Shown here piece by piece: positions 1-39,355 of a stretch of 39,355 nucleotides of DNA (its first letter is position 1; each line of letters starts with the position of its first letter). The position numbers and the translations under genes were made by a program. The DNA is from Fluviicola sp. Its GTDB lineage: Bacteria > Bacteroidota > Bacteroidia > Flavobacteriales_D > Crocinitomicaceae. A model generated the notes under the pieces. That model was not told the origin of the DNA. It did no database searches and saw nothing but the letters and a program-made list of their open reading frames with translations. Where the stretch lies: NCBI GenBank assembly GCA_002734085.1, contig NVXV01000001.1, positions 1 through 39,355 on the forward strand, read 5' to 3'.

Positions 1-1
1 G

Positions 2-538
2 TGGCAAAAGCATGGCTTCTCTGTGCCCGAGGAGATTTTCTCATGGCTGCTCCAACCTCTCTCAAGCACGGAGAAGGGGGTGAGAGGAATCGCCGCTGCA
101 GCTGGTGCACAAGCATTGGGTATCTACCCCGGTCATGCAGAACAGTACCTCGGAATTCTCACGGATGCTTACCATGCAGCCTTAGTGGAGCCTGAGCCCG
201 AGAAAGATCAGTTTGGCAACCTTATCAGCGCGCCCCACGTCGACGCGTGGTTCAACCGTTGTGGTGTTGCCCAAGCGTGGCAAGCGGCGGCACCTGTGTG
301 GGACAAATCAACTTCCATCGATCTGTTGAAGTTCATCATTGAGGTTGGTCTTTTTGATGCTGATGAGCGTGCCCGTGAGCAAGTCGTCAACGCTGCTCTT
401 GCCGTAATTGACAGTGCGGGAGCTGACAACCTCGACTCTCTTCTCTCGATTGTCGATGGCGCAATGGTGCGCATGAAGTCTTCCAAGAGACGTGATGCAG
501 ACCACGCACGTCAATCGCTTGTGATTTTGCTTGGGGCT
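2..538 (+). CDS. GCN1: Internal fragment of eukaryotic GCN1 (HEAT-repeat translational activator), open at both ends
   Basis: The frame is open from base 2, before any start codon, and keeps GCN1-like sequence to codon 536-538. Recognisable pieces in order are GFSVPEEIFSWLL, GVRGIAAAAGAQAL, DQFGNLISAPHVDAWFNRCG, the helix pair FIIEVGLFDADERAREQVVNAALAVIDSAG, and DADHARQSLVILLGA. GCN1 proteins have the same order: a D-x-FG-x-I linker, D-x-W-x-x-R-x-G-x-A, then the 'valid.G...LL' and 'vR..vV.lLG.LA' HEAT repeats. GCN1 binds ribosomes and activates GCN2 kinase in eukaryotes; bacteria lack it. Base composition is clearly GC-richer than the rest of the window. After base 538 the frame becomes low-complexity antisense of the peptidase gene, so the protein is cut there. 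I take this as foreign sequence joined artificially, possibly from a co-sampled protist or alga. Confidence 0.8.
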
Positions 539-541
539 TCC
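536..541. other. Chimeric junction between eukaryotic GCN1 sequence and the bacterial contig
   Basis: GCN1 homology on the plus strand ends with ...VILLGA at about base 538. M28 peptidase homology on the minus strand ends with ...FAAYDNI at base 542. Composition changes from GC-rich to AT-rich at the same point. There are no inverted repeats, target duplications, integrase or tRNA at the join, which argues against a biological insertion and for a misassembly or chimeric clone. Confidence 0.75.
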
Positions 542-1774
542 TATATTATCATAAGCTGCAAAAGAAAGCTCCTCATGAGTATCAAAGACATCGTGATAGT
601 GTTGGTTGTGCCCCATTGTATAGATGAAAAAACTAGGCACACCTTCTTTATAAAAGTAATGATGATCACTATTTTGAGTTTCTCCTCTAGGCTTAACTTT
701 TACTAAATAATTCTTTTCTGTATTGATTTCTTGTAGTTTTTCGAAAGGTTCTTTCAGTTGCTTTCCATTTACAACGGTTATCCCTTTTTCTCCACTTCCC
801 ATAATATCTAAATTGAGCAAGAATTCAATGTCTTTCATTTTAATTGAGTTTTGTTCAACGAAATACTTTGAACCAAGCAGACCTGCTTCCTCCCCTGCAA
901 AAGCAATAAACATTAAATTGTAATCAACAGGGTTTTCTTTGAAATAATCTGCCATAGAAATTAACATCGCTGTTCCACTTGCATTATCATTGGCACCAGG
1001 AAAATAAGCTTCCGTTCCCATTCCTCCTAAGTGATCATAATGTGCAGTAAAAACAATTGTTTTCGCTTTTTTCTTGCCAGATGGTAAGTATCCAACAACA
1101 TTTTTACTATTAAAATTTTTGATGTATTCTGCTTCAATATCAACTTCTAGATTCATATCCTCAGAAACATGTTCTTCTTTTAATATAATAACGGGACTAT
1201 TTAACTTCTGTCTTCCAACCGACCAAGTAAACTTCTGACCAGTAGTAATGACAACAGGTGCCTTTTTAGCTAAAAAAATTAAGTTCCTTACTAGCTCAGT
1301 TTCTTTTTGAGGAGTTGTTCCTCTAGCGTCAACGAAAAAAGCGTTTGCATCTTTAGATTCTATTTCATTGAGTGCAATTCTCAACAAATTATGTTCTTTC
1401 AAAACTGCCGAATCAATTGGATAGGTTAAATCTAATTTCCCAGAATAACTTCCAGACATCTCGTGAACGATATAATCTTTTCCTGGTATCAGTTCTTTTC
1501 CATTCAAAACAACACTCATTTTTCCAGGAAATGTGTTCACACCGAATTCAAATGATTGAAAATATGATTCTTCAAAATATGGTTCTAGTCCAGATTTTTC
1601 AAATTCACTAGCAATATAATCTGCTGCTTTATTTACCCCGTCTTTAACATATCCACGCCCAAATAGGGAATCACTGCATAATATTTCAGTGATTTCTGCT
1701 GCCTTTTCTTTCTGGGCAAAAGAAAATTGACCAACAAATATAAGGACGGTTATTAAAAAATATTTATTCAGCAT
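539..1774 (-). CDS. Secreted M28-family zinc aminopeptidase, C-terminus cut off by the junction
   Basis: An exported peptidase with an N-terminal signal peptide (MLNKYFLITVLIFVGQFSFAQ). The M28 co-catalytic zinc ligands are present in order: H in TAHYDHLG (~residue 244), bridging D in GANDNASG (~261), catalytic and ligand Glu in AFAGEEAGL (~293), D in NLDIMG (~321) and H in HYHDVFD (~393). Family members probably cleave N-terminal residues of peptides in the periplasm or outside the cell. A PA-like insert lies between residues ~100 and 220. The true protein should run perhaps 20-30 residues past AAYDNI; the apparent continuation to base 308 is antisense of the GCN1 fragment and not real. The ATG at 1774 overlaps the upstream gene by 11 bases, so the two are probably co-translated. 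Confidence 0.88.
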
Positions 1775-2558
1775 ATCTTCTGTCTAAAATTCGTACAAAT
1801 TCCTCCACCAAAGGATCTTCAACTTCCCAGTTTTGCTTTGCAGCAATTTCACTTAAATACAAACGTGCTTTTTCATTGCTTTGTTGCGTATCTAATTTCT
1901 CTATTGCTTCGTTAAACAGTTCGCTACTTCCATCAAACAATTCAGATATAAATTGCATTTTATCATTTAAGCCTATTGCTCCCTGCAGTGTATCTAATTT
2001 TGATGCACCTAACTTACTCATCAAAGAGTCATCGTGAACTTTTGTAAATCGTTCAAAAAATGAACTAATTTTTTCTTCTTGCACCGGTTCAGCAGATTCA
2101 GTTGCGACTTCTGGCTCTTCAGTCTTTTCTTCTTTTACACTTCCAATTTCGTTTGCAGACTCCTCTTTTTCAACAACTTCATCTTGTTCATTTTCAGATA
2201 CTGTACTTGTGATTCCTTCTTCATTATCCGAAGAAAAATCGAATGCAATCTCACCGTCTTCTTCGGTAGTTTTTTTTGAAATTTCTGATTCTTCCTTTTG
2301 AACAGGACGGATCTCTTCTTTATTTACTTCTTCTTTGGTTTTAGTAGATTCGTCTTCAACGATTTCATTGGATACAGATGTAGAATAAACATGTGCTTCT
2401 TTTGCTTTGTAATTCAAAACAATTGCGCGCTCATAAATTCTCCGTGATAAAGTTTCAAACTCCTTGAGTTCTTCTTCAGATAAATCTCCATTAGATAATT
2501 GATCACTTATTTCTCTTAAACGCTTTGTAATTTCCTGATGTGTATGATGTGCTGACAT
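1764..2558 (-). CDS. Acidic coiled-coil protein of unknown function (Bacteroidota-type)
   Basis: A cytoplasmic-looking protein of about 264 residues starting MSAHHTHQEITKRLREI. It has three parts: an N-terminal helical/coiled-coil block (~1-60), a very acidic, Glu/Lys/Thr-rich low-complexity middle (~65-170), and a conserved-looking C-terminal helical block with SSFFERFTKVHDDSLMSKLG and IGLNDKMQFISELFDGSSE, ending RRYAE. I have seen the 'IGLNDK-x-QFI-x-ELF' block in unnamed Bacteroidota proteins but know no function for it. The frame is open to 2669, but the upstream residues are not protein-like and the ATG at 2558 follows GAAGAA, so I use 2558. It is the first gene of a two-gene unit with the M28 peptidase. 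Confidence 0.75.
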   Translation of the reverse strand: MSAHHTHQEITKRLREISDQLSNGDLSEEELKEFETLSRRIYERAIVLNYKAKEAHVYSTSVSNEIVEDESTKTKEEVNKEEIRPVQKEESEISKKTTEEDGEIAFDFSSDNEEGITSTVSENEQDEVVEKEESANEIGSVKEEKTEEPEVATESAEPVQEEKISSFFERFTKVHDDSLMSKLGASKLDTLQGAIGLNDKMQFISELFDGSSELFNEAIEKLDTQQSNEKARLYLSEIAAKQNWEVEDPLVEEFVRILDRRYAE

Positions 2559-2584
2559 AAATTCTTCAATTATAATGTAAGTAT

Positions 2585-2592
2585 CAAAGTTA
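2585..2592 (-). promoter_or_regulatory. Bacteroidota -7 promoter element (TAACTTTG)
   Basis: On the minus strand this reads TAACTTTG, an exact TAnnTTTG match, about 27 bases before the ATG at 2558. No TTG is seen at the usual -33 distance, so it is a moderate candidate for the promoter of the acidic protein and M28 gene pair. Confidence 0.4.
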
Positions 2593-2694
2593 AAACTCTT
2601 TTTTAAATTCAGTGGGAAGGTAAAAGTTAAAAGTTTCAAAATAAAAAAGTGGAAAGCGAAACGATTCACTTCCCACCTCTTCTTAAAGTTCCAT

Positions 2695-2791
2695 TAGATT
2701 TTAAGACGTTAAGATGTTAGGATATTAAGACATAGATAATTCATATTAATCATCCGTCTTAACATCTTAAAGGCTTAACCTCTCTCCGTCT
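2695..2791. repeat. Dispersed REP-like repeat, copy A (TTAAGAYNT units, imperfect inverted repeat)
   Basis: The stretch is built from short near-tandem units such as TTAAGACGTTAAGATGTTAG, followed about 60 bases later by the complementary form GTCTTAACATCTTAAAGG. The two arms could fold into an imperfect hairpin. A second copy lies at 19680-19774: its first 36 bases match the reverse complement of this copy at about 28 of 36 positions without gaps. This copy sits upstream of nothing and just past the hpd stop codon, so it could also end transcription of the hpd operon. Confidence 0.6.
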
Positions 2792-2793
2792 AA

Positions 2794-3954
2794 CTACAAT
2801 GTCCCTCTAAGCCCTTGTTCGCGTTCAATGGACTCAAACAATGCTTTAAAGTTTCCTGCACCAAATCCTCTTGCTCCCATTCGTTGAATGATTTCAAAGA
2901 AAAGTGTTGGACGATCTTCCACAGGCTTTGTAAAGATCTGAAGTAAATATCCTTCTTCGTCGGCATCTACCATGATTCCAAGTTTTTGTATTGCCTCAAT
3001 ATCTTCTTGCAATTCGTGATCGTGAGCACCTAAACGCGCTGGAATCTCATCATAATATGCTTGAGGTGGAACAGATAAGAATTCTACCCCTCGACTTCTT
3101 AGGTCTGAAACCGTTTTTATAATGTCATCCGTTGCAACAGCAATATGTTGTACACCAGAACCTTCATAATAATCTAAATATTCCTCAATCTGAGATTTTT
3201 TCTTTCCTTCTGCTGGCTCATTAATTGGAAATTTAATTCTACCATTTCCATTTGACATCACTTTTGACATCAAAGCAGAATATTCAGTATGAATTTGTTT
3301 ATCATCGAAAGACAAGAAGTTTTCGAAGCCCATTACGTCCTCGTACCACTTCACCCACGTATTCATTTGGTTCCAACCTACGTTCCCAACCATGTGGTCG
3401 ATAAATTTCAAACCAACAGGTTCTGGATTATAATCTGACTCCCACTTTACATATCCTGGTAAAAAGTCTCCATTGTAATTTTTACGTTCAACAAACATAT
3501 GAACCGTTTCACCGTAAGTATAAATTCCAGCACGCACAACTTCACCATTTTCGTCTTTTTCAACCGTTGGTTCCATATACGATTTCGCTCCACGCTTTGT
3601 TGTTTCTTCATACGCTAGTCTAGCATCTTCGACCCATAAAGCGATTACTTTTACACCATCGCCGTGCTTTTTTACGTGCTCTCCAATTGGAGATTCAGAA
3701 TTAAGTGCAGTTGTTAGAACGATGCGAATTTTATCTTGTTTAAGTACATATGAAGCTCGATCTCTCACACCTGTTTCCAATCCTGCATAAGCGTGGGATT
3801 GAAAACCAAACGCTGTTTTATAAAAATGAGCCGCTTGTTTTGCATTTCCTACGTAAAACTCAACATAATCAGTACCTAAAAGAGGCAAGAAGTCTTGAGC
3901 TCCCGTAAATATTTTCTCCAGTCCGTATTCTACGTTTTTTACTTGTTTTGCCAT
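2794..3954 (-). CDS. hpd: 4-hydroxyphenylpyruvate dioxygenase
   Basis: Converts 4-hydroxyphenylpyruvate to homogentisate, the second step of tyrosine degradation. The 386-residue length and two-half vicinal-oxygen-chelate fold fit the family. The iron ligands are visible in the C-terminal half: H in FIDHMVGNV (~187), H in GVQHIAVATDDI (~266) and E in LFFEIIQRMG (~353). The characteristic C-terminal gate helix with RGFGAGNFKALFESIEREQ is present. It lies 48 bases downstream of hmgA in the same direction, so both are expected on one transcript. A REP-like repeat follows the stop. Confidence 0.97.
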   Translation of the reverse strand: MAKQVKNVEYGLEKIFTGAQDFLPLLGTDYVEFYVGNAKQAAHFYKTAFGFQSHAYAGLETGVRDRASYVLKQDKIRIVLTTALNSESPIGEHVKKHGDGVKVIALWVEDARLAYEETTKRGAKSYMEPTVEKDENGEVVRAGIYTYGETVHMFVERKNYNGDFLPGYVKWESDYNPEPVGLKFIDHMVGNVGWNQMNTWVKWYEDVMGFENFLSFDDKQIHTEYSALMSKVMSNGNGRIKFPINEPAEGKKKSQIEEYLDYYEGSGVQHIAVATDDIIKTVSDLRSRGVEFLSVPPQAYYDEIPARLGAHDHELQEDIEAIQKLGIMVDADEEGYLLQIFTKPVEDRPTLFFEIIQRMGARGFGAGNFKALFESIEREQGLRGTL

Positions 3955-4002
3955 ATCTATTTATTTATGAATCTCTGTGAAATTCAGTTTTATCTTTTTT
4001 TA

Positions 4003-5163
4003 TTAATCTTCTAACCAAGATTTAAAGTAATCTTTATCAGCAATATCTAAAGCCGTTTGTGTAAGTCGCAGAGGCTTGAATGTGTCCACCATTACTGCTA
4101 ACTCTCCAGTTTCTTTTTGCCCAATACTTCTTTCCATTGCACCAGGGTGTGGTCCATGTGGAATTCCAGCTGGATGTAAAGAAATAAAACCTTTATCGAC
4201 ATGATTTCTCGACATAAAATCTCCATCCACGTAGTAAAGCACCTCATCAGAGTCAATATTACTGTGATTATAAGGAGCTGGAACTGCTTCTGGATGGTAA
4301 TCATAAAGTCTAGGACAGAATGAACAAACTACATAGTTGTGCGCTTCAAAAGTTTGATGCACAGGCGGTGGCTGATGTACTCGGCCCGTTATGGGTTCAA
4401 AATCCTTAATATTAAATGCATAAGGGAAATTGTATCCATCCCAACCCACAACATCAAATGGATGTGAAGCATAAGTAATCTGATGTAGCACATTTTCCTT
4501 TTTAACCTTTACTACAAAGTCACCTTTTTCATCATGCGTTTCAAGTTCTTCTGGAGTTCTTAAATCACGTTCACAAAAAGGAGAGTGTTCCATTAATTGC
4601 CCAAAATTGTTTCTATAACGCTTTGGAGTCAAAATGGGAGAGAAAGATTCAACGATAAACAACCTGTTGTTCTCTGTATCAAAATTAATCTGATAAATAA
4701 TTCCGCGCGGTACAACAAGGTAATCACCAGGACCAAACTTAATATTTCCAAGCATTGTTCTTAATGTACCTGTTCCATGATGAACAAAAATCATCTCATC
4801 TGCATCTGCATTTTTATAGAAATAGTCTTTTAACGACTCCTGTGGTGCAGACAATACAATGTTTAGATCATTATTAAACATCACCGTTTTTCTACTCTCC
4901 AAAAAATCCTTTTCCGGTTTAACTTGAAATCCGTTGAGCATTTGACTAGTAATATTTTTGTCGACTGCCGCTTTCGGAGTCATATCAATCGGCTTTTCCA
5001 CTTGTTTCACCATTGTAGGACGGTGAACATGATACATTAGAGAAGCCATACCACTGAAACCTTCCGTTCCAAATAGCTGCTCATAATAATACCCACCATC
5101 CTCTTTCTTAAAAGTGGTGTGCCTTTTATGTGGAATTTTACCAAGTTTTGAATAAAATGGCAT
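4003..5163 (-). CDS. hmgA: Homogentisate 1,2-dioxygenase
   Basis: Opens the homogentisate ring to maleylacetoacetate, directly after Hpd. The sequence shows the cupin-type active-site region: VVGWDGYNFPYAFNIKDFEP, HQPPPVHQTFEAHNYVVCSF, and PYNHSNIDSDEVLYYVDGDF, which carries the iron-ligand His/Glu, followed by GIPHGPHPGAMER. The 386 residues are shorter than the ~430-440 of proteobacterial and mammalian HmgA but typical of the Bacteroidota branch. Start MPFYSKLGKIPHKRH is the first ATG after a ~140-base leader with a possible structured RNA. The maleylacetoacetate isomerase and fumarylacetoacetase genes are not in the window. Confidence 0.95.
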   Translation of the reverse strand: MPFYSKLGKIPHKRHTTFKKEDGGYYYEQLFGTEGFSGMASLMYHVHRPTMVKQVEKPIDMTPKAAVDKNITSQMLNGFQVKPEKDFLESRKTVMFNNDLNIVLSAPQESLKDYFYKNADADEMIFVHHGTGTLRTMLGNIKFGPGDYLVVPRGIIYQINFDTENNRLFIVESFSPILTPKRYRNNFGQLMEHSPFCERDLRTPEELETHDEKGDFVVKVKKENVLHQITYASHPFDVVGWDGYNFPYAFNIKDFEPITGRVHQPPPVHQTFEAHNYVVCSFCPRLYDYHPEAVPAPYNHSNIDSDEVLYYVDGDFMSRNHVDKGFISLHPAGIPHGPHPGAMERSIGQKETGELAVMVDTFKPLRLTQTALDIADKDYFKSWLED

Positions 5164-5203
5164 AAATAATAATTTTTAAAATGAATATTTGATTTTATAA
5201 TAT

Positions 5204-5256
5204 GGACGTGAGAATCCCAAATCATTCAGGGTTTCGCTTCAAAAGCCGTTTCGTCC
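5204..5256 (-). promoter_or_regulatory. Possible structured leader RNA of hmgA
   Basis: Read on the minus strand, the element is closed by GGACG...CGTCC (5256-5252 with 5208-5204). Inside are a small hairpin GCTT-TTG-AAGC (5246-5236) and a CCC...GGG stem (5231-5229 with 5218-5216), giving a three-way-junction-like outline about 40 bases before the hmgA ATG. I do not recognise a known riboswitch class. Stems are short, so chance folding is possible. Confidence 0.3.
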
Positions 5257-5302
5257 TTTTTCCAATACTTGCGTATATATCCATATAGTGAATCATATTA
5301 TA

Positions 5303-5310
5303 CAAATATA
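5303..5310 (-). promoter_or_regulatory. Bacteroidota -7 promoter element for hmgA-hpd (TATATTTG)
   Basis: The minus strand reads TATATTTG, an exact TAnnTTTG match. Transcription would begin near 5296, giving a ~130-base leader that includes the possible structured element at 5204-5256. No clear -33 TTG is present at the usual distance. Confidence 0.4.
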
Positions 5311-5503
5311 AAAAAATGAGAGCGGTAAACGAATAATATAAGGTAGTTTCTAAAGCTTTATGATGAAAGTCAGTTCTACGACAATAGATTACTTAAAACC
5401 CAATTTCAAATGTTGAAATCTTCTAGGTGAAATTGACTCAAAAGGAATCAAAAGTAATATCAAGTGATTATATTCGCATCGACAAGAAGGTAAAAGAAAA
5501 ACG

Positions 5504-6454
5504 ATGAAGAAGATATTAATCATTGGAGCAGCTGGTCAAATTGGTACCGAGTTGGTGTTAGCGTTGGAGAAGAAATTTGGTAAAGAGTCGGTTATAGCAT
5601 CCGATGTCAAAGAGGAGTGTCCAAAGGCACTTCAAAATTCAAACTACAAACAATTAAACATTTTAGACAAGGAAGGAGTTTCTAAACTTGTTAAAGGAGA
5701 AAATGTAACTGATGTTTATTTACTTGCCGCACTATTATCTGCGACAGCTGAGAAAAACCCTGCTTTTGCTTGGGAGCTTAACATGGATGGTTTATTCAAC
5801 ATTCTTAACTTAGCCAAGGATGGTTTTATTAAAAAAGTCTTTTGGCCGAGCTCAATAGCCGTATTTGGTCCTACAACCCCAAAAGTAAATACCCCGCAAC
5901 GAACGATTATGGAACCCACAACAATTTATGGGATTTCAAAACAAGCTGGAGAACAATGGTGTGCTTATTACAACCGAGTTCATGGAGTTGATGTTAGAAG
6001 TATTCGTTATCCAGGTCTTATTTCTTATACCTCATTACCAGGTGGTGGAACAACTGATTATGCGGTAGATATCTTTTACCATGCGAAAGAATATAATAAA
6101 TATACCTGTTTCATAGATGAAAATACGGCATTACCCATGATGTATATGGAAGATGCGATTCGCGCAACCATCGAATTAATGGAAGCGCCCGAAGAGCAAA
6201 TTAAAATTAGAACATCTTATAATTTAGGAGGAATTAGTTTTACACCTAAACAACTAGCTGCCGCAATAAAAATACACCAACCAAACTTTGGCATAGATTA
6301 TGCTCCTGATTATAGACAGACAATTGCAGAAAGTTGGCCAGAATCTATTGATGATCAACAAGCTAGAAAAGATTGGAAATGGAAAGAGTGTTATGATTTA
6401 AACAAAATGGTTGAGGTGATGTTAAAAAAAGTTGATCCGAAATTGCTATTTTAG
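5504..6454 (+). CDS. SDR-type L-threonine 3-dehydrogenase (NAD-dependent epimerase fold)
   Basis: Oxidises L-threonine to 2-amino-3-oxobutyrate with NAD. The extended-SDR Rossmann motif GAAGQIG is at residues 8-14, and the catalytic Y-x-x-x-K is in TTIYGISKQAGE (~141-145). The diagnostic region RSIRYPGLISYTSLPGGGTTDYAVDIFY separates this family from UDP-glucose 4-epimerases and matches the threonine dehydrogenases described from Flavobacterium. At 316 residues it has the normal length. A partner 2-amino-3-ketobutyrate CoA ligase is not in the window, so the gene stands alone, divergent from the tyrosine pathway. Confidence 0.92.
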   Translation: MKKILIIGAAGQIGTELVLALEKKFGKESVIASDVKEECPKALQNSNYKQLNILDKEGVSKLVKGENVTDVYLLAALLSATAEKNPAFAWELNMDGLFNILNLAKDGFIKKVFWPSSIAVFGPTTPKVNTPQRTIMEPTTIYGISKQAGEQWCAYYNRVHGVDVRSIRYPGLISYTSLPGGGTTDYAVDIFYHAKEYNKYTCFIDENTALPMMYMEDAIRATIELMEAPEEQIKIRTSYNLGGISFTPKQLAAAIKIHQPNFGIDYAPDYRQTIAESWPESIDDQQARKDWKWKECYDLNKMVEVMLKKVDPKLLF

Positions 6455-6585
6455 GCAACCAACCATTTTTATATTTCGTCTATCTATTTGCAGGGTTGGT
6501 CTAAAAAGTTTGGTCAATTTATTGTTTTTAATAAAACTTTGCGTATATTGTGTTTGCGCTATTTAGGAATTTAATACTAACAATT

Positions 6586-7464
6586 ATGAAAAATTTACTT
6601 TGGACATCAATAACAATCTTTGGATTAGCTTGTTATAGTTTTGCGGGGATTACAGTTACCCCAGACGAAGAGCAAGACGAACCAAAATTGAATCAGACCG
6701 ATGAGGAAGGTAAAAAGCAAGGAAAATGGATTTTCTTTGGTAAAGACCAGCCTGAGAAAGGTTATCCTATGGAAGGCAAAATTTCTGAAGGAACATACAA
6801 GGACGATAGAAGAGATGGTCGTTGGATTATGTACTATAAAGATGGTGAAACACCAAAAACTGAGGGTACTTTTGTAAACAATCGGCCTAATGGACCTTTT
6901 ATCAAATATCATCCAAACGGTACTATTAAAGAACAGGGTACATTCAATAAAATGCGATATGTAGATACACTAAAGCGTTTTAATGAAGAAGGTATTACTG
7001 TTTACGAGAGTTCATATAACGAAGCGGGTAAAGAGTCTGGAAAAGTTACTTACTATCACGATAATGGAAAACCTGAATTTGTATACAATGCAAACAATGG
7101 CGTTCCTACTGGTAAAGCAACGCGTTACTGGCCGAATGGTGATGTGAAAGAGGAAATTACTTATGCTGCAGATGGAACGGTTCAAGAAACTACTGGAGAA
7201 CAAGAGAGAGTTAATCCTCCGGTTAAAGTTGAAAAACCTGGAGGCGACGACAACCCTATCGGTCCAAAACCTACAGGTGTAAAAGATTTCCAACCGAATG
7301 CTTATAATAAAGTCTTCAATGATGACAAAGAGCTTTGGATGGAAGGTGACTTTAAAAATGGAAGATTATACGATGGTCGACTTTACGTTTATGATGAAGA
7401 TGGTCTTCTCTTAAAAGTTGAAGTTTACAAGGAAGGTAAATACCATTCTGACGGACAGCTATAG
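6586..7464 (+). CDS. Exported MORN-like repeat protein
   Basis: A protein of ~292 residues with a signal peptide (MKNLLWTSITIFGLACYSFAG) followed by repeated MORN-variant units of the form G-x-W/F-x-x-Y-x-x-G-x-x-x-x-x-G. Examples are KKQGKWIFFG, RRDGRWIMYYKDGETPKTEGTF, PNGPFIKYHPNGTIKEQGTF, KESGKVTYYHDNGKPEF, PTGKATRYWPNGDVKEE and YDGRLYVYDEDGLL. A Pro/Gly linker (~205-235) separates the last unit. Such proteins are common exported or outer-surface proteins in Bacteroidota with no settled function. The frame is open to 6550, but the ATG at 6586 gives a clean signal peptide. It ends just before a strong terminator. Confidence 0.8.
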   Translation: MKNLLWTSITIFGLACYSFAGITVTPDEEQDEPKLNQTDEEGKKQGKWIFFGKDQPEKGYPMEGKISEGTYKDDRRDGRWIMYYKDGETPKTEGTFVNNRPNGPFIKYHPNGTIKEQGTFNKMRYVDTLKRFNEEGITVYESSYNEAGKESGKVTYYHDNGKPEFVYNANNGVPTGKATRYWPNGDVKEEITYAADGTVQETTGEQERVNPPVKVEKPGGDDNPIGPKPTGVKDFQPNAYNKVFNDDKELWMEGDFKNGRLYDGRLYVYDEDGLLLKVEVYKEGKYHSDGQL

Positions 7465-7481
7465 TCTAATAAGAAATTAAC

Positions 7482-7528
7482 AACCAAAAAAGGGGGTCCC
7501 GAATGTTCGGGATTCCCTTTTTTGGTTT
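7482..7528 (+). terminator. Strong rho-independent terminator
   Basis: A long near-perfect inverted repeat: AACCAAAAAAGGG on the left pairs with CCCTTTTTTGGTT on the right, enclosing an inner TCCCGAA-TG-TTCGGGA hairpin. The right arm supplies its own run of six T. It separates the MORN-like gene from cysS. Confidence 0.88.
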
Positions 7529-7573
7529 AAAATATTGTATTTTTACAATTGTATTTTTTGAAAACAATATTTC

Positions 7574-9046
7574 ATGGCTAACAAAAAAAATGAATTATCT
7601 ATTTACAACAGTTTAAGTGGTGAAAAAGAGATATTTAAACCCCTTAAAGAAGGTTTTGTTGGACTCTACGTATGTGGGCCTACAGTTTACAGTTATGTCC
7701 ATTTAGGCAATTGTAGAACATTCATTTCTTTTGATATGGTATATCGCTATCTAAAACATTTGGGTTATACCATTCGCTATGTTCGCAATATTACAGATGC
7801 TGGTCACTTAGAAAATGATGCTGAAGAAGGCGAAGATAAAATTGCTAAAAAAGCGCGTCTAGAACAGCTGGAACCCATGGAAATTGTACAACAATACACC
7901 ATTAATTTTCATGAAACATTGAGTAAGTTCAATAATTTACCACCTAGTATTGAACCCACTGCTACGGGACATATTATTGAGCAAATAGAAATGGTTCAAA
8001 AGATAAAAGACAACGGATTTGCCTATGAATCGAATGGTTCTGTCTATTTTGATGTTGAGAAATATAATAAGAAGAATTACTACGGAGAACTTTCTAAACG
8101 GAAAATTGAAGACTTAATTTCTGGGACGAGATCTCTTGATGGGCAAAATGAAAAAAAGTCTCCTTTAGACTTTGCACTTTGGAAAAATGCAAAACCCGAA
8201 CATATCATGAAATGGCCTTCACCATGGAGCGTCGGTTTTCCTGGTTGGCACCTTGAATGTTCAGCAATGAGCACAAAATATCTCGGTGAAGAATTTGATA
8301 TTCATGGAGGTGGAATGGATTTAAAATTTCCTCATCATGAATGTGAAATAGCACAAGGAACAGCTTCTACTGGGAAAAAACCTGTACGATATTGGATGCA
8401 TGCCAATATGCTCACTTTAAACGGTAAAAAAATGAGTAAATCTACAGGAAATACTTTACTCCCGAATGAATTAATTAGTGGTGATAATGATGTGCTTGAG
8501 AAAGGGTACAATCCTATAGTCGTGCGCTTTTTCATGATGCAAGCACATTACAGAAGTACTTTAGACTTTAGTTCTGAAGCCTTAAATGCTGCAGAAAAAG
8601 GCTTTTCTCGTCTCATGGATGGAATAAATATTTTGAAAAACTTAAAAACATCTGACCAATCAAGTCAAGATGTGAAAGACATAATTGATAGCTTTTATGA
8701 TGCTATGAATGACGACTTTAATACACCCATATTAATTGCCAATTTATTTGATGCCGTAAAATACATTCAAAATGTTAATAATGGCACTTCAACAATATCT
8801 AAACAAGACAAAGAATTATTGGAGAAAGAAGTTAATGCTTTCACATTTGATATACTCGGTCTGACAGAAATCCAAAACGAACAAAACTCAAGCCTGGATA
8901 AAGTAATGGAACTTGTCTTAAAAATGCGACAAAAGGCAAGAGACGAAAAGGATTGGGATACGGCAGATGAAATCAGAGATGTGTTAAACGATGCAAGGAT
9001 TGAAGTTAAAGACAGCAAGGAAGGTGTCACATGGATGACAAAGTAG
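7574..9046 (+). CDS. cysS: Cysteinyl-tRNA synthetase
   Basis: Charges tRNA-Cys. This class I synthetase shows the entry motif [20 protein letters not shown], with the HIGH-equivalent HLGN at ~43-46 and a zinc-ligand Cys in YVCGPT. The second half of the zinc site is [10 protein letters not shown] and [17 protein letters not shown], and the KMSKS loop is [10 protein letters not shown] (~286-290). The C-terminal helical DALR-like region ends with [26 protein letters not shown]. The 490-residue length is normal. The start [19 protein letters not shown] is the only sensible ATG after the terminator, with ~45 bases of AT-rich spacer. Confidence 0.98.
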
Positions 9047-9157
9047 GCTTAACTTTCAATTATAATCGACTATTAAATTCATTTTATTCTCCTTTGAGGA
9101 TAAATTAAATTGTACTTAAAATCACATTACTACCTCTAAAAACATCACATTATAATC

Positions 9158-9565
9158 ATGTCTACTAATAAAATAAAAATTCTAATTGTTGAAGATTACA
9201 GTAGAATAGCAGAAGCATGGTCAAACATTTTGACACAGGAGGGTCATGACGTTATTGGTATCTGTTCAGGTGAAAAAGAAGGTCTCGATGTAGCTAAAGA
9301 ACTAAATCCTGACATCGTTCTGATGGATATTAATCTTAAAGAAGGCAATGGGATAAGTTGTACACAAAATTTAATGTCTTCACTCCCAAATTGCAAAGTA
9401 ATCACATTATCTATGTATAATGATAAGAAGCATTTCGAAGATATGTTTAACGCAGGAGCTGTGGGTTATGTGACGAAAAACAGTTCCATTAAAGAAATAC
9501 TTAATGCTATAGAAGTAGTACTAAAAGGTGGAATCTACATATGTGATGAAATGAAAGACATCTAA
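9158..9565 (+). CDS. Single-domain response regulator (receiver only)
   Basis: A 135-residue CheY-like receiver with no output domain. The acidic pocket is E12-D13 (LIVEDYSR), the phospho-acceptor is D57 (PDIVLMDINL), the switch Ser is S85 (ITLSMYN) and the conserved Lys is K107 (GYVTKNSS). The sequence resembles NarL/FixJ receivers, which normally continue into an HTH domain; here it stops after GGIYICDEMKDI, where the linker to the HTH would begin. It converges on the hybrid-kinase gene, and the two stop codons share a 4-base overlap (9562-9565). It may be the phosphorelay partner of the neighbouring kinases, which is an inference from position. Confidence 0.85.
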   Translation: MSTNKIKILIVEDYSRIAEAWSNILTQEGHDVIGICSGEKEGLDVAKELNPDIVLMDINLKEGNGISCTQNLMSSLPNCKVITLSMYNDKKHFEDMFNAGAVGYVTKNSSIKEILNAIEVVLKGGIYICDEMKDI

Positions 9566-10884
9566 GTTTCCGCTTCAAATGAAATTTTTATCTCTGTTCC
9601 TTTGTTTAGACCTGATTTCAAATCAAATTCCATACTTGACACACGGCATCGGTCTTTCATGTTTTGAAGTCCAGACCCAGAATGTGTTTTATTTTCATCA
9701 AAGCCTTTTCCGTTATCGCTAACTTTCATTTTGAATCGATTACCAACTACTTCCAAATTCACTTTAATTTCAGAAGCTTCAGAATGTTTTAGCGCATTAT
9801 TTACAAATTCTTGAACAATTCGATACAAATGATAAGATTTAGAATCATCTACCAAAAGAGCAACAGATTTAGCATCATTAATTTCACAAATGAAAGTTGT
9901 TTCACTGACCATATTCATTCGAACAAAAAACTTTTTAACTCCTTCTGAAATACCTTCCTGCAAATCTGGTGGATTTAAACTATAAGATAGTGAACGAATT
10001 CCATCCGTAATTTTTTGATATACCCCCATAAAATCTTGATAAACTTGATTGTTTGTGACAGCCAAACTTTCAAAATAAAGTTTCAATAATACCAAGTCTT
10101 GGGCGTATCCATCATGTAATTCCATTGAAAGTTGCTTTCGCTCCTTATCCTGCATTTCACTAATAAATTCAATCTTTTTCTTTTCATAATCAATGACATC
10201 AGTTTGATCTTCTAATGAAATCAGGTAACATGCTTTTTTTTCCCAATTGATTTCCTCATGTTTAACAACTACCTTCCGATTTTCACCTTGCCCATTCATC
10301 ACACTTATGATTTGATTAGGTTTTTCGATGGCTAATTTTACTGGGAACAACTTATCAATATCGCTATCAATCTCTTCTAAATCAAAGAATTCCATCGCAC
10401 ACTTATTTGCCTTTATAACTTTATGCCCCTCTCTGGTTACAATAAAAACTGGAACAGTATGATGATCAAAAAGTTGTTGGTATTGGGCTAGTAAGGTTTT
10501 ATTTTTTTTAGTTAAAGAATAAATCTTATAGCTGTCCTCTATGATATTTGATAATTCTTCAAAATCCCATGGTTTTTGTACAAATCGATAAACATAGCCG
10601 CGATTGATACTTTCATAAGCAGTTTCATAGTCTGCATAAGCTGTTAGGATAATTCTAATTGTATCAGGATATTTTACTTTAACCTCTTCAAAAAATGAAA
10701 CACCAGACTTGAGCGGCATTCTCTGATCAGAAATAATCACATTAATATCATTGTCATCTAACAACTTCATTCCTTCATCTGCAGAATTTGCAGTAAAAAC
10801 TTGATATTTTCTTCGAAAAGTAGAATAGAAAACCTCTAAGTTTATCTCTTCGTCATCGATATAAAGTACTTTTATTTTTTTCAT
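9562..10884 (-). CDS. Hybrid receiver-histidine kinase (REC-PAS-HisKA_3-HATPase)
   Basis: A soluble protein of 440 residues. The N-terminal receiver (1-~125) has D10/D11, phospho-acceptor D53 in IISDQRMP and a KPWD loop at ~104-107. A PAS-like segment is at ~135-225. The kinase core has a HisKA_3-type dimerisation helix with His257 in RKQLSMELHDGYAQDL, the N-box QEFVNNALKHS (~359-369) and ATP-lid motifs DNGKGF and SGSGLQNM. This NarX/DesK-like kinase is thus fused behind its own receiver, so it can take a phosphate or signal and pass it on. Its ATG overlaps the TGA of the sensor kinase gene (ATGA), so the two are translationally coupled. Confidence 0.92.
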   Translation of the reverse strand: MKKIKVLYIDDEEINLEVFYSTFRRKYQVFTANSADEGMKLLDDNDINVIISDQRMPLKSGVSFFEEVKVKYPDTIRIILTAYADYETAYESINRGYVYRFVQKPWDFEELSNIIEDSYKIYSLTKKNKTLLAQYQQLFDHHTVPVFIVTREGHKVIKANKCAMEFFDLEEIDSDIDKLFPVKLAIEKPNQIISVMNGQGENRKVVVKHEEINWEKKACYLISLEDQTDVIDYEKKKIEFISEMQDKERKQLSMELHDGYAQDLVLLKLYFESLAVTNNQVYQDFMGVYQKITDGIRSLSYSLNPPDLQEGISEGVKKFFVRMNMVSETTFICEINDAKSVALLVDDSKSYHLYRIVQEFVNNALKHSEASEIKVNLEVVGNRFKMKVSDNGKGFDENKTHSGSGLQNMKDRCRVSSMEFDLKSGLNKGTEIKISFEAET

Positions 10885-13007
10885 GAAACTACTGGTAAAA
10901 TAAATTTAAAATTTGTACCCACTTGCTCGTCTGTATCTAGAATGATTTGTCCCTTATGATTATCAATAATTTTATATACAATAGACAAGCCTAACCCTGT
11001 TCCTTTGCCCACATCTTTAGTTGTGAAAAAGGGATCGTAAATTTTATTTACTAAATTCTGAGGAATACCTACTCCGTTGTCTTTAAAAGATATGACAATA
11101 GATTGGTTTGATTCTTCATGGTATGAACTTATCAATAGTTTACCCCCTTCTCCATTTTCATATTTTAATTTAATCGCATCAATAGCATTTATTATAATAT
11201 TCATGAAGACTTGATTCAATTTACCAGGATAACATAATATTTGAGGAATTTCCTTTAGGTCTGTTTCAACCTGAATACTCCCTAGTTTATTCTGAACTAA
11301 AGTTAAGCTTGATTCAATGCCTTTATTAATATCTGATGGCACTTTTGATTTGTGATCATCACGAGAAAAAGTTTTTAACCCTTTCACAATATCCCCTGTT
11401 CTTCGAGCTCCTTCTTCAATGTTTGTTATAATCTCATTTAACTCGTTTTTCAAATATGGCAACTCTATTTCTTCCTTAAATGCTTCTATCTCCTTTATCT
11501 TTTGTTTAAAGTTACTTTCATCTAAGGATGCATAAAGAATGAGAAGGTTTTCTATATCCTTTAAGTCTCTTTTTAAAGGCTCAATATTAGAAGAAACAAA
11601 GTTTATTGGATTGTTTATTTCATGAGCAATTCCCGCTGTTAATTGCCCAAGAGAAGCCATTTTTTCTGATTCAAGAAGTTTACTTTGAGCCTCCATAACT
11701 GAATTTAATGCTGCTTCTAACTCTTCATTCACTTTTAGCAATTCATTGGTTCTTTCTTTTACCTTTTGCTCTAATATAATATTTTGTTCTGAAATCAACC
11801 TTTTATTTTCTCTTAAGGCTTTTATCTCATTTGATCTCGATTTATCTTTTTCTGCTCTATACGTATTTATTCTATTTGCCAAACCTATGGAAAGTAAAAT
11901 GGTTTCTAGTCCTGACCCTAATAACATTGTATAATTCGTAAGATTGTTATGAGGTAATACTCCCGTATCTTTAAGAACCCAGAAAACAATTCCTACTAAA
12001 AACATGCTCCACGCTAATAGAAAATAGATAGCAGTCTTATTTCCTCTTCGCAAAATTATAAACGCACCGATCAACATCGTAAGTGCAACAAGCATCGCAG
12101 TAATATCAATAAGCGTATAAGCACCTTTAAATTCATTAATCATTACTAAAACCACACTTATGGCGTAAAACAAAAAATATAATCGAAAAATCCAGATAAG
12201 TCTTGGCGCATATTCTTTTGTTTTCAAAAAACTATTGAAAAACAGCACTCCTGTTACTCCTACAGTAATTGGGAAAAGGAACATTGAATACTGAGTGAAG
12301 ACGGTTGAATCTGGCCAAAAAAACTGAAAGGTATAACCGTGAGGTGTTAATTGTGTAAACATCAAAATTGTGATGTACAAAACATAATACAAATAACTAT
12401 TATCTTTTACAAAAACATAAATAACAGCGTTATACAAAATCATTGCAATCATCAATCCAAGGAAAATTGAAAGAAATACAATCAACTGTTGATTTACTTC
12501 ATCAATTTTATCGTACGTTCCAATATATAGTGGAATTTGTACTTGGTTTGAGCTATTAACTTTCAAATAATAAGTTTTGGTTTCATTTTTACCAATTCTT
12601 AAATCGAAAACAAAATGATTTAACGGAATATCGCGTTCATCAAAATTAAATTGATCTCCTTCAATTGAGATATAATCATTCGCAACATCATAAAAAGCTA
12701 CTTCATCTAACGTGGGTTGAGCTACTTCCAAAAAATAACTTCCATCTGTTTTATTGGTGATTTCAATTTTAATCCAAACATTTCCACGTGAGATACCAAA
12801 ATTTGGAACCTCCTCTGTGGAAGGTTTAAAACCATTTATTTTCTTAACCTCATTAATAGTCAGCTCACCAGAATTATCCTGATAAACAAAGATCTTTTTA
12901 CCTATAGAAACTCGTTCTATAGAGTTATTAATCAAAACTTCCTGCGAAATACCAAAATTACTTATAACCATAAGTAGTAAGGTCAATAACTTTATAGATA
13001 TACTCAT
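10881..13007 (-). CDS. 7TM-DISM sensor histidine kinase
   Basis: A 708-residue membrane kinase. It has a signal peptide (1-~22), an extracytoplasmic 7TMR-DISMED2-like beta domain (~25-170), seven hydrophobic helices (~175-375), and a coiled coil (~385-445). The kinase core has His ~460 in GIAHEINNPINF, N-box MNIIINAIDAI (~605-612), DNGVGIP and GKGTGLGLSIVYKII. DISMED2 domains are thought to bind small ligands, often carbohydrates. It follows the GNAT gene by 15 bases and overlaps the downstream hybrid kinase by 4 bases, making it the likely signal input of this island. Confidence 0.93.
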   Translation of the reverse strand: MSISIKLLTLLLMVISNFGISQEVLINNSIERVSIGKKIFVYQDNSGELTINEVKKINGFKPSTEEVPNFGISRGNVWIKIEITNKTDGSYFLEVAQPTLDEVAFYDVANDYISIEGDQFNFDERDIPLNHFVFDLRIGKNETKTYYLKVNSSNQVQIPLYIGTYDKIDEVNQQLIVFLSIFLGLMIAMILYNAVIYVFVKDNSYLYYVLYITILMFTQLTPHGYTFQFFWPDSTVFTQYSMFLFPITVGVTGVLFFNSFLKTKEYAPRLIWIFRLYFLFYAISVVLVMINEFKGAYTLIDITAMLVALTMLIGAFIILRRGNKTAIYFLLAWSMFLVGIVFWVLKDTGVLPHNNLTNYTMLLGSGLETILLSIGLANRINTYRAEKDKSRSNEIKALRENKRLISEQNIILEQKVKERTNELLKVNEELEAALNSVMEAQSKLLESEKMASLGQLTAGIAHEINNPINFVSSNIEPLKRDLKDIENLLILYASLDESNFKQKIKEIEAFKEEIELPYLKNELNEIITNIEEGARRTGDIVKGLKTFSRDDHKSKVPSDINKGIESSLTLVQNKLGSIQVETDLKEIPQILCYPGKLNQVFMNIIINAIDAIKLKYENGEGGKLLISSYHEESNQSIVISFKDNGVGIPQNLVNKIYDPFFTTKDVGKGTGLGLSIVYKIIDNHKGQIILDTDEQVGTNFKFILPVVS

Positions 13008-13022
13008 TCTGTGATTTTTGGT

Positions 13023-13724
13023 TTATTTTTCTAAAACATTAACAATTAGATTGTAATCGACTTTAAAATTACCCTTTTTTCCTTCCTCTCCTCTTATTTG
13101 AACAGGATTTTTTCTCAAACCCAAAATCTTCTCTCTATCATAAATATTAGCGGTCTCAAGTGTAGAAGATTTTAATATACCAACTACTCTTGTTATATAT
13201 TCGTCTGTAGGATAAGGAAATTCTCCATTATTACTTAGAGAAGTATCAATTTCAAAGCCTACATTCTTGAACATCGGAAGACTATACTCTGCACAAATGC
13301 CCATTAGTATGTCAAACTTCAACTGATTAACAATAGAGACAGCTGCTCTTGTCAACATAAAGCTAATTCCAACGCCTTGTACTGATTTGGAGTTCCAAAG
13401 ACCACATAGCTCCCCTACTCCTTGACTTTGATATCTTTTTACTAAGTCGTAAATACCTTCGTCAAGTTTTGCAATAGCAACCTCCATTGGCAAGGGGTAT
13501 TTATTCCAGTCTTTGATGTGAACTCTTATTCCTCCAACCATAATTCCATCTTCGTTATAAGCAACTACACAATGAGCATAAGGATTTTCCATCCAAGATT
13601 GTTTAAATGAAGTTATCATAGTTACACCATAATCTCTTAAGACATTGGCGTGTTCCCTAAGAAATATTTCATTCAAATCAGGTTTGTCTATTGCTCGATA
13701 TGTTTCTACTTTATAAATTCCCAT
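13023..13724 (-). CDS. GNAT-superfamily acyltransferase resembling acyl-amino-acid/autoinducer synthases
   Basis: A 233-residue soluble protein without signal peptide. The central part has a GNAT-like layout: GIMVGGIRVHIKDW (beta strands 3-4), GVGELCGLWNSKSVQGVGISFMLTRAAVSI (acyl-CoA-binding strand and helix), then FDILMGICAEYSLPMFKNVGFEID. The 'E-L-x-x-L-W' strand followed by a helix and a late '...P-M-x-x-x-x-G-F' strand recalls FeeM/LuxI-type N-acyl transferases. I cannot assign the substrate. Its ATG overlaps the ThiF-like stop by 14 bases, so the two proteins are made in a coupled way and probably work on the same product. Confidence 0.65.
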   Translation of the reverse strand: MGIYKVETYRAIDKPDLNEIFLREHANVLRDYGVTMITSFKQSWMENPYAHCVVAYNEDGIMVGGIRVHIKDWNKYPLPMEVAIAKLDEGIYDLVKRYQSQGVGELCGLWNSKSVQGVGISFMLTRAAVSIVNQLKFDILMGICAEYSLPMFKNVGFEIDTSLSNNGEFPYPTDEYITRVVGILKSSTLETANIYDREKILGLRKNPVQIRGEEGKKGNFKVDYNLIVNVLEK

Positions 13725-14793
13725 TAATTATTTGGTCCAAATCAACAAAAAACCGACCTGTTACCTCTGATTTATTCAATAAAATTTTTCTTGTCATCAT
13801 GGCTGTTATGGCCCCTCCGAGCATTACATCTGCCCCAAGTTGTGGCCAAGTAGTTATTGTTTTACCAATTTCTTTCATCGAGTTCCTTAAACCCTCAGAC
13901 ATCGTTTCAATATTAATGATTTTGCTAACAATAGCCACTCTTTCTTCAGAAGTTTTAGCATGTTTTAATCGTTCTAAATCATCAGGCGTTACTAATCCAT
14001 GAAACAAATTCATTCCAGGATTCAAATCATACCTTTCTACGTCCAACATACCTCGATCGCTGGTGTCCATTAAAACAGGTGTTTTAGTTTTTCTAGACTT
14101 CTCGCGTAATGCAATTTTTACATCAATTGAATCGCATTCATCGATTAAAATATCAATAGGCTTCCCACTATGCTCAAAAAATGAATCAATATTTTCAGGG
14201 GTAACACCTTCATGAAAACACTTTACGTCAATGTAGGGATCTATTTCGGCAATTTCTCTTGCTACAACAATTGTCTTGAGTGTCCCTATATTGTGAAGCC
14301 CTGTTCTTATCCGATTCATGTTTCCCAACTCTAAATGATCAAAATCAGCGATAATCATACTCCCAGCTATACGCTCCATGGCAATCGCTAATGAAACAGA
14401 TTGACCAACAGAAAGTCCAACAATACCGACACACTTATTTTTAAGTATCTCTTGTTCTTTCTGTGTAATCTTATATTTATTTCTAATGGTTCTTACCTGA
14501 ATAAATTGATCTTCAGGTAAAATTCTTATCAAATTATTATTCCAAGGATAGTATACCCAGTTTCCAAATTTTTCCAAATCTATAGAAGATAGAAATGCTT
14601 CAAACTCATTTTTTAATTGACTTTCATTATTAACTAATTCAGGATTTGAAAGTTTTACATATTCATAAATCTGTGAATTTAACTGATTATGAATGATTAA
14701 ATTTGGGTTCTGCTGAACTAATTCCTCAAACTGAAGTCGTTGACTTGCAGTTGATAAATCGAATATTTTTGGTTTATAGATTAATGAATACAT
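13711..14793 (-). CDS. E1/ThiF-like adenylyltransferase (stand-alone, Rv1355c-like N-terminal half)
   Basis: A 360-residue protein that opens the four-gene minus-strand unit. The N-terminal ~115 residues end in a WVYYPW-x-x-x-L-x-R-I-L motif, followed by the ThiF/MoeB/E1 Rossmann domain: nucleotide loop GIVGLSVGQSV (~123-133), ADFDHLELGNMNRIRTG (~147-163), the basic residue in IGTLKTIVVAREIAEIDPY, the substrate Asp region DILIDECDSIDVKIALRE, and PVLMDTSDRGMLDVERYD. From memory this matches the ThiF part of the Rv1355c family, which there is fused to a nitroreductase; here that domain is missing. No CxxC zinc pairs are visible. Family members adenylate a carboxylate; the substrate here is unknown. 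Confidence 0.82.
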   Translation of the reverse strand: MYSLIYKPKIFDLSTASQRLQFEELVQQNPNLIIHNQLNSQIYEYVKLSNPELVNNESQLKNEFEAFLSSIDLEKFGNWVYYPWNNNLIRILPEDQFIQVRTIRNKYKITQKEQEILKNKCVGIVGLSVGQSVSLAIAMERIAGSMIIADFDHLELGNMNRIRTGLHNIGTLKTIVVAREIAEIDPYIDVKCFHEGVTPENIDSFFEHSGKPIDILIDECDSIDVKIALREKSRKTKTPVLMDTSDRGMLDVERYDLNPGMNLFHGLVTPDDLERLKHAKTSEERVAIVSKIINIETMSEGLRNSMKEIGKTITTWPQLGADVMLGGAITAMMTRKILLNKSEVTGRFFVDLDQIINGNL

Positions 14794-14880
14794 GCAAATT
14801 GTTTGTAGATTTAATCGTAAAGTAGTAATTTTAGCTTGTTTAGGCTTAATAATTTACCGTTTTCTACTAAATAAAAACTC

Positions 14881-15342
14881 ATGTATAAACACATTAACGC
14901 ATTATATATCGATGATGAGAAAAGCAATCTAACCTCCTTCAAAGCTGCTTTTAGACGCGATTTTAATGTATTTTTGGCTGAAAGTTCTTCAGATGGTATG
15001 GAAATACTTCGAAAGAATGAAATTCACGTTATACTTACGGATCAAAGAATGCCTGAGAAAACAGGTGTTGAGTTTCTTTCTTCAATACTAGAAGAATTCC
15101 CTCATGCAACAAGAATCTTAGTCACTGGCTACACCGATATGGAAGCATTAGTTGACGCTGTAAATAAAGGTCATATTTTTAAGTATATTTCAAAACCATG
15201 GGATAATGATAAGCTTAAAGACATCATTATTAAGGCATATGAAATCTACCAACTAAAAACCGAGAATCAAGAAATCAACGAAAAGCTTGCTCAAGCCAAT
15301 GATCAATTAGAATTCATGCTGCGTCAGAAACTATTATCATAA
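14881..15342 (+). CDS. Single-domain response regulator with C-terminal coiled coil
   Basis: A 153-residue receiver: D11/D12 in LYIDDEKSN, phospho-acceptor D54 in ILTDQRMP, Thr82 in ILVTGYTD and K105 in YISKPWDN. The last ~35 residues (YQLKTENQEINEKLAQANDQLEFML) form a coiled coil instead of an output domain. It is closely similar in style to the receiver of the hybrid kinase at 9562-10884 (shared DQRMP, KPWD, and a Y-E/K-I-Y linker), so the two may share partners. It is divergent from the ThiF-like gene with 87 bases between them. Confidence 0.87.
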   Translation: MYKHINALYIDDEKSNLTSFKAAFRRDFNVFLAESSSDGMEILRKNEIHVILTDQRMPEKTGVEFLSSILEEFPHATRILVTGYTDMEALVDAVNKGHIFKYISKPWDNDKLKDIIIKAYEIYQLKTENQEINEKLAQANDQLEFMLRQKLLS

Positions 15343-15378
15343 TTCATAAAACATCAAGACTTCCTATCTTATTCAATA

Positions 15379-15411
15379 TTGAGTGTATTAAACAAAATTT
15401 AATTACATTCG
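15379..15411 (+). promoter_or_regulatory. Bacteroidota-type promoter for the ECF sigma gene
   Basis: TTG at 15379-15381, a 22-base spacer and TACATTCG at 15404-15411 (one mismatch to TAnnTTTG). Transcription would begin about 5-8 bases later, leaving a leader of only a few bases before the GTG start at 15424. Confidence 0.45.
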
Positions 15412-15423
15412 TTTTAACCTGAA

Positions 15424-15984
15424 GTGAAAGAAAAAGAAGACATAGAACAACATGAGCTTGTAACACAGCTCAAACAAGGTGATAAGAAGTCATTTGACTT
15501 ATTATACACCAATTATTCAAGTGCACTTTATGGTGTCGTTTATAGAATTCTTCAAACTGAAGATGCTGCCACAGATGTCATGCAGGAGACATTCGTAAAG
15601 ATCTGGAAAAAAATTGATTCTTTTGATGAAAACAAAGGTAGACTCTATACATGGATGCTTAATATAGCAAGAAATACAGCTATTGATAAAGTTCGAAAAC
15701 TTAAACGTGAAGGTCGTGTCGAAATCCAGACTTTTGAAAATTTCGTAAGTAATAGTACAATCCATCAAACCTCAATGAGTGTTGATCATTTAGGTGTGAA
15801 GGAAGTGGTAGAACAACTTGATGAAGAATATAAAATAATAATTGATTATCTTTATTTTGGCGGTTATACACAGCAAGAGGTGTCTGATGAATTAGATATA
15901 CCGCTTGGAACAGTAAAAACAAGAGCTCGGACAGCAATGAAAAAGCTCAGAAAAATTTTGACAAACTTTATATTTTGGATATAA
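15424..15984 (+). CDS. ECF-family RNA polymerase sigma factor
   Basis: A 186-residue sigma-70 family factor with only regions 2 and 4. Region 2 shows DVMQETFVKIWKKIDSFDENKGRLYTWMLNIARNTAIDKVRK; region 4 shows YFGGYTQQEVSDELDIPLGTVKTRARTAMKKLRK, a clear helix-turn-helix. It directs transcription of a stress or envelope regulon that cannot be named. The start is GTG at 15424, since no ATG occurs early in the frame and region 1-2 homology begins within 15 residues. Its stop overlaps the anti-sigma start by 10 bases, the usual coupled arrangement. Confidence 0.94.
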   Translation: MKEKEDIEQHELVTQLKQGDKKSFDLLYTNYSSALYGVVYRILQTEDAATDVMQETFVKIWKKIDSFDENKGRLYTWMLNIARNTAIDKVRKLKREGRVEIQTFENFVSNSTIHQTSMSVDHLGVKEVVEQLDEEYKIIIDYLYFGGYTQQEVSDELDIPLGTVKTRARTAMKKLRKILTNFIFWI

Positions 15985-16820
15985 AAGAATACATATCATC
16001 AGGCATACTCGAATCGTATGTACTTGGCTCAGCTTCAAAGCAAGAGCGCCAGGAGGTGGAATGCATTTCTTCTATTTATCCTGAAATAAAAGAAGAGCTT
16101 ATCACTCTTCAAAAAAATATTGAGGCAGTAGCTTCAGCTAATAAAATTGAACCTCCAAAGGAATTAAAAGATAAAGTTCTTTCTGCTGTTTATGAAGAAA
16201 TTGATAATGACTTAAAAGAAAAATCTAACGTTATTAATCACGATTTCTCGGGAAAAACAGAAGAGGTATCTATTCAAAAAAATACTTGGCGAATGATGGC
16301 AGTTGCTTCATTCGTATTATTTATTATTGCCACCTCTGTCTTTATAAATTCACGTAGTACGAGTATTGAATTGTCTGAAAAATTAAATGATTCGAAAGAA
16401 AAAATAAAAATTCAAAAGGAGCAACTTGCTCAAACAAAAAGTCAACTCGAAAATAAATTAAGCAAGAAAGAAAATTATCTTGCCTTTCTTGCTGACCCTG
16501 AAACAAAACAAATTCAGTTAGACGGAACAGATAACAGCAAGGAATCTAGAGTTAGAGTTTTTTGGAATTCTACTTCAGAAAGAGTTGTTCTTAAGGTTGA
16601 TCAATTACCTGAGCCGCCAACAGAAATGCAGTATCAACTTTGGGCTATCATTGATGGTACACCAAAAGATATGGGTATGCTTCCAAAAGAAAATGTTGCC
16701 ACGTTTATAGACATGAATAAGAAAACAAATGCAGCAGCAGCATTTGCAATTACACTTGAAGAAGAAGGTGGAAAACCAACACCAAACCTTGAGCAGCTCT
16801 ACGTAATTGGTAATGTTTAA
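15975..16820 (+). CDS. RskA-type anti-sigma factor, TTG start
   Basis: A 281-residue membrane anti-sigma factor. The N-terminal ~85 residues (DIKEYISSGILESYVLGSASKQERQEVE) match the cytoplasmic sigma-binding helices of Bacteroidota RskA proteins. One transmembrane helix lies at ~105-125 (MMAVASFVLFIIATSVFI), then a coiled coil at ~128-172 and the anti-sigma-K domain RVFWNSTSERVVLKVDQLPEPPTEMQYQLWAIIDGTPKDMGML. The start is TTG at 15975, which yields MDIKEYISSG, exactly where homologues begin. This means 10 bases of overlap with the sigma gene and probable low-level coupled translation. It should hold the upstream sigma factor inactive until an envelope signal arrives. Confidence 0.9.
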   Translation: MDIKEYISSGILESYVLGSASKQERQEVECISSIYPEIKEELITLQKNIEAVASANKIEPPKELKDKVLSAVYEEIDNDLKEKSNVINHDFSGKTEEVSIQKNTWRMMAVASFVLFIIATSVFINSRSTSIELSEKLNDSKEKIKIQKEQLAQTKSQLENKLSKKENYLAFLADPETKQIQLDGTDNSKESRVRVFWNSTSERVVLKVDQLPEPPTEMQYQLWAIIDGTPKDMGMLPKENVATFIDMNKKTNAAAAFAITLEEEGGKPTPNLEQLYVIGNV

Positions 16821-16840
16821 CCTAAAAATTTAGTTTAGGT
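16820..16840 (+). terminator. Weak hairpin after the anti-sigma gene
   Basis: ACCTAAA (16820-16826) pairs with TTTAGGT (16834-16840) across a 7-base loop. A T-rich stretch (ATCTTTTTT) follows about 10 bases later. It begins on the last base of the stop codon. The stem is AT-rich, so termination would be inefficient. Confidence 0.35.
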
Positions 16841-16933
16841 ATTCTAGTTAATCTTTTTTACAAAATTTTTCACCCTTGGTTGACGGCTTATATTAAAATG
16901 CTCGAATAGTGAATTTTAATTTTTTTTATAAAT

Positions 16934-16992
16934 GTCAAGGTTAACCATAACATAGTAAAACGAAAATATATTTGGATTACCGTCAAGGTTAA
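16934..16992 (+). promoter_or_regulatory. Promoter of the PLP decarboxylase flanked by an 11-base direct repeat
   Basis: An exact -7 element, TATATTTG, lies at 16967-16974. It is flanked by two identical copies of GTCAAGGTTAA, at 16934-16944 and 16982-16992, 48 bases apart. A partial inverted copy, GGTTGACGG, lies upstream near 16877. The arrangement around a promoter suggests paired operator sites; no regulator is identified. Confidence 0.4.
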
Positions 16993-17027
16993 TTACATTT
17001 ACTACTGAAATCATTTCTTACTAATTT

Positions 17028-18467
17028 ATGGATGATCTAATAGAACGTTTACGCCTTTTAGAAAAAGAATCAAAATTGTTGGATCTTAATGACGTTGAAC
17101 GGAAAGCTACGTTTTCTAATTTTGAAAAAATTGCTTCTGAATTCCTCAACGAATTAGAAGATGGTAATACCTACTCAAATGCCAAGTCATACGCTTCTAT
17201 ATTTGAAATAAAAGAAGAGTCAGAAAACTTGGTTGATATAAGCGGAACGATTTATTCAGAAGTTATGCAAAAGGGTATAAATGCAGCTTCAGGTGGTCAC
17301 TTGGGTTATATCCCTGGTGGTGGGCTTTATACTTCTGCAATTGGTGATTACCTAGCTGCCGTGAGCAACGCCTTTAGTGGAATGTACTACGCTTCTCCAG
17401 GTGCTGTTGAAATGGAGTATGCCTGTCTAAACTGGCTAAAAGAATTGTTTGATTTTCCTAAAAATGCAATTGGCAACTTAACCTCTGGTGGATCTATTGC
17501 TAATTTAATTGGATTAACTGCTGCTAGAGATTTTCACAAAGTACTTGATCAGCCAGTAGGTAAAAGTGTTGTTTATATGAGTAAACACACCCATCATTGT
17601 GTTCATAAAGCTCTACGTATTATCGGACTTGCCAATGTGACTGTTCGTGAAATTGAATTAGATGAAAACAACAGAATTAAACCTGATCATCTAAAGGAAT
17701 TGATTGAAAAAGACATTGAAATCAACCTTTCTCCATTTTTAGTTATCGCCTCAGCTGGAACAACTGATACAGGGGCGATGGATCCGTTAGATGAAGTTGC
17801 CGATGTTGCCAAACACTATAAGCTCTGGTATCACATCGATGCAGCTTACGGCGGGTTTTTTAAGCTAGTAGAGACTAAAAAAGCATTGTTCGAAGGAATC
17901 GGAAAAGCAGATTCATTGGTTATAGATCCACACAAAGGGCTGTTTTTACCTTATGGAATTGGAGCTGTGCTTGTTAAAAATAGAGAGGCTGTATTAAAGT
18001 CACATCATTATTTGGCAAATTACATGCAGGACGCCACAGATAATGAATTTCCTTTAAATCCTGCAGATGTTTCACCAGAATTGACCAAGCATTTCCGAGC
18101 ACTTCGCATGTGGTTACCTATGAAAATTCATGGAACTCTCCCATTCGTTGCTGCACTGGAAGAAAAGCTTCTATTAACGGAGTATTTTCGCCGTGAAATT
18201 GTAAAACTTGGTTTTTCTATTGGCCCTGAACCAGATTTGTCTGTTACCTATTTTTGGTATCCTAAAAATGATTCACAAAACGAATTCAATCAAAACTTGT
18301 TGAAAGCTTTTCATGAAAGTGGCGAGGTCTTTTTAAGCTCCACAAAGCTTGAGGAAAAGTTTGTCATTCGAATGGCAATTCTTTCATTTCGAACACATCG
18401 TTCAACCATAGACAAAGCAATTGAAATGATTAAGAGTGGACTTCGACTCCGCTCAGCTCACTCTTAA
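17028..18467 (+). CDS. Group II PLP-dependent amino-acid decarboxylase
   Basis: A 479-residue enzyme of the aromatic-L-amino-acid/glutamate decarboxylase family, expected to release CO2 from an amino acid to form an amine. PLP contacts are visible: GNLTSGGSIANLIGL (phosphate), SKHTHHCVHKAL with the ring-stacking His (~188), WYHIDAAYGG with the Asp that binds the pyridine nitrogen (~271), and Lys ~302 in VIDPHKGLFLPYG. The substrate cannot be read from sequence. Start ATG 17028 is followed by an N-terminal helical extension normal for the family. It converges with the SDR gene and the two stops overlap by 4 bases. Confidence 0.9.
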   Translation: MDDLIERLRLLEKESKLLDLNDVERKATFSNFEKIASEFLNELEDGNTYSNAKSYASIFEIKEESENLVDISGTIYSEVMQKGINAASGGHLGYIPGGGLYTSAIGDYLAAVSNAFSGMYYASPGAVEMEYACLNWLKELFDFPKNAIGNLTSGGSIANLIGLTAARDFHKVLDQPVGKSVVYMSKHTHHCVHKALRIIGLANVTVREIELDENNRIKPDHLKELIEKDIEINLSPFLVIASAGTTDTGAMDPLDEVADVAKHYKLWYHIDAAYGGFFKLVETKKALFEGIGKADSLVIDPHKGLFLPYGIGAVLVKNREAVLKSHHYLANYMQDATDNEFPLNPADVSPELTKHFRALRMWLPMKIHGTLPFVAALEEKLLLTEYFRREIVKLGFSIGPEPDLSVTYFWYPKNDSQNEFNQNLLKAFHESGEVFLSSTKLEEKFVIRMAILSFRTHRSTIDKAIEMIKSGLRLRSAHS

Positions 18468-19219
18468 TCATCTTTTTTCACCATTGTACTACTTGCCTGT
18501 GCCGTTGGCAGAACAACCAAATCAGCGATATTTACATGGTATGGCCTTGTCACTACAAAATGAATAATATCAGCAATATTCTCTGGTTGAAGTGCTTTAA
18601 ATCCTTTATAAACTTTATCAGCACGTCTATCGTCCCCTTTAAACCTAACTTTGCTAAATTCAGTCTCAACCAACCCTGGATTAACAGCTCCTACACGAAT
18701 TCCGTATTCATTTAAGTCCATTCGCATTCCTTGATTTATTGCATCGACAGCATGTTTACTTGCACAATAAACGTTGCCGTTTGGATATACTTCTTTACCC
18801 GCAGTAGAACCAATATTTATTATGTGTCCTGACTTTTGCTCAATCATTTTAGGAATAATGACTTTCGAAACATATAAAAGCCCTTTCACATTAATATCCA
18901 TCATGGCGTCCCAATCATCAGTACTTCCACTTTGAATAGGATCTAAACCATGTGCATTTCCAGCATTATTTACTAGGATATCAATTTTTGAGAAGTTTTC
19001 AGGAAGTGAGTGAATTGCGTTTTCCACGGCGTTTTTATCTCTAACATCAAACTGAAGTGTGTGTACTTCGGTTTTAGTATTCAATTCTTTTTCTAGTGAT
19101 TTCAGTCTTTCTAAACGACGACCACAAATTACGAGACGAATTCCACCTTCGCCAAATCTTTTTGCCGTAGCCATTCCTATTCCACTAGTTGACCCTGTTA
19201 TAAATGCTGTTTTTTTCAT
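18464..19219 (-). CDS. Classical short-chain dehydrogenase (YdfG-like)
   Basis: A 251-residue NAD(P)-dependent oxidoreductase. The dinucleotide loop is TGSTSGIG (8-15), followed by CGRRLERL, which favours NADP; NNAG is at ~86. The catalytic Ser is in NIGSTAGKE and the Tyr and Lys are in VYCASKHAV (~152-156). GAVNPGLVETEF follows. The closest characterised relatives are YdfG-like 3-hydroxy-acid/L-allo-threonine dehydrogenases, so a hydroxy-acid substrate is plausible. The ATG shares one base with the OsmC stop (TAATG), so they form an operon. Confidence 0.88.
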   Translation of the reverse strand: MKKTAFITGSTSGIGMATAKRFGEGGIRLVICGRRLERLKSLEKELNTKTEVHTLQFDVRDKNAVENAIHSLPENFSKIDILVNNAGNAHGLDPIQSGSTDDWDAMMDINVKGLLYVSKVIIPKMIEQKSGHIINIGSTAGKEVYPNGNVYCASKHAVDAINQGMRMDLNEYGIRVGAVNPGLVETEFSKVRFKGDDRRADKVYKGFKALQPENIADIIHFVVTRPYHVNIADLVVLPTAQASSTMVKKDD

Positions 19220-19635
19220 TATTCATTGACTTTTACACTATGTGAAACTTTAATTTTCGGATCTAAAGAAGCACGTACTGAACAATACTTTTCTGTTGAA
19301 ATTTTTACTGCACGTTCAGCTTTACTAAGCTCAACTTGACCTCTAATTAGAAAAAGAATATCAATCGACGAAAATGGATTTGAAGTTCCTTTCTTCGTAC
19401 GAGTTCCGTTCACTTCAATTTTAAAATCTGTAATCGTTTGTTTTTGTTTTTTCAGTATTCGTACTACTTCAAAAGCGCTACAAGTTGCAACTGAAGCAAG
19501 CAGCATCTCCATTGGACGCATTCCTCCATTTACTCCTCCAAATTCTTCTGAGCCATCAATAAAGGCAGATTCACAGGTAGGGTTTTCAATTTTAAAAAGT
19601 ACATTCTGGTTAGTTCTAGTTATGTTTACTTTCAT
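19219..19635 (-). CDS. OsmC-family peroxiredoxin-like protein
   Basis: A 138-residue OsmC/Ohr-family protein, which reduces organic hydroperoxides with two cysteines. Cys52 lies in LLASVATCSAFEVVRIL and Cys117 in STEKYCSVRASL, in the family's usual positions. GGVNGGMRPMEMLLAS matches the conserved segment before the first Cys. It may serve redox defence; its coupling to the SDR gene suggests co-expression, not necessarily a shared pathway. Confidence 0.9.
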   Translation of the reverse strand: MKVNITRTNQNVLFKIENPTCESAFIDGSEEFGGVNGGMRPMEMLLASVATCSAFEVVRILKKQKQTITDFKIEVNGTRTKKGTSNPFSSIDILFLIRGQVELSKAERAVKISTEKYCSVRASLDPKIKVSHSVKVNE

Positions 19636-19679
19636 TTATTTGCATTTTTGGTTACCAAGATAGTTTGTTATTGGGAAAT

Positions 19680-19774
19680 AGACGGTAAGACATTAAGATT
19701 TTAAGAGGTTGAGACTAAGTTCAATTTGTCTTTAAGCGTAGCGTGCCTTTTGTCTTAACATCTCAAAGTCTACG
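19680..19774. repeat. Dispersed REP-like repeat, copy B
   Basis: Begins AGACGGTAAGACATTAAGA, continues with TTTTAAGAGGTTGAGAC, and about 30 bases later carries the complementary arm GTCTTAACATCTCAAAGTC. It aligns with copy A (2695-2791) in reverse orientation, including the AGACGG edge. It fills the gap between the Rieske and OsmC genes, just after the Rieske stop codon, as copy A does after hpd. Confidence 0.6.
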
Positions 19775-19777
19775 ATT

Positions 19778-20125
19778 TTACTCTCCAAACCAACTAAAAT
19801 AGGTTCGCAACAAATAATATCCATCTTCGTTTTCTTTGAGTGGGTAATTTTCTAAATACAACCCTTGCCCTCTTCCATTTTCTACATCGAACTTGTATTG
19901 ATGGACAGGACACACCACCTTTTTTTCTTCTAACCAACAACCATTTAGCTTTGCTCCTTGATGTGGGCACTTATTCTTGAATGCATAAATCTGTTCATTT
20001 TCTCGCACAAAAATAACTTCACCGAAGAGAAATTTCTCGACAACCTTATTTTCTCCACCAAATTGATCAAGGAATTCTTGCTTTGAATCAGCGATACGAT
20101 ATTTTCTGGTTTTGTCTGAAAACAT
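19778..20125 (-). CDS. Rieske [2Fe-2S] ferredoxin-like protein
   Basis: A small electron-transfer protein of about 115 residues. Both cluster-binding boxes are present: C-x-H in NKCPHQGAKLNGCW and C-x-x-H in VVCPVHQYKFD. There is no transmembrane helix or catalytic domain, so it resembles stand-alone Rieske ferredoxins that serve oxygenases or other redox enzymes. The frame is open to 20197, but I prefer the ATG at 20125 (MFSDKTRKYRIADSKQEF), which begins the alignable part; 20164 (MKLQICKNPY) is an alternative. Confidence 0.87.
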   Translation of the reverse strand: MFSDKTRKYRIADSKQEFLDQFGGENKVVEKFLFGEVIFVRENEQIYAFKNKCPHQGAKLNGCWLEEKKVVCPVHQYKFDVENGRGQGLYLENYPLKENEDGYYLLRTYFSWFGE

Positions 20126-20198
20126 AGTATAAATGTAGGGATTTTTACAAATCTGTAACTTCATTACTTGAATCACGTTATTCCTGCAAAATGACACT

Positions 20199-21122
20199 AT
20201 GTATTATCAGAAACAATTACCTTTTTTCTTGATTCTATTATTGATCACAATTTCTTCATCCGCACAAAATGATTTACCAACTTCTAACGGGATTTTGAAT
20301 GGTCAATACTTGAAGTTCGATGATGATACTCAAACAACCACCTCTGGGAAATTTAAAAACAATCTCCGCACAGGTGAATGGATTATTCGCGATTCATCTG
20401 ATCAAATCGTACTGACCAGACAATATCATTCAATATACTCATATACTGAAAAACGAACCAAACCGACAGATGTAGATTATGAGTTAGAAGAAACAACAAA
20501 TATCAAATTCACAACTGAAAGAGATAGTTTTGGGTTGTACAAACTCCCAAAAGTTAACCATACTAACATTATTTGGAGTAAAAGAGTATGGACCCTTCTT
20601 CCCGAAGTAGAACATGGACAACTCTATAGTCAAGAAATATTAATCAGGGTTAATCAATGGATAAACAATGGTAAAATAAAAGTTTACAAAGATGATGAAT
20701 TATCAGCGGTCATAGACAAGCAAGAAGTAGACTTGAATAATAAAAAGTGTATAGGGATTACAATGAAAAAGGATTATTTCTTTGATAAGAAATCAGGCAT
20801 GATGATGGAACAAATTGTCGCATTAACATTTCATGTAGAAAGCACTAAAAATGAAGAAAAAGAAACGTTTAGTATTTTTTATCCAACGGATGGAAGAAAA
20901 CTACTTTCTTCATTTAACGTCTCTCATAAATCCGATAAAATAAAGCATTATGACGACCTATTTTTCTTCCAGGATTACACCGAAGTTATATACAACGAAG
21001 CCAACGCCAAAGGAATAAAAATAGAGCCCGACTTTGCAAACATCAAACAGTATCAGCAAACATCGAATGCTATTAAACAGTTGATTGTTTCGACAGAGCA
21101 TCGACTTTGGATAATGGATTAA
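20199..21122 (+). CDS. GldN-like protein with N-terminal MORN-like repeat
   Basis: A 307-residue exported protein with a signal peptide ([23 protein letters not shown]). Residues ~33-75 form a MORN-like unit: [10 protein letters not shown]...[28 protein letters not shown]. From ~118 on the sequence has the hallmarks of GldN/Por[80 protein letters not shown] and [19 protein letters not shown]. GldN/PorN is a periplasmic ring component of the type IX secretion and gliding machinery. No gldK/L/M neighbours are present, so this is a stray paralogue, perhaps specialised. Divergent from the Rieske gene, it overlaps metH's end by 4 bases. Confidence 0.72.
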
Positions 21123-23800
21123 TACCCCAAATTAGGCCCTAACCATTTCTCCATTTCATCAAACGACATCCCCTTGCGCTCTGCCAAACTCTCCACTTGA
21201 TCTTTGGCAATCTTACCCACTCCAAAATATTTGGATTCAGGATGAGCAAAATACCAGCCACTAACCGCAGCCGCTGGAGTCATGGCCATGCTTTCGGTTA
21301 AACTCACTCCTGTAGTTTCTGTGGCATTCAAAATCCTAAACAAATCAGGCTTTTCTGTATGGTCTGGACAAGCAGGATAACCCGGCGCAGGACGAATTCC
21401 TTGATATTTTTCTTTGATTAAGGCATCATTCTCGAACTTTTCGTCTGCTGCATATCCCCAAAATTCTTTTCTGACGCGTTCATGCATACGTTCTGCAAAA
21501 GCCTCAGCCAAACGATCCGCTAACGCTTTTAACATAATAGAGTTATAATCATCGTGGTCCGCTTCAAAACGAGCAATGTGTTCTTCGATTCCCAATCCTG
21601 TTGTCACTACAAATCCACCGATGTAATCTTTGAGTCCCGTTTCTTTTGGTGCAACAAAATCAGAAAGCGCTATATTATCTGCTTTTGACGATTTTTTTAA
21701 TTGTTGTCGCATGGCGTGTTGCACAGAAAGAACTTCCGTCCTGGATTCGTCCGTGTAGATTTCAATATCGTCATCGTTCACTGAATTTGCAGGAAACAGA
21801 CCTATAACTGCCCGAGCTTCCAACCACTTTTCATCAATGATTTTTTGCAACATTTTTTTGGCATCTTCGAAAAGTTTTGTGGCTGCTTCACCAACCACCT
21901 CATCCGTTAAGATATTGGGATATCGTCCAGCCAACTCCCAGGTTTGGAAGAAAGGTGTCCAATCAATGTAATCTACTAATTCTGCTAAATCATAATTAAC
22001 AAATTCTCGCAGACCTAACTCATTTGGCGCATAAACATCTTCCGCTTTCCAATCAATCTGGATCTTGTTCTTTCGAGCGTCAGCCAATGATAAATACGAT
22101 TTACTCGCACGACTTTTTGCGTGGTGCACACGTAGTTTATTGTAATCCGCTTTGATATTTTTGACAAACTCATCTCGTTTTTGTCCAAGTAAGCTTTCCA
22201 CAACTGTTACGGAACGCGAAGCATCCAAAACGTGAACCGTTTGATTATTTTGATAATGTTCTTCGATTTTCACAGCTGTATGTACGCGAGAAGTCGTCGC
22301 TCCACCAATCAATAATGGGATTTTTAAATCGGCACGCTGCATTTCTTTTGCCATATTCACCATTTCATCTAAGGAAGGGGTTATTAATCCACTTAAACCT
22401 ATAACATCAACGTTTTCTTCAATCGCTTTTGCAATGATTTTTTCAGCAGGCACCATCACTCCCATGTCTATGACGTCATAATTGTTACAGCCCAAAACAA
22501 CACCCACAATGTTTTTACCAATATCGTGGACATCTCCTTTCACTGTCGCCATCAGAATCCTGCCATTTGGTTTATCTCCTTCACGTTTATCCGCCTCAAT
22601 AAAAGGCAGTAAATATGCTACTGCTTTTTTCATTACTCGAGCAGATTTAACTACTTGAGGCAAGAACATTTTTCCACTCCCAAACAAATCCCCAACTATG
22701 TTCATTCCATCCATCAGCGGACCTTCTATCACTTCAATAGGGCGCTCAAACTGATGACGACATTCTTCTGTGTCTTCCTCAATGAATTCTACAATTCCTT
22801 TTACTAAAGCGTGTGCTAAACGATCATTAACGGGTTGATCTCTCCAAGATAAATCCACCTCTCGTTTTTTACCTTCTCCTTTAAAGTTTTCGGCATATTC
22901 AAGTAAACGTTCTGTAGCATCATCCCTTCGATTCAGCAGCACATCTTCTACATATTCTAGTAGCTCTTTGTCTATATCATCATAGACTTCCAACATCGAA
23001 GGGTTTACAATCCCCATATCCATTCCTTCTTTAATCGCGTGGTATAAAAAAGCAGAATGCATTGCTTCACGAACTGCATTATTTCCACGAAAAGAAAACG
23101 ATACATTTGATACTCCTCCTGAAACATGTGCACCAGATAAGTTCTCGCGAATCCATCTTGTTGCCAGGAAAAAATCAACAGCATTATTTCTGTGTTCTTC
23201 CATCCCCGTTCCAACAGGGAAAATATTCGGATCAAAAATGATGTCTTGAGGAGGGAGTTTGACTTTATCAACCAGAATATCATACGAGCGTTTACAAATT
23301 TCAATGCGGCGTTCAAAACTATCTGCCTGACCATCCTCATCGAAAGCCATTACAATGACTGCTGCTCCGTAACGTTTAACTTTCTTGGCGTGTTCAATAA
23401 ATTGTTCTTCACCCTCCTTCAAAGAAATGGAGTTAACTACACCTTTGCCTTGAATACATTTCAATCCAGCTTCAATGATCTCCCATTTCGAAGAATCAAC
23501 CATCACAGGAACACGTGCAATATCTGGTTCTGAAGCAATCAAATTTAAAAACTTCACCATTGCTTCTTTTCCGTCAATCATTCCTTCGTCCATGTTGACG
23601 TCAATAATTTGAGCGCCACCTTGTACTTGATCCAGAGCAACTTCTAGTGCCTCTTCGTAATTGTCCTCTTTTATAAGTCGCAAGAACTTCGCAGAACCAG
23701 TCACATTAGTTCGTTCACCAACATTGATAAAGTTGGATTCTGGCGTAACAATTAACGGTTCTAGACCTGATAGTTTTAACGGGGGGTATTCATTCTTCAT
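21119..23800 (-). CDS. metH: Methionine synthase, folate/cobalamin/activation part (split MetH)
   Basis: Carries three of the four MetH modules in ~893 residues. They are the pterin-binding methyltetrahydrofolate domain ([21 protein letters not shown], then [13 protein letters not shown]), the cobalamin cap and Rossmann domains ([21 protein letters not shown], then [19 protein letters not shown], where the cobalt-ligand His is at ~423), and the AdoMet-activation domain ([14 protein letters not shown]...[15 protein letters not shown]). The homocysteine module is the separate upstream gene, an arrangement usual in Bacteroidota. The frame begins at a TTG (23824), with ATGs at 23818, 23806 and 23800; I choose 23800 ([12 protein letters not shown]), which overlaps the upstream stop by 11 bases. 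Expression is under the SAM riboswitch at 24968-25077. Confidence 0.95.
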
Positions 23801-24812
23801 TCTCATTCTGTTTCTCATTCTCAAAACTTCTCACTTCATACTTCTTCGCCAAATCAGCAATTACCTTTATATGCTCTGGTGTAGTTCCGCAACAACCACC
23901 AATGATATTCACCAATCCTTCTTGCAAGAATTCTTCAATTTGTTCACCCATTATTTCAGGTGTCTCATCATACTCTCCAAATTCGTTCGGTAATCCAGCA
24001 TTTGGATGTGCGGAAACAAAAAACGGAGCTTTTTTAGCTAATATTTTAAGATATTGACGTAATTCTTTTGCTCCAAGAGCACAATTTAAACCCACACTAA
24101 ATAAAGGCATATGTGATATTGAAATCAAAAAAGATTCTGTCGTTTGACCCGTCAACGTTCTTCCAGAGGCATCCGTTATTGTACCTGATACCATAATTGG
24201 CAAGTCAGTTTCAAATTCTTCTTGTACAACGTCAATTGCGTACAGTGCCGCTTTAGCATTTAGTGTGTCGAAAACAGTTTCAACTAAAAGTAAATCTACG
24301 CCTCCTTCAATTAATGCTTTCACTTGTTGTGAATAGGCTTTCACTAATTCGTCAAAAGTAATGGCGCGATAACCAGGATCATTAACATCTGGAGAAATAG
24401 AAGCCGTTCGGTTCGTTGGCCCGATTGAACCAGCAACGTATCTCGGTTTGATTGGCTCTCTTTCAGTAAACTCATCTGCAACTTCTTTTGCAATTTTTGC
24501 AGATTGAAAGTTTATATCGTAAACAGCACTTTCTAAACCATAATCAGCTTGTGCAATAGTTGTCCCTGAAAAGGTATTTGTCTCAGCAATATCAGCACCA
24601 GCGTTAAAGTACTCTCGATGAATGTCTTTGATAATTTCAGGACGCGTCAAAGAAAGTAAATCATTATTCCCTTTAAGCGATTGGTCATGATCTTCAAACC
24701 AGCCTTTTCGGAAGTCTTCTTCTGTTAGATCATGACGTTGAATCATAGTACCCATCGCTCCATCCAGGACGAGAATTCTTTCTTTGATGAGTTGTCTTAT
24801 GTCTTTTTTCAT
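23790..24812 (-). CDS. metH: Methionine synthase, homocysteine-binding part (split MetH)
   Basis: The homocysteine S-methyltransferase barrel of cobalamin-dependent methionine synthase, ~340 residues. Family signatures are [13 protein letters not shown] near the start, [29 protein letters not shown] and the zinc-thiolate cysteines in [11 protein letters not shown] and [13 protein letters not shown]. It supplies homocysteine-zinc chemistry to the downstream protein. The frame opens at a TTG (24842), with ATGs at 24824 and 24812; the last gives [21 protein letters not shown], the usual N-terminus. The Glu/Asn-rich tail ([10 protein letters not shown]) is encoded across the ATG-rich overlap with the next gene. 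Confidence 0.95.
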
Positions 24813-24856
24813 TTTTCTCTTCATTTTCCATTCTTGTTGCAATCAAACTAGGGATA

Positions 24857-24920
24857 CGGGCTGAGTGATCTTGGTCGAAATGCAATGCAGTGTCAAGATT
24901 GTATCGAAGTCCGAAGCCCG
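24857..24920 (-). promoter_or_regulatory. Nested hairpin between the SAM riboswitch and metH
   Basis: On the minus strand CGGGCT (24920-24915) can pair with AGCCCG (24862-24857). Inside, ATCTTG (24899-24894) pairs with CAAGAT (24873-24868), around a loop that contains the self-complementary GCATTGCAT stretch. No U-tract follows, so it is not a simple terminator. It could be part of the riboswitch expression platform or an independent element. Confidence 0.45.
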
Positions 24921-24967
24921 AAATATTCTAAAGAAAAAAATGAAGGAAACTTTTGTTCAAAGTTGCA

Positions 24968-25077
24968 CTACTTATCATTTCCCATGTCAGGAAAGGAATT
25001 GGCACCGAAATCAATTTTGAGATTGAAAGGTTGCCAAGGTTTCGTAGGGCCTATCCCTCCACCTTTCTTTATAAGTA
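24968..25077 (-). promoter_or_regulatory. SAM-I (S-box) riboswitch
   Basis: Read on the minus strand it begins ACTTATAAAGAAAGGTGGAG, continues GGATAGGCCCTACGAAACCTTGGCAACC and GGTGCCAATTCC, and closes with AATGATAAGT. This is the S-box core: the AGAAAGGTGGAGGGA kink, GGCCC-x-x-x-GAAACC and the GGCAACC block, with P1 formed by ACTTAT and ATAAGT. It senses S-adenosylmethionine and represses methionine genes, and lies ~155 bases ahead of the split metH genes, which it should control. Confidence 0.93.
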
Positions 25078-25102
25078 TTTAATTACGTTAAGAACTTGGG
25101 GA

Positions 25103-25137
25103 CAAATGTAGGAGAAAATTTCTTATTTTTCACTCAA
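25103..25137 (-). promoter_or_regulatory. Promoter of the riboswitch-metH transcript
   Basis: Minus-strand TACATTTG (25110-25103), an exact TAnnTTTG match, with TTG at 25137-25135 and a 24-base spacer, slightly longer than usual. Transcription would start near 25096, about 20 bases ahead of the riboswitch P1 stem. Confidence 0.55.
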
Positions 25138-25151
25138 ATTCGGAAAACTCC

Positions 25152-27995
25152 ATGACTTATTTCATTGATCGCATTGCACAGTTTATTCATGAGGAAGAAA
25201 TTCCTTTGGAGCACCTTACTATTGTGCTGCCATCACAAAGAGCCAAAAAATACCTGCAACGCGCGTTATTTCAAACCTATGAAAAGCCGATTTTTTCTCC
25301 AAAAATTATAACCATGAATAGATGGATAAAGGAATTATCTCCTTTACCAATTATTGAACCAACCCGAGCGCTCTTCAAACTTTACGATGTTCACTTGGAA
25401 GTGGATAAAGAAGAGCCTCAAACGTTGGATGAATTTTTAAAATGGGGAAAAACATTACTCAGTGATTTTGATGAAATGGATCGCTACCTTATTGATAGTA
25501 AAGATTTGTTTAAGAATTTGGCAGATATAAAAGAAATAGAAAATTGGAGCTTTAATTCTGAAGAACTCACTGAAGGTCAAAAAAAGTTCATGCGTTTCTG
25601 GGATTTATTGTCGGAATACTATGAAAAGCTCAATGAGCAACTTCAAAAAGATGGTGAGTGTTACATGGGAAATGCGTATCGAAATGTGGCGGAACAAATT
25701 GATCTCGTCTTTAAAGAAGACAAGGAAACGTGTTTCCTTTTCGCAGGCTTTAACGCGCTTTCACCTGCGGAAAAATCCATAATGAAGCAATTGGAGAAAA
25801 TGGGTCGTGCCAATATTTTCATTGATGCAGATCGATTCTATCTGGATGACAAAAATCACGAAGCGGGAAGTTTTATCCGAGATTTGATGCAAACACTTCA
25901 GGTGACAAAACTGCCTTATATTCAGGATACACTGAGTCAAGACAGTAAAAATATACAAGTAATAAATTGCGCGCAACCCACAGGTCAGGCAAAAGTCACT
26001 GCGACTTTACTCAAAGATAAAATTCCGCCGACCGAACTTTCATCGACCTTATTGCTTTTGGGAGACGAGAAAATGATTGTTCCCGTGATTAAAAATATTC
26101 CTCTATCTGTTGGAGAAACAAATATAACTCTCGGTCTCCCTTTGAAACATACGGCAATTCGTTCATGGGTGGATCTTTTGTTTGTTGTGCAGGAACATTT
26201 TACGCAGTTTAGAACCAAAACAATTTATCATAAGGACTTTATAAAATTCATCAAACACCCTTTTATCATTGGTATTTGTTCGAACGAGGATTTAAAAGCA
26301 TTAGCGAAAATCGAACAAACAATCTTAGAGAAGAACTGGTTGTTTATCTATCCGAAAGAACTAAATATAAGTGAAACACTTCTTCATATTGTCAACGAAT
26401 TCTTTTCGAGCTGGCATCAATCTCCATTAGTAGCGACGGAGAAAATTCGTTCGATGAATGCATTTCTTTACAAGTACATTAATGCGAATGAAAAAGCAAT
26501 TGAAAGTGCTATTCTGTATCATTTTGACCAATCGTTAATTAAATTAGAAAACATTCTCGAAGAGTTTAAACCAGGTCTAAAACTCAATACGTTTAAATCA
26601 TTATTCAATCAACATTGGATCAATGAAACCATTGCTTATTATGGAAATCCATTGGATGGATTGCAAGTGATGGGATTATTAGAAACACGACTTATTGATT
26701 TTGAAAATGTCATCGTTGTAGGATTAAATGACGGAAGTATGCCGCCGACAAATCCAATTCAGACGATGATCCCGATGGATTTAAGGCAATACCATAAACT
26801 TCCTACTCCTAGGGAAAAACAAGGTCTGTTTGCGCATCACTTTTATCGTTTGCTTCACCATGCGAAAAACGTATGGATTACTTATTCCTCAGCGGACAGC
26901 AGTATGGGAGTGGATGAACCTTCTCGTTATATTCAGCAGTTGAAACTAGAGCTTTCTCGGATTAATAAGAATATAAACTTTGAAGAAGTGGACTACACCA
27001 TCTCAAATGAAGAAGAGAAAAGTCAGCCTTTGGTTGTTCCAAAATCAGACGCTATTATTAATCGATTAGATGAGTATTTTGAAAAAGGAACTTCAGCTTC
27101 CGCGATTCGAACCTATTTGAGTTGCTCATTGGATTTCTATTACAAATACCTCCTTGGATTTGGAGAAGAAGACGAAGTTGAAGAAGATATAGAAGCGAGT
27201 AGTTTTGGAAGCTTTATTCATGATACATTAGAAACACTATATCAACCATACGCAAAATATAATGACGAAGGTGAAGTACAAAATGATCCTCCAAGAGCGC
27301 TCTCTTCTGCAGGAGTAGAGCAAATGCTCGAACAACAAAAATCATTGCTGCAGAAAGGATTTGAAAAACACTTCGAAAAAGACAAAAATGCAATTCTCGA
27401 AGGGAAAAACTATTTAAGTTTTGAAGTAGCCAGTCATCTAACCGAACGCTTTTTAAAAGCAGAGCGAAAGTTATTGAAGTCCCAAAAAGGACACCTTTTT
27501 ATTGAATCACTTGAAGAAAACATCACTAAAACAATCAATTTGGATGTTGATGGTACTGAGAAAACGGTCTGTCTAAAAGGTATCATTGACCGCGTCGATC
27601 GATTGAATGATGGTGTAAGAATTATTGACTACAAATCGGGGAAATGCGAGAAAGTAGATGTAAGAATCACAGGAAACACAAAAAATAGCACCAAAACAGA
27701 TTTAGAACATTTGATCTACAACATTAAAAAGCGAAAATATGTTCTTCAATTGTTGATTTACAATTATCTATATCAAGAAAAATACGGCGTTTATCCTGAA
27801 AAATCAGGAATCGTTTCTCTTATAAACATTGAGGATAGCCCTTTTTATTTAGAGAATAAATTAACGGATGATATACACTCTTTAATGGAATTATTCGAAG
27901 AAGCATTATTTGAAATTGTAAGATCTGCATACGATAGGGAAAGCCTTTTTGAACATGATAGTACAAGTGATTTTTGTGGGTATTGTGAAGGGTGA
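25152..27995 (+). CDS. AddB-like helicase-nuclease family protein with PD-(D/E)XK domain
   Basis: A 947-residue protein resembling the AddB side of AddAB double-strand-break repair complexes. The N-terminal half is a degenerate superfamily-1 helicase fold (TIVLPSQRAKKYLQ, no intact Walker A; VVGLNDGSMPP; PREKQGLFAHHFYRLL; WITYSSADSS). The C-terminal nuclease has C657 in TYLSCSLDFYYKYLLG, FGSFIHDTLE (~688-697) and the PD-(D/E)XK core GIIDRVDRL...IIDYKSGK (~810-830). AddB family proteins bind a [4Fe-4S] cluster with one early and three late cysteines. Here the late group is only FCGYC, and the protein ends two residues later (EG, then TGA TAG), so one ligand appears to be lost. A perfect palindrome starts 7 bases after the stop. 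The AddA partner is not in the window. Confidence 0.85.
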   Translation: MTYFIDRIAQFIHEEEIPLEHLTIVLPSQRAKKYLQRALFQTYEKPIFSPKIITMNRWIKELSPLPIIEPTRALFKLYDVHLEVDKEEPQTLDEFLKWGKTLLSDFDEMDRYLIDSKDLFKNLADIKEIENWSFNSEELTEGQKKFMRFWDLLSEYYEKLNEQLQKDGECYMGNAYRNVAEQIDLVFKEDKETCFLFAGFNALSPAEKSIMKQLEKMGRANIFIDADRFYLDDKNHEAGSFIRDLMQTLQVTKLPYIQDTLSQDSKNIQVINCAQPTGQAKVTATLLKDKIPPTELSSTLLLLGDEKMIVPVIKNIPLSVGETNITLGLPLKHTAIRSWVDLLFVVQEHFTQFRTKTIYHKDFIKFIKHPFIIGICSNEDLKALAKIEQTILEKNWLFIYPKELNISETLLHIVNEFFSSWHQSPLVATEKIRSMNAFLYKYINANEKAIESAILYHFDQSLIKLENILEEFKPGLKLNTFKSLFNQHWINETIAYYGNPLDGLQVMGLLETRLIDFENVIVVGLNDGSMPPTNPIQTMIPMDLRQYHKLPTPREKQGLFAHHFYRLLHHAKNVWITYSSADSSMGVDEPSRYIQQLKLELSRINKNINFEEVDYTISNEEEKSQPLVVPKSDAIINRLDEYFEKGTSASAIRTYLSCSLDFYYKYLLGFGEEDEVEEDIEASSFGSFIHDTLETLYQPYAKYNDEGEVQNDPPRALSSAGVEQMLEQQKSLLQKGFEKHFEKDKNAILEGKNYLSFEVASHLTERFLKAERKLLKSQKGHLFIESLEENITKTINLDVDGTEKTVCLKGIIDRVDRLNDGVRIIDYKSGKCEKVDVRITGNTKNSTKTDLEHLIYNIKKRKYVLQLLIYNYLYQEKYGVYPEKSGIVSLINIEDSPFYLENKLTDDIHSLMELFEEALFEIVRSAYDRESLFEHDSTSDFCGYCEG

Positions 27996-28001
27996 TAGAA
28001 A

Positions 28002-28047
28002 TTGGAATGTGTAGGGATGCACGGCCGTGCATCCCTACACATTCCAA
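28002..28047. repeat. Perfect 46-bp palindrome between convergent genes
   Basis: Two 23-base arms match exactly with no spacer; the left arm begins TTGGAATGTGTAGGG and the centre is GCACGG|CCGTGC. It lies between the stops of the AddB-like gene (plus) and the T9SS cargo gene (minus), so its RNA would fold into a hairpin from either direction and could terminate both. The core TAGGGATGCACGG resembles short palindromic repeats I have seen scattered in many bacterial genomes, which suggests a mobile REP-type element rather than a dedicated terminator. No T-run follows on the plus strand until AATTAAAAAA. Confidence 0.85.
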
Positions 28048-28076
28048 ACATTACATTAAGTTCTAATTAAAAAACC

Positions 28077-31000
28077 CTATTCCTTAATCACAGACAAAAC
28101 CGGCAACTCCGATTTATCAAACACAACAGAATAAACCCCTTTGGATAAACCGGAAATATCTACCGTCTGTTCTTTTCCATTCATCTTACCAGACAATACT
28201 TCTTTACCCTCCATACTAACTACCTTGAATGCTGAATGGATAGTGTTTTCTGAAGATATCGTGAATGTTTTTGACGTTGGGTTCGGGTAGATATTTAAGG
28301 TTTTCTGTTCGAAGTCTTTTAATCCAACGTTACTAATAGTAACACAATCTGTAGTATCAGTACAACCATTTTCTGTTACGATAGCTGCATAGCTCCCATT
28401 ACTGGCTGCTTCAAAAGTTTGATTGGTTGCTCCAGGAATTACTTGATAGTTTTGATCACAATTTACCCATTGATATTGGGCATTGCTTGCATCAGTTTCC
28501 AGCGTAATGTCATCTAATTGAGTGATGATGTTATTGACTATATCTATAGTTAAGTCTAATATAACTGTTGAATCACAGCCAGCTTGATTGGTAAATACTT
28601 CTGAATACTGACCAGTTTGAGTATACGTTTGACTATTGGTACTCCATGTAAAGCTCTCACAGGCTACAGTAGTTTCTGTTAATGAACTAGAACTATTAAT
28701 TGTTAGATTAAGTGATACAGTTGAATCGCACCCAGCTGAATTAGTTAAAATAGATGAATAGTTTCCTGATTGACTATAGATCTGACCATTAGCGTTCCAA
28801 TTGTAATTATCACATGCTACAATTGTTTCTGTGGATGAATTTGAATTACTAATAGTTAAATCAAGTGTTACCGTTGAATCACAACCTTCAGTGTTGGTCA
28901 ATACAGTTGTATATTGACCGGTTTGACTATATGTTTGACCGTCTGCGCTCCAGATATAACTATCGCAATTAGTAACAGTTTCTGAACTTGATGTAGATTG
29001 ATTGATCGTAAGGTTTAATGTAACTGTACTATCAAGGCCAGATTGATTAGTTAATACTTCCGTATATATTCCAGATTGTGTATAAATTTGACCATTGGTA
29101 CTCCAAGTGTAACTTGAACACTCCGATACTGATTGTACTATAAAATCTCCAATAGGGTCACTCTCAATCATATCATTGATAAGATGATCTGTTTCATTTG
29201 TTATAATAGGAGCATTAAAATCAAAATAAATATCCGCTTGATTATTAATTAACGTTCCATTTGGTAAATTAGGAGCTTGATCAACAGTGAATGTCACAAA
29301 ACCATTACTCCCTGGTTCATCTGTTGTGCTATCGGGTAACATAATATCATCAAATGTCCACTCTAAGACTCTTGGACCATATTTTCTAAACGTATACTCA
29401 TGACTTGATACTCCAGGCGTGACAGTAAAAATATTTAGATCCGTATCTAACGTATCTCTAATCACAACGGTAAAAGCGGTATCTGTTCCCGTATTCTGAA
29501 ACCTTATAACGTATTGTAACTGCTGATTAGGTTGTATGTGATTTTGTTCGGTTACACCTGATGGAAAACCTCTCTTATCATTGGGGTCATAGCTTCCTGT
29601 TACGACACCACAGTAAATATCAACTACAGGATCTGCATCATTTAATGGGTAATTATTTATCAAATTTGGAATCCATTCCGATGAATCAGTACCACATAAC
29701 TCTACATGCGCGTTCGGATGCGAATTACCCGGATGTAAAGGGTGTTGTTCGACTGCTAAAATCCATGTTTCACCGTTTGCGGGATAAGAGAAGTAAATTG
29801 TCTCCTGTCCTTGAAGTTGAACAGAATCTATATCGACTAAAGTATCATTTACGTAAAGTAAAACAGGTGAGAAGCAATCCATATCACCACTACCTAAATC
29901 ACCTGTATTTGTAATAGAGAACTGAACGGAGTCCCCTTGGCACCAACCTTCGACCTGCAAGCTGGAATTATCCCATGGTAATGTGCATGGTTGAGGCATG
30001 ACAAGGTTCGGGTCATTGCCATACGTTGGAGGTAGAGGGTTTGTTGGTATTGAATCTAAGGCACAGCTGTCTACTGGATATAATGTGGCATCCATACAAA
30101 GTGTTTCGCCTAATAATGCATCACAACTAACTGTGGTATTGATCGTGAAGTTAACACATTGACCAGGGTTTAAATTCCCTAACTGAAACCTGTACATATG
30201 ATTTCCTAAGGATGTATAGGGTAATGAAGTTGAAGTAGGAGTAAGGAGAGAATCCAGTTCAACATCAGCATAAGCTGAATTTAAAGCTCCAGTTGCCGTG
30301 ATGTCATTACAAGCCTGCACATAAACAACTTGACCAGTAAAACATCTTCTTAAGAAAGGGGCATTAATACTAATGTCAGGGCTACTACAAGGATTATTAT
30401 TCACCATTCCAAAATCAGGCCCAGGCGTCTCAACTTGAGGGTCTGTCACAGTAAAGCTCTGCGATACTGGACAGGTAGGTGTCCAATTTAAGTTGGTGGT
30501 ATCAATGGTTGCAGTATAAGTTCCAATTGGTAATGAGTCTAGATACCACATACCACTACTAGTGACCTCTGCAATATAACCACCCGGACTAATAGTCACG
30601 GGTATACCTGCTAAACCGAGTTCAGAAGTTTCTAAAATGCAATTCTCATTTATATCTTTATACACGTTGCCGTATATATTTGGTATACCAATTTTTACAA
30701 TCCAACCGTCAGTACCTCCATTATTTCCAGTTACATCTCCATCATTGGAGTAAGAAAATCCTGCAACAATATATCCCCCATCTGTTGTTTGCTCGATTGA
30801 GCTTCCACTTTCGTTTCCAGAACCACCTAATGATTTTTGCCATATGATGTTCCCAGCTAAGTCTAATTTAATAATCCAATAGTCATCTCCTCCATTATTT
30901 ACAGTAACATCTACATCATTGGATTGAGATCTTCCAGTTACAATATATCCCCCATCTGTGGTTTGTTGAATTGACCCAGGCCTATCATCTTCACTACCGC

Positions 31001-31958
31001 CGTATGATTTTTGCCAAGTGATGTTTCCAGATGTATTCAATTTGACAATCCAGTAGTCCCAGCCTCCAATAGATCCTGTTACATCTCCATTGATAGAATA
31101 AGATTGACCAGCAACAATATATCCCCCATCTGTTGTTTGTTGAATCGATCCAGGTTGATCACTCCAAGAACCACCTAGTGATTTCTGCCAAATGATATTT
31201 CCCACTCCATCGAGTTTTACAATCCAGTAGTCATAATCACCGTGATTTCCTGAGACATCTCCATTACTGGATTGAGATCGTCCAGCAACAATAAAACCTC
31301 CGTCTGTGGTTTGTTGAATTGAAGATCCAAAATCATATCCAGTGCCACCAAGTGATTTTTGCCAAGTAATATTTCCAGCTGCATCCAGTTTTAAGATCCA
31401 ATAGTCGTAAAAACCATGATTTCCAGAAACATTCCCATCGTTAGAATCAGAGTTTCCGATAATAATATACCCATCGTCTAATGTTTGTTTAATTGAAGAT
31501 GCCGCATCATTTCCAGAACCACCAAATGATTTTTGCCAAGTGATATTTCCTGTTGCATCTATTTTTACAACCCAGTAGTCATAACTCCCCTGATTTACAC
31601 TAACATCTCCATCATTGGAAACAGAAGATCCAACAACAATATATCCTCCATCTGTAGTTTGTTCAATTGAGGACATCATATCATCTGAAGAACCTCCATA
31701 TGTTTTTTGCCAATTCGTATCTCCAACTACATCAAGTTTTACAATCCAAAAGTCGTAACCTCCATTATTTCCTATTACATCTCCATCATTCGATTCAGTT
31801 TGTCCAGCAACAATATATCCTCCATCTACTGTTTGTTTAATTGATCGTGCATGATCATTCGCAGATCCACCCAGCGATTTCTGCCATTCAATAACTGGTT
31901 CCTGTGCAAATCCAAAACTTGAGATTAATAAAAGTGGTAGAAATAATATTCTTTTCAT
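28077..31958 (-). CDS. Large T9SS-secreted protein: seven-repeat propeller, SdrD_B-like and PKD-like modules, C-terminal sorting domain
   Basis: A 1293-residue secreted protein with a signal peptide (MKRILFLPLLLISSFGFAQ). Residues 25-430 are seven 58-residue repeats, each W-Q-K-S-x-G-G-S...S-I-x-Q-T-x-D-G-G-Y-I-V-x-G...W-I-V-K-L-D, consistent with a seven-bladed beta-propeller. A Cna/SdrD_B-like domain (NIYGNVYKDINENCILETSELGLAGIPV) and a cysteine-containing middle region follow. Next is the Bacteroidota domain GSYDPNDKRGFPSG...YVIRFQNTGTDTA...ADIYFDFNAPIITNET. Four ~47-residue repeats (C-x-S/N-Y-x-W-x-x-x-G-Q-x-Y-x-Q-x-G...GCDSTVTLNLTI) lead to a type A T9SS sorting domain, NIYPNPTSKTFTI...ISGLSKGVYSVVF. 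It is probably exported by T9SS and anchored at or released from the surface; role unknown, possibly adhesion. Confidence 0.93.
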   Translation of the reverse strand: MKRILFLPLLLISSFGFAQEPVIEWQKSLGGSANDHARSIKQTVDGGYIVAGQTESNDGDVIGNNGGYDFWIVKLDVVGDTNWQKTYGGSSDDMMSSIEQTTDGGYIVVGSSVSNDGDVSVNQGSYDYWVVKIDATGNITWQKSFGGSGNDAASSIKQTLDDGYIIIGNSDSNDGNVSGNHGFYDYWILKLDAAGNITWQKSLGGTGYDFGSSIQQTTDGGFIVAGRSQSSNGDVSGNHGDYDYWIVKLDGVGNIIWQKSLGGSWSDQPGSIQQTTDGGYIVAGQSYSINGDVTGSIGGWDYWIVKLNTSGNITWQKSYGGSEDDRPGSIQQTTDGGYIVTGRSQSNDVDVTVNNGGDDYWIIKLDLAGNIIWQKSLGGSGNESGSSIEQTTDGGYIVAGFSYSNDGDVTGNNGGTDGWIVKIGIPNIYGNVYKDINENCILETSELGLAGIPVTISPGGYIAEVTSSGMWYLDSLPIGTYTATIDTTNLNWTPTCPVSQSFTVTDPQVETPGPDFGMVNNNPCSSPDISINAPFLRRCFTGQVVYVQACNDITATGALNSAYADVELDSLLTPTSTSLPYTSLGNHMYRFQLGNLNPGQCVNFTINTTVSCDALLGETLCMDATLYPVDSCALDSIPTNPLPPTYGNDPNLVMPQPCTLPWDNSSLQVEGWCQGDSVQFSITNTGDLGSGDMDCFSPVLLYVNDTLVDIDSVQLQGQETIYFSYPANGETWILAVEQHPLHPGNSHPNAHVELCGTDSSEWIPNLINNYPLNDADPVVDIYCGVVTGSYDPNDKRGFPSGVTEQNHIQPNQQLQYVIRFQNTGTDTAFTVVIRDTLDTDLNIFTVTPGVSSHEYTFRKYGPRVLEWTFDDIMLPDSTTDEPGSNGFVTFTVDQAPNLPNGTLINNQADIYFDFNAPIITNETDHLINDMIESDPIGDFIVQSVSECSSYTWSTNGQIYTQSGIYTEVLTNQSGLDSTVTLNLTINQSTSSSETVTNCDSYIWSADGQTYSQTGQYTTVLTNTEGCDSTVTLDLTISNSNSSTETIVACDNYNWNANGQIYSQSGNYSSILTNSAGCDSTVSLNLTINSSSSLTETTVACESFTWSTNSQTYTQTGQYSEVFTNQAGCDSTVILDLTIDIVNNIITQLDDITLETDASNAQYQWVNCDQNYQVIPGATNQTFEAASNGSYAAIVTENGCTDTTDCVTISNVGLKDFEQKTLNIYPNPTSKTFTISSENTIHSAFKVVSMEGKEVLSGKMNGKEQTVDISGLSKGVYSVVFDKSELPVLSVIKE
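28540..29125 (-). repeat. Four in-frame ~140-bp coding repeats near the C-terminus
   Basis: Four copies of a ~47-codon unit with Y/F-x-W-x-x-x-x-Q-x-Y-x-Q-x-G-x-Y and GCDSTVxLxLTI (the first copy has GLDSTV). Each copy after the first brings one Cys before the aromatic motif and one in GCDST, possibly forming disulfides between neighbouring units. Confidence 0.75.
30669..31886 (-). repeat. Seven in-frame 174-bp coding repeats (propeller blades)
   Basis: Seven copies of a 58-codon unit starting at each WQKS/T codon, with no length variation in the copies I counted. Recurring DNA such as CAACAATATATCCTCCATC (minus-strand sense IVAG/DGGYI) appears in nearly every unit. Such repeats can recombine and expand or contract. 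Confidence 0.85.
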
Positions 31959-31980
31959 AGGTTGTTTGTATTTAAGGTTT

Positions 31981-32011
31981 CAAATATAGATGAATTTGGA
32001 TTGTTTACCAA
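31981..32011 (-). promoter_or_regulatory. Promoter of the T9SS cargo gene
   Basis: Minus-strand TTG (32011-32009), a 20-base spacer and TATATTTG (31988-31981), a full Bacteroidota consensus match. Transcription would start near 31974, leaving a leader of about 16 bases before the ATG at 31958. Confidence 0.7.
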
Positions 32012-32076
32012 ACTAGCGGATTCATAGGCCGATTGAATAGTAACAAATGAAATAAAAGCCTCACTAAATATTTCCT

Positions 32077-32084
32077 TATCTTTG
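32077..32084 (+). promoter_or_regulatory. -7 element TATCTTTG directly before uvrC
   Basis: An exact TAnnTTTG match ending 5 bases before the uvrC ATG at 32090. If used, the transcript would begin at or within a base or two of the start codon. No TTG lies at the expected -33 distance, so support is partial. Confidence 0.4.
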
Positions 32085-32089
32085 TTTAT

Positions 32090-33895
32090 ATGTCTGAAAG
32101 GCTCGATAAGTTAAAAGCTAAAATCAAAACGCTTCCTGAAAAACCAGGGATTTATCAGTATTTTGATGAGTTTGGGAAGATTATTTATGTCGGAAAGGCT
32201 AAAAGTCTTAAGAAAAGAGTCAATTCTTATTTTACGAAAAATCACGACACGGCGAAAACGAGGATCTTAGTTCGTCGGATTCATGATATTCACTACATCA
32301 TTGTGGATTCTGAAACGGATGCGCTACTGCTTGAAAATAACCTCATCAAAAAGTATCGTCCGCGTTATAATATTCAGCTCAAAGACGACAAAACGTATCC
32401 TTGGATTTGTATCAAAAATGAGCGATTCCCAAGAATTTTCAGTACGCGCAGAGTGATTAAAGATGGTTCGAAGTATTTCGGTCCTTATCCATCAGTGAAA
32501 ATCGTAAATACATTGTTGGAATTGATGCGTGAGCTTTATCCCCTGCGGACTTGTCATTACGATTTAAATGAAGAAAGTATTGAAAAAGGGAAATTTAAGG
32601 TTTGTCTGGAGTACCATATTGGAAATTGCAAAGCTCCGTGTGTCGGTAAGGAAAAAGAAGAAGACTATCAAGAATACATCAATCAAATCGAACACATTGT
32701 AAAAGGGAATATTGCTTCTGTAATTAAAATGCTCAAAGAAAAAATGCATGCCGCTGCAGAAAAATTTGAATTTGAAGAAGCGGAGAGTTTAAAGCAGAAA
32801 ATCAAATCTCTTGAAAAGTACAGAGCGAAATCTACTGTTGTTTCTCCAACTATTCATCAGGTGGATGTGTTGACTTTGGATAAAGGGGAAAAGAATGCTT
32901 TTGTCAACTACCTTGTGATTAATAATGGAGCCATCATTCATGGTCACACGGTCGAAGTAAAGAAAAAACTAGATGAATCTGATGCCGAAATTTTGACTTT
33001 TGCGTTGCTGAACATGCGGGAAAAATTCAATAGTCAATCCAAGGAGATTTTAGTTGAAAGTTCAAAAGGATTAAAAATTGAAGGACTATCATTTTTCACC
33101 CCCCAGCGTGGAGATAAAAAACATCTCTTAGATTTATCGAGAAGAAATGCTAAATTCTATCGGCTGGAACGCCAAAAGCAGGAACATTTAAAGAATCCTG
33201 AAGTAAAATCTGAACGCATACTTAAAAGCATTCAAAAAGATTTTCGCCTTCAAGAACTACCTGTGCACATGGAGTGTTTTGACAACTCAAATATTCAAGG
33301 GACAAATCCAGTTTCGGCCTGTGTGGTTTTTAAAAACGGTCGACCCAGTAAAAAAGATTATCGCCATTTCAATATAAAAACCGTTGAAGGTCCTGACGAT
33401 TTTGAATCGATGCGTGAAGCTATTTATCGTCGCTACAAAAGACTCACAGAAGAAGGGCAATCACTTCCACAACTATTAATCGTTGATGGAGGAAAAGGAC
33501 AGCTCAGCGCTGGTGTTGATGCACTGGAGAAACTTGGTTTACGCGGAAAAATCCCCATTGTGGGAATTGCTAAACGATTAGAAGAAATCTTCTTTCCGGG
33601 AGATAGTATTCCTTTGTACTTAGACAAAAAAAGTGAAAGTCTCAAGGTCATTCAATACATGCGAAATGAAGCACACCGATTTGGTATTGAACACCATAGA
33701 AATCGGCGGAGTAAGTCTTCTTTAATCTCTGAACTCATCCAGATCAATGGTATTGGAGAAAAAACGCAAGAACAATTGATGCGTCACTTTAAAACAGTTT
33801 CTAAAATTAAAAGCTCATCAGAAAAAGAGTTGGCAGATGTTGTTGGATTGTCAAAGGCAAGAATTTTAATTGCCTATTTCAAAAACGAACTCTAA
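32090..33895 (+). CDS. uvrC: Excinuclease ABC subunit C
   Basis: Makes the two incisions in nucleotide excision repair. In order: the GIY-YIG 3'-nuclease domain (KPGIYQYFDEFGKIIYVGKAKSLKKRV, 18-46); a four-Cys cluster (CHYDLN...KVCLEYHIGNCKAPC), matching the recently recognised UvrC iron-sulfur site; and a UVR motif for UvrB contact (MLKEKMHAAAEKFEFEEAESLKQKI). Then come the RNase H-like 5'-nuclease domain (HMECFDNSNIQGTNPVSACVVF, LLIVDGGKGQL) and two C-terminal helix-hairpin-helix motifs (INGIGEKTQEQLMRHF, VVGLSKARILIAYF). The 601-residue length is normal. It converges with the esterase gene with only 14 bases between the stops. Confidence 0.98.
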   Translation: MSERLDKLKAKIKTLPEKPGIYQYFDEFGKIIYVGKAKSLKKRVNSYFTKNHDTAKTRILVRRIHDIHYIIVDSETDALLLENNLIKKYRPRYNIQLKDDKTYPWICIKNERFPRIFSTRRVIKDGSKYFGPYPSVKIVNTLLELMRELYPLRTCHYDLNEESIEKGKFKVCLEYHIGNCKAPCVGKEKEEDYQEYINQIEHIVKGNIASVIKMLKEKMHAAAEKFEFEEAESLKQKIKSLEKYRAKSTVVSPTIHQVDVLTLDKGEKNAFVNYLVINNGAIIHGHTVEVKKKLDESDAEILTFALLNMREKFNSQSKEILVESSKGLKIEGLSFFTPQRGDKKHLLDLSRRNAKFYRLERQKQEHLKNPEVKSERILKSIQKDFRLQELPVHMECFDNSNIQGTNPVSACVVFKNGRPSKKDYRHFNIKTVEGPDDFESMREAIYRRYKRLTEEGQSLPQLLIVDGGKGQLSAGVDALEKLGLRGKIPIVGIAKRLEEIFFPGDSIPLYLDKKSESLKVIQYMRNEAHRFGIEHHRNRRSKSSLISELIQINGIGEKTQEQLMRHFKTVSKIKSSSEKELADVVGLSKARILIAYFKNEL

Positions 33896-33909
33896 TTTAC
33901 TAGCTCAAT

Positions 33910-34827
33910 CTACAATTCATACTGCAAGAAAAAATTCATTAACTCTCTACTCGCGTTGATTTCAGACGATTCTTTTCCCACTGTATTTTCACCCAAAGAA
34001 GATTCCCCGGAAGGCCAGGTATGACCAGCGCCAATGTTTTTAAATAAAACACACTTCGCATTATTTGTGCAATCTGAATAAACCCATTTCTCTGTCGTCA
34101 CGCCGTCATCATTAACTTGAGGTAGCTGTTCAATATTTAATGTGGAACAAGCATTATTTGAAGCATAATATTCAAATAAATCTTCAAAACCTATACTGTA
34201 TGTCCCACTCTCTGCAACCTGCCCACCATTATACGGAACAAGCGGGTCTTCAGTTCCGGCTATTAGAATAACAGGAACAGTTTGATTCAAACTTGCATTA
34301 TAATTTGCACCTAAAGAACCTGTAACCGTTCCAAATGCAGCGATTCTATGATTGAGTTCATGTGCCAAACGCATAGACATAAATCCACCATTAGACATTC
34401 CACAAACATATATTCGTGAATCATCCACGGCATAGTCTCCAATAATTAGATTAATCAGGGCGTTGATAAAACCAACATCATCAATATTTGCATCTGCTGC
34501 TGGGCCTTCTCCTCTTCCATCGTTCCAGGATTTTTCATAACCGTCTGGATAGACCATGATTACATTATTTTCATCAGCGATAGGGTTAAACAAACTTGAC
34601 TTCTCCATTTGCTTTCCTTTACCAAATCTACCGTGAAGGGCAATAACTACTGGATGTACTACATTCTCATCATAATTTTTAGGGAAATATATTCTAAACT
34701 TTCGCTTTTCACCATCAAATGTAAAAGATTGCTTTTTCGTTTTTCCATCTCCCTTGAATTCGCGATTACAACTTAATCCGAAAATCATAAAAGAAAACAC
34801 TAGAAATACCCCGACTATTCTCAACAT
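33910..34827 (-). CDS. Polyhydroxybutyrate-depolymerase-like esterase lipoprotein
   Basis: A 305-residue alpha/beta-hydrolase of the LpqC/PHB-depolymerase-like family. The N-terminus is a lipoprotein signal with lipobox FGLSC, so it should be anchored in a membrane facing the periplasm or surface. The core shows VVIALHGRFG (oxyanion region), nucleophile Ser ~143 in CGMSNGGFMSMRLA, Asp ~192 in IAGTEDPLVPYNGG and His ~267 in GAGHTWPSGE. Relatives cleave feruloyl, acetyl or polyester bonds; the substrate is uncertain. It carries four cysteines outside the lipobox, perhaps in disulfides. Confidence 0.88.
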   Translation of the reverse strand: MLRIVGVFLVFSFMIFGLSCNREFKGDGKTKKQSFTFDGEKRKFRIYFPKNYDENVVHPVVIALHGRFGKGKQMEKSSLFNPIADENNVIMVYPDGYEKSWNDGRGEGPAADANIDDVGFINALINLIIGDYAVDDSRIYVCGMSNGGFMSMRLAHELNHRIAAFGTVTGSLGANYNASLNQTVPVILIAGTEDPLVPYNGGQVAESGTYSIGFEDLFEYYASNNACSTLNIEQLPQVNDDGVTTEKWVYSDCTNNAKCVLFKNIGAGHTWPSGESSLGENTVGKESSEINASRELMNFFLQYEL

Positions 34828-34845
34828 ATCACACTCATTTTAAAA

Positions 34846-34853
34846 CAAATATA
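34846..34853 (-). promoter_or_regulatory. -7 element TATATTTG for the esterase gene
   Basis: An exact TAnnTTTG match on the minus strand, about 19 bases before the ATG at 34827. A TTG lies at 34882-34880, but the 26-base spacer is longer than usual. Confidence 0.4.
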
Positions 34854-34930
34854 AAGCAACAGGACGAGTTTTAAAAACTCAACATTTTGAGCAGTAATAA
34901 CAAAACCAATAAAAAGAAATAGGAATTTAA

Positions 34931-36601
34931 TTATTCATCCGAATCATCAGAGTCTAAGCCTGAACTATAAATAAAGTTGAGTTGAAGGGCTTCCTTAAGA
35001 ACGGAGGCAGGAATACCAAACCCAATACCTTCAACACCAATACCGATAAGCTTAGCATTAGAAACACCCAGTAGGTTTCCTTCGTCGTCAACTATTGGTC
35101 CTCCAGAATTTCCTGAATTGATTTTAGCATCAGTTTGAAGATAAACTAAGTCATTAAATGTTCTTACACCTGAGAGAATTCCTCTAGAAACAGTTTGCCC
35201 CAATTGAATGCTATTCGGTGTTCCAATTACATATACATCTTTACCAACCTCTTTATTTGGTAAAAACTCTTCGGCAGGAAGTCTAATACTAGCTAAACTA
35301 TCTGCGTCTATTTTTAATAAAGCAAGATCATACTTTCTGCTCACTCTAATTAATTCTGCATCCATCTCCCTTTCATCGTTAAAAATAACGGTATAGGTTT
35401 CAGTATTTCCAACTACATGCAAATTTGTTATGATATACCCATCATCGGAAACTACAAATCCACTTCCGTGCCCTTCATCTACCTTGATTGTTACACTGGC
35501 CTGAATAGCTTTCCCATAAGTTGAAACAGGTTTTGACGAATTAATATCAATGAGTTCCATTTCTTCAGTATTATCTTCTTCAGCTTCAATATATTCTTGG
35601 GTTTCTGGAGCATTTGTAAAAATCGCAAAAGATTCTGTAAGAATATTTTTAATATATTCCTCAATCAAATCATTATTATTAAAAAGTAATGGAGATTTGT
35701 AATTAGTGGTATACGTAAAAACCTCACTTTTTGTCAAAAAGTCAACAATTTCCCATTCAATTTCAAACTCAACAGATGTCAAATCTGTATCGTCAACCTC
35801 GTGGAATACAATGTCTTTTATTGATACATCGAGATAAACCGAGTTATAAGAATTAGGAATCAGATTAACAGTGTCAATAAATCCTTGATCGTATAAGACT
35901 TTATTCAAAATATTTGAAACAGGAAAATCGTCTTTTAACTCTTCGTCTACAACTTTAGATTTTGAAGGTGAATCTAGTTCAAATTCTTTTATGGATTTGT
36001 ACTCCTTTTCAGAAAATGATACCAAATCAAATTCAACTTCATTAATAAACATGTATTTATCTTCTTCTGTTTTTTCAGGAAAAGGTCGTTTCTCTGAAGG
36101 TAATACTACTGAACCTACATTCATTTCTTTATATCGCAATCCTGAACTAAGAAAAATTATCGAACCAGCAATTGCAGAGCCTACTACTGGTACGGCACCA
36201 ATAATCGCAAATCCAGGATCATCTCCTATATTATTAATGTTGGCAACATATGCTGCGCCTGCCGCTAGAAAACCTGCAGAGATCCCATAATCAACATACT
36301 TTCCCTTGTTCTTCATTTTAGGGACATAATAGTATTGAGTCAAATATCCAGGTCTTTCAACTTTGATAATAACCTGTTCATGTCCAGCTGCTGAAAATGT
36401 TGGTTCTTCAATTTTAATAAAGCCCTCTCCTCTTGCTTCTTTATCACGAGATGCATAGTATATTTCAGTTTCGTCAACTTCATCTTTGGTTTCGTCATAG
36501 TTCGTTACTTCAACGTCTCTAAATGATTTTGCTTTTGTCAAAGCACACGAAGGTAAAATGAAAGCAAGAGCTGCCAGATAGTAAAAGATGTTTAAGCGCA
36601 T
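34931..36601 (-). CDS. Lipoprotein with C-terminal trypsin-like serine protease domain
   Basis: A 556-residue protein with a lipoprotein signal (lipobox LPSC, Cys19). Residues ~20-370 hold an unassigned periplasmic region that includes a glycine/alanine-rich hydrophobic stretch (~100-160: AGFLAAGAAYVANI...GAVPVVGSAIAGSIIFLSSG) and a beta-rich block reminiscent of lipoprotein binding domains (~220-330). The C-terminal ~190 residues are a DegP-like S1 protease fold: GSGFVVSDDGYIITNLHVVG (His ~394), RKYDLALLKID (Asp ~425), QTDAKINSGNSGGPIV (Ser ~497), then GIGFGIPASVLKEAL. No PDZ domain follows, unlike DegP. It is likely a periplasmic quality-control or regulatory protease. Confidence 0.88.
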   Translation of the reverse strand: MRLNIFYYLAALAFILPSCALTKAKSFRDVEVTNYDETKDEVDETEIYYASRDKEARGEGFIKIEEPTFSAAGHEQVIIKVERPGYLTQYYYVPKMKNKGKYVDYGISAGFLAAGAAYVANINNIGDDPGFAIIGAVPVVGSAIAGSIIFLSSGLRYKEMNVGSVVLPSEKRPFPEKTEEDKYMFINEVEFDLVSFSEKEYKSIKEFELDSPSKSKVVDEELKDDFPVSNILNKVLYDQGFIDTVNLIPNSYNSVYLDVSIKDIVFHEVDDTDLTSVEFEIEWEIVDFLTKSEVFTYTTNYKSPLLFNNNDLIEEYIKNILTESFAIFTNAPETQEYIEAEEDNTEEMELIDINSSKPVSTYGKAIQASVTIKVDEGHGSGFVVSDDGYIITNLHVVGNTETYTVIFNDEREMDAELIRVSRKYDLALLKIDADSLASIRLPAEEFLPNKEVGKDVYVIGTPNSIQLGQTVSRGILSGVRTFNDLVYLQTDAKINSGNSGGPIVDDEGNLLGVSNAKLIGIGVEGIGFGIPASVLKEALQLNFIYSSGLDSDDSDE

Positions 36602-36757
36602 AATGTAAACTGTATAATATTAGAAATAGATTTAAGTCCTCAAAAGTAGTCATTTTAATTTCAACCGAATTTCCTTACAAGAACTCTTGATTGATTATTA
36701 CCCATGTTTCAGTGCTAAAACTTATACAAAGTTAATTTATAGCAAAAATTTAAAACA

Positions 36758-36790
36758 TTGCGGTTTTCTCCATAAAATAGACTATATTTG
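36758..36790 (+). promoter_or_regulatory. Consensus promoter giving an almost leaderless transcript
   Basis: TTG at 36758-36760, a 22-base spacer and TATATTTG at 36783-36790, a full Bacteroidota promoter match. The ATG of the next gene is at 36797, so transcription would begin within a few bases of the start codon. Confidence 0.65.
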
Positions 36791-36796
36791 ATAACC

Positions 36797-37222
36797 ATGA
36801 ATTTATCGAGAATAGTCCGTTTTGATTCTTTTCTTAGGAAAATTACTTTTCTGGGTTTTATTCTCATTTCCATTTCATGTTTCAGTCAAAATAAAGATGA
36901 TACTGGTGAATTAAAGTTTAAATTTATCTGTGATCACTCTCAAACTACTATCATTGCGGACCAAAGTATCATGGTATATATCATGTCACTAGATCGTGAG
37001 TTGTTGGTGAAGCAAATATCTTATTGCTCGAGAAAACAGATCTCTCTTCCAGTAGGAACTTACTCAGTGATAATAGAAAGTCCAAAATACTGTACCCACA
37101 TTATTGACAATTATATAGTATCCTCCGAACAGCAGAAAATGGAAATTAATTTGTTAAAAGAGACTGATCCTGAATGTGTAAATGAGCAAGATTTTGAACC
37201 TCACCCAACAAGATTTAATTAA
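36797..37222 (+). CDS. Small exported protein of unknown function
   Basis: A ~141-residue protein. An N-terminal hydrophobic stretch (RKITFLGFILISISCFSQ) looks like a signal peptide, with cleavage near CFSQ-NK. The mature part is a beta-rich domain with LPVGTYSVIIESPKY, a pattern seen in carboxypeptidase-regulatory-like (Ig-like) beta sandwiches, and three cysteines (~45, 75, 94 by eye), two perhaps disulfide-bonded. I do not recognise a family. The frame opens at TTG 36788, which overlaps the -7 element, so ATG 36797 (MNLSRIVRF) is the start. It sits 8 bases before the dehydrogenase gene, so they are probably co-transcribed. Confidence 0.65.
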   Translation: MNLSRIVRFDSFLRKITFLGFILISISCFSQNKDDTGELKFKFICDHSQTTIIADQSIMVYIMSLDRELLVKQISYCSRKQISLPVGTYSVIIESPKYCTHIIDNYIVSSEQQKMEINLLKETDPECVNEQDFEPHPTRFN

Positions 37223-37230
37223 AATTTAGC

Positions 37231-38178
37231 ATGAAAGTTCTTTTTATTGACACTGTTCACAAGATTCTAGTGGAACGGTTAACTCAAAATGGATTCAAGT
37301 GTATTGATGGAACGACGTTGCCGCGTGAGCAATGTTTTGATTTACTTCACGAAATAGAAGGTTTGGTTGTTCGTTCTAGGTTTCCCATGGACGAAGAATT
37401 TCTATCCCACGCACCAAACTTGAGATTCATCGCCCGAAGCGGAGCTGGAATGGAGAACATTGACTTAGATTATACTTCAGATAAAAATATCATTTGTTTT
37501 AACGCCCCAGAAGGAAATAGAAATGCAGTCGGCGAACACGCTTTGGGAATGTTGTTATCACTTTTTAATAATCTCTGTCGAGGAAACAATGAAGTTCGCA
37601 AAGGAATTTGGAAACGTGAAGAAAATCGTGGTGTTGAACTTGACGGCAAAACTGTTGGAATCATCGGCTATGGAAATAACGGAAGTGCCTTTGCAAAAAA
37701 ACTAAGTGGATTTGATGTTGACGTAATCGCATACGACAAATACAAAATGAATTTCTCAGATCAATTTGTTCGCGAAGTTTCTATGGACGAACTATTCAAA
37801 AAATCTGATATCGTCTCTTTTCACATTCCACAAAACGAAGAAACTGTTTTTATGGCAGATAAATCGTTTTTTAAACGTTTTAAAAGACCTTTTTACGTTA
37901 TCAACTTAGCACGTGGTAAAATTATACGTACTTCTGCCCTGCTCGAAGGATTGAAAGACAAAACTATTCTTGGCGCTTGTCTAGATGTACTTGAATTTGA
38001 AAAAGCATCGTTTGAGAAAACACTTACAGCAGATGAAAATTCAGAGTTCAAATCATTACTTGAGATGGACAATGTGCTCTTTTCTCCACACGTTGGTGGT
38101 TGGACACATGAGAGTTATTTTAAATTAAGTGATGTTTTAGCCGATAAGATTTTAGCTGAATTTGGAAAATTAGATTAA
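37231..38178 (+). CDS. D-isomer-specific 2-hydroxyacid dehydrogenase (phosphoglycerate-dehydrogenase-like)
   Basis: A 315-residue NAD-dependent dehydrogenase. The substrate-binding segment is FIARSGAGMENIDLDY. The nucleotide-binding motif is GKTVGIIGYGNNGSAFAKKL, with NN in place of the usual GxxG residue, so the loop reads GYGNNG. The catalytic residues are Arg in INLARGKIIRTSALLEGL, Glu in ACLDVLEFEK and His in FSPHVGGWTHES. The protein lacks the C-terminal ACT region of long SerA, so it is a short form. It could serve serine synthesis or another 2-hydroxyacid; the sequence does not decide. No serC is adjacent. Confidence 0.9.
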   Translation: MKVLFIDTVHKILVERLTQNGFKCIDGTTLPREQCFDLLHEIEGLVVRSRFPMDEEFLSHAPNLRFIARSGAGMENIDLDYTSDKNIICFNAPEGNRNAVGEHALGMLLSLFNNLCRGNNEVRKGIWKREENRGVELDGKTVGIIGYGNNGSAFAKKLSGFDVDVIAYDKYKMNFSDQFVREVSMDELFKKSDIVSFHIPQNEETVFMADKSFFKRFKRPFYVINLARGKIIRTSALLEGLKDKTILGACLDVLEFEKASFEKTLTADENSEFKSLLEMDNVLFSPHVGGWTHESYFKLSDVLADKILAEFGKLD

Positions 38179-38326
38179 TTAATCGGAATATTCAGGGAAG
38201 TAAGTTCCTTTTTTAACCAATTACATTTATGTAGTCTTTATCCTTAGCAATATAATTATGTTCAACAACGAAGTATAATTAAACCTTTATCACAGTCTAA
38301 AAATCAGTAAGAGATAAGCATAGCCA

Positions 38327-38543
38327 GTGCCATCGGCACGTAAAGCTTTTTGAGATGGCTGCCAAGCCATCTATTAGTAATATTTGTATTGATTATCTGA
38401 GTGCCGTAGGTACGAACAACAAAAATCCTTGATACTTTATTAAATAGAGAACTCCGTGCCTACGGCACTCTGATGTACAGTGGAGCACTTTTGATTTTAA
38501 CGGCATAACTGCCGTCTTTATAAGCTGCACGTGCTTACAGCAC
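38327..38543. repeat. REP-like array of short hairpins
   Basis: The 433-base gap between the dehydrogenase and aspartate kinase holds an array of palindromes. Four share a 13-base plan of five-base arms with a three-base loop: GTGCC-ATC-GGCAC (38327-38339), GTGCC-GTA-GGTAC (38401-38413, one G-T wobble), GTGCC-TAC-GGCAC (38456-38468) and GTGCT-TAC-AGCAC (38531-38543). Two others have four-base loops: GATGGCT-GCCA-AGCCATC (38354-38371) and ACGGCA-TAAC-TGCCGT (38500-38515). The second and third 13-mers also lie in a longer inverted repeat, GAGTGCCGTAGG with CCTACGGCACTC. No transposase gene is in the window. REP elements of this type are commonly mobilised by RAYT (IS200-like) transposases elsewhere in a genome. 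Confidence 0.8.
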
Positions 38544-38611
38544 TTAACATATTGTAGATCTTTAAGTAAACTTTTCGGAACTTAAGTGTCTAATTCCGTA
38601 ATTTTTCATTT

Positions 38612-39355
38612 TTATAAAGATTTCATTACAATTCTCGCCGTCTGCCGCGTTTTCTGCTCCATCAGAATTTCCTTTTGAGCCGTAACCCGATCAATTGTTG
38701 CTTGATCGTAGTGTCTAATTGTAACTAACTCTAATCCATTATTGTATTTCACAACATAGTCATCATTCAGTAAATCAACCAGCTTGTTTAATCTAATCGT
38801 ATCAATATCTAAACACACAGTAAAACTAACCGCAGAGTTTTGCATAATATTGATATGTCCACCAGAAATAGCAAGTTTACCGAAGATGTGGCTTAAGTTT
38901 TCTTCAACGATAAAAGAAAAATCTTTGGGTGTAATTGAAAGTAAAACCTGGTTAATTTTAAAGATAAACGACGGAATTAAATGGTCGTTTTCTGTAGAAT
39001 TTTGAATTACCGTTCCCGACGCTTCAGGATCTACAAATGACTTCACAAAAAGTGGGATATTCTTATTTTGTAGCGGCTTTATTGTTTTTGGGTGAATAAC
39101 GGATGCCCCAAAATAAGCGAGTTCTATCGCTTCTTTAAAAGAAATTTTATCTAATTTTACAGTATTGTCAAACCATTTTGGATCCGCATTAAGCATCCCT
39201 GGAACATCTTTCCAAATCGTAACACTTTCCGCATTTGTGCAATAAGCGAAAATACCAGCCGTGAAATCAGATCCCTCGCGACCTAGTGTTGTTGTGAAGT
39301 TTTCATCTGTGTGTCCTAAAAATCCTTGAGTAATCAATATGTTTTTATCAGAATG
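38612..39355 (-). CDS. Aspartate kinase, C-terminal part (truncated by window end)
   Basis: The frame continues upstream to the last base of the window, giving HSDKNILITQGFLG; this is the interior of an aspartokinase, and the catalytic N-terminus lies outside the window. Visible are the kinase end TTLGREGSDFTAGIFAYCTNAESVTIWKDVPGMLNADP and ASVIHPKTIKPLQNKNIPLFVKSF, then the ACT regulatory region HINIMQNSAVSFTVCLD. It ends after the ACT region (RQTARIVMKSL), so it is a monofunctional aspartokinase, not a fusion with homoserine dehydrogenase. It phosphorylates aspartate in the lysine/threonine/methionine pathway; which amino acid feeds back is not visible. Confidence 0.95.
   Translation of the reverse strand, partial: HSDKNILITQGFLGHTDENFTTTLGREGSDFTAGIFAYCTNAESVTIWKDVPGMLNADPKWFDNTVKLDKISFKEAIELAYFGASVIHPKTIKPLQNKNIPLFVKSFVDPEASGTVIQNSTENDHLIPSFIFKINQVLLSITPKDFSFIVEENLSHIFGKLAISGGHINIMQNSAVSFTVCLDIDTIRLNKLVDLLNDDYVVKYNNGLELVTIRHYDQATIDRVTAQKEILMEQKTRQTARIVMKSL

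Follow-up and report, generated by a model that had tools for sequence, protein, structure and literature searches.

A Bacteroidota gene module joining a TrzS-type ThiF enzyme and a GNAT-fold acyltransferase to a 7TM-DISM kinase is a candidate chemical signaling system

The window, the whole stretch of 39,355 nucleotides of Fluviicola sp. DNA that was analyzed, carries an island of enzyme and two-component genes. On the minus strand lie a cyclase/adenylating enzyme of ThiF type (13711-14793), which belongs to the Rv1355c (TrzS) subfamily but has no C-terminal flavin oxidase, an acyltransferase of GNAT fold resembling N-acyl amino acid synthases (13023-13724), a 7TMR-DISM histidine kinase that is the proposed receptor (10881-13007), and a soluble REC-PAS-HisKA_3-HATPase hybrid kinase (9562-10884). 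The plus strand holds REC1, a NarL-like lone receiver without an output domain at the island's edge (9158-9565; PF00072 E 3.1e-23), and REC2, a divergent lone receiver whose conserved C-terminal tail reads QLEFMLRQKLLS in the window (14881-15342; PF00072). The layout given in a preliminary description of this DNA was borne out by the reading frames: the ThiF and acyltransferase genes share 14 bases, the acyltransferase is followed after 15 bases (13008-13022) by the 7TM kinase, whose stop shares 4 bases with the hybrid kinase start, and the two single receivers are on the opposite strand. An 87-base intergenic region (14794-14880) between the ThiF operon and the divergent REC2 gene would hold both promoters. 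Promoter-like matches in it were at chance level, and promoter, terminator and TANNTTTG scans gave nothing above shuffles.

The ThiF protein matches PF00899 in Pfam (E 4.5e-16). Its best family, far above the ThiF/MoeB models, is NF005901 “Rv1355c family” (E 2.3e-124, model positions 10-340 of 722), which upholds the proposed ThiF/E1-like, Rv1355c-like identity; the score of 416 bits is under the cut-off of 476, and nothing in the protein corresponds to the model's second half. It shares motifs and 39% identity with the ThiF domain of an Rv1355c-family protein from Rhodococcus, and Asp221 together with 52 further ThiF columns is invariant or nearly so in a 17-row alignment. No convincing second ThiF copy was found in the window's genome. 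A flavin oxidase (desaturase) is present in 74 of 130 relatives (134 kinases minus near-identical ones) and is absent from the window ThiF gene and its neighbors; a full-model search elsewhere in the genome yielded only a 21-bit match to model positions 343-400. Studied Rv1355c/TrzS members cyclize N-acyl amino acids to oxazolones (PMC12856293, PMC10404671). Judged by its sequence, the window enzyme is most likely a cyclase of TrzS type that acts on N-acyl amino acids and operates without a desaturase.

By sequence, the acyltransferase narrowly misses the GNAT family in Pfam (19.5 bits against a cut-off of 20.7). Among 64 aligned acyltransferases, PF21926 (FeeM) matches one and Acetyltransf_1 seven, and a profile of the family had no real match among PDB sequences (best E 0.95). 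The AlphaFold2 model (pLDDT 94.6) matched FeeM first in Foldseek (2g0b, E 1.4e-8, TMt 0.80), followed by AHL synthases, among other GNATs; the structural alignment shows 12 to 14% identity with FeeM. Because of this ranking, the earlier idea that the GNAT-like protein is an acyl-amide synthase survives the fold check. The acyltransferase profile also distantly matches a 252-aa protein beside a Rhodococcus Rv1355c-family gene (E 9.5e-5). Most likely, the GNAT/ThiF pair makes an N-acyl amino acid and then activates or cyclizes its carboxylate.

The 7TM kinase contains 7TMR-DISM_7TM (1.6e-45), 7TMR-DISMED2 (1.4e-30), HisKA and HATPase_c domains in Pfam. Its residues 1-400 were modeled with a pLDDT of 94.7, and the ectodomain resembles that of RetS (3jyb, TMt 0.81). 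The hybrid kinase harbors Response_reg, PAS_8 and HATPase_c, with HisKA_3 below the cut-off (19.6 of 24 bits), and stands where most relatives have a REC-HisKA-HATPase kinase; by profile, 8 systems are window-like and 108 are of the REC-HisKA type. Phospho-sites are kept in the kinase (His, 128/128), the REC-kinase (Asp and His, 108/108) and REC2 (Asp, 112/114), and the REC2 tail ends in L[LMI]S in 109 of 119 cases. REC2 is an imperfect marker of the system: among 59 relatives it also matches a genome without the enzyme pair (G040), its match in G043 and G053 is the receiver of the REC-kinase, the lone receiver there being degenerate, and a plasmid search with it gave only generic response-regulator receivers, with at most 38.8% identity among the matches listed. 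The suggestion that both edge receivers serve as output fared unevenly: REC2 belongs to the conserved set, whereas REC1 lies outside the conserved core, its only match among 15 relatives being a NarL-type regulator (L032). In one system (L115), the 7TM kinase is split over two ORFs.

In Bacteroidota, the enzymes and the kinase travel together. In a survey of 395 genomes of the phylum that scored the two best kinase candidates in each, the same 13 were selected by the acyltransferase and by the orthologous 7TM-DISM kinase. Among 59 relatives, with up to 19 candidates scored per genome, the kinase (E 1e-60) occurs in 8 of the 9 genomes bearing the ThiF-acyltransferase pair, the window's own included, versus none of the 50 others. 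The 64 ThiF loci with full flanks contain the kinase in 62 cases, the REC-kinase in 56 and a REC2-type receiver in 58. Genes run ThiF-GNAT-kinase in 97 systems and GNAT-ThiF-kinase in 18, with a median gap of 1 base and 96% of 230 gaps at or under 100 bases; order and the position of REC2 shuffle across relatives while content stays. Kinase adjacency by accident is disfavored in Bacteroidota by the co-occurrence and by the 62 of 64 loci. Against the kinase profile, full-length kinases of the systems reach about 670 bits or more; two wider-family kinases without an acyltransferase (L226 and L227), whose existence counts against a signaling role, score 490 and 414 bits.

Conservation of the kinase neighbors, which the preliminary description had put up for comparison across genomes, holds in Bacteroidota but not in two actinobacterial plasmids, one of Rhodococcus and one of Streptomyces, where the pair stands without such kinases within 5 to 6 kb in incomplete gene tables. 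The GNAT adjoining a Streptomyces ThiF does not match the acyltransferase profile, which counts against a signaling role. Within Bacteroidota, two loci (L063, L101) have the enzymes without such a kinase and one (L082) has ThiF alone with no kinase, which again counts against it. M. tuberculosis trzAS is described as adjoining c-di-GMP genes (PMC12856293). The locus set comprises the best 80 of at least 477 confirmed relatives, ranked by resemblance to the window-type ThiF, and so under-represents other phyla and more remote ThiF relatives; loci of the separate collections overlap.

While the acyltransferase and kinase stay adjacent, the place of ThiF is taken, within one family, by a carboxyl methyltransferase of ICMT type, a class-I (SAM) methyltransferase or an FAD-linked oxidase, or is left empty. 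Seven systems carry the ICMT enzyme, including one whose acyltransferase is cut at the contig end (L181); eight carry no tailoring enzyme, which counts against a signaling role, and two at contig edges (L209, L215) were left without a tailoring class. No TrzS-type ThiF is found elsewhere in the 18 genomes with ThiF-less systems, because the best ThiF-fold match there reaches only 54 bits (matches at E 1e-5 or better in 6 of the 18). In the eight loci lacking a tailoring enzyme, tblastn for decayed ThiF or ICMT genes gave nothing better than E 0.21. A 647-base gap without explanation is seen in one locus (L187). Sensor divergence depends little on the type of tailoring enzyme, another point against a signaling role.

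We consider the island to be, with somewhat better than even confidence, one synthase-receptor-relay module, probably for self-produced, autoinducer-like signaling. Gene content, families, folds, co-occurrence, shuffled order and the swapping of the tailoring enzyme are observations; as to substrates, product, sensing, phosphate route and use between cells, we infer the following scheme. The GNAT-fold enzyme would acylate an amino acid, and the ThiF-type enzyme would spend ATP on activating the carboxylate of the N-acyl amino acid and close a saturated oxazolone. The flavin oxidase of most relatives would desaturate this ring, a step that the window system would do without. The lipophilic product may exit the cell or stay in the envelope, where the co-directional 7TM-DISM kinase could sense it and start a phosphate transfer to the lone receivers and the soluble REC-kinase, which for the most part have no DNA-binding domain and would act via protein contacts. 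The linkage and the acyl-amide synthase fold speak for the earlier idea of a single small-molecule signaling system, but REC1 and the kinase-free actinobacterial pairs do not fit it.

The most serious alternative, which we regard as unlikely though well worth weighing, is that the N-acyl amino acid or oxazolone has another job, as a membrane lipid, antimicrobial or stress metabolite, while the kinase responds to an outside cue, a precursor or the state of the envelope and regulates production. Kinases adjoining genes under their control are common. The distances of the acyltransferase are correlated with those of the sensor at r 0.46, no more strongly than with those of the kinase core (0.50) or the REC-kinase (0.55), so that co-variation of acyltransferase and sensor does not go beyond the rest of the module, which also counts against a signaling role. 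Proteobacterial oxazolone production is induced by sub-inhibitory antibiotics, and a stress role has been proposed (PMC12856293); N-acyl tyrosine acids are inhibitory to some bacteria (PMC12479983). However, simple local operon control is not an evident output, because a regulator of the LuxR type, the DNA-binding type sought, lies within 4 kb in just 5 of 129 systems, and the same kinase family is kept despite the changed tailoring chemistry.

Far less probable is that ThiF is an E1-like enzyme acting on a protein or peptide, in conjugation or sulfur transfer, with the GNAT acylating a protein. The ThiF fold and weak PADLOC E1-E2 matches over the common ThiF core (best E 6.6e-9) are compatible with it, but the Rv1355c family match is far stronger than those to ThiF/MoeB models, methyltransferases or an oxidase replace ThiF in relatives, and the acyltransferase fold is nearest FeeM. 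As the preliminary description had stated, no ubiquitin-like, JAB, thiamine or molybdopterin gene, and likewise no E2, ThiS or MoaD partner, was found by Pfam in 29 of the 31 ORFs of 120 aa or more in the window (the other two being 23-706 on the plus and 38612-39337 on the minus strand). Roles in protein conjugation, thiamine or molybdopterin are disfavored by the family match and the absent partner genes. Equally improbable is a co-inherited block without functional connection, linked by shared ancestry or joint transfer: the scattered occurrence of the pair, found in 9 of 59 relatives and missing from 7 of 9 other same-genus genomes, would suit it, yet order and REC2 place are shuffled without loss of content, the phospho-sites and the residues of the enzymes persist despite low overall identity, and gaps are short. 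No clean empty island site was obtained in the genus, the sigma genes of G002 and G004 being about 50% identical and in other neighborhoods.

Returning to the synthase-receptor-relay module, it is tempting, at a confidence just short of even, to see a widespread Bacteroidota autoinducer system in which synthase, 7TM-DISM receptor and phosphorelay are constant, interchangeable enzymes cap or alter the signal into dialects, and a fast-evolving ectodomain reads them. The capping or altering enzymes would be a cyclase with or without desaturase, a carboxyl methyltransferase, a class-I methyltransferase, an FAD oxidase, or none. If true, the kinase would be the first receptor for acyl-oxazolones and the system a home-grown Bacteroidota counterpart of AHL and Phc signaling, and the phylum would gain a signal-receptor pair that comes in visible chemical variants. 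To our knowledge, no endogenous small-molecule quorum-sensing system is established in Bacteroidota. Across many Bacteroidota, with the locus found in Chitinophaga, Pedobacter and Algoriphagus among others, one receptor-type kinase is linked gene by gene to the TrzS enzyme subfamily, whose role is therefore directly testable in harmless strains from soil and freshwater; we regard the enzyme-kinase module as a strong candidate for an unrecognized bacterial chemical signaling system.

Among known systems, the acyl-oxazolone pathways trzAS and tyzACB (mycobacteria, Rhodococcus) and oxzAB (Pseudoalteromonas rubra) share with the window a TrzS-subfamily ThiF and, by fold and profile, an adjacent N-acyl amino acid synthase-like acyltransferase. 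They have a flavin oxidase, fused or adjacent, which the window system lacks, whereas its enzymes are tied to a 7TM-DISM kinase and receivers, a tie not described for them in the available text. The stieleriacine, kyonggic acid and thalassotalic acid clusters join an N-acyl amino acid synthase to ThiF and a nitroreductase, and the Stieleria N-acyl tyrosine cluster adds a methyltransferase (PMC12479983). The terms “histidine kinase” and “two-component” do not occur in that text, and the related N-acyl tyrosine and oxazolone clusters, being described without kinases, count against a signaling role. FeeM and the LuxI/BjaI-type AHL synthases have the same fold as the window acyltransferase, the sequence identity to FeeM being low as given above. 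RetS and other 7TMR-DISM kinases share the DISMED2 ectodomain and 7TM core of the window kinase, which differs in belonging to an acyltransferase-associated ortholog group. The Phc quorum-sensing operon of Ralstonia (phcBSRQ) encodes a signal-making methyltransferase, a sensor kinase, a soluble REC-kinase and a lone receiver (PMC8578825), the same kinds of parts as in the window, likened by description and domain content. In Phc the synthase is PhcB, which makes a hydroxy fatty acid methyl ester, and the output is the LysR-type PhcA, while the window has an acyltransferase with ThiF and a different, 7TM-DISM receptor. In both, the soluble receiver-kinase and lone receiver are without a DNA-binding domain, and some relatives of the window system even use an enzyme of the carboxyl methyltransferase (ICMT) type.

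The ORFs, overlaps and domains given in the preliminary description are all present in the sequence. On the minus strand, a ThiF gene (14793-13711) overlaps by 14 bases a GNAT-like acyltransferase gene (13724-13023), which is followed after a 15-base gap by a 7TMR-DISM histidine kinase gene (13007-10881); this in turn overlaps by 4 bases the gene of a soluble REC-PAS-HisKA_3-HATPase kinase (10884-9562). The divergent lone receiver REC2 (14881-15342) starts 87 bases off on the strand opposite to the ThiF run, and a second lone receiver (9158-9565) lies at the far edge of the island. A cysteinyl-tRNA synthetase gene and an ECF sigma/anti-sigma pair border the island, and most of the other ORFs scanned in the window code for common proteins of metabolism or repair or for secreted proteins. 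Tyrosine-breakdown-type genes (HPPD-like and homogentisate dioxygenase-like, 2794-5163) and a PLP amino acid decarboxylase gene (17028-18467) flank the island, and the related locus L031 likewise has homologs of the decarboxylase and of the dioxygenase-like gene (4003-5163) close to its island. Aromatic amino acids are substrates in known oxazolone pathways; possibly these flanking genes have no connection to the island.

That the enzymes and kinases form a single system, as proposed at the outset, is supported within Bacteroidota by both locus conservation and genome distribution. The acyltransferase and the kinase adjoin ThiF in all 15 untruncated relatives, 14 of which also carry the larger receiver protein, the REC-kinase (361-458 aa), beside it; in a sixteenth, L035, the contig breaks off soon after the acyltransferase. 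A larger locus set comprised the best 80 of at least 477 ThiF relatives in species-representative genomes, with a ThiF alignment as the query. All 80 loci together contain 76 acyltransferases, 72 kinases, 62 REC-kinases and 67 REC2-type receivers; for the 64 loci with enough flank, the numbers are 64, 62, 56 and 58. The kinase-less full-flank loci are L101 and L063, the latter with ThiF and acyltransferase fused into a 632-aa protein (6409-8307). L082, which has little upstream flank, has neither partner beside ThiF. The order is ThiF-GNAT-kinase in 97 systems and GNAT-ThiF-kinase in 18, with a median intergenic gap of 1 base and REC2 at either end.

Of 59 relatives, a count that includes the window's own genome, the same nine carry TrzS-type ThiF and the acyltransferase. 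Eight of these have an orthologous kinase (threshold E 1e-60), whereas the remaining 50 have none; the ninth, G052, was not scorable for the kinase because a contig end interrupts the locus, and the sole further match is a 218-bit paralogue within G053. REC2 is less specific, with matches in eight of the nine pair-bearing genomes plus G040, which is without the pair. Across the phylum, the kinase (at least 434 bits) and the acyltransferase (E 1e-8) select the same 13 of 395 genomes, and nine more have weaker or kinase-core matches only (269 bits or less). ThiF is present in 10 of the 13. In G165 a contig edge cuts the locus (L147), where the end of ThiF is visible, and G182 and G439 are without ThiF.

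The two enzymes very probably make a small molecule derived from an N-acyl amino acid. By sequence, the GNAT assignment is marginal (19.5 of 20.7 bits), and the Pfam FeeM model matched one of 64 members. Structure prediction agrees with the signal-synthase idea of the preliminary description: a confident model built from 64 aligned relatives (pLDDT 94.6) has as its top Foldseek match FeeM, an N-acyl amino acid synthase (2g0b, E 1.4e-8, TMt 0.80), followed, among general GNATs, by the CoA-dependent AHL synthases BjaI, RpaI and MesI. Two clusters, L073 and L212, contain two acyltransferase genes each, perhaps giving two products for one receptor.

The window ThiF belongs to the Rv1355c family by NCBIfam (NF005901, E 2.3e-124), a match confined to the first half of the model's 722 positions. 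With the ThiF domain of a Rhodococcus member of this family it shares 39% identity, residues of the glycine-rich ATP site and the motifs WPQL and DRG..D.ER.D. Asp221 is invariant (17 of 17 alignment rows) and occupies what we take, from ThiF/MoeB, to be the place of the Asp mutated in TrzS. Rv1355c is TrzS, which yields N-acyl tryptazolones with the N-acyltransferase TrzA; its ThiF domain cyclizes the N-acyl amino acid and its flavin oxidase domain (FDO) carries out desaturation (PMC12856293, PMC10404671), the saturated ring being observed under limiting O2 or with a mutated oxidase (PMC12856293). Because the window protein lacks the oxidase half and the full NF005901 model gave just one other match in the window's genome, of 21 bits, the expected product of the window system would be a saturated oxazolone.

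The tailoring enzyme beside the acyltransferase varies. In G182 and G439, the ThiF position is occupied by a 213-aa gene of the ICMT family (PF04140, E 1.5e-19 and 3.5e-18), predicted from sequence to encode a carboxyl methyltransferase; the protein also matches PEMT and falls below the cut-off of the NCBIfam ICMT model (95.5 of 160 bits). A same-family survey found the kinase in 47 of 157 genomes, namely G182 (ICMT), G065 (ThiF) and 45 with newly fetched loci (L181-L225). All 45 have an acyltransferase, or a fragment of one, upstream of the kinase. The tailoring gene between or beside the two is ThiF with FDO in 20 loci, ThiF alone in 7, ICMT in 5 and, by Pfam, a class-I SAM methyltransferase in 2 and a FAD_binding_4 oxidase in 1; 8 loci have nothing there, and 2 meet a contig edge. 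In 18 genomes whose locus is ThiF-less, no TrzS-type ThiF was found at other sites. The RHPxY motif, which has a catalytic role, is kept in all seven ICMT proteins.

A FastTree phylogeny of 130 kinases, with good support for 72 of its 127 inner branches, implies a minimum of 23 changes of tailoring state and a minimum of 15 changes in FDO presence within the ThiF systems, which means repeated gain or loss of FDO. In this tree, the window and L031, its sister, form one FDO-less pair amid mostly FDO-bearing neighbors, and the seven ICMT and the eight enzyme-less systems are interspersed in one clade of 15. In L187, 647 bases (between 6335 and 6983) separate the acyltransferase from the kinase, a length close to that of an ICMT gene, and no ICMT remnant was recognizable in them. 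In the class-I methyltransferase systems L219 and L223, a REC2-type receiver lies directly behind the kinase in place of the REC-kinase. Cyclization would consume the carboxylate of the N-acyl amino acid and methylation would cap it, chemically parallel routes to a neutral lipophilic product, and such a swap is what would be expected if the locus makes a signal of varying form with a constant reader.

Sensing of the signal by the kinase is likely but unproven. The model of kinase residues 1-400 (pLDDT 94.7) consists of a beta-sandwich ectodomain, which matches RetS (3jyb, TMt 0.81), and a 7TM core. Phosphorylation sites are kept almost throughout: the kinase His in 128/128, the receiver Asp and kinase His of the REC-kinase in 108/108 and the REC2 Asp in 112/114. 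Divergence is greatest in the ectodomain (mean identity 21%, against 38% for the TM region and 54% for the kinase core), a pattern compatible with changing ligands but no proof of them. Co-variation of acyltransferase distances with those of the sensor (r 0.46) is no higher than with those of the kinase core (0.50) or the REC-kinase (0.55). With relatedness uncontrolled, sensors at equal kinase distance are barely more different between than within tailoring types (0.67 versus 0.61 in the closest bin), and the two values are almost equal in all other bins. We lean modestly toward the synthase-receptor reading of the whole island, in which the locus would make an N-acyl amino acid-derived signal whose form is set by the tailoring enzyme and which is read by a constant 7TM-DISM kinase family.

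LuxR-type regulators within 4 kb occur in 5 of 129 systems; four of these five belong to the 8 systems whose hybrid kinase is of the HisKA_3 type, the rarer type and that of the window. In L032 (1806-2456), L056, L073 and L098, the regulator stands beside this hybrid; the window has there the NarL-like lone receiver (9158-9565), which may take the regulator's place and may derive from a regulator through loss of the DNA-binding domain. In L031, neither a hybrid kinase nor a receiver of this type is next to the kinase. REC2 is 81% identical between the window and L031, and ThiF only 49%. The C-terminal tail of REC2 is strongly conserved (QLEFMLRQKLLS in the window; L[LMI]S ending in 109 of 119), which suggests a docking peptide and is the best clue to the output partner of REC2. 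In L037 (8912-9403) and L038 (8058-8543), a lone divergent protein without recognizable receiver features (no Pfam Response_reg match in L037) keeps the place and a related C-terminal tail.

A plasmid search with ThiF gave 13 records with related ThiF, all from Actinomycetota; two of them were inspected. On a Rhodococcus plasmid (L228, 2970-4705), a GGDEF gene and a TrzA-like gene lie beside the Rv1355c-family gene, and the 64-member acyltransferase profile aligns with a 252-aa protein that adjoins an Rv1355c-family gene of Rhodococcus (E 9.5e-5, probability 59). A Streptomyces plasmid (L229, 4818-7715) has a run of MerR-type regulator gene, ThiF and GNAT; its ThiF (388 aa) likewise misses the oxidase half, and the GNAT beside a Streptomyces ThiF gave no match to the profile. 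The incomplete gene tables of both plasmids list no 7TM-DISM-type kinase within 5-6 kb, leaving aside a truncated "sensor domain-containing protein" at one end of the Streptomyces sequence. These actinobacterial loci pair the same chemistry with different regulatory genes.

Among the open-access papers listed (subscription papers and preprints excluded), no title or abstract start describes a link of the acyltransferase or ThiF to a 7TM-DISM kinase. Clusters for N-acyl tyrosines that combine ThiF, nitroreductase and methyltransferase have been described as biosynthetic, and neither "histidine kinase" nor "two-component" occurs in the paper on them (PMC12479983). PMC12856293 takes the resemblance of oxazolones to AHLs, together with the c-di-GMP genes next to trzAS, as a hint of signaling. 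The Ralstonia phc operon encodes a signal methyltransferase, a sensor kinase, a soluble receiver and kinase protein without a DNA-binding domain, and a lone receiver (PMC8578825, PMC11960443). The Bacteroidota module is not a Phc member, because its synthase is different and its receptor is a 7TM-DISM kinase, but likened by part types the two are built from the same kinds of components.
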